35,649 bases of DNA from Paracoccaceae bacterium (GTDB taxonomy: Bacteria; Pseudomonadota; Alphaproteobacteria; Rhodobacterales; Rhodobacteraceae). Below the pieces are notes generated by a model, which worked only from the letters and a program-made list of their open reading frames with translations, did not search any database and had not been told where the DNA came from. The stretch spans positions 1 through 35,649 of the forward strand of contig PUKW01000095.1 in the NCBI GenBank assembly GCA_003550665.1, read 5' to 3'. Positions 1 to 35,649 of this stretch are shown piece by piece; positions within the stretch are counted from its first letter, which is position 1; every line of letters begins with the position of its first letter. The translations under genes and the position numbers were made by a program.

Positions 1-1719
1 GCGTTTTCGGGTTTCGGTCATCCCGCGACGGTAACGGTGGCGATGGTGCTCGTTGTCTCGGCGGGTCTCGCGCGCTCGGGCGCGATCCAGTTCCTGACCC
101 AGCCGCTGATCCGCGCCAAGCTCTCCGAAGGGCGCCATATCGCGGTGATGGGCGGCGTCGGCGGCGTGATGTCGGGCTTCATGAACAATGTCGCCGCACT
201 CGCGCTCTTGATGCCGGTGGACCGGCAGGCGGCGCGCAAGGCCAAGCGCGCGGCGGGGCGCACGCTGATGCCGCTGTCATTCGCCTGCATCCTCGGCGGC
301 ATGGTCACGCTGATCGGCACGCCGCCCAACATCATCGTGGCCACGATCCGCGGCGAAGAGCTGGGCGCGAGCTTCTCGATGTTCGATTACGCGCCGGTGG
401 GCGGGATCGTCGCGCTCGCCGGGATCGCCTTCGTCGCGCTGGTCGGCTGGCGGCTGCTGCCCGAGCGCGGCGAGCCGGTCGAGGAGGGGCGCGCGGCGCT
501 GTCGGAGTTCATCGCCGAGCTCTATGTCGCGAAGGGCTCGAAGATGGTCGGCAAGCGCGTGCGCGATTTTGAGCAGGAGGCCGAGGCCGCCGATGTCGCG
601 ATCCTCGCGGTGCTGCGCGGCGGGCGCAAACGCTTCGGCGCGGCGCGCAACCTCGTGCTCGCCGAGGATGATGTTCTGCTCATGGAGGCAGCACCCGAGG
701 GGCTCGAGGAGTTCCGCGCGGCGATGAAGCTCGATTTTCCCGCCGATGAGAGCGTCGCGGGCACCGCGCAGGACCTCGCGCGTGAGGGCGGGCCGTCGCT
801 GCTCGGCCGGGCCGGGCTCGAGGCGCGGCGCGAATCCCGCCGCGCCGGGATCGCGAGCGGCGAGGGCATGGTGCTCATCGAGGCGGTGGTCCAGCCCGGC
901 GCGCGCATCGACGGCAAGACGGCGCAGGCGGTGGGGCTGTCCTGGCGGCACCAGTCGGTGCTGATGGGGATTTCGCGGCGCGGGCGCACGATCCGCGACC
1001 GGGTGCGGCGCACCGAGGTCGAGGCGGGCGATATCCTGCTGCTGCTGGTGCCCGAGGAGACCCAGGCGCAGGTCACCGAGTGGCTTGGCGCGCTGCCCTT
1101 GGCGCGGCGCGGCCAGCCGGTGATCCGCGGCGATCTGGCCTTCGCGGCGTTGGGGCTGTTCGCGCTGGCGATCGCGGCGGCGAGTTTCGAACTCGTGGCG
1201 ATGCCCGTGGCGCTTGGCTTCGTGGTGATCGGCTATGTGCTCAGCGGCGTGCTCAGCGCGCGCGAGCTCTACACCCATATCAACTGGCCGGTGATCGTCC
1301 TGCTCGGCGCGCTTCTGCCGCTCGGGGATGCATTCGACAAGACAGGGACCACCAATCTCATCGCGTCGGGGTTGCTCGGGCTGGCAGAGGGCTATCCCGC
1401 CTGGGTCGTTCTCGCGGTGTTGATGGTGGTGACGATGACGCTTTCGGATGTGCTCAACAACAATGCCACCACGATCTTTGCCGCACCGGTGGGTATCCGT
1501 GTCGCCGAGCTGCTGGACGCAAACCCGGACGCCTTCCTCATGGGGGTTGCCGTCGCCGCCTCCTGCGCCTTCCTGACCCCGATCGGGCATCAGAACAACA
1601 CGCTCGTGATGGGGCCCGGGGGATATCGCTTTACCGATTACTGGCGCATGGGGCTGCCGCTCGAGGTGCTCGTGATCGCCGTGGGCGTCCCGATGATCCT
1701 GCTCGTATGGGGCCTCTAG
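1..1719 (+). CDS. SLC13-family (DASS/ArsB-like) transporter with RCK_C domains, 5' partial
   Basis: This is an inner-membrane permease of the SLC13/divalent anion:sodium symporter type. The track starts it at a GTG at base 37, but the frame is open to base 1 and the upstream codons (AFSGFGHPATVTVAM) continue a typical SLC13 helix, so the gene is cut by the left window edge. The N-terminal transport half shows FMNNVAALALLMP and GTPPNIIVATI. A soluble insert with two TrkA-C/RCK_C-like modules follows (about bases 510-720 and 865-1075; e.g. GDILLLLVPEE). The C-terminal half shows SDVLNNNATTIFAAP and TPIGHQNNTLVMGPGGYRF. Family members carry sulfate, phosphate or dicarboxylates; the substrate cannot be read from the sequence. 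The stop codon overlaps that of the convergent paralogue. Confidence 0.88.
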   Translation, partial: AFSGFGHPATVTVAMVLVVSAGLARSGAIQFLTQPLIRAKLSEGRHIAVMGGVGGVMSGFMNNVAALALLMPVDRQAARKAKRAAGRTLMPLSFACILGGMVTLIGTPPNIIVATIRGEELGASFSMFDYAPVGGIVALAGIAFVALVGWRLLPERGEPVEEGRAALSEFIAELYVAKGSKMVGKRVRDFEQEAEAADVAILAVLRGGRKRFGAARNLVLAEDDVLLMEAAPEGLEEFRAAMKLDFPADESVAGTAQDLAREGGPSLLGRAGLEARRESRRAGIASGEGMVLIEAVVQPGARIDGKTAQAVGLSWRHQSVLMGISRRGRTIRDRVRRTEVEAGDILLLLVPEETQAQVTEWLGALPLARRGQPVIRGDLAFAALGLFALAIAAASFELVAMPVALGFVVIGYVLSGVLSARELYTHINWPVIVLLGALLPLGDAFDKTGTTNLIASGLLGLAEGYPAWVVLAVLMVVTMTLSDVLNNNATTIFAAPVGIRVAELLDANPDAFLMGVAVAASCAFLTPIGHQNNTLVMGPGGYRFTDYWRMGLPLEVLVIAVGVPMILLVWGL

Positions 1720-3494
1720 AACGGCCAGATCAGCGGTATCGCCACGCTCGCCGTGCCCGCCATGAGAAGGTTGAGCGGGATGCCGATGCGCATGAAATCG
1801 GTGAAGCGGTAGCCGCCGGGGCCGTAGACGAGGGTGTTGGTCTGATAGCCGATGGGGGTCGCGAAGCTCGCCGAGGCGGCCATCATCACCGTCACCACCA
1901 GCGGGCGCGGGTCGATCCCCAGCGCGACCCCGAGCCCGATCGCGATTGGAGCCACGACGACGGCGACGGCGTTGTTGGTCACGAGCTCGGTGAGCAGGGA
2001 GGTCAGCAGGTAGATCGACAGGATCAGAAGAAACGGCGGCAGCTCGGCGAGCCAAGGCGTCGCGCCGCCGACGATCCATTCGATCGCGCCCGAATTGTCG
2101 AGCCCCGCGCCGACCGCGAGCATCCCGAAGATCAGCGCCAGCAGCCGACCATCGACATAGCTGAACGCCTCTTCGGCATCGATGCAGCGCGTGAGCAGAA
2201 CCACCGCCACCCCCACGAAGGCCAGCGCGACGATCGGCGCCAACCCGAGCGCCGAAAGCCCCACCACCGCCGCGAGCGTGCCAACCACCACAGGCGCGTG
2301 TTTGCGCCGAAAGGGTTTCTCGGAGGGACGGCCGATATCGACCATGTCCATCTCGTCCGACAGTCGCCGAATGTCCGCGGGCGCGCCCTCGAGCAACAGC
2401 GTATCCCCCACCCGCACCACGAGGTCGTCGAGCTGGCGGCCGATATTCTGATTGCGCCGATGCACCGCGAGCACATAGACGCCGTAGCGCCGCCGCAGCC
2501 GCAGTTCGCCCAGTGTCGCGCCGACCATCCGGCAGCCCGGCGTGATCAGCACCTCGACCGTGGTGGTCTGCACCGAGGAGAGCTTGTCCACGAGGCTGAC
2601 ATCGCTGCGCCCCTGCAGGCCCAGAAGCTCCGACATCGGCGTGCGCAGCACGACCCGGTCGCCCGCCTGCAGTTCGACGGCGGCGAGTTTGCGGCGCAGC
2701 GAGGCATCGCCGCGCAGCACGTCGATCACCCGCGCATCGCCGCGCTTGAACAGCTCGAGCTCCTGCACCCGCTCGCCGATCAACTCGGAGCCCTCGGGGA
2801 TCGCGACCTCGGTGAAGAACTTCATCCGTGCCCGGTCCACCAGAAGCGCGCTCATCGACTCGCGCTCGGGCAGCAGGAACCGGCCCAAGAGCGCAAGATA
2901 GCCCACCCCGACCACGGCCATGATCAGCCCGACCGAGGATATCTCGAAAATGGTGAAGGGCTCGAGCCCGCGGGTCTGCGCGACCCCGTCCACGAGCAGG
3001 TTCGTCGAGGTGCCGATGAGCGTGATGGTGCCCCCGAAGATCGCGAAATAGCTCAGCGGGATCAGGACCTTCGAAGGCGAAACGCCGAGCTGCCTCGCGA
3101 GCTGGACGAAGATCGGGATCATCACCACGACGACCGGCGTGTTGTTGACGAAGGCCGACAGACCCAGAACCGTCAGCGTCAGGAGCGCAAGCGTGGTGAC
3201 CGGGCGCGCATCAACGTTTCGGGCCGCGTATTGCGTCACCGTATCGAGGGCGCCGGTCCGCACGAGTCCGCCCACGATGATCGACAGCGCCGCGATCGTC
3301 CAGGGGGCGTGATTCGACATCACCGAGAGCGCGTCATCCGGTGTCAGGATGCCGAGAACGAGCATCGTCATCGCCCCGGCGACCGCAACGACCTCGACGG
3401 GGTAGATCTCGCGCATGAACATCACGAACATGCCGACCACGATGGACAGGGCCAGCGCCGCCTCAACATCCGCGGAGAAATCGATCCCGATCAT
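1716..3494 (-). CDS. SLC13-family transporter with RCK_C domains
   Basis: This is a full-length 592-aa inner-membrane permease, paralogous to the upstream gene. The first membrane half carries SAFVNNTPVVVVMIPI and LIGTSTNLLVDG. Two TrkA-C/RCK_C-like modules lie at about residues 225-300 and 310-385 (VRVGDTLLLEGAPADI). The second half carries TELVTNNAVAVVVAP and ATPIGYQTNTLVYGPGGYRF, nearly the same signature as its neighbour. The paired Asn-Asn-Thr-type hairpins are the sodium/substrate-binding elements of this family, and the RCK modules are probably a cytosolic regulatory insert. The start is the ATG that gives a short N-terminus before the first hydrophobic helix. Its TAG overlaps the convergent gene's TAG in a shared CTAG. 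Substrate unknown. Confidence 0.88.
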   Translation of the reverse strand: MIGIDFSADVEAALALSIVVGMFVMFMREIYPVEVVAVAGAMTMLVLGILTPDDALSVMSNHAPWTIAALSIIVGGLVRTGALDTVTQYAARNVDARPVTTLALLTLTVLGLSAFVNNTPVVVVMIPIFVQLARQLGVSPSKVLIPLSYFAIFGGTITLIGTSTNLLVDGVAQTRGLEPFTIFEISSVGLIMAVVGVGYLALLGRFLLPERESMSALLVDRARMKFFTEVAIPEGSELIGERVQELELFKRGDARVIDVLRGDASLRRKLAAVELQAGDRVVLRTPMSELLGLQGRSDVSLVDKLSSVQTTTVEVLITPGCRMVGATLGELRLRRRYGVYVLAVHRRNQNIGRQLDDLVVRVGDTLLLEGAPADIRRLSDEMDMVDIGRPSEKPFRRKHAPVVVGTLAAVVGLSALGLAPIVALAFVGVAVVLLTRCIDAEEAFSYVDGRLLALIFGMLAVGAGLDNSGAIEWIVGGATPWLAELPPFLLILSIYLLTSLLTELVTNNAVAVVVAPIAIGLGVALGIDPRPLVVTVMMAASASFATPIGYQTNTLVYGPGGYRFTDFMRIGIPLNLLMAGTASVAIPLIWPF

Positions 3495-3559
3495 GCGCGT
3501 CCCGCTCGCCCGCCGCTCAGACCTTGTCGCAGATCGCGACCGCGGTTCAATGCCTTTGT

Positions 3560-3590
3560 GGTGCGACCGGCCGCACCGCTTGCGGGGCCG
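3560..3590 (-). terminator. Possible terminator hairpin behind the YmdB-like gene
   Basis: Two overlapping inverted repeats lie 20-50 bases past the stop codon of the minus-strand YmdB-like gene. One is GGTGCG/CGCACC with a 6-base loop. The other is CCGCA/TGCGG with a 5-base loop, extended by CGG/CCG across a 2-base bulge. There is no T-tract, so an intrinsic terminator is only a possibility. GC-rich DNA produces such repeats by chance. Confidence 0.25.
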
Positions 3591-3611
3591 TGCAAGCCGG
3601 GCGCGGTGCCT

Positions 3612-4424
3612 TCACGGTCCCGCCTGCGGCAGCCGCCCGCCGAGGCGCACCATCTCGATCCGCGTCGCAGCGCCGGTGCGATCATCCGTCTCGATATAGG
3701 TGCCCGAGAGCGTGACATCGCCCATCGCGGGCTCGAAGCGACCCTTGCCCATGCCGGTGACGAAACGGCGCATCGGTTCGTCCTTGGCCATCCCGATCAC
3801 CGAATTGTAATCCCCGCACATGCCCGCATCGCCGTGAAAGGCCGTGCCGCCGGGCAGGATCTGGGTGTCGGCGGTGGGGATATGGGTGTGGGTGCCGATC
3901 ACGGCGGAGGCGCGACCGTCGCACCAATGGCCCATCGCCATCTTCTCCGAGGTCGCCTCGCAATGCATCTCCACGATCACGGCATCGGCCTGCCCGCCGC
4001 GCGGATGCGTCTTGAGCACCGGTTCGATGGCGGAAAACGGATCGTCGAAGGGGCGCTTCATGAAGACCTGGCCGAGCACCTGTGCCACCAGTACACGCCG
4101 CCCGCCCGCGATCTCGAACAGCCTCGCGCCGCGCCCCGGCGCGGCCTTGGCGAAGTTGAGCGGGCGCAGGATGCGCGGTTCGGCATCGACATGGCCGAGC
4201 ATCGCCTTGGCATCGAAGGCATGATCGCCCAGCGTCACGCAATCGGCCCCGGCGCCGAACAGCGCATCGGCGTGCTCGGGCGACAGCCCGGCTCCCGCGG
4301 TCGCATTCTCGCCGTTGACGATCACGAAGTCGAGCTTCCACTCCGTGCGCAGCCCCGGCAGCGTCTCCGCCACCGCCGCGCGCCCCGCACGCCCCATCAC
4401 GTCGCCCAGAAAGAGTATCTTCAT
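3612..4424 (-). CDS. YmdB-family metallophosphoesterase (TIGR00282 type)
   Basis: This is a 270-aa calcineurin-like phosphoesterase of the YmdB family. The B. subtilis member is a 2',3'-cyclic nucleotide phosphodiesterase affecting RNA turnover and biofilm decisions. The di-metal ligands are visible: Asp8 in FLGDVMG, Glu39-Asn40 in NGEN, the GDHAFD motif at 66-71, His155 in EMHCEAT, and His180/His182 in GTHTHIPTAD. The 67th residue is Asp, where the canonical motif GNHTWD has Asn. Length matches the family. A GAGGA ribosome-binding site lies just upstream of the ATG. It follows the formyltetrahydrofolate cyclo-ligase gene by 45 bases on the same strand, so the two are probably cotranscribed. 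Confidence 0.9.
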   Translation of the reverse strand: MKILFLGDVMGRAGRAAVAETLPGLRTEWKLDFVIVNGENATAGAGLSPEHADALFGAGADCVTLGDHAFDAKAMLGHVDAEPRILRPLNFAKAAPGRGARLFEIAGGRRVLVAQVLGQVFMKRPFDDPFSAIEPVLKTHPRGGQADAVIVEMHCEATSEKMAMGHWCDGRASAVIGTHTHIPTADTQILPGGTAFHGDAGMCGDYNSVIGMAKDEPMRRFVTGMGKGRFEPAMGDVTLSGTYIETDDRTGAATRIEMVRLGGRLPQAGP

Positions 4425-4469
4425 TCCTCAGGGATATGGCGCGCTGCCGGCCGGGGCAAGGCCGCCGCG

Positions 4470-5081
4470 TCATGCAAAGCGTCGCACGCCATGATCGGTC
4501 ACCACAGCGTCGAGGCGCTGATCGTTCGCGTCGGTGGGCAGCTCGGGCAGTTCCTGACCGGCATAGGCGAAGCCGAGCGCCGTCACCGGCCCCGCCGCGC
4601 GCAGCGCCGCGAGCGTGCGGTCATAAAAGCCGCCGCCATAGCCGAGCCTGTAACCGCGCGCATCGAAGGCCACCATCGGCACGATCACGACCCCGGGCAC
4701 GAGCCATGCGCCGTGCTCGGGGATGCGCGCGCCGAAATCGCCCGCGATCATCGGGCTGTCAGGGGTCCATTCGCGAAAGGCGAGAGGGCGGCCCATGCCC
4801 ATGATCACCGGCACGCAGACGGGCCCGTCATGCGCGGCCATGGCCGGCAGCGGGTCGATCTCGCTGTGAATCGGCATGTAGCCCGACACCACGCGCCCCG
4901 TATGCGCGGCGAGCTCGGCGCGCAGATGGCGCGACGGGTCGGGCGGCGCGGCGGCATGGGCGGCGCGGCGCGCGGCATAGGCAATGCGGCGCGCGGATTT
5001 CTTGGCCTCGGTGATCGGCGCGGATGCCACGGTGCGTCCCCCATGCGCGGCGCGGTCTTTCAACGCGCCCTCCGCGCGCAT
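4470..5081 (-). CDS. 5-formyltetrahydrofolate cyclo-ligase
   Basis: This enzyme converts 5-formyl-THF to 5,10-methenyl-THF using ATP and returns the stored folate to one-carbon metabolism. The family signature GYGGGFYDRTLA is near the C-terminus, preceded by the PGVVIVPMVAFD strand. The basic N-terminal stretch EAKKSARRIAY fits the ATP/folate-binding start of the family. The tracked ATG gives 203 aa, slightly long at the N-terminus; a GTG at complement 5028-5030 would give about 186 aa and could be the real start. The gene diverges from guanine deaminase with only 37 bases between them, so promoter elements must overlap coding DNA. The two neighbours tie the region to one-carbon and purine metabolism. 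Confidence 0.9.
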   Translation of the reverse strand: MRAEGALKDRAAHGGRTVASAPITEAKKSARRIAYAARRAAHAAAPPDPSRHLRAELAAHTGRVVSGYMPIHSEIDPLPAMAAHDGPVCVPVIMGMGRPLAFREWTPDSPMIAGDFGARIPEHGAWLVPGVVIVPMVAFDARGYRLGYGGGFYDRTLAALRAAGPVTALGFAYAGQELPELPTDANDQRLDAVVTDHGVRRFA

Positions 5082-5118
5082 ACCGTGCCGCGCGGCGACT
5101 TGGCAACGGAGACCTCGG

Positions 5119-6420
5119 ATGGCGGACCTGCTGATCGGCCGAACGCTCGCCTTCGACGCCGATCCCTTCGTCGCGGGACCGGCGGCGGCGCGGATCGAGG
5201 GGCATGGCGGCGTGCTCGTCGAGGATGGGCTGATCGTCGCGACCGGCCCGGCCGACCGGCTGCGCGCCGCGCACCCGGATGCCCGGGTGACGGATTACGG
5301 CGACGCGCTGATCTCGGCGGGGTTCGTCGATGCCCATGTCCATTACCCGCAGACCGCCATCATCGCGAGCTGGGGCAAGCGGCTCATCGACTGGCTCGAA
5401 AGCTACACCTTCCCCGAGGAGATGCGCTTCGACGATCCCGACCACGCCGCCGAGATCGCGGTGCGCTATTTCGACCTCGCGCTCGCGCATGGCACCACCA
5501 CGATGTGCAGCTTCGCCACCACGCACAGCACCAGCGTCGAGGCGTTCTTTGCCGAGGCCGAGCATCGCGGGCTGTGCGCTGTCGCCGGGCGCACCTGCAT
5601 GGACCGCAACGCGCCCGAGGGGCTGTGCGACACGCCCGAGAGCGCCGAGGCCGAGTCGCGCGCGCTGATCGGGCGCTGGCACGGGCGCGGGCGGCTCGGC
5701 TACGCGATCACGCCACGCTTTGCGCCGACCTCGTCGCCCGAGCAGCTCGAGGCGCTCGGCGCGCTCTGGGCGGAGCACCCCGATTGCCTGATGCAGACGC
5801 ACCTGTCAGAGCAGACCGACGAGGTCGCATGGGTGCGCGCGCTGTTTCCCGAGGCGCGCGACTATCTCGACGTCTATGAACGATTCGGGCTGCTCGGGGC
5901 GCGGGGGCTATATGGCCACGCGATCCACCTTACCCATCGCGAGCGCGACCGGCTGCGCGAGGCGGGGGCCGGGCTGATCCACTGCCCGACCTCGAACACC
6001 TTCATCGGATCGGGGCTGTTCGATCTGGCCGGGCTTGCCGCGGCGGGCCAGCGTGTGGGGCTTGCGACCGATACCGGCGGCGGGTCATCGTTCTCGATGC
6101 TGCACACCATGGCCGCGGCGTATGAGATCGCGCAGCTGCGCGGCGCATCCGTGCATCCAGCCGCGCTCTACTGGCTCGCCACGGCCGGGTCGGCGCGCAC
6201 GCTGCATCTCGATGATCGCATCGGTAATCTCGCCCCCGGCATGGAGGCCGATATCGTGGTGCTCGACCTCGCCTCGACGCCGGCCATCGCGCAGCGCGCG
6301 GCGCGGGCCGAAGATATCTGGGAAGCCGTGTTCACGACCATCATGATGGGCGATGATCGCGCGATCCGGGCCGTCTGGGTGGGTGGCGTGCCCGATCCGC
6401 TGCCCGGCCGCGCGGGCTGA
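5119..6420 (+). CDS. guaD: Guanine deaminase
   Basis: This amidohydrolase-superfamily zinc enzyme deaminates guanine to xanthine in purine salvage and catabolism. Metal and active-site motifs appear in family order: His73 and His75 in DAHVHYPQ, QTHLSEQ (His228, Glu231), GHAIHLT (His267, His270), HCPTSNTFIGSG, and Asp318 in ATDTGGGSSFSM. The HCPTSN and GGGSSFSM motifs are typical of guanine deaminase rather than of other deaminases. The track extends the ORF upstream to 4984, but that part overlaps the divergent cyclo-ligase gene. The ATG at 5119 gives a standard 433-aa protein beginning MADLLIGRTL and has a GGAGA sequence upstream. No xanthine dehydrogenase genes are in the window. Confidence 0.93.
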   Translation: MADLLIGRTLAFDADPFVAGPAAARIEGHGGVLVEDGLIVATGPADRLRAAHPDARVTDYGDALISAGFVDAHVHYPQTAIIASWGKRLIDWLESYTFPEEMRFDDPDHAAEIAVRYFDLALAHGTTTMCSFATTHSTSVEAFFAEAEHRGLCAVAGRTCMDRNAPEGLCDTPESAEAESRALIGRWHGRGRLGYAITPRFAPTSSPEQLEALGALWAEHPDCLMQTHLSEQTDEVAWVRALFPEARDYLDVYERFGLLGARGLYGHAIHLTHRERDRLREAGAGLIHCPTSNTFIGSGLFDLAGLAAAGQRVGLATDTGGGSSFSMLHTMAAAYEIAQLRGASVHPAALYWLATAGSARTLHLDDRIGNLAPGMEADIVVLDLASTPAIAQRAARAEDIWEAVFTTIMMGDDRAIRAVWVGGVPDPLPGRAG

Positions 6421-6509
6421 CGGCGGGGTGCGGCGCCTGCTCTTGGGACCATGCGCGGTTGCGGTGGCGTCCATGCCAACGCCACCGGGCTCTCCGGCGT
6501 TGCGCGCCT

Positions 6510-7439
6510 TCAGTCAGCGCGCGGCTGCGCCGGCAATCGGGCACCGTCCGGCCTGCGGCCCTCTTCGCGCAGGATGTCGGCGATGCGCAGGAACTGCTCG
6601 GAAAGCGGGCTGGATCTGCGCCAGATCATTCCGACCGTGCGCCGCGGACCCGGCGCGGGCAGCCGCGTGACCGACACCGGCGCCGAGCGCGCCTCGACGC
6701 CGACGGCCATCTCAGGAATGAGCGTCACGCCGATCCCGGCCCCGACGAGCTGCACCAGTGTGGAGAGGCTGCTGCCCTCCATCATGTTGCGTGTCCGCGA
6801 GGCGGGCAGATCGCAAAACGACAGCGCCTGGTCGCGAAAGCAGTGGCCCTCCTCGAGCAGGAGCAGCCGCATCTCGGCGAGGGAGTCGGGGTTGGGGACC
6901 GGACGCGCGGCGTCGCATTGCGGACGCACCAGCACGAATTCCTCGTCGAAGAGGGCGACCTCTTCGAGGGACGGCTCCGATATCGGCAGCGCCGCGATCG
7001 CGAGATCGAGCTGACCGTCGAGCAGGCCCGCGATCAGCTTCTGCGTCACAGCCTCGCGCGGATAGATTTCCAGATCCGGATAGGACCGCGCCAGATGCGC
7101 GACCACGCCGGGCAGGAAATAGGGCGCGATCGTCGGGATGACGCCGATGCGCAGCCGGCCGGCGAGCCGGTCGTCGGCGGCGCGGGCGAGGTCGCTGAGC
7201 TCGTCGACGGCGCGCAGGATCTCGCGCGCGCGTGCAGCAAAGGCCTCGCCAAGGCTGGTCAGCCGGATCTCGCGCGACCCACGCTCGACCAGCGGGGCGG
7301 CGAGAATGTCCTCGAGCTCCTTGATCTGCATTGACAGGGCCGGTTGCGAGATCGCGCACAGCTCGGCAGCACGACCGAAATGACGCTGCTGCGCGAGCGC
7401 CTCGAAGTAGCGCAGATGTTTCATGGACAGCCGACTCAT
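6510..7439 (-). CDS. oxyR: OxyR, LysR-type peroxide sensor
   Basis: This is a 309-aa LysR-type transcription regulator. The N-terminal winged helix-turn-helix reads MKHLRYFEALAQQRHFGRAAE...SQPALSMQIKELE, followed by the effector domain. The key evidence is Cys200 and Cys209 in GHCFRDQALSFCD, matching the sequence and nine-residue spacing of the E. coli OxyR cysteines (199 and 208) that form the peroxide-induced disulfide. Its position divergent from katG supports the call: OxyR typically activates katG and often represses itself. The intergenic region holds an AT-rich palindrome suited to LysR binding. The roughly 20-residue tail after residue 289 is Arg/Pro-rich and probably not conserved. 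Confidence 0.95.
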   Translation of the reverse strand: MSRLSMKHLRYFEALAQQRHFGRAAELCAISQPALSMQIKELEDILAAPLVERGSREIRLTSLGEAFAARAREILRAVDELSDLARAADDRLAGRLRIGVIPTIAPYFLPGVVAHLARSYPDLEIYPREAVTQKLIAGLLDGQLDLAIAALPISEPSLEEVALFDEEFVLVRPQCDAARPVPNPDSLAEMRLLLLEEGHCFRDQALSFCDLPASRTRNMMEGSSLSTLVQLVGAGIGVTLIPEMAVGVEARSAPVSVTRLPAPGPRRTVGMIWRRSSPLSEQFLRIADILREEGRRPDGARLPAQPRAD

Positions 7440-7458
7440 AAGCGCAGCATATCGCCCT

Positions 7459-7490
7459 TATCAGAAAATTCAAATTCTCATTATGAATGA
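7459..7490. promoter_or_regulatory. Candidate OxyR operator between oxyR and katG
   Basis: The oxyR-katG intergenic region contains a marked AT-rich patch in otherwise very GC-rich DNA. Within it, TTCA at 7469-7472 and TGAA at 7484-7487 are separated by exactly 11 bases, which fits the LysR-type T-N11-A pattern. An overlapping imperfect palindrome, GAAAATTCAAATTCTC, adds dyad symmetry. The site is about 20-30 bases from the oxyR start and about 125 bases from the katG start. That placement suits autorepression of oxyR and activation of katG. Binding is inferred. Confidence 0.5.
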
Positions 7491-9785
<2,295 letters not shown>

Positions 9786-9795
9786 GTCGCGACCA

Positions 9796-9824
9796 CCCGC
9801 GCGCCGGCAAACCCGGCGCGCGGG
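9796..9824 (+). terminator. Perfect 12-bp hairpin after katG
   Basis: Ten bases after the katG stop codon, CCCGCGCGCCGG is followed by a five-base loop CAAAC and the exact complement CCGGCGCGCGGG. The perfect 12-bp GC stem and its position suggest transcription termination or mRNA 3'-end protection. No T-tract follows, as is common in high-GC alphaproteobacteria. Confidence 0.6.
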
Positions 9825-9927
9825 ACCATGACGCTGCCCCGCGTCCAGTGACCGGCAGCCTCAACTTGAGCGCGATGGCGTCACGGCGCACTTGGCAATC
9901 ACGACACGTTTCGACCCCGCGTCGCCC

Positions 9928-10461
9928 TCAGCGCAGCGCGGCGAGTTCGGTCTCGATGCTCGTGGCGCGCGATTGCATCGCGCCATCGGTGTCGAGGCCA
10001 GGGTGATTGCTCAGGAATTCGCGGATATCTGACTGCGCGGCCTCGAGCAGCGGCACCAGCTCGGCGGTGTCGGCGCCGTCGGCGCGGCGCACGCCGGCGG
10101 CCTCGTGGCGGGCGGTGCCGCGCACGGAGCGCGCGCTCGCACGGATCGAATCACTTTCGCTTTCCAGAAGCTCCCCGGCCGCCGTCGCGGCATCCGCGAA
10201 TCGGTCGGCGCGCAGCAGCGTGTGGGCGTATTCGAGGCGAACCCGGTCATCGACGGGGCTGCCCGCATCCAGGATCGCCTCGTAACCGCGCGTCGCGCGC
10301 GGGTAGTCGCCCGCCTCGAGTGCCTGCCTTGCTGCCGTGTAATCGGCGCGAAACCCGGCGTCGTCGTCGGGTGTCCCGACCCCCGAGCAGGCGGCGAGCA
10401 GGACGCAGAGCGCCGTGAGGCGCAGGGCGCGTCGCGCACGCGGTGGGGGCGGAATTGGCAT
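9928..10461 (-). CDS. Lipoprotein with TPR-like helices, candidate secretin pilotin
   Basis: This is a 177-aa hypothetical protein. A basic start and hydrophobic helix end in a lipobox, LLAAC with Cys25. Serine at position +2 predicts the outer membrane. The mature part is helical with two TPR-like stretches (YTAARQALEAGDYPRATRGYEAIL and the following LEYAHTLLRADRFADAATAAGELL region). A charged helical tail (LLEAAQSDIREFLSNHP) follows. I do not recognise a named family. It diverges from gspC with 92 bases between, and no other GspS/AspS-like pilotin is visible. A role in placing the GspD secretin in the outer membrane, as TPR pilotins do for type IV pilus secretins, is therefore an attractive inference. 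An unrelated periplasmic TPR lipoprotein remains possible. Confidence 0.65.
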   Translation of the reverse strand: MPIPPPPRARRALRLTALCVLLAACSGVGTPDDDAGFRADYTAARQALEAGDYPRATRGYEAILDAGSPVDDRVRLEYAHTLLRADRFADAATAAGELLESESDSIRASARSVRGTARHEAAGVRRADGADTAELVPLLEAAQSDIREFLSNHPGLDTDGAMQSRATSIETELAALR

Positions 10462-10468
10462 TCGGGTG

Positions 10469-10494
10469 TCCCGCAGGTTTCCTTATCCGCGGGA
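10469..10494. promoter_or_regulatory. Inverted repeat in the lipoprotein/gspC divergent promoter region
   Basis: TCCCGC and GCGGGA form a 6-bp inverted repeat around the 14-base AT-richer spacer AGGTTTCCTTATCC. It lies in the 92-base gap between the divergent lipoprotein gene and gspC. It could be a regulator-binding dyad controlling both directions, or a 5'-UTR hairpin of the lipoprotein mRNA. Only the symmetry and position support it. Confidence 0.3.
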
Positions 10495-10553
10495 TCGTAT
10501 GTATGCTGCCCCCCCATGTCGACACGAAACTCCCGGCGACAGGAGGCCGCATC

Positions 10554-11057
10554 GTGACGCAGCGCCGCAAATCGACCACCCGGCCGCGGGGCGGGGCGCT
10601 GTGGCTGGTGCTGGGCGCCGTGGCGCTGGGCTACGGTGGCGGCGCGCTTGCGCTGGCGCTGCTGCCGATGGAGGGTGCAACGCCGGTCGCGGCGACGCTG
10701 CGCGATGTGCCCGAGGCGGCCGAGCCCGAGGCGCCCGAGCCGGCGGGTGCGCGCAGCTGGGCGCCCGTATTCGGCACTGCCGCGCCCGAGCCCGCCGCCG
10801 AGCCCGAACCCGAGGAGACGTTCGACTACGCGCTGTACGGGCTGGCCGCGGGCGGGTCGGATGGCTGGGCGGTGCTCGATGACGGGTCGGGGCAGCGAAT
10901 CGTGCGCGCAGGCGATACGCTGCCGGGCGGCGAGACGGTGCGCGAGGTCCGCGCAGAGGGGGTGATCCTCGACGGATCGGACGGCCCGCTGATCGTGAGC
11001 TTCGAGCCGGGTGAGGCGCGGGAAATGTTGGGCGAACGGGGAGACGATGATGGGTGA
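10554..11057 (+). CDS. gspC: Type II secretion protein GspC (inner-membrane link to secretin)
   Basis: GspC connects the inner-membrane platform to the GspD secretin. The track ORF begins at 10443, but the GTG at 10554 has GGAGG seven bases upstream. It gives a 167-aa protein with correct topology: a short basic cytoplasmic start (MTQRRKSTTRPRGG), one membrane span at about 15-37, a Pro/Glu/Ala-rich periplasmic linker, and a compact HR domain (WAVLDDGSGQRIVRAGDTLPGGETVREVRAEGVILD). There is no PDZ or coiled-coil module after the HR domain, so it is a short GspC. It overlaps gspD by 11 bases. Identification rests on topology, the HR-like pattern and its place before gspD rather than on strong sequence conservation. 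Confidence 0.85.
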   Translation: MTQRRKSTTRPRGGALWLVLGAVALGYGGGALALALLPMEGATPVAATLRDVPEAAEPEAPEPAGARSWAPVFGTAAPEPAAEPEPEETFDYALYGLAAGGSDGWAVLDDGSGQRIVRAGDTLPGGETVREVRAEGVILDGSDGPLIVSFEPGEAREMLGERGDDDG

Positions 11058-13002
11058 ATGGATGCGCGCGGGGCGGCTCATCGCGATTGTCGCGGTGTTG
11101 AGCGCCGCGAATCCGGGGCTGCTGCGCGCGCAGACGGTGCTCGATATGCGCGATGTGGAGCTGCGCAGCTTCGTCGAGATCGTCGCCGAGCAGACCGGGC
11201 GCAACTATGTCATCGATCCGCAGGTTTCGGGCACCGTGACAGTGGTCGCACCCGACGAGGTCTCCCCCGAGGCGATCTACGAGATCTTTCGCAACGTGCT
11301 CGAACTCAACCGGCTGACGATCGTCGAGGGCAGTGACGCCGACCGGATCGTGCCCACCGCCGGCGCGAGCGAACTCAGCGGTCCCGGCGATGATCACACG
11401 CTGCGCGGCAGCGCCTACGAGACGCGGGTGATCCCGATCACGGCGCGTGACATGGACGAGGTCGTGGAAGCGATCGTGCCGCTCGTGCCCTCGGACGCCG
11501 CGATCACGCCGCTGCGCTCGCAGGGGCTGCTCGTGCTGTCGGATCGGCGCGACAACCTCGCGCGCATCGAGGATCTGGTGCGCCGGCTCGACGGTGCCGG
11601 CCGCCGCGAGGTCGAGGTGATCCCGCTCAATGACGCGAATGCCGGCGATCTTCTCAATGTCATCGACGGGCTCGAGGTGGTCCCGGCCGGGTCGAACATC
11701 TCGGCCGACACCAGCGCCAACACGATGGTGCTGTCGGGGCCGCCCGAGTTCCGCGACCGGATGCGCCGGCTGATCCGCCAGATGGACAGCCCGCAGCAGG
11801 CCGCCGTCTCGCGCGTGGTGCCGCTCGACTTCGCGGAATCGGAGGTGCTCGCCGAGGTGCTCACGCAGTCGGTCGGTGCGGCGGCCGGCGAGGACGGTGA
11901 CGGCGAGATCACCATCGTCGCCGAGCCCCAGAGCAACGCCATCGTCGTCAACGCGCCGAGCGACCGGATCGACACCATCGTCGAATCGGTCCGCCAGCTC
12001 GATGCGCAGCCCGACCAGGTGCTGATCGAGGCGGTCGTCTTCGAGATGGCCAGCGAGAAGTTCTCCGACCTGTCGGTGCAGTTCGGCGGCGTGCTCAACG
12101 ATGCGATCGGGGGCGGAACCTCCTTCGAGATGGAGGGGCGCGATTCGCTCCTCACGATGCTGAGCGCGGCGATGGCGGGGCTGACGCCGGACCCCGGCAG
12201 CGGCGGCGGTATCGGCGCCGTCGCCCAGGGTAATTTCGCCGGGCTCCTCACCGCCGTGGCGCGCGAGCAGACGACGCGGCTGCTCTCTACGCCCTCGGTG
12301 CTGGCGCTCAACAACCAGGATGCCGAGATCGTCGTTGCCGAAAACGTGCCCTTCGTGACGGGCAGCTTCTCGACGGTGGGCGACAGCGCGATCCCCGAAA
12401 GCCCCTTCGAGACCATCGAGCGCCAGGATGTGGGGCTCACGCTCAATGTGCGCCCGCAGATCAACCGCGGCGGCACGGTGCGCATGGAAATCTCGCAGGA
12501 GGTCTCGAACCTGACCGGCTCCACCTCGGCGGCGGGCGGCGAGATTACCGCGCGGCGCAGCCTCGAGACCACGGTGATGGTCGATGACGGGCGGGTCATC
12601 CTGCTCGGCGGGCTCATGGAGGAGGACGATACCCAGCGCAGCGACGGGGTGCCGGTGCTGAGCAGCGTGCCGCTGATCGGGCGGCTCTTCGAGGGGTCGA
12701 GCGCGCGCGAGGGCCAGCGGATGCTGCTCCTGATGCTGCGCCCGCGGGTGATCCGCGATCACCAGGAAGCCGCCGAGGTCACGCGCCAGGTCGCCGACGG
12801 CACCGAAACGCTCGGCCGCCAGCTCGAGGCCCGCACAGCTGGCAATCCGAACAATCCCGCCAACACGGCCGGCGACAATCCCGCGCCCTTCGGCGGGGTG
12901 AACCCCGAGCTGTCCTTCACCAGCACGAGCGCCGACGCCGCCACGCGCGAGCGCAATTTTCCGGGCCTGCCGCCGCGCCTCGAATTCGGCGCGGATCGCT
13001 AG
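11047..13002 (+). CDS. gspD: Type II secretion secretin GspD
   Basis: GspD forms the outer-membrane channel of the type II secretion system. The chosen ATG overlaps the end of gspC; the track's GTG at 11011 would extend further into gspC. The resulting 651-aa protein begins with a signal peptide (hydrophobic stretch, cleavage near LLRA|QT). N0 follows (VLDMRDVELRSFVEIVAEQTGRNYVIDP), then N1-N3 domains with VIPLNDANAGDLL and VVPLDFAESEVLAEVL, and the secretin core (LLSTPSVLALNNQDAEIVV, VGLTLNVRPQI, VILLGGLMEE). About 85 residues after the core are Asn/Pro-rich and could hold a pilotin-binding S-domain. It is in one operon with gspC, gspE and gspF. Confidence 0.95.
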   Translation: MMGEWMRAGRLIAIVAVLSAANPGLLRAQTVLDMRDVELRSFVEIVAEQTGRNYVIDPQVSGTVTVVAPDEVSPEAIYEIFRNVLELNRLTIVEGSDADRIVPTAGASELSGPGDDHTLRGSAYETRVIPITARDMDEVVEAIVPLVPSDAAITPLRSQGLLVLSDRRDNLARIEDLVRRLDGAGRREVEVIPLNDANAGDLLNVIDGLEVVPAGSNISADTSANTMVLSGPPEFRDRMRRLIRQMDSPQQAAVSRVVPLDFAESEVLAEVLTQSVGAAAGEDGDGEITIVAEPQSNAIVVNAPSDRIDTIVESVRQLDAQPDQVLIEAVVFEMASEKFSDLSVQFGGVLNDAIGGGTSFEMEGRDSLLTMLSAAMAGLTPDPGSGGGIGAVAQGNFAGLLTAVAREQTTRLLSTPSVLALNNQDAEIVVAENVPFVTGSFSTVGDSAIPESPFETIERQDVGLTLNVRPQINRGGTVRMEISQEVSNLTGSTSAAGGEITARRSLETTVMVDDGRVILLGGLMEEDDTQRSDGVPVLSSVPLIGRLFEGSSAREGQRMLLLMLRPRVIRDHQEAAEVTRQVADGTETLGRQLEARTAGNPNNPANTAGDNPAPFGGVNPELSFTSTSADAATRERNFPGLPPRLEFGADR

Positions 13003-13011
13003 GGGCGCGGC

Positions 13012-14460
13012 ATGGAGCGGCGCGATCTCGGCTTTGCATTCGCGCGCGACAACCGGGTCGCCATCGATGGCGAACGGCTGGTGACGGGGCCCGAGCCGAC
13101 CATGGCGGGGCTGCGTGAGGCGCGCCGGGTCGCCGGGCGCCCGCTCACCCCCGAGCCCTGCGACGCGGCCGGGTTTCAAAGCCGCCTCGCTGCGCTGTTC
13201 GATGATGCCCAGGCGCGCGAGGAGGCCGTCGAGGTCGCCTTCGACATCGCCGATGGCGAGCAGCGCGATGGCGCGCGCGATATTCTCGAGGACCCCGAGG
13301 ACGCGCCGGTGATCCAGCTCGTCAACCAGCTCCTGCGCCGGGCGGTGCGGCTCGGGGCATCGGATCTGCATATCGAGCCGCACGAGGAGGGGCTGCGCGC
13401 GCGCATGCGCCTCGACGGGACACTGCAGACGGCGCTCGACCGGCGGGACGTGCCGGGGCGGCGCGTGGTCTCGCGGCTCAAGGTGATGGCCGGGCTCGAC
13501 ATCGCCGAGACGCGGCTGCCGCAGGACGGGCGCATCGCGCTGCGTCTCGGCGGCCGGGCGATCGATGTGCGCATGTCCTCGCTTCCGGGGCATTACGGCG
13601 AGCGGGTGGTGCTGCGGCTGCTGGACCGCTCGGAGGGGCTGGTGCCGCTCGACGCGCTCGGGCTCGGCGCCGATCAGGCGGAGCTGTTGCAGCGCCTCGC
13701 CGCGCAGCCCAACGGCATCATCCTCGCCACCGGGCCGACCGGCTCGGGCAAGACGACGACGCTCTATTCGCTGCTGCAGCTCGCCGACCGCGGCGAGCGC
13801 AACATCGTCACCGTCGAGGACCCGGTCGAATACGATCTGCCCGGCGTATCGCAATCGCAGGTCAATGCCGAGATCGGCATGACCTTCGCGATCGGGTTGC
13901 GCGCCGTGCTGCGCCAGGACCCGGACGTGATCCTCGTGGGCGAGATCCGCGACACCGAGACCGCGACGGTCGCCGCCGAGGCGGCGCTGACCGGCCATCT
14001 CGTCTTCTCCTCGCTGCACGCCAACAGCGCGCTCGCCACCATCGTGCGGCTGCGCGAGCTCGGCGTGGACAACTACCTGATCTCGGCGACGCTGCGCGGC
14101 GTGATCGCCCAGCGGCTCCTGCGCCGGCTCTGCGCGCAGTGCAGCGTGCCCCACGCCCCGAGCGACGCGGAGGCGGCGCTTTACCACGACGGCGGGGTCA
14201 AGCCGCCCGAGCGGCTGCATGCGGCAAGCGGCTGCGCGGCCTGCGAGCAGACGGGGTATTCCGGGCGTATCGGGGTGTTCGAGATCGTCGCCATCGACGA
14301 CGCGCTGCGCGGCGAGATCGATGCGGGCGCCTCCGAGCAGCGCATGCGCGAGCTTGGCCGCGCGCCCGAAGCCGGGCTGTTCGCGCGCGGGCTGTCGCGC
14401 GCGGCGCGCGGCGAGACCTCGCTCGCCGAGGTGTCGCGCGTGCTCGGCGACACGCAATGA
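13012..14460 (+). CDS. gspE: Type II secretion ATPase GspE
   Basis: GspE is the cytoplasmic hexameric ATPase driving pseudopilus assembly. The 482-aa protein has a short N-terminal domain (residues 1 to about 90, probable GspL contact). The core follows: ASDLHIEP, Walker A GPTGSGKTTT (241-250), the Asp box VTVEDPVEYDL, Walker B VILVGEIRD (306-314) and the His box TGHLVFSSLHAN. The C-terminal zinc module is intact, with CAQC at 374-377 and CAAC at 408-411. All catalytic elements are present, so it should be active. The nine bases after gspD and the ATGA overlap with gspF indicate translational coupling. Confidence 0.96.
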   Translation: MERRDLGFAFARDNRVAIDGERLVTGPEPTMAGLREARRVAGRPLTPEPCDAAGFQSRLAALFDDAQAREEAVEVAFDIADGEQRDGARDILEDPEDAPVIQLVNQLLRRAVRLGASDLHIEPHEEGLRARMRLDGTLQTALDRRDVPGRRVVSRLKVMAGLDIAETRLPQDGRIALRLGGRAIDVRMSSLPGHYGERVVLRLLDRSEGLVPLDALGLGADQAELLQRLAAQPNGIILATGPTGSGKTTTLYSLLQLADRGERNIVTVEDPVEYDLPGVSQSQVNAEIGMTFAIGLRAVLRQDPDVILVGEIRDTETATVAAEAALTGHLVFSSLHANSALATIVRLRELGVDNYLISATLRGVIAQRLLRRLCAQCSVPHAPSDAEAALYHDGGVKPPERLHAASGCAACEQTGYSGRIGVFEIVAIDDALRGEIDAGASEQRMRELGRAPEAGLFARGLSRAARGETSLAEVSRVLGDTQ

Positions 14461-15671
14461 GGTCCTATGGCTACGTCGCCTACACGCCCGAGGGCCGCCG
14501 CCGCCGCGGCGTCGTCGTGGCCGAGAGCGAGGCCGAGGCCTCCGAGCAGATCGGCGCCAAGGGGCTGTTGCCTGCGGAGATCACGCCGCGCGGCGGGGCA
14601 GGGGCGCCCGCGCTGCGCCGGCGCGGTTTCGCGCGGCGGATCGATCGCGACATGCTCGCCGTCTTCACGCGGCAGATGGCGGTGCTGCTTGCGGCCGGGC
14701 TCGCGGCGGATGCGGCCCTCGACGCCGTGCAGAGTTCGGCCAGCGCGCCCAGCATCGAGGGCCTCGCCGCCGAAGCCAAGGCCGGGCTGATGCAGGGCGA
14801 TCCGCTCTCGGAGGCGCTCGGGCGCGGGGGCGAGCTGCCGCCCTATTACCTGGCCGCTGTCCGCGCCGGCGAGCATTCCGGCGAACTCGCCGCCGTCTTT
14901 GAGACCCTCGCTGAGCATCTCGAGAATTCCGCGAGCGAGCGCGCGCAGCTCGCCTCGGCGCTGATCTACCCGGCCTTCGTGACGGTGGTCGCGCTGCTGG
15001 TGTGCGGGGTGCTGATGGTGACGGTGGCGCCCGAGATCGTGGCGATGTTCGAGGCGTCGGGACAGGAGCTGCCGGGGCTGACGCAGGCGATGCTCGCCGT
15101 GGTGGCGGTGATCGAGCGGCACTGGCCGCTCATCGTCGGGGGCCTGGCGGGGTTGGTGCTGCTGGGGATCGCGTCGGGCCGGGTGCCGGCGCTGCGGGCG
15201 CGGCGCGACCGGATGCTGCTCGCCGCGCCGGTGACGCGGCGCTTCATGCGCATGGCGGCGGCGGCGCAGTATCTGCGCACGCTGGCGCTCGTGATCAATG
15301 CGCGGCTGCCGCTTGACGCGGCGCTGCGTCATGCCGCGGGGGTGCTGTCGGTGCGCCCGTTCCGCGCCCAGGCCGAGGCGGCGGGCGAGGGCCTGCGCCG
15401 GGGCGAGAGCCTCGCCGCGGCGCTGCGCCGCGTGGATTTCCTGCACCCCGTCGCGCGCCAGCTCGTCGAGGCGGGCGAGGCCTCGGCGCGGGTCGGCCCG
15501 ATGACCGAGCGCGCCGCAATGCTGGCCGAAAGCTGGATGCGCACCGAGCGCAAGCGCATCGCGGTGCTGCTCGAGCCCCTGTCGATGGTGCTCGTGGGCG
15601 GGCTGGTTCTGGTGATCGTGTTGGCGATCCTGCTGCCGATCTTCGACATGCAGGCGATGGTGCAGGGCTGA
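14457..15671 (+). CDS. gspF: Type II secretion inner-membrane platform protein GspF
   Basis: GspF is the polytopic platform protein that works with the GspE motor. The track starts at 14139 inside gspE, but the ATG at 14457 overlaps the gspE stop as ATGA and gives a 404-aa protein beginning with the family-typical MRSYGYVAYTPEGRRRRG. Two homologous GspF domains are visible: MLAVFTRQMAVLLAAGLAAD with AVRAGEHSGELAAVFE, and MAAAAQYLRTLALVINA with QLVEAGEASARVGPM. Three membrane spans lie at about 165-190, 222-241 and 371-397. Its TGA abuts the TCA of the convergent gspN stop without a gap. Confidence 0.95.
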   Translation: MRSYGYVAYTPEGRRRRGVVVAESEAEASEQIGAKGLLPAEITPRGGAGAPALRRRGFARRIDRDMLAVFTRQMAVLLAAGLAADAALDAVQSSASAPSIEGLAAEAKAGLMQGDPLSEALGRGGELPPYYLAAVRAGEHSGELAAVFETLAEHLENSASERAQLASALIYPAFVTVVALLVCGVLMVTVAPEIVAMFEASGQELPGLTQAMLAVVAVIERHWPLIVGGLAGLVLLGIASGRVPALRARRDRMLLAAPVTRRFMRMAAAAQYLRTLALVINARLPLDAALRHAAGVLSVRPFRAQAEAAGEGLRRGESLAAALRRVDFLHPVARQLVEAGEASARVGPMTERAAMLAESWMRTERKRIAVLLEPLSMVLVGGLVLVIVLAILLPIFDMQAMVQG

Positions 15672-16418
15672 TCAGCCCGGCCCCGGAAGCGTCGCGCGCA
15701 GCACGCCGTTCTCGAGCCCGACGCGCGCGCGCCACTCCTCGGGCAGCTCCGCCGCATCCGCCGCCATCGTCAGCGTCAGCTCCACCGCCCCGCTATCGGC
15801 GCGCGCTTCGACCTGCGCCTCCGCCGCGCCGTCGTCGAGCGCGGCGGTGAACGCCCAGTCACCTGCTGCGCGCAGCCGCAATCGCGCCGGCCCGCTGCCC
15901 AGATCGAGCCCGTCGAGCGTGACGGCCTCGAGCCTGCCCTGCGCTTCGAGCGTGGCAAGCGTTCCCGCGCGCAGGTCGAACCGGCCCGCGCCGCCCGACA
16001 CCGCGACCTGCCCGTCCGATGCGAGCGGCGCCTGCGTCGCGGCGTTGCTTGCATCCGCCAGAAGGGGCGCGAGGGCCGCATTTCCGGAAAGATCCGCAAG
16101 TTGCAGCGTCTCCGGCACCGCCGGTGACAGGGTGGCCGTGGCCGCGATCCGCGCGCCCGGCGAGGTCAGTTCGACGCGCCAGCGCAGCCCGTCGCGACTC
16201 AGCCCCGCGAGCGACCAGCGCAGCACCGCACCATGGGTGCCCGGATTGCCCGCCCCGGCGCGGCCGCGCCAGAGCCCGGCATCGGCGGCCACCGACTCGG
16301 TCCAGCCGGGCAGCGCCGCGCCCGCCACCGCGCGCAGATGGCCCATGCGCCCCTCCGACAGCGCCGCCGCCGCGAGCCCCAGCGCGAGCCCCATCAGCGC
16401 CGCCGCCAGCCGGATCAC
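15672..16418 (-). CDS. gspN: Type II secretion protein GspN
   Basis: GspN is an accessory inner-membrane/periplasmic protein present in some type II systems. The 248-aa product has an N-terminal hydrophobic helix (LAAALMGLALGLAAAALSEG). A beta-rich periplasmic domain follows, with pieces typical of the family: GLRWRVELTSPGARIAATATL, DLSGNAALAPLL, and a C-terminal WRARVGLENGVLRATL. Identification is by this pattern and by its place directly after gspM (4-base ATGA overlap) at the end of the G-N operon. It ends back to back with gspF, the two stop codons forming the palindrome TGATCA, so the convergent transcripts must end inside or beyond each other's genes. Confidence 0.85.
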   Translation of the reverse strand: MIRLAAALMGLALGLAAAALSEGRMGHLRAVAGAALPGWTESVAADAGLWRGRAGAGNPGTHGAVLRWSLAGLSRDGLRWRVELTSPGARIAATATLSPAVPETLQLADLSGNAALAPLLADASNAATQAPLASDGQVAVSGGAGRFDLRAGTLATLEAQGRLEAVTLDGLDLGSGPARLRLRAAGDWAFTAALDDGAAEAQVEARADSGAVELTLTMAADAAELPEEWRARVGLENGVLRATLPGPG

Positions 16419-16915
16419 GAGCGCGGCTCCAGCACGACCTCGGCGGCGACCGTCGCGGCGCTGTCACCGCGTTCGATCCGCAGCGTGGCGAGGGTATAGC
16501 CTGCCTCGGCCTCGGTTTCATCGAGCCAGGGCATGAGCCGGGTGAAGGGCACCTCCGCAAAGCTCAGCGTGACCCCGTCGCCGCCCGTGCCGCCGATCTG
16601 ATCGACGGCGTCGCGCAGCCCGGCGTCGGTGAGGCTGGCTTCGAGGCCGCTCAGCCCGACCGGGTCGCTGGCGGCGGGCTCTGCCGCGGCGTCGGTGGCG
16701 GGCAGGGCGCCAAGCTCGGCGCGGCGCGCATCCAGCCAGGCGCGCTGCGCCTGCGCATCGTCGAGTGCGGTTTGCGCGGCCGCGCGGCGCTCCAGCAGGG
16801 GCTGCGCGACGCCGAAGATCAGCCCGGCCGGCAGCACAACGAAAGCCAGCACCGCGAGCATGAGCCGTTCGCGCCGCGTCAGCCGCGCGAGCGCAAGGGC
16901 GAGACGATGCGTCAT
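16415..16915 (-). CDS. gspM: Type II secretion protein GspM
   Basis: GspM is a bitopic inner-membrane platform protein that pairs with GspL. The 166-aa product fits: a short basic cytoplasmic segment containing LTRRERLMLAVL, one membrane span at about 18-37, a helical stretch (LLERRAAAQTALDDAQAQRAWLDARRAEL), and a C-terminal ferredoxin-like periplasmic domain (GDGVTLSFAEVPFTRLMPWLDE...LATLRIERGDSAATVAAEVVL). The start has GGAGAG upstream. It lies 33 bases after gspL, the only non-overlapping junction in the minus-strand operon, and overlaps gspN by four bases. Confidence 0.9.
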   Translation of the reverse strand: MTHRLALALARLTRRERLMLAVLAFVVLPAGLIFGVAQPLLERRAAAQTALDDAQAQRAWLDARRAELGALPATDAAAEPAASDPVGLSGLEASLTDAGLRDAVDQIGGTGGDGVTLSFAEVPFTRLMPWLDETEAEAGYTLATLRIERGDSAATVAAEVVLEPRS

Positions 16916-16948
16916 CGAGGTTCTCTCCGTTCCCGCGGCGCCGTCATC

Positions 16949-18160
16949 TCAACCCTCCCCCCGCTCGAGGATGATGGTGCCGGTCACGCCATTGCCCGCC
17001 GCGCTCGACTGGCCGACCCGCACGTCGAGCCCCTGCGTACGCAGTGCCGCCGCGAGCGAGTCGAGCGCCGCGAAATCCGCCACCGTCAGCTCGAGCCGGA
17101 TCTCCCCGTCGGGCTGCAGGACGGCCGCGGACAGCCGCGCCTCGGTGTCGTCGATGACCGCCGCGGCGTCATGGAGCCCGTCGAGCGGGCCGGTGGCGGC
17201 CTCTTCGGGTCCGGCCTCGGTGCGGCGCGCGTCGAGCGCGCGGGTGACCTGGGCGCGCACATCGGTGATCGGACCTTCGGGGATGAAGTCGCGGCGCACA
17301 TCCGCATGGATCTGTGCGCGCAGATCGGCGGCGGCATCGTACGTGCGCCGCGTATCGAGCTCGACCGCCGCGGCCCAGGCGGCAAAGCCCGCGACCGCGA
17401 GCGCCGCGGGCAGACGCAGCGCCGCCAGCCGCGCCTGAAACGCGGCACTGCGCGCGCCGAGTTCGGCGCTCAGATCGAGGGTCAGCTCGCCATGCGCAAG
17501 GCGGCGCGGCGGCGCGATCGTGTCCGCGAGGTCCTGCGCCGAGGACACGATCGGCGGCGCATCGGGCCCCGACAACACCGTGCGCAGCGCCGCATCAGCG
17601 GGCCCGGTCCACAGGATCGCGGCCGGGGCGGGGCTATCCGCAAGGGCCCGCTCGAGCATCACCGCGGCGAGCGCCGGCTCGGCACTGAACCCGTCGCGCG
17701 GGCCCAGCCGGGCGCGCACCGGGCCATCGGCGTCGGTCTCTATGGTCCAGAGTCCCTCGGCCGTCGGCAGGGCCAGATAGTCGGGCAGGATCGCGGTGCA
17801 GGTCGCGCCCGCCGGGGCTACCTCGGCGCGCCACGCGGCCGCCGCGTGCGTCTCCACGACAAGCATGGCGCTCCAACCCGCCTCGGCCCCCGCGAGCCGT
17901 GCCGAATGCATCTCGGGCGCGCCCGCATCAGGGCCGAGCCGGTCGCGAAGCTGGCGGCGGGCGACGGCCTCGCGCGCCGGATCGCGCAGACCATCCGGCA
18001 ACTCGACCGGGACCAGCGGCGCCTGCGCGCCCGGCACCAGCGCCACGAACGGCGCGTCGGGCAACGCCGCCCCGTCGCCCAACCGGTGCAGGCGCGGCGG
18101 CGGCTTGGCGCGCGCGAGGGGCCAGCGGCGGGGCAAGGCGGATCGGGCGGGCGCCATCAC
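16949..18160 (-). CDS. gspL: Type II secretion protein GspL
   Basis: GspL is the bitopic platform protein that anchors the GspE ATPase. The 403-aa product has a cytoplasmic actin-like region (residues 1 to about 240; e.g. VPVELPDGLRDPAREAVARR and CTAILPDYLALP). A membrane span at about 247-267 (LRLPAALAVAGFAAWAAAVEL) and a periplasmic ferredoxin-like domain (IRLELTVADFAALDSLAAAL) follow. The sequence is diverged and Ala/Arg-rich, so the call leans on architecture and its place between gspK and gspM. Its start overlaps the gspK stop by four bases. Confidence 0.9.
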   Translation of the reverse strand: MMAPARSALPRRWPLARAKPPPRLHRLGDGAALPDAPFVALVPGAQAPLVPVELPDGLRDPAREAVARRQLRDRLGPDAGAPEMHSARLAGAEAGWSAMLVVETHAAAAWRAEVAPAGATCTAILPDYLALPTAEGLWTIETDADGPVRARLGPRDGFSAEPALAAVMLERALADSPAPAAILWTGPADAALRTVLSGPDAPPIVSSAQDLADTIAPPRRLAHGELTLDLSAELGARSAAFQARLAALRLPAALAVAGFAAWAAAVELDTRRTYDAAADLRAQIHADVRRDFIPEGPITDVRAQVTRALDARRTEAGPEEAATGPLDGLHDAAAVIDDTEARLSAAVLQPDGEIRLELTVADFAALDSLAAALRTQGLDVRVGQSSAAGNGVTGTIILERGEG

Positions 18161-19059
18161 TCGGCCTCCGGCAGCGACAGGACCACGCGGATGTCGCCAT
18201 CTGGCTCCGTCCGGTGCAGCACCAGTTTTCGCCCGTGCCGCGCATTGTCAAGCCGCACCGCCACGCGCAGCTCGAACCAGTCCGAGCCGGCGTCGATCAG
18301 ACCATCCGGGAACGCCTCGAGGGCCTCCTCGCCGAGCGGTTCGAGCACGCGGCCGTAGAAATCCGCGGCGTCGGTGAAGGGCTCGGCCTCGCGCGGCTCC
18401 AGCAGTTCGGCGGCGAAATCGGCATCGATGCCGAGGAACGCTGCGAACAGGGCCGGGTCCATCGTGTTGGGATTGAGCTGCGCCTCGGGCGGAAGCGCGG
18501 CCAGCAGCGGCGCGAGCGCGTCGATATCGGCGTCGTCGATGCCGTCGATATCGCGCAGCTCGGCGATGTCCAGGATCGGGCCGTCGGGCGGCGCGGCGGC
18601 GTCCCAGAGCCCGGCGCGGTTGGCGCCGGGGGTCACGGCGTCGGCAATGCGCGCGGCCCGCTCTGGGGCCACGTCCCGGGCCCCGGCAAGGCGGATCAGC
18701 GCGGCGCGCGGCGCATCGCCCCAATCCTCGGGCTCGGTCAGCCAGTTGACGTTGAAGCGACCCTGCAGATCGGCGATGTCCCAGTCGAGCTCGGCGCGGT
18801 CAATCTCCATGTCGCGGCGCGGCGTGGCCCAGTCCTGATCGAGATGGACGGGGGCGTCCGGCTCGGTGTCGTCCGCGAGAAGGGCGATGGCCATTGGCGG
18901 TGCGGCGGCGAGGTGCAGCCGCGCCTGGTCGGCGGCGCCCTGCGCGGCGCCGCGTTCGCGGGCCTGATCCCCGCGCGCCAGCAGCGCGACCGCCACCGCC
19001 GAGAGCGCCGCCACCACGATCAGCGCATTGATCAGCGCCATGCCGCGCGGCGCGCTCAT
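18157..19059 (-). CDS. gspK: Type II secretion minor pseudopilin GspK
   Basis: GspK is the large minor pseudopilin at the pseudopilus tip. The 300-aa product has a short leader ending in PRG before MALINALIVVAALSAVAVALLARGD, a class III signal processed by GspO. Mature position 5 is Asn instead of the Glu of other pseudopilins; absence of Glu5 is normal for GspK. The globular part shows the family's helical insert (VNWLTEPEDW, LDIAELRDIDGIDDADIDAL, LNPNTMDPALFAAFLGI) and a C-terminal strand region (WFELRVAVRLDNARHGRKLVLHR). ATGA overlaps join it to gspJ and gspL. Confidence 0.93.
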   Translation of the reverse strand: MSAPRGMALINALIVVAALSAVAVALLARGDQARERGAAQGAADQARLHLAAAPPMAIALLADDTEPDAPVHLDQDWATPRRDMEIDRAELDWDIADLQGRFNVNWLTEPEDWGDAPRAALIRLAGARDVAPERAARIADAVTPGANRAGLWDAAAPPDGPILDIAELRDIDGIDDADIDALAPLLAALPPEAQLNPNTMDPALFAAFLGIDADFAAELLEPREAEPFTDAADFYGRVLEPLGEEALEAFPDGLIDAGSDWFELRVAVRLDNARHGRKLVLHRTEPDGDIRVVLSLPEAE

Positions 19060-19628
19060 GGTGCGGTCACGAGGCGCAGCGTGCCGTGCCGCTCGGTGTC
19101 GATGCGCAACGCGATGCCGCGCGGTGGCGGCGTCTCGGTGCGCGGGCTGGGCAGCGCGTCTTCGGGGTCACGCGGGCCGCCGAGCGGTTCGGCCTCGAAG
19201 CCGGTCACGCCGGTGAGGATCACCGCCGCCGGCCCGCCATCGCCGCTCGACGGGACGAGGCGCGGCCAGCTGCGCCGCGTGAGGGTGTCCTCGGCGCGGT
19301 CATGCACCCATTCGACGCGCCCGATCCCGGTCTCGCCCGGCAGGCGCGGCTGGCCGCCGACGCTGAGGGCGAGGCGGCCGGGGGCGATTTCGGCGGGTGG
19401 TTGGGGGGCGCCGGTCGGCGGGTGAAAATCGGCCGGGACCACGGCGTCGAGATCGCTGCGCAGAAGGGCGAGGCCGCGCATCAGCTCGGCGGCGTCGTCA
19501 TCGGCGCGCGTGAGCGCGTCGCGGCTGCGGATCGAGCCCGACAGCGCCTGCAGCGCCATCACCGCCACCAGCGAGAAGATCGCCAGCACCGCGATCAGCT
19601 CGACGAGGGTGAAGCCGCGCGCCCTCAT
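19056..19628 (-). CDS. gspJ: Type II secretion minor pseudopilin GspJ
   Basis: GspJ is a minor pseudopilin that forms the tip complex with GspI and GspK. The track ORF runs to 20084, but the ATG at 19628 gives the pseudopilin start MRARG|FTLVELIAVLAIFSLVAVMALQAL, with prepilin peptidase cleavage after Gly5 and Glu at mature position 5. The 190-aa length fits the family. The middle contains RSDLDAVVPADFHPP and the GIGRVEWVHDRAEDTLTRRSW strand pair typical of GspJ. It overlaps gspI and gspK by four bases each. Confidence 0.92.
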   Translation of the reverse strand: MRARGFTLVELIAVLAIFSLVAVMALQALSGSIRSRDALTRADDDAAELMRGLALLRSDLDAVVPADFHPPTGAPQPPAEIAPGRLALSVGGQPRLPGETGIGRVEWVHDRAEDTLTRRSWPRLVPSSGDGGPAAVILTGVTGFEAEPLGGPRDPEDALPSPRTETPPPRGIALRIDTERHGTLRLVTAP

Positions 19629-19999
19629 GGGCCGGGCGATGCGCTGACGGTGGCGACGAGCCGCGCGCCGGGGCGGTCGGGGGTCGTCACGCGGATATCG
19701 GCCGCGATCAGCCCGCCCTCGGTCTCGGACTCGGCGATCTCGACGGTCCATGTGAACGGCCCCATCTCGACCTGCGCGGGCAGCTCGCGCCCCGCCTCGA
19801 GCCCGTGCAGCCGCAACTCCGCCGCGCGGTTGAGGGCCACCTGGTGGGCGAGGGTGCGCGCCGTCTGATCGCCGATCCCGCGCTGGGCGGCGTCGAGCGC
19901 GCGCATCGCGGCGAGCGTGCCGATCGACAGGATCGTGATGGCGATGACAAGCTCGATCAGCGTCACGCCGCGCGGCGGGCGCGTCACTCGGCGTGGCAT
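19625..19999 (-). CDS. gspI: Type II secretion minor pseudopilin GspI
   Basis: GspI is a small minor pseudopilin. The track ORF begins at 20581, but the ATG at 19999 gives a 124-aa protein of the right size with leader MPRRVTRPPRG before VTLIELVIAITILSIGTLAAMRALD. Mature Glu5 is present. Mature residue 1 would be Val rather than the usual Met or Phe. The central part NRAAELRLHGLE and the C-terminal WTVEIAESETEGGLIAADIRVT match the GspI fold. The start lies 16 bases inside the end of gspH, the largest overlap in this operon, and its stop overlaps gspJ. Confidence 0.9.
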   Translation of the reverse strand: MPRRVTRPPRGVTLIELVIAITILSIGTLAAMRALDAAQRGIGDQTARTLAHQVALNRAAELRLHGLEAGRELPAQVEMGPFTWTVEIAESETEGGLIAADIRVTTPDRPGARLVATVSASPGP

Positions 20000-20475
20000 T
20001 CGAGCGGCTCCGGGCCGGAGGTGGCGCAGCGATGCGCCGCGCCGCGCGGGCCGAGGCGCAGCTCGAACGCGGTGCTGCGGCCATCGGGCAGAAAGCGCAC
20101 GGGCGGTTCGTCGTCGTCGGTCTCGGGCGTCGTGAGCGCGCCGCGGATCAGCTGCCCGTCGATGCGCCATTCGGACCGCTCGGGCAACGCGCCGCCGCCG
20201 ATGCGGCGCCAGCCATCCGCCTCGCGGCGCAGGATCTCCCAGCCGTCCCCGTCCGGGCGCAGCCCCGCCGGCGCGCGCGCGAGAATGGCGAGGTCGCGCG
20301 CACGCGCCACGCCGGCCTCCAGTGCCTCGGCGGTGCGCGCCGGGCTGGCCTCGCGGGTGCCGGTCAGCCGGCCCTCGGTGGCGAAGCCGAGCGTGACGGT
20401 GAGTGCGAGTACCGAGACGATGGTGACGACGATGACGAGCTCGATAAGCGAGAACCCCGCCGCCGCCCGCGTCAT
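19984..20475 (-). CDS. gspH: Type II secretion minor pseudopilin GspH
   Basis: GspH is a minor pseudopilin. The 163-aa product starts MTRAAAG|FSLIELVIVVTIVSVLALTVTLGF, with cleavage after Gly7 and Glu5 in the mature protein. The LEAGVARARDLAILARAPAGLRPDGDGWEIL region is the usual GspH pattern of a second helix followed by a beta strand. The C-terminus contains CATSGPEPLEC, whose two cysteines might form a disulfide in the periplasm. It sits between gspG (4-base overlap) and gspI (16-base overlap). Confidence 0.9.
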   Translation of the reverse strand: MTRAAAGFSLIELVIVVTIVSVLALTVTLGFATEGRLTGTREASPARTAEALEAGVARARDLAILARAPAGLRPDGDGWEILRREADGWRRIGGGALPERSEWRIDGQLIRGALTTPETDDDEPPVRFLPDGRSTAFELRLGPRGAAHRCATSGPEPLECHAE

Positions 20476-20930
20476 TCGATCGTCCAGTTGCCCAGCATCG
20501 CGTCCACGCCCTCGCCGCCCGGTTCGCCATCGGCGCCGTAGGTGTAGAGATCATAGGGGCCGTGCTGGCCGGGCGAGACATACTGGTAGTCGCGGCCCCA
20601 GGGGTCCTGCGGGATGCGGTCGATATAGCCGTTCTCGGCCCAGTTCGGCGGCTCCGGCTCGATGCTGGGCGGCTCGACGAGGGCGTCGAGGCCCTGCTCG
20701 GTGGTCGGGTAGGTGTGATTGTCGAGCCGGTAGAGATCGAGCGCGGAGGACAGCGCCGCGATGTCGGATTCGGCGCGCGCCACGCGGGCCTGGTCGGGTC
20801 GGTCGATCACCCGCGGCACGATCACCACGGCAAGGATCGACAGGATCACCACGACGACCATCAACTCAATCAGCGAAAAGCCGCGATCGGCTTTCCTCGG
20901 GGCGGCGGGTCGGTTACGTGCGCTGCGCAT
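20472..20930 (-). CDS. gspG: Type II secretion major pseudopilin GspG
   Basis: GspG is the major pseudopilin that builds the periplasmic pseudopilus. The track extends to 21437 across the prepilin peptidase gene, but the ATG at 20930 gives a 152-aa protein with leader ending KADRG before FSLIELMVVVVILSILAVVIVPRV. An ATG at 20951 would add seven leader residues; neither has a clear ribosome-binding site. The body is diagnostic: DLYRLDNHTYPTTEQGLDAL, WGRDYQYVSPGQHGPYDLYTYGADG (calcium-site loop) and a C-terminal GNWTIE. It is the first gene of the minus-strand G-N operon and diverges from gspO with only 40-60 bases between. Confidence 0.96.
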   Translation of the reverse strand: MRSARNRPAAPRKADRGFSLIELMVVVVILSILAVVIVPRVIDRPDQARVARAESDIAALSSALDLYRLDNHTYPTTEQGLDALVEPPSIEPEPPNWAENGYIDRIPQDPWGRDYQYVSPGQHGPYDLYTYGADGEPGGEGVDAMLGNWTIE

Positions 20931-20990
20931 GACAGGGCAAGGATTACGCATTCGCGACCCCGCGCGCAATGGGGCACCGGGAGCCGCGGC

Positions 20991-21791
20991 TTGAGCGTGG
21001 CGGCGGAGATCGCGCGCGTGCTCGTCGTCGTGCTCGGCCCGGCGATGGGATCGGCGGCGGCGCTTCTGGCGGATCGGCTGCCGCGTGGCGAGCCGGTGGG
21101 GCTGACGCGCTCGCGGTGCCGGTCCTGCGGGCGGGTGCTCGGGGCGCGCGAGCTGGTGCCGGTGCTGTCCTGGCTCTGGCAGCGCGGGCGCTGTGCGGGG
21201 TGCGGCGCGGCGATCCCGGCCTGGCTGCTGCAGGCGGAGATCGCGGGGCTGGCGCTCGGGATCGGGGCGGCGCTCGTCGGGGCGGGGGCGGGGCAGGTGC
21301 TGCTCGGCGCGCTGGTGCTGTGGTGCCTGCTCGCGCTGACGCTCGCGGATCTGCGCCATTTCCGGTTGCCCGACGCGCTCACGGCGGCGCTGCTGGTGCT
21401 CGCAATCGGGCTGGCCGTGATCGGGGACGGGCGCCACTGGCCCGGCTGGCCGGAGCGGCTTGCCGGGGCGCTTGCGGGAGCGGCGCTGGGGGCCGGGGCG
21501 TTTGCGGCGCTGCGCGCGGCGTATCGCTGGCGGTCCGGGCGCGAGGGGCTCGGGGCGGGCGATGTCAAGCTGATGGCCGGGATCGGGGCGCTCACCGGGC
21601 CGGGGGCGCTGGCGGTGGTCACGCTGGTGGCGGGGGTGTCGGCGCTCGCCGTGGCGGGCTGGCGGGCGCGGGCGCGGGGGCGGCGGCTGCGCCGGGATGC
21701 GCGGCTGCCCTTCGGGGCGTTTCTCGCGATGGCGGCGGCGCTGGTGTGGCTGCTTACGGGCGCGCCGGCGCCCTTTCTCGCGCTGCGCTGA
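20991..21791 (+). CDS. gspO: Prepilin peptidase GspO (PilD/PulO type)
   Basis: GspO cleaves the leader peptides of GspG-K and N-methylates the new N-terminus. The track starts at 20562, inside gspG on the other strand. The better start is TTG at 20991 with GGGAG seven bases upstream (a GTG two codons later is possible), giving about 266 aa. The zinc-binding N-terminal motif is present as CRSCG and CAGCG. The aspartyl-protease residues lie in LTLADLRHFRLPD and GAGDVKLMAG. Several hydrophobic segments follow. It is the only prepilin peptidase in the window. Glycerol kinase follows 68 bases downstream on the same strand. Confidence 0.93.
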   Translation: MSVAAEIARVLVVVLGPAMGSAAALLADRLPRGEPVGLTRSRCRSCGRVLGARELVPVLSWLWQRGRCAGCGAAIPAWLLQAEIAGLALGIGAALVGAGAGQVLLGALVLWCLLALTLADLRHFRLPDALTAALLVLAIGLAVIGDGRHWPGWPERLAGALAGAALGAGAFAALRAAYRWRSGREGLGAGDVKLMAGIGALTGPGALAVVTLVAGVSALAVAGWRARARGRRLRRDARLPFGAFLAMAAALVWLLTGAPAPFLALR

Positions 21792-21829
21792 GGCCTTCGG
21801 GGTGGCGTCGCGGGCGCGGTCCTGATTGA

Positions 21830-23359
<1,530 letters not shown>

Positions 23360-23423
23360 CGCGCGGCTTGCCCGCCCGCCTCCGCCGGGCTAGCAGGACG
23401 GGATCGCAGCGGGAGCGCCGAGC

Positions 23424-25112
23424 ATGGATATCGCCTTCGACACCGTCTTCTACGAGATCGCGATCCTCGTGCTGCTCGCCGCCGGGATCGGTTTTCTCGG
23501 CCTGCTGATGCGTCAGCCGCTCGTGGTGGCGTTCATCGCGGTGGGGGTGCTGGCGGGGCCGGATGCGCTGGGGCTCGTCAGCTCGACCGAGTTCATCGAG
23601 ACGCTCAGCCAGATCAGCATCGCGGTGCTGCTGTTTCTGGTGGGACTCAAGCTCGATGTCAGCCTGGTGCGCAATCTCGGGAAGGTGGCGGTGGCAACCG
23701 GGCTCGGCCAGATCCTGTTCACGGTGCTGTTCGGCTTTTTCATCTGCCTGGGGCTCGGCATCGACGTGGTCACCTCGATCTACGTCGCCGTCGCGCTGAC
23801 CTTCTCGTCCACCATCATCATCGTCAAGCTGTTGTCGGACAAGCAGGAGATCGGCGCGCTGCATGGCAAGATCGCGCTGGGTTTCCTGATCGTGCAGGAC
23901 ATCTTCGTGGTGCTGGCGATGGTCACGCTCTCGGCTATCGGCGTGGGCGCCGATGCCGAGACGGGCGCGGCGATGGACATCCTGATGGTGCTCGTGGGCG
24001 GCGCGGTGCTCGTGGGGTTCGTGTGGTTCTTTATCCGCTACGTGGCCGACCGGCTGCTCGCGCAGGTGGCGCGCTCGCCCGAGCTTCTGGTGATCTTCGC
24101 CGTTGGCTGGGCGGCGGGGCTCGCCGCGGCGGGGGACGCGGTAGGGCTCGGCAAGGAGCTTGGCGGGCTTCTCGCGGGCGTGTCGCTCGCCTCGACGCAG
24201 TTTCGCGAGGCGATCGGCTCGCGGCTCGCCAGCCTGCGCGACTTCCTGCTCCTGTTCTTCTTCATCAGCCTCGGCGCCGGGCTCGACCTGACGACGCTGG
24301 GCGATCAGGTGGGCCCGGCGCTGGTGCTGTCGCTTTTCGTTCTGATCGGTAACCCGCTGATCGTGCTGGCGATCATGGGGTATATGGGGTATCGCAAGCG
24401 CACCGGTTTCCTTGCCGGTCTGACCGTCGCGCAGATCTCGGAATTCTCGCTCATCTTCATGGCGATGGGCGTGTCCATCGGGCATGTGACGCAGGAGTCG
24501 ATGGGGCTCGTCACGCTGGTCGGGCTCGTGACGATAGCGATCTCGGTCTACATGATCACCTGGTCGCACAAGCTCTATGCCCTGCTCGAGCCGTTGCTGG
24601 GCGTGTTCGAGCGCCGGGTGGCGTTTCGCGAGGACGCCGACGATGCCGGGTCAACCTCCGCGACTCCCTACGACTTCATCATTTTCGGGCTGGGGCGGTA
24701 TGGCTGCAATATCGGCCATCAGCTCGGCGAGCGCGGCTACCGCGTGCTGGGCGTCGATTTCGACCCCGAGGCGCTCGCGAACTGGCGGCGCATGGGCTTC
24801 GACGGGCAGTTCGGGGACGCGACGGACCCCGAATTCACCGCGCATCTGCCGCTTTCGGATGTGCGTGCGGTGATTTCCGCGGTGCCACGCGAGAAGGGCA
24901 GTCTGACCGAATCCGACCCGCAGATGGCGCTTCTGCACGGGCTTCAGAGCGCGAATTTCCGTGGCAAGCTGGCGCTGGCGGTCAACTCGGAAAGCGAGGC
25001 CGAGGGGCTGCGCCAGAAGGGTGCGAAAATCATCCTGACGCCCTTCGACGACGCCGCGAGCTTCGCCGTTGAACGGCTCGAGGCGGACGTGACGCCGGCC
25101 GCGTCGGGGTAA
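23424..25112 (+). CDS. Kef/YbaL-type cation:proton antiporter with TrkA-N domain
   Basis: This is a 562-aa monovalent cation:proton antiporter-2 family protein. The N-terminal membrane domain (residues 1 to about 390) shows the CPA2 pattern: LMRQPLVVAFIAVGVLAGP, ISIAVLLFLVGLKLDV, FSSTIIIVKLLSDK and GFLIVQDIFVVLAM. A cytoplasmic TrkA-N/RCK nucleotide-binding domain follows from about residue 415 with the Rossmann start FIIFGLGRYG and an acidic strand end VLGVDFD. Such proteins exchange K+ or Na+ for protons and are gated by nucleotide or ligand binding. Ion specificity is unknown. No KefF/KefG ancillary gene is adjacent, which argues against a glutathione-gated Kef. Confidence 0.9.
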   Translation: MDIAFDTVFYEIAILVLLAAGIGFLGLLMRQPLVVAFIAVGVLAGPDALGLVSSTEFIETLSQISIAVLLFLVGLKLDVSLVRNLGKVAVATGLGQILFTVLFGFFICLGLGIDVVTSIYVAVALTFSSTIIIVKLLSDKQEIGALHGKIALGFLIVQDIFVVLAMVTLSAIGVGADAETGAAMDILMVLVGGAVLVGFVWFFIRYVADRLLAQVARSPELLVIFAVGWAAGLAAAGDAVGLGKELGGLLAGVSLASTQFREAIGSRLASLRDFLLLFFFISLGAGLDLTTLGDQVGPALVLSLFVLIGNPLIVLAIMGYMGYRKRTGFLAGLTVAQISEFSLIFMAMGVSIGHVTQESMGLVTLVGLVTIAISVYMITWSHKLYALLEPLLGVFERRVAFREDADDAGSTSATPYDFIIFGLGRYGCNIGHQLGERGYRVLGVDFDPEALANWRRMGFDGQFGDATDPEFTAHLPLSDVRAVISAVPREKGSLTESDPQMALLHGLQSANFRGKLALAVNSESEAEGLRQKGAKIILTPFDDAASFAVERLEADVTPAASG

Positions 25113-25153
25113 GGTCCGCATCGGTGGCGGGCCGCGCATCGGGCGGCATCACA

Positions 25154-25194
25154 TGCGCAATTGAGCGTTGTATTTTCGCGCCCGCGGTTGCGCA
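25154..25194. promoter_or_regulatory. Inverted repeat upstream of the Lrp-type gene
   Basis: TGCGCAA (25154-25160) and TTGCGCA (25188-25194) form a perfect 7-bp inverted repeat with a 27-base spacer that holds the locally AT-rich TTGTATTTT. It ends 31 bases before the chosen start of the Lrp/AsnC regulator gene. It could be an autoregulatory binding site for the dimeric or octameric regulator. Only symmetry and position support this. Confidence 0.3.
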
Positions 25195-25225
25195 CATGCT
25201 GTCGCGCGCGTTAACTCTGCAATCC

Positions 25226-25678
25226 ATGGCGCGTCTTGACAACATCTCCGACATGATATTGCAGGAGCTGACGCGCGATGGCCGGTTCAGCAACCTGGAA
25301 CTCGCGCGCCGCGTCGGATTGTCGCCCTCGGCCTGCCTGCGCCGGGTTCAGGAGCTCGAACGCGACAACATCATCAAGGGATACCGGGCCCGCGTGAACC
25401 GCGACGCGCTCGGCCGGGGATTCGTTGCCTATGTGACCGTGGGGCTGTCGCAGCATTCCCGCGCCGCGCAGGACGCGTTCGAGCGCGCGATCGACGCGGC
25501 CGAGCAGGTCCGCGAATGCCACAGCGTGGCAGGCTCGGTCGAGTATCTGCTGCGTGTCGAGGTTGCGGATCTTTCGGACTACAAGGCGTTTCGCGCCGAT
25601 ATTCTTGGCGCGTTGCCGCAGGTGACGTCGATCCGCAGCTATGTCGTGATGGACTCGCCCAAGGACGAGGTGCGTTGA
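25226..25678 (+). CDS. Lrp/AsnC-family transcription regulator
   Basis: This is a 150-aa feast/famine regulator. The N-terminal helix-turn-helix reads LDNISDMILQELTRDGRFSNLELARRVGLSPSACLRRVQELE. The C-terminal RAM ligand-binding domain includes the effector-pocket pattern VRECHSVAGSVEYLLRVEVADL and SIRSYVVMD. The track starts earlier at 25124, but the ATG at 25226 gives the standard MARLD start and length. No strong ribosome-binding site precedes it, and an ATG at 25196 remains possible. The target is not evident: neighbours are an antiporter gene upstream and an arsR-permease pair downstream on the same strand, so it may control itself or a distant amino-acid gene. Confidence 0.92.
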   Translation: MARLDNISDMILQELTRDGRFSNLELARRVGLSPSACLRRVQELERDNIIKGYRARVNRDALGRGFVAYVTVGLSQHSRAAQDAFERAIDAAEQVRECHSVAGSVEYLLRVEVADLSDYKAFRADILGALPQVTSIRSYVVMDSPKDEVR

Positions 25679-25707
25679 AAGCGCGCTTGCGCGGCGACTT
25701 GATTTCG

Positions 25708-25723
25708 ATAATACTAGAATTAT
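25708..25723. promoter_or_regulatory. Palindromic operator overlapping the arsR start codon
   Basis: ATAATACTAGAATTAT is a near-perfect palindrome (14 of 16 positions symmetric, centred on CTAG) whose right edge covers the first two bases of the arsR-type gene's ATG. Its left half coincides with a possible -10 element, GATAAT (25707-25712). Such AT-rich dyads over the promoter and start are the usual site of ArsR autorepression. No ribosome-binding site precedes the ATG, so a leaderless mRNA is possible. Confidence 0.55.
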
Positions 25724-26045
25724 GAAACGAACGACCACGCCTCTCGATACGGAACACGCCGCGCTGACCTTCGCCGCGCTCGGCTCCGAACAGCGGCTCG
25801 CCGTGCTGCGTGCGCTGGTGCGGGCGCGGCCGGCGGGGTTGAGTATCGGAGCCCTGGGCGCGCGGTGCGGAATCACCGGATCAACGCTCACCTTTCACAT
25901 AAAGATATTGGCGCAAGCCGGCCTGGTAAAACAGGAACGTAACGGACGCCGGATCATTTGCGCGGCCGATACGGCGGCGATCCGGGGATTGTCGGACTTC
26001 CTGCTTGCGGAGTGCTGCGCGGATCAGGGGCCTGACCATGGCTGA
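25722..26045 (+). CDS. ArsR-family transcription regulator
   Basis: This is a 107-aa winged helix-turn-helix repressor of the ArsR/SmtB type. ALGSEQRLAVLRALVRARPAGLSIGALGARCGITGSTLTFHIKILAQAGLVKQERNGRRIIC covers the DNA-binding domain, including the STLTFHIKIL recognition helix and the beta wing. Cysteines in the region are Cys at GARCGI, one in IICAAD and a pair in LLAECCAD near the C-terminus. The classical ELCVCDL arsenite site is absent, so a C-terminal Cys-Cys sensor is a possibility. It overlaps the permease gene by eight bases, so the two form an operon, probably controlled by the palindrome over its own start. Confidence 0.9.
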   Translation: MKRTTTPLDTEHAALTFAALGSEQRLAVLRALVRARPAGLSIGALGARCGITGSTLTFHIKILAQAGLVKQERNGRRIICAADTAAIRGLSDFLLAECCADQGPDHG

Positions 26046-27069
26046 TGCGGCGGTCCCGCGGCGCCGCGACAGTCTGCGGCGGCTCGACCGGGTGGCGCTC
26101 GCGATCGCGGCGCTGCTTGTGGCGGTCGCGGTGCTCGATCCGGCCCGGTTCGGCGAGACAGTCGCCTTCGCGCTCGGCGCGCTCGCGCGCACGGCGCCGA
26201 TCATCGCGGTCGCGACCCTCGCGCTCGCCTTCGTGAAGGCGGCGGGGGCGGAGACGCTCGTGGGGCGGGCGTTCCGGGGGCCGGCGCTCGTCATGATCGC
26301 GCTCGCGGCGCTCGTCGGCGGGCTGTCGCCCTTCTGCTCCTGCCAGGTGATCCCCTTCATCGCGGCATTGCTCGCCGTGGGCGCGCCGCTCGCGGCGGTG
26401 ATGGCGTTCTGGCTGTCCTCGCCCCTGATGGATCCGGCGATGTTCGTTGTCACCTCCGCGGTGCTCGGGCTCGACTTCGCGCTGGCCAAGACGGCTGCGG
26501 CGGTGCTGATCGGCATCGGCGGGGGGCTCGTAGTGCATGCCTTTGCGCGCGGGCCGGTCTTTGCCGATCCGTTGCGCCCCGAAAGCAAGCCGGGGGGCTG
26601 CTGCGGCCAAGCCAAGACGCCGTTCGAAGGCGCGCCGCGCTGGGATTTCTGGCGTGAGGCGCCGCGGCGCGCGCTGTTTGCCCGGACCGCGCGCGACAAT
26701 GTACTGTTTCTCGGCAAGTGGCTTGCGCTGGCCTATGTGATCGAGGCGTTGATGATCGCCTATGTCCCTGCCGCGCTGATCGCGGGGGTGCTTGGCGGCG
26801 CCGGGGTGCAGCCGATCCTGCTGGGCGCGCTGGTGGGGGCACCGGCGTATCTCAACGGTTATGCGGCGGTGCCGCTCATGGACGCGCTGCTGGGTCAGGG
26901 GATGGCGCCGGGCGCGGCGATGGCCTTCGTCGTGGCGGGGGGCATGAGCTCGATCCCGGCGGCGATCGCGGTCTGGGCGCTCGTGCGCGCGCGGGTCTTC
27001 GCGGCGTATCTCGGCTTCGCCTTCGCCGGTGCGCTGCTCGCGGGGCTCGGCTGGCAGCTCATTGCCTGA
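26038..27069 (+). CDS. ArsP-like permease (DUF318 family)
   Basis: This is a 343-aa polytopic membrane protein of the ArsP/permease family, whose studied members export trivalent organoarsenicals. The ATG at 26038 overlaps the end of the ArsR gene; the track's earlier start lies deeper in arsR. The family hallmark is SPFCSCQVIPF (Cys100, Cys102) followed by GAPLAAVMAFWLSSPLMDP. A cytoplasmic loop carries GGCCGQ (Cys188, Cys189), a second potential thiol-metal site. The C-terminal half repeats the pattern as GALVGAPAYLNGYAAVPLM and GGMSSIPAA. Linkage to ArsR supports metalloid or thiophilic-metal export. Another exported compound cannot be excluded. Confidence 0.88.
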   Translation: MADAAVPRRRDSLRRLDRVALAIAALLVAVAVLDPARFGETVAFALGALARTAPIIAVATLALAFVKAAGAETLVGRAFRGPALVMIALAALVGGLSPFCSCQVIPFIAALLAVGAPLAAVMAFWLSSPLMDPAMFVVTSAVLGLDFALAKTAAAVLIGIGGGLVVHAFARGPVFADPLRPESKPGGCCGQAKTPFEGAPRWDFWREAPRRALFARTARDNVLFLGKWLALAYVIEALMIAYVPAALIAGVLGGAGVQPILLGALVGAPAYLNGYAAVPLMDALLGQGMAPGAAMAFVVAGGMSSIPAAIAVWALVRARVFAAYLGFAFAGALLAGLGWQLIA

Positions 27070-27135
27070 CGCCTTTCGCGAAACGGTGGCAGCCGGCCTT
27101 GCATCTCGAGGATGCGACGGCAGGTGCCTGGGACT

Positions 27136-27167
27136 CGGCGCGTGAGTGCAGGCGAACGCGCCGCGCT
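27136..27167. repeat. Hairpin repeat element, copy A (convergent intergenic gap)
   Basis: CGGCGCGT and ACGCGCCG form an 8-bp stem around the 12-base loop GAGTGCAGGCGA. It lies between the convergent ends of the permease gene and the Lrp-type gene and ends at the base before the Lrp-type stop codon. A near-identical element in the same orientation lies about 1.8 kb downstream in another convergent gap. A bidirectional terminator or small REP-like intergenic repeat is likely. Confidence 0.65.
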
Positions 27168-27623
27168 TCAGATCGGTAGGGCGGCATCGGCCTTGAGCTG
27201 ATCCATCACGATCTGGCTTTGCACGCGGGCGACGACGGGATGCGGCAGCAGCACCTCGTGGATCAGCCGGTTGAGCGCGGGCAGATCGGCGCAATAGGCG
27301 CGCAGCAGGTAATCGGCCTCGCCCGTGAGGGTCCAGGCGCTGACGATCTCGGGCTGTGCGGCGACGAGCCGCGCGAAGCCCCGCGCGGCATCGGGGGCGT
27401 GGGTGGCCATCTGCACCTGGATGAAGGCCTGCACCGCGAGACCGAGCCGCGCCGGGTCGAGGCGCGCGGCATAGCCGGTGATGTAGCCCGCCGCCTCGAG
27501 GCGCTGACGCCGGCGCCCGGCCTGGGAGGCCGAAAGGTTGAGCCGCGCGCCGAGCTCCTGCGCCGTCAGGTGCGCATCCTCCTGCAGGGCGGTGAGCAGC
27601 CTCGTGTCGATGTCGTCAAGCAT
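27168..27623 (-). CDS. Lrp/AsnC-family regulator, divergent from hpd
   Basis: This is a 151-aa Lrp/AsnC-type regulator: helix-turn-helix LDDIDTRLLTALQEDAHLTAQELGARLNLSASQAGRRRQRLE, then a RAM domain with EIVSAWTLTGEADYLLRAYCADL. GGAGA six bases before the ATG supports the start. It diverges from 4-hydroxyphenylpyruvate dioxygenase across 133 bases. This arrangement suggests a tyrosine- or phenylalanine-responsive activator of hpd, as Lrp-type regulators of this pathway are known elsewhere. That role is inferred from position. Both genes are bracketed by the two hairpin repeat elements. Confidence 0.92.
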   Translation of the reverse strand: MLDDIDTRLLTALQEDAHLTAQELGARLNLSASQAGRRRQRLEAAGYITGYAARLDPARLGLAVQAFIQVQMATHAPDAARGFARLVAAQPEIVSAWTLTGEADYLLRAYCADLPALNRLIHEVLLPHPVVARVQSQIVMDQLKADAALPI

Positions 27624-27756
27624 GCGGCATCTCCGCGTTTTGCGGGAAATCTATGCGGCATCCCTGAGCATGACCAGCCAAAGATGCCCTTCGATGCGCA
27701 CACGCTGCGCGCGGGATCGCGTATACTCTTGCAGGCCAACAGCGACTGGAGGAGTC

Positions 27757-28854
27757 ATGGGACCGTTCCCGCATACCGCACCATACGCCACGATCACCGA
27801 GGACAACCCGGCCGGCACGGACGGCTTCGAATTCGTCGAGTTCGCGCATCCCGAGCCGGAGGAGTTGCGCTCGCTGTTCACGAAGATGGGTTACGAGAAG
27901 GTCGCCCGGCACAAGACGAAGGATATCGAGCTCTGGCAGCAGGGCGACATCAGCTATCTGATCAATGCGGAACCCGACACGCATGCGGCGCATTTCATTG
28001 AGGAGCACGGCCCCTGCGCGCCGTCGATGGGCTGGCGCGTGGTGGATGCGCAGCACGCCTTCGCGCATGCGGTCGCGTGCGGCGCGGAGCCCTATGAGGG
28101 GCCGGGCAAGACGATGGATGTGCCGGCGATCAAGGGGATCGGGGGCAGCCTGATCTACTTCATCGACCAGTACCGCGAGCAAAGCCCCTACAACGCCGAG
28201 TTCGAGTGGCTCGGCAAGGCGAACCCGGCCGGTGTGGGCTTCTATTACCTCGATCACCTGACCCACAACGTTCATCAGGGTAACATGGACAAGTGGTTCG
28301 CCTTCTACGGCGACATCTTCAATTTCCGCGAGATCCGCTTCTTCGACATCCAGGGCAAGTTCACCGGGCTGCATTCGCGCGCGCTGACGTCGCCCTGCGG
28401 GCGCATCCGCATCCCCATCAACGAGGATCGCAGCGAGAAGGGCCAGATCGTCGAGTATCTCAAGCGTTATAACGGCGAGGGTATTCAGCATATCGCCGTG
28501 GGGACGGAGACGCTCTACGACTCGGTCGATGCCATCGCCGAACGGGGGCTCAAATTCATGCCCGCGCCGCCCGAGGCCTACTACAAGATGAGTCATGACC
28601 GGGTGCAGGGCCATGACGAGCCGCTCGACCGGATGATGAAGCACGGCATCCTCATTGACGGCGAGGGCGTGGTCGATGGCGGCGAGACGCGCATCCTGCT
28701 GCAGATCTTCTCGAAGACGGTGATCGGGCCGATCTTCTTCGAGTTCATCCAGCGCAAGGGCGATGACGGCTTCGGAGAGGGCAACTTCAAGGCGCTCTTC
28801 GAGTCGATCGAGCAGGACCAGATCGAGCGGGGGGTGCTTACGTCGGATTCGTAG
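27757..28854 (+). CDS. hpd: 4-hydroxyphenylpyruvate dioxygenase
   Basis: This non-haem Fe(II) enzyme turns 4-hydroxyphenylpyruvate into homogentisate in tyrosine catabolism. The ATG at 27757 with GGAGG just upstream gives 365 aa; the track start at 27538 lies inside the divergent regulator. Two VOC-type domains are present. The iron ligands are assignable as His167 in YLDHLTHNV, His245 in GIQHIAVGT and Glu329 in FFEFIQRKG. A TATACT sequence about 30 bases upstream could be a -10 element, though no clear -35 is seen. Homogentisate dioxygenase and fumarylacetoacetase genes are not in the window, so hpd stands apart from the rest of the pathway. Confidence 0.97.
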   Translation: MGPFPHTAPYATITEDNPAGTDGFEFVEFAHPEPEELRSLFTKMGYEKVARHKTKDIELWQQGDISYLINAEPDTHAAHFIEEHGPCAPSMGWRVVDAQHAFAHAVACGAEPYEGPGKTMDVPAIKGIGGSLIYFIDQYREQSPYNAEFEWLGKANPAGVGFYYLDHLTHNVHQGNMDKWFAFYGDIFNFREIRFFDIQGKFTGLHSRALTSPCGRIRIPINEDRSEKGQIVEYLKRYNGEGIQHIAVGTETLYDSVDAIAERGLKFMPAPPEAYYKMSHDRVQGHDEPLDRMMKHGILIDGEGVVDGGETRILLQIFSKTVIGPIFFEFIQRKGDDGFGEGNFKALFESIEQDQIERGVLTSDS

Positions 28855-28921
28855 AGCGCGTGGCGCAAGTGCGGGGACGGTCTGGCGCCCTTTTAGCGTT
28901 CGGCATCAGAGGGTTAGAGGG

Positions 28922-28953
28922 CGGCGCGTGAGTGCGGATGAACGCGCCTGCGC
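28922..28953. repeat. Hairpin repeat element, copy B (convergent intergenic gap)
   Basis: GGCGCGT and ACGCGCC form a 7-bp stem around the loop GAGTGCGGATGA. The sequence matches copy A over about 32 bases with three substitutions and one extra base, in the same orientation. It lies between the convergent ends of hpd and the large modular gene, one base from the latter's stop codon. It probably acts as a bidirectional terminator, or belongs to a dispersed intergenic repeat family. Confidence 0.65.
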
Positions 28954-28954
28954 T

Positions 28955-31846
28955 CTAGGAGTCCCCGCCCACACGCAGGATGTGGTCGCGCCCGCGCTTG
29001 ACGTAGCGCAGCGCGCTTTCGTCGATGGCGGCGACCCGGCCGCCATCGAGTTCGTCGCCCACGCCGACGCGCACCATCCGCCCGTTCGACATCCGGACCA
29101 GCGCGCGCCGGTCCGCGTTGCCGCCGAACACCCCGATCAGGTTGATCCGACGCAGATTGAGCATGCCGGCGTTGGTGGCTGCTTCCGCGACCTGCGCCGA
29201 GGCGGGTATATCCGGCGCACTCGGGGTCGGAGCGGACTCCGCCGGGGTGCTCGCGCCGCTGACGGGGGCGTCCGCCTGCGCGGCTTCGGCCTGCTGCGCC
29301 GCGGTCTCGGTGGCGCGCTGAACGGCCCGCGACTCGGCGAAATTCTGCGGCCGGTCGTCGGGTCGGGGCGCGGTCGCGACGGCGTTTTCGGTGGCGGTGG
29401 CGAAAGCGTCCTCGCGGGCGGCGATGACCTCTGCAGCGGCCTCGGAGACGCTGTCGGGGCGGGTGCGGGGCGCGGGGGCGCGCAGTTCGGCCGCTTGCGC
29501 GGCATCGGCAAGCGCGTCGGCGGTGTCGTCGCGCCGTGTCGCGTCGTCCTGAGCGGTCGCCGCGGTGGCGGCCGGGCGCGGCTCGGGCCGGAAATCGCTG
29601 AGGGCCGGGTCCGAGGCGATTGTCGGGGCGCTTTCAGGGGCCGTCGCGTCGAGGCGCGAGCGGGCCGCCTCGAACGCGGTTTCCGGTGTTACCGCCACGA
29701 TCCCGCCGCCATCGAGGGGCGGCGCGTCCGCGGCCCTGTCCGCCGCGCGCAGCGCCGGCGTCAGCGGCGGTGCGCCGGTCACGACCTCGATCGCGGGGCG
29801 CCGGCGGTCGAAGGCAATGTCGGGGGTGGCCGCGACGAGACCGCCACCGTCGAGCACCGGCGGCTGCGCCGCGACGGTGGCGAGATCGGGTGCGCGCGGG
29901 GCCGGGAGGATGGGCGGCTCGCCGATGGTGACCTCGACGGCAACGCGTTGCCGCTCGACGGCTGCGGGCGTTGTCGCCACCACGATGCCCGCGCCATCGA
30001 GAACGGGCGGTGTGGCCGTTTCGGTGTCGGGCGCGGCGGGGTCGGGGATGACGGGGGGCGCGCCAGTGACCACGTCGACCGGGACCGCGGCGCGCGCGAG
30101 CGCAGCATCCGGGGTGGCGGCGAGGATTGCGGCGGCGTCCGGCGGGGGCGCATCCGGCGCGGCCGTCCCCGTCCCGGAGCGCGAAGTGGGCAGCAACGGC
30201 GGCGGGCCGAGGACAACGTCGAACCGGTGGCGCGTGAAGGCCGCCTCGGGGGTGGCCGCCGCGATGCCGCCGCCGGACAGGGCGTATTCCCGTGCGGGCA
30301 CGATCGGCTCGGGAATGTGCGGACGCGACAGCGCGGACTGCGTCAGCGCGCCGATCGGCGGCGCATCGACGGGGATGCGCGGCGTGTCGAGCGCGCCGAC
30401 CCGGGTGGTATCCATCGCCCCGAAATCCGGGGTCGCGGGGGTCGCGGGAGCCTCGGTCGGCGGTGCGAACAGGACCTGCTCCTGGGTTTCGTCGAACCAC
30501 AGCGCCGTCGCCCACAACCCAACCGCCGCGGCGAGCAGAACCACTGCACCCCCGCCGAGCGCGAGGCGGCGCCGGCGGCGTGCCCGCTGCGCCTCCGCGG
30601 CGCCGAACACCGTGACGGGCTCATCACCATCCCCCGCACCCTCAGCCATACGCAATCGCCGCGGCTCGGGCGGGTGGGCCGTGGGCGGCGAGGCCGGGCC
30701 GCGACGCCGCCCCGTGAGCATCCCGGTTGCGCGCTTTGCGGCGGGCTTGCGCGCGGCCGGCCACGCACCCTTGCGACCACGCGTCTTGCGACCGGGTTTG
30801 GTGGCGGCGACCGGTGCGGAGGTGTCCGCCGGCGTGGAGTTGTCGGCCGGCGCCTGCGCGGCTTGCTCCGCAGGGTCGTTGTCGCCCGCATCCGTGGTAT
30901 CGGTGCGCTGCGGGGTGGCCGTTCCAAGGGCGTCACCGGCGGGCGACGCCGTCGGATCCGCCGGCGGCTCGGAGGTCCCGGCATCGCCATGCATCGGCGG
31001 CGCCGGTTGCGCAGGGGGCTCGCCAGGCGCTGTCCGGGCCGCACTTGCCGGTGCGGCGTGCTGGCCGCGGGCGGGCGCGGCAGCCGTGACACCCGTGGCG
31101 GCGGCACGCGCGCCGCGCGCTCGGGCAAGCAGGCCGTCCGGCGCCGAGGGCGCGCTTGCCGGCGCTCCCGGGGTCGTGTCCTTGAAATCCGCGCCTGCGG
31201 GCGCGGCGGATCGGGTCGGCGCCGGCGCGCCGGCGGCAGGGGTTTCGGACCCGTCTGGTTCGGATGGCGCGGCATCGGGGCGGGCGCCCTCGCGGATGAC
31301 GCAGCGATCCGGGGCGAGGGCATCGCCCTCGGGCAGAAGGGTATCGAGGGTGCTGCTGGCGCCGAAATCGGGCGCGCGCGGGAACTGCGCCTCATGCGGC
31401 GCGGCGGTAAAGCAGGCCGGGTTGAAGCGGTGGCGCCGCGCGATTTCCTCGGCCTGTTCGAGCGTTTCGCGCGCGACGAGCGCCACGCGCGCCGTGCCCG
31501 CCGAAACCTCCCAATCAAAGGCGATTTCATCGAGAGCGTAAGGGGTTTCGCCCTCGACGGCGGCCCTGATCTCGGCGCGCTGGCCGCCCGCGTCGGCGGC
31601 GGTGACCGCAACCTGCGTATAGCGGACTTCCGCCTCGGGGATCACGAGCGCGGTGGTAAACCCGCCCGGCGCACGCTCCTGGGCCTGTCGGCGAAGCTTT
31701 GCAAGTTCGACGTCAAGCGCCGCGGAATCCTTCAGCGCGACCGCGCCCACGCGCTGCCAGCCCTCCGCTCGGCGCTGCAGGAGGGTGATGCGGTCAAAGG
31801 ACAGATCAAGGGCGAACTCGGGTGTCATCACGTCAACATAGCACAT
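28955..31846 (-). CDS. Large modular envelope protein: GspL/PilM-like N-terminus, repeats, GspC/PilP-like C-terminus
   Basis: I do not recognise a named family for the whole 963-aa protein. Residues 1 to about 150 look like the cytoplasmic actin-like region of GspL/PilM: FALDLSFDRITLLQR, ALVIPEAEVRYTQVAV, ETPYALDEIAFDWEV and VALVARETLEQAEEIARRHRF. Residues 180-420 are a low-complexity Ala/Pro/Thr linker with a basic patch. A membrane span at about 428-450 follows. Residues 525-745 hold five degenerate 46-49-residue repeats, and 750-890 is another Ala-rich linker. The last 65 residues (LIGVFGGNADRRALVRMSNG, RVGVGDELDGGRVAAI, LRYVKRGRDHILRV) resemble the GspC/PilP homology domain. It would thus span cytoplasm to periplasm in one chain. 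The Met at residue 7 (complement 31826-31828, MTPEFALDL) may be the true start. It diverges from the SIMPL gene. Confidence 0.8.
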   Translation of the reverse strand: MCYVDVMTPEFALDLSFDRITLLQRRAEGWQRVGAVALKDSAALDVELAKLRRQAQERAPGGFTTALVIPEAEVRYTQVAVTAADAGGQRAEIRAAVEGETPYALDEIAFDWEVSAGTARVALVARETLEQAEEIARRHRFNPACFTAAPHEAQFPRAPDFGASSTLDTLLPEGDALAPDRCVIREGARPDAAPSEPDGSETPAAGAPAPTRSAAPAGADFKDTTPGAPASAPSAPDGLLARARGARAAATGVTAAAPARGQHAAPASAARTAPGEPPAQPAPPMHGDAGTSEPPADPTASPAGDALGTATPQRTDTTDAGDNDPAEQAAQAPADNSTPADTSAPVAATKPGRKTRGRKGAWPAARKPAAKRATGMLTGRRRGPASPPTAHPPEPRRLRMAEGAGDGDEPVTVFGAAEAQRARRRRRLALGGGAVVLLAAAVGLWATALWFDETQEQVLFAPPTEAPATPATPDFGAMDTTRVGALDTPRIPVDAPPIGALTQSALSRPHIPEPIVPAREYALSGGGIAAATPEAAFTRHRFDVVLGPPPLLPTSRSGTGTAAPDAPPPDAAAILAATPDAALARAAVPVDVVTGAPPVIPDPAAPDTETATPPVLDGAGIVVATTPAAVERQRVAVEVTIGEPPILPAPRAPDLATVAAQPPVLDGGGLVAATPDIAFDRRRPAIEVVTGAPPLTPALRAADRAADAPPLDGGGIVAVTPETAFEAARSRLDATAPESAPTIASDPALSDFRPEPRPAATAATAQDDATRRDDTADALADAAQAAELRAPAPRTRPDSVSEAAAEVIAAREDAFATATENAVATAPRPDDRPQNFAESRAVQRATETAAQQAEAAQADAPVSGASTPAESAPTPSAPDIPASAQVAEAATNAGMLNLRRINLIGVFGGNADRRALVRMSNGRMVRVGVGDELDGGRVAAIDESALRYVKRGRDHILRVGGDS
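29612..30274 (-). repeat. Five degenerate tandem repeats inside the modular protein
   Basis: Repeats begin at residues 525, 571, 618, 667 and 713, with periods of 46, 47, 49 and 46. Each starts with a (G/A)-rich turn plus ILV-A-ATP (GGGIAAATPE, AAAILAATPD, GAGIVVATTP, GGGLVAATPD, GGGIVAVTPE). A basic helix-like stretch follows, then V-x-V-V-T-G-A-P-P and a Pro-rich tail ending PPxLD. The last unit decays after its first half. The repeats lie on the predicted periplasmic side of the membrane span. Their DNA has diverged more than the protein pattern, so they are old rather than a recent slippage product. Confidence 0.75.
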
Positions 31847-32013
31847 TGATGCGCGCGCCGGACTGTGCCCGGCACGTTTCCTTAAACTACAGCAGCTTGC
31901 CGCTCATGGGAAGCCGCACATGGGGGCGCAGCGACCTGCGGTTGCGCGATTAAGGCTTGTCGGACGGGCAGGGCGCCCGCAAACTGAACGAATAAGTATC
32001 CAGGGAGCGTGCG

Positions 32014-32703
32014 ATGGCGGGTATCGGTTTGGTGATTCGGACGATCGGGGCCGGGATCGCCATCGCGGCGGCGATCGCGGTTGCGGCGCAGGCTGACAAC
32101 GGCCGGATCACGGTTCATGGCGAGGGGCGCGCGGCCTCGGTCCCGGACATGGCGACGCTGAGCATCGGGGTGAGCGCGCGCGACGCTGCCGCCGAGGCGG
32201 CGATGGAGCAGGCGGCCGTGGCCATGGCGGCGGTGCGCACGCGGCTCACCGAGATCGGGATCGAGCGGCGCGACATGCAGACCGGGGTTCTGTCGCTGCA
32301 GCCGCGCCCCGACCGCGAGAGCGGCGAGGACGCCGGTTTCGAGGCGCGCAACGGGCTCGAGGTGACGGTGCGCGATCTCGATCTGCTCGGGCAGGCCCTC
32401 GATGCCGTGCTCGCCGAAGGGGTCAACGAGCTGCACGGGCTACGTTTCGGGCTGAACGACCTCGAACCGCTCACCGAGGAGGCGCGCCGCGCTGCCGTCG
32501 AAGATGCCCGCGCGCGCGCGGAGACCTACGCGGATGCGGCGGGCATCTCGCTCGGCCGGTTGATCAATCTGCGCGACGAGCATGTCTCGAACGGGCCGCG
32601 GCCGATGCTGCGCATGGAGAGCGCTGGTGACGTCGGGGACTCGCTTTCCGAGGGCGAGGTGACCGTGACCGCGCGGGTCACGGTCGATTACGGTTTCCGG
32701 TGA
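32014..32703 (+). CDS. SIMPL-domain (DUF541) periplasmic protein
   Basis: This is a 229-aa exported protein. An N-terminal hydrophobic signal (IRTIGAGIAIAAAIAVAAQA) with likely cleavage near AQA|DNG is followed by a SIMPL/DUF541 domain: GRITVHGEGRAASVPDMATLSIGVSARD, IERRDMQTGVLSLQP, NGLEVTVRDLDLLGQALDAVL, ARARAETYADAAGISLGRLINL and a final EVTVTARVTVDYGF. This is the conserved pattern of E. coli YggE, which is linked to oxidative-stress tolerance; the molecular role of the family is poorly defined. GGGAG upstream supports the ATG. It diverges from the large modular gene (167 bases) and ends nine bases from the convergent metY stop. Confidence 0.92.
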   Translation: MAGIGLVIRTIGAGIAIAAAIAVAAQADNGRITVHGEGRAASVPDMATLSIGVSARDAAAEAAMEQAAVAMAAVRTRLTEIGIERRDMQTGVLSLQPRPDRESGEDAGFEARNGLEVTVRDLDLLGQALDAVLAEGVNELHGLRFGLNDLEPLTEEARRAAVEDARARAETYADAAGISLGRLINLRDEHVSNGPRPMLRMESAGDVGDSLSEGEVTVTARVTVDYGFR

Positions 32704-32712
32704 GACGCGCGG

Positions 32713-34002
32713 TCAGCCGGCGGCGCTGAGGGCCTGATCGAGATCGGCGATCAGGTCGTCGGCGTCCTCGATCCCGATCGACAGGCGCACCACGTTGGGG
32801 TCGGCGCCGGCAGCCTTCTGTTGCGCCTCGGTGAGCTGGCGATGCGTCGTCGAGGCCGAGTGGATCACCAGCGAACGCGTGTCGCCGAGATTGGCGACGT
32901 GGCTGAACAACTCGAGGCTGTCCACGAAGCGCACGCAGGCGTCGTAGCCGCCCTTGAGCGCGAAGGTGAAGATCGAGCTCGCGCCCCTGGGGCAGATCCG
33001 GGTCATGCGCTCGGCATAGGGCGAGGAGGGCAGCCCGGCATAGCTAACGCGCTCCACCGCAGGGTGTTTCTCGAGCCATTCGGCCACCCGGAGTGCATTT
33101 GCGCAGTGCTTATCCATGCGCAGGCTGAGCGTCTCGATCCCGAGCAGCGTGTAATGCGCCGCCTGCGGGTTGAGCGTCATGCCGAGGTCGCGCAGCCCCA
33201 CCGCGATGGAGTGAAACGTGAAGCCGAGCGGGCCGAAGGCCTCGGCAAAGGTCAGGCCGTGATAGGCGGGCTCGGGCTCGGACAGCGAGGGGAACTTGTC
33301 GCTCGCCGACCAGTCGAATTTGCCCGAATCGACGACGCATCCCCCCGTGACGGTGCCGTTGCCCGTCAGATACTTGGTCATCGAGTTGACCACGAGCGTG
33401 GCGCCGTGCTCGATGGGCCGGCACAGATACGGCGTCGCGGTGGTGTTGTCCACGATGAGCGGCAGGCCCGCCTTGTCGGCGATGCGCGCCATTGCATCGA
33501 GATCGGTGATGTAGCCGCCGGGGTTGGCAATCGACTCGCAGAAGATGGCACGGGTGTTCTCGTCGATGGCGGCCTCGACGGCGTCGAGGTCGTCGGTGTC
33601 GACGAAGCTCGCGCTCCAGCCGAAGCGCTTGAGCGATTGCGAGAACTGCGTGACCGTGCCGCCGTAGAGCCGGGTCGAGGCGACGATGTTACAGCCCGGC
33701 CGCATGAGCGGAAACAGCGCGAGGATCTGCGCGGCGTGCCCCGAGGAGCAGCACACCGCCCCCGCGCCGCCCTCGAGCGCGGCCATGCGCGCCTGCAATG
33801 CGTTCACGGTCGGGTTGGTCAGGCGAGAGTAGATATAGCCGACCTCCTCGAGCCCGAAGAGCCGCGCAGCATGTTCGGCGTCGCGAAACACGTAGGAGGT
33901 GGTCTGGTAGATCGGCGTCTGGCGCGCGCCCGTCGCCGGGTCGGGCGCCGCGCCGCCATGTATCTGAAGCGTGTCGAATCCGTGCTGCCGCGTGTCCGTC
34001 AT
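32713..34002 (-). CDS. metY: O-acetylhomoserine aminocarboxypropyltransferase (sulfhydrylase)
   Basis: This PLP enzyme of the Cys/Met-metabolism family makes homocysteine from O-acetyl-L-homoserine and sulfide in methionine synthesis. The 429-aa length matches MetY rather than the shorter cystathionine enzymes. Motifs: TPIYQTTSYVF, YIYSRLTNPTVNALQ, a glycine-rich PLP-phosphate region (CCSSGHAAQ), Asp185 in LIVDNTTATPYLCRP, and the PLP lysine Lys210 in VNSMTKYLTGNGTVTGG. The C-terminal ANLGDTRSLVIHSASTTHRQL is also MetY-typical. A strong GGGGGGA ribosome-binding site lies four bases before the ATG. I looked for a SAM riboswitch in the short leader and found none. The gene diverges from the VOC gene. 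Confidence 0.95.
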   Translation of the reverse strand: MTDTRQHGFDTLQIHGGAAPDPATGARQTPIYQTTSYVFRDAEHAARLFGLEEVGYIYSRLTNPTVNALQARMAALEGGAGAVCCSSGHAAQILALFPLMRPGCNIVASTRLYGGTVTQFSQSLKRFGWSASFVDTDDLDAVEAAIDENTRAIFCESIANPGGYITDLDAMARIADKAGLPLIVDNTTATPYLCRPIEHGATLVVNSMTKYLTGNGTVTGGCVVDSGKFDWSASDKFPSLSEPEPAYHGLTFAEAFGPLGFTFHSIAVGLRDLGMTLNPQAAHYTLLGIETLSLRMDKHCANALRVAEWLEKHPAVERVSYAGLPSSPYAERMTRICPRGASSIFTFALKGGYDACVRFVDSLELFSHVANLGDTRSLVIHSASTTHRQLTEAQQKAAGADPNVVRLSIGIEDADDLIADLDQALSAAG

Positions 34003-34102
34003 GATTTCCCCCCGCGCTGCGTTCGGTCGCGAGGGTAGTGCCGGGCTCTTTCCCCTGCAAGCACGGCCTGCTAGAGGGAGGCATCAGACAGGAGACGTGA
34101 CG

Positions 34103-34516
34103 ATGCCCAGCCCGTTTCACCTCGCCTTTCATGTCCGCGACCTCGACGAGGCCCGCGCCTTTTATGGTGCCACGCTGGGCTGCACGGAGGGGCGCAGCAC
34201 CGAAAGCTGGGTCGATTTCGATTTCTTCGGGCATCAGCTGAGCCTGCATATCGGCGCGCCCTTCGCGACCGAAAACACCGGCAAGGTCGGCGATCACATG
34301 GTCCCGATGCCGCATTTCGGCGTGGTGCTGCCGCTGCCCGAGTTCGAGGCGCTCGCCGCGCGGCTCAGCGCGACCACGACCGATTTCGTGATCCCGCCCA
34401 CCGTCCGCTTCGAGGGCGAACCCGGCGAGCAGTGGACGATGTTCTTTCGCGACCCGTCCGGCAATCCCATCGAGGTGAAGGGCTTTGCCGACATGGAGGG
34501 CGTGTTCGCGGCCTGA
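34103..34516 (+). CDS. VOC-superfamily (glyoxalase/dioxygenase fold) protein
   Basis: This is a 137-aa single vicinal-oxygen-chelate module pair. The start FHLAFHVRDLDEARAFYGATLGC is the classical first beta-alpha-beta unit with a metal-ligand His (His10). HQLSLHIG and the final FFRDPSGNPIEVKGF (Glu ligand in NPIEV) complete a plausible metal site. The ATG at 34103 is chosen because AGGAG lies nine bases upstream and the fold starts immediately; the track start at 33971 lies inside metY's 5' end. The reaction cannot be predicted: VOC proteins include glyoxalases, dioxygenases and resistance proteins. No neighbouring substrate pathway points to one. Confidence 0.88.
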   Translation: MPSPFHLAFHVRDLDEARAFYGATLGCTEGRSTESWVDFDFFGHQLSLHIGAPFATENTGKVGDHMVPMPHFGVVLPLPEFEALAARLSATTTDFVIPPTVRFEGEPGEQWTMFFRDPSGNPIEVKGFADMEGVFAA

Positions 34517-34602
34517 ATGGCGGCGTTCGGCCGATCGGCCGGATCGCGGGTTTGCGCGGGGCTCGCCGGGCGTTACGCTGCGCTGGTGAGCGGAGGTGCA
34601 GG

Positions 34603-35193
34603 ATGGCGCGAAAGTCGGGTATCGCAGGGAGCATGGCCGTGGTCGCGGCGCTGACGGTGCCGCCGCTCTGGGCCGCGGAAAGTATCTCGGGTCGGTTTCT
34701 CGTGGCGGAGCCGGATCTTGGCGGCAGCCCCTTCGGCGAGACCGTCATCCTGATGCTCGAGCATGGCGGCGCGGGCGCGGTCGGGGTGGTGGTCAATCGT
34801 CCTGTCGAGGAGCTTGCGCTGTCTGAGCTGGTCGATGAGCCGCCGGAGGCGATCGAGGATCTTCGGGTCGAGCTGTATTCCGGCGGTCCGGTCGAGGAAA
34901 ACAGCCTGATCGCGCTGCATGACGAAGGCTTCGAGGCCGAGGGCACCGAAGTCGTCGCTGACGGCATCGCGACGTCGCCCGTCGGCGAAGTGCTCGAGGC
35001 GATAGCGGATGAGCGCGGGCCGGACGAGGTGCGGCTTTATGCCGGATATGCCGGCTGGGCGCCCGGCCAGCTCGAGGGCGAGTTCGAGCGCGACTCCTGG
35101 CATGTGATCCCGGCCGATGCCGGGCTCGTCTTCTCGCGGGCGCCGGGGGCGGTCTGGGACGAGGCCACGCGCCGCCGGCAGACCGACCTGTGA
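34603..35193 (+). CDS. AlgH/YqgE-family (UPF0301) protein with signal peptide
   Basis: This is a 196-aa protein of the YqgE/AlgH family: SGRFLVAEPDLGGSPFGETVILMLEHGGAGAVGVVVNRP, LYSGGPVEENSLIALHD, VRLYAGYAGWAPGQLEGEF and SWHVIPADAGLVF are the diagnostic conserved segments. The family has no established biochemical function and is normally described as cytosolic, with the domain starting within a few residues of the N-terminus. Here about 25 residues precede it and look like a Sec signal peptide: basic MARKSG, hydrophobic AGSMAVVAALTVPPLW, and an A-x-A-like site before ESISG. A GGAGG ten bases upstream supports the ATG at 34603, which makes the export signal real rather than a start-site artefact. 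Confidence 0.9.
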   Translation: MARKSGIAGSMAVVAALTVPPLWAAESISGRFLVAEPDLGGSPFGETVILMLEHGGAGAVGVVVNRPVEELALSELVDEPPEAIEDLRVELYSGGPVEENSLIALHDEGFEAEGTEVVADGIATSPVGEVLEAIADERGPDEVRLYAGYAGWAPGQLEGEFERDSWHVIPADAGLVFSRAPGAVWDEATRRRQTDL

Positions 35194-35292
35194 TCCGGGA
35201 GCGGCGCACGGTGCCGCGACGGGTCGTTAAACCTTTCACGACATAACCGGGGCCGCGTCCGCAGGCGGGCGCAGGCAACCCCGGAGGATCCC

Positions 35293-35355
35293 ATGCCGGC
35301 AACCGGCACGACGCGGCGCGCGGCGATGCGCGATGCGCGCGGCCAGCGCGCATGA
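35293..35355 (+). CDS. 20-codon micro-ORF with strong ribosome-binding site, coupled to the next gene
   Basis: This ORF is too short for the track. An optimal GGAGG lies five bases before the ATG. The ORF encodes a very basic 20-residue peptide (begins MPATGTTRRAAM) and ends in TGA overlapping the next gene's ATG as ATGA. The next gene has no ribosome-binding site of its own, so reading the micro-ORF may be required to translate the membrane protein. It could be a leader peptide for translational coupling or a small conserved cassette protein. No homology is recognised. Confidence 0.45.
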   Translation: MPATGTTRRAAMRDARGQRA

Positions 35356-35594
35356 GCACCGCGAAGCCCAAGACCTACAAGCGCGAAAAGGCGGTGGTGC
35401 ACGCGGCTCTGTGGTGGGCGCTCACCGGGTTTGCAGCCTGGGCGATGGTGTTTGCGCCGAGCGCCAATCACGCCGCGCTTAAGGCGCTGGTGATCGGCTC
35501 GGGCATCTATGTCTTCGGCTTCGCCGCGGGCGCCTGGGGCATGGACTGGTGGGCCAAGCAAAAGCCCTTCGCAATCGGAAAGGACGCGACATGA
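35352..35594 (+). CDS. Small two-span membrane protein, holin-like
   Basis: This is an 80-aa hypothetical protein. A basic cytoplasmic start (MSTAKPKTYKREK) is followed by two hydrophobic segments: VVHAALWWALTGFAAWAMVFAP at about 14-36, and the ALKALVIGSGIYVFGFAAGAWGMDW region at about 42-66. A lysine-containing tail ends the protein. Size, two spans and charge pattern fit class II-type holins and similar phage lysis-cassette proteins. The ATGA overlap with the start of a probable peptidoglycan amidase downstream is the main support for a holin role. A host membrane protein of unknown function is the alternative. Confidence 0.75.
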   Translation: MSTAKPKTYKREKAVVHAALWWALTGFAAWAMVFAPSANHAALKALVIGSGIYVFGFAAGAWGMDWWAKQKPFAIGKDAT

Positions 35595-35649
35595 TCCATC
35601 ACGGCGATGTGCCGGTGCGCGAGGCGATCCTGCACACTTCGGCGACGCC
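35591..35649 (+). CDS. Probable N-acetylmuramoyl-L-alanine amidase (endolysin), 3' partial
   Basis: Only the first 19 codons and two bases are in the window: MIHHGDVPVREAILHTSAT plus a likely Pro. The segment ILHTSATP matches the first zinc-ligand strand of T7-lysozyme-like amidases (typically I-x-x-H-C-S-A-T-P). The short HHG...VREAI lead-in resembles alphaproteobacterial prophage amidases as I recall them. It overlaps the preceding small membrane protein by ATGA, as in holin-endolysin pairs. With so little sequence the call stays tentative; the rest lies beyond the right edge. Confidence 0.5.
   Translation, partial: MIHHGDVPVREAILHTSAT

Follow-up and report, generated by a model that had tools for sequence, protein, structure and literature searches.

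A predicted Sec-exported YqgE/AlgH paralogue without cysteine and without the C-terminal GxA tail

Proteins of the YqgE/AlgH family (DUF179, UPF0301, COG1678) are very widespread, and the proposals made for them include cytosolic roles in redox sensing and regulation. We know of no activity for any of these proteins. In Pseudomonas aeruginosa, algH and gshB form a predicted operon; both genes are needed for resistance to hypochlorous acid, mutants are sensitive to it, and a role as a potential redox sensor has been predicted for AlgH (PMC7950407). The E. coli gene yqgE is among the multicopy suppressors of phage single-gene lysis proteins (PMC10229422), and plastid DUF179 proteins of plants have been found with the CLPC1 chaperone (PMC8889267). 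An exported bacterial YqgE/AlgH protein is not mentioned in the literature that we searched; automatic database annotations may hold individual signal predictions.

Here we describe a member of the family that is probably exported. The window, that is, the whole stretch of 35,649 nucleotides that was analysed, comes from a Paracoccaceae bacterium (GCA_003550665.1, contig PUKW01000095.1). It encodes a protein that we take, with good confidence, for a specialised YqgE/AlgH paralogue of the periplasm: a protein with the AlgH fold, exported by Sec, that has neither cysteine nor tail.

Start site, signal and domain of the window protein

The coding sequence lies at 34603–35193 on the forward strand and specifies 196 amino acids, none of which is a cysteine; its translation begins MARKSGIAGSMAVVAALTVPPLWAAESISGRFLVAEPDLGG. 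The sequence-only reading had recognised an AlgH/YqgE protein with an apparent Sec signal ahead of the domain, and had argued that the ribosome-binding site favours the long start. Both points hold. A Shine-Dalgarno sequence, GGAGG (34592–34596, +), stands 6 nt 5' of the ATG, and its pairing with the anti-Shine-Dalgarno sequence (−10.8 kcal/mol) tops that of all in-frame starts. The runners-up are M11 at 34633, with a dG of −7.4 and no spacer, and a GTG at 34639 (−7.4). The rule-based call and the start-site comparison together predict a Sec-type signal peptide of residues 1–24 (34603–34674, +), which reads MARKSGIAGSMAVVAALTVPPLWA and is followed by AES. It has a positively charged n-region (R3 and K4), a hydrophobic h-region (SMAVVAALTV, residues 10–19) and a small-x-small site for signal peptidase I, predicted at PPLWA↓AES (LWA↓AES) or at WAA↓ES.

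Taken alone, this signal is moderate evidence of export. Its hydrophobicity is moderate (mean KD 2.2 over 10 residues), and LWA departs from the textbook AXA site. The strict n-h-c rule is also passed by 28 of the window's 499 in-frame ATGs, and 11% of the shuffled versions of the same 26 residues pass it as well.

Behind the signal lies a complete DUF179/AlgH domain, residues 37–191 (34711–35175, +). It matches Pfam PF02622 over profile positions 1–155 of 157 (E 3.5e-38, 131.5 bits against a cut-off of 27). An AlphaFold2 model of the protein (pLDDT 91.5) has eight significant matches in the PDB, all of them solved family members; those to 2mui, 2ew0, 2aj2 and 2haf reach TM-scores of 0.71–0.76 over the query. 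The core of the family is retained: N65, GGP 94–96, the family-invariant GYAGW motif at 148–152 (35044–35058, +), Q156, L157, E160, W166 and F177 are kept in 100% of 14 exported and 33 canonical rows. Mostly specific to the canonical proteins, by comparison, are M36, C52, M60, Q79, R101, G102, N164, L167 and the C-terminal tail. The window protein does not reach the cut-offs of the NCBIfam equivalogs NF001266–NF001272 (at best 112 bits against 216 for NF001268, and 111 against 225 for NF001270) and is therefore a relative rather than an equivalog. Canonical YqgE ends in a GxA tail and has no signal peptide; the window protein ends RRRQTDL and carries the signal at residues 1–24.

A second, cytosolic yqgE paralogue, for which the sequence-only reading had proposed to look, is present in the genome. 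This ordinary YqgE is encoded on a different contig (C93:14279–14761), begins MDLSGKLLIAMPGMGD, ends in GRA and is signal-free. As judged by eye, the canonical yqgE of this genome is divergent from a gene resembling that of a DsbD N-terminal-domain protein (1459–2082 and 2043–2969 of locus L001, C93:12779–16261). Near another canonical yqgE, in L159, there is by eye a peroxiredoxin-like gene, with related genes in L162 and L165.

Two traits that accompany the signal

The window protein is not a lone oddity. Judged by sequence, it is a member of a small, widespread subfamily, which has two further traits beyond the signal: the GxA tail is lost, and the CxH cysteine is usually lost. We compared 135 different proteins, 26 of which pass a signal rule. 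The GxA tail is found in 1 of these 26 signal-bearing proteins and in 106 of the 109 others (Fisher p 8e-23), and the CxH cysteine in 2 of 26 and 98 of 109 (p 5e-16); both p-values are too small, since the test counts related sequences as independent ones, but many lineages show the pattern anew.

There are few exceptions. The lone signal-called protein with a GxA tail (L069) most likely has its true start downstream of the hydrophobic stretch, which would make it a false signal call. Three tail-less proteins have no called signal; one of them (L046) has an obvious signal that our script missed, and the other two come from other phyla. The CxH cysteine is kept in the predicted exported members L060 and L172. 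The former gene, seen also in L158 (1888–2517), may encode a Tat signal, MRGNEVTRRALLAGAG, in place of a plain Sec signal.

The comparative evidence for the signal is well above chance expectation, because relatives across many lineages keep a signal before the domain while the signal sequence drifts freely, and because the same rule fires on just 1 of the 107 canonical (GxA-tailed) proteins, that one probably falsely. The earlier proposal of an exported member in a normally cytosolic family thus gains support from relatives in many lineages.

The tail itself deserves a remark. It is GxA in all 107 tail-bearing canonical rows, reading AGHA in 52 and AGRA in 23. In a modelled canonical protein the last block is weakly ordered (mean pLDDT 68). 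The canonical C-terminal tail (e.g., L079:5980–6546) is nearly invariant though weakly ordered and resembles an unexplained short linear motif, for which weak order would be expected.

Distribution, descent and neighbouring genes

In the window's own family a second copy is rare. Among the genomes listed from a sample of 150 of the window's family, two complete copies occur in the window's genome only, and nearly all of the 150 showed no second copy. Within the genus, no second copy was seen in three of the five genomes. One of the four other genomes of the genus (G153, a second species) has both copies, and its second copy is 68% identical to that of the window. The two proteins agree at 120 of 169 positions in the domain (71%) and at 5 of 28 columns in the signal region, with a dN of 0.28, a dS of 0.82 and hence a dN/dS of about 0.34. 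Selection therefore maintains the domain, and maintains the signal as a feature only, not as a sequence.

The two loci also share the order metY-like gene, exported yqgE, 80-aa gene. The last of these, a membrane-protein-like gene downstream of yqgE (35352–35594, +), is 90% identical in G153 and has the same place there. Between the metY-like gene and the exported yqgE the window has a glyoxalase/VOC-family gene (34103–34516, +; Pfam PF00903). We considered it as a partner of the exported yqgE and rejected it, since it has no match in the sister genome G153.

Further afield, a copy with a signal-like N-terminus was found in 15 of 289 alphaproteobacterial genomes of an even sample, from at least 11 families and with two family matches each (G160, G182, G212, G232, G240, G267, G278, G280, G333, G352, G360, G376, G380, G381 and G428). 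This count is a lower bound, as we inspected mostly genomes with two matches; hence, the apparently constant pairing of an exported with a canonical copy holds for pre-selected genomes. A scan of named genomes found signal-bearing members in three Rokuibacteriota and in further Alphaproteobacteria. One of the latter is Defluviicoccus sp. SSA4, where a single complete chromosome has both kinds (L090 and L128). Signal-bearing members of greater divergence were seen in Bryobacterales (Acidobacteriota), in one deltaproteobacterial MAG and in one gammaproteobacterial MAG. A search of 349 genomes across the phylum at E 1e-28 gave four matches besides the window, all of them canonical, and no further exported copies. 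A plasmid origin was also considered and rejected: all 43 plasmid matches were below 60% identity, and none of the ten matches listed exceeded 35%.

In a maximum-likelihood tree of the 135 rows, a branch with support 100/99 parts all 107 tail-bearing canonical rows from all the signal-bearing ones. Two canonical proteins that lack the tail, from the phyla Nitrospirota and Actinomycetota, sit on long branches among the signal-bearing rows, so that the tree is compatible with a single origin of export as well as with multiple origins. It rejects a recent duplication of the genome's own yqgE as the source of the window copy. From its sequence, the window copy is a member of an old, divergent group that is found beside the cytosolic copy and has a patchy distribution.

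Among the loci compared, we found no conserved neighbour common to the whole exported group, and the neighbourhood therefore gives no common functional theme. Neighbours are shared within sub-lineages only and vary from one lineage to the next: L090 and L105 have DUF2125 upstream, and L088 and L154 have DUF1194 upstream together with a methyltransferase gene on the downstream side. Two Rokuibacteriota loci share a gene just 5' of the exported yqgE (L081:5463–5921 and L102:5505–5918), which encodes a CxxC-rich, zinc-ribbon-like protein; the L081 copy of it has no Pfam match.

Competing explanations and a possible role in the envelope

The window protein would be made as a precursor that starts at 34603 and is targeted to the Sec pathway via its N-terminal signal. 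Signal peptidase I would cut near residue 24, and the mature protein of about 170 residues is predicted by the model to adopt the AlgH-type domain. Since the core (N65, GGP, GYAGW, QL, E160, W166 and F177) is kept while the CxH cysteine and the GxA tail are gone, the protein probably relies on the core binding site that its cytosolic relatives use, and would act there on a ligand or protein of the envelope. It would then function without thiol chemistry and without the cytosolic role of the tail. A shared core binding function on an envelope target seems to us the most economical reading.

One could also argue that the hydrophobic segment stays uncleaved and serves as a signal anchor, which would tether the AlgH domain to the periplasmic face of the inner membrane. 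As a site for signal peptidase, LWA or WAA is indeed weaker than AXA, and in some relatives (L048 and L058) a long linker separates the domain from the hydrophobic segment. The h-regions are short, however, and most relatives have clear predicted cleavage sites, such as AFA↓ADN (L039), AVA↓DDA (L041), VFA↓QDE (L146) and AAA↓QGS (the orthologue in the genus), which makes an anchor unlikely in our view. We hold it to be more improbable still that the protein is cytosolic, either because translation starts downstream (e.g., at GTG 34639 or later) or because the N-terminal hydrophobic extension is a product of chance. There is a usable AGGGAG upstream of GTG 34639, and at such a composition the signal rule has a chance rate of 6–11%. 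Yet the best ribosome-binding site belongs to 34603, relatives keep signals of differing sequence, and signal and tail loss coincide in 25 of 26 proteins, the exception being the probable false call in L069.

That the contig is a contaminant or mis-binned, or that the gene is a decaying duplicate without function, we consider very improbable. In favour of it stand an assembly of 371 contigs with a contamination of 2.5% and the rarity of the copy within the family. But an independent genome of the genus has the same locus order, with a nucleotide identity of about 77–81%, the complete Defluviicoccus chromosome carries both kinds of copy, and the frame is intact, with the dN/dS given above.

In distant bacteria, too, relatives of the second copy have kept an export signal, and the YqgE/AlgH family therefore probably works outside the cytoplasm too. 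An exported subfamily that keeps the core without cysteine or tail would show which features the domain needs and which go with a cytosolic location. Should export be real, thiol chemistry and cytosolic partners are ruled out for the exported branch, and the periplasm is an accessible place in which to search for a ligand. More tentatively, YqgE/AlgH might be a two-compartment family, in which an old exported branch, lacking cysteine and tail, carries out in the periplasm the reaction or binding that is at the family's core; we regard this as possible rather than probable. If true, the GxA tail would be a separate cytosolic element (e.g., a contact for a protease or an adaptor), and a thiol would be dispensable for the core function.

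Among described systems, three invite comparison. With the YqgE/AlgH family, exemplified by P. aeruginosa AlgH (PDB 2mui), the window protein has in common a full-length PF02622 domain, the predicted fold and the invariant residues. Unlike canonical members, it has a signal peptide, lacks the GxA tail and any cysteine, and occurs as a paralogue in addition to a canonical copy. Arabidopsis DUF179-2 (AT3G19780) is, like the window protein, a DUF179 protein predicted to be secretory (TargetP 'S'; PMC8889267), but it is eukaryotic. A figure legend of the same paper names PDI/thioredoxin domains among those of the families it covers, possibly for DUF179-2, whereas the window protein is a cysteine-free single domain. 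AlgH, the putative redox sensor, belongs to the same family, but as the window protein is cysteine-free, it can have no thiol mechanism.
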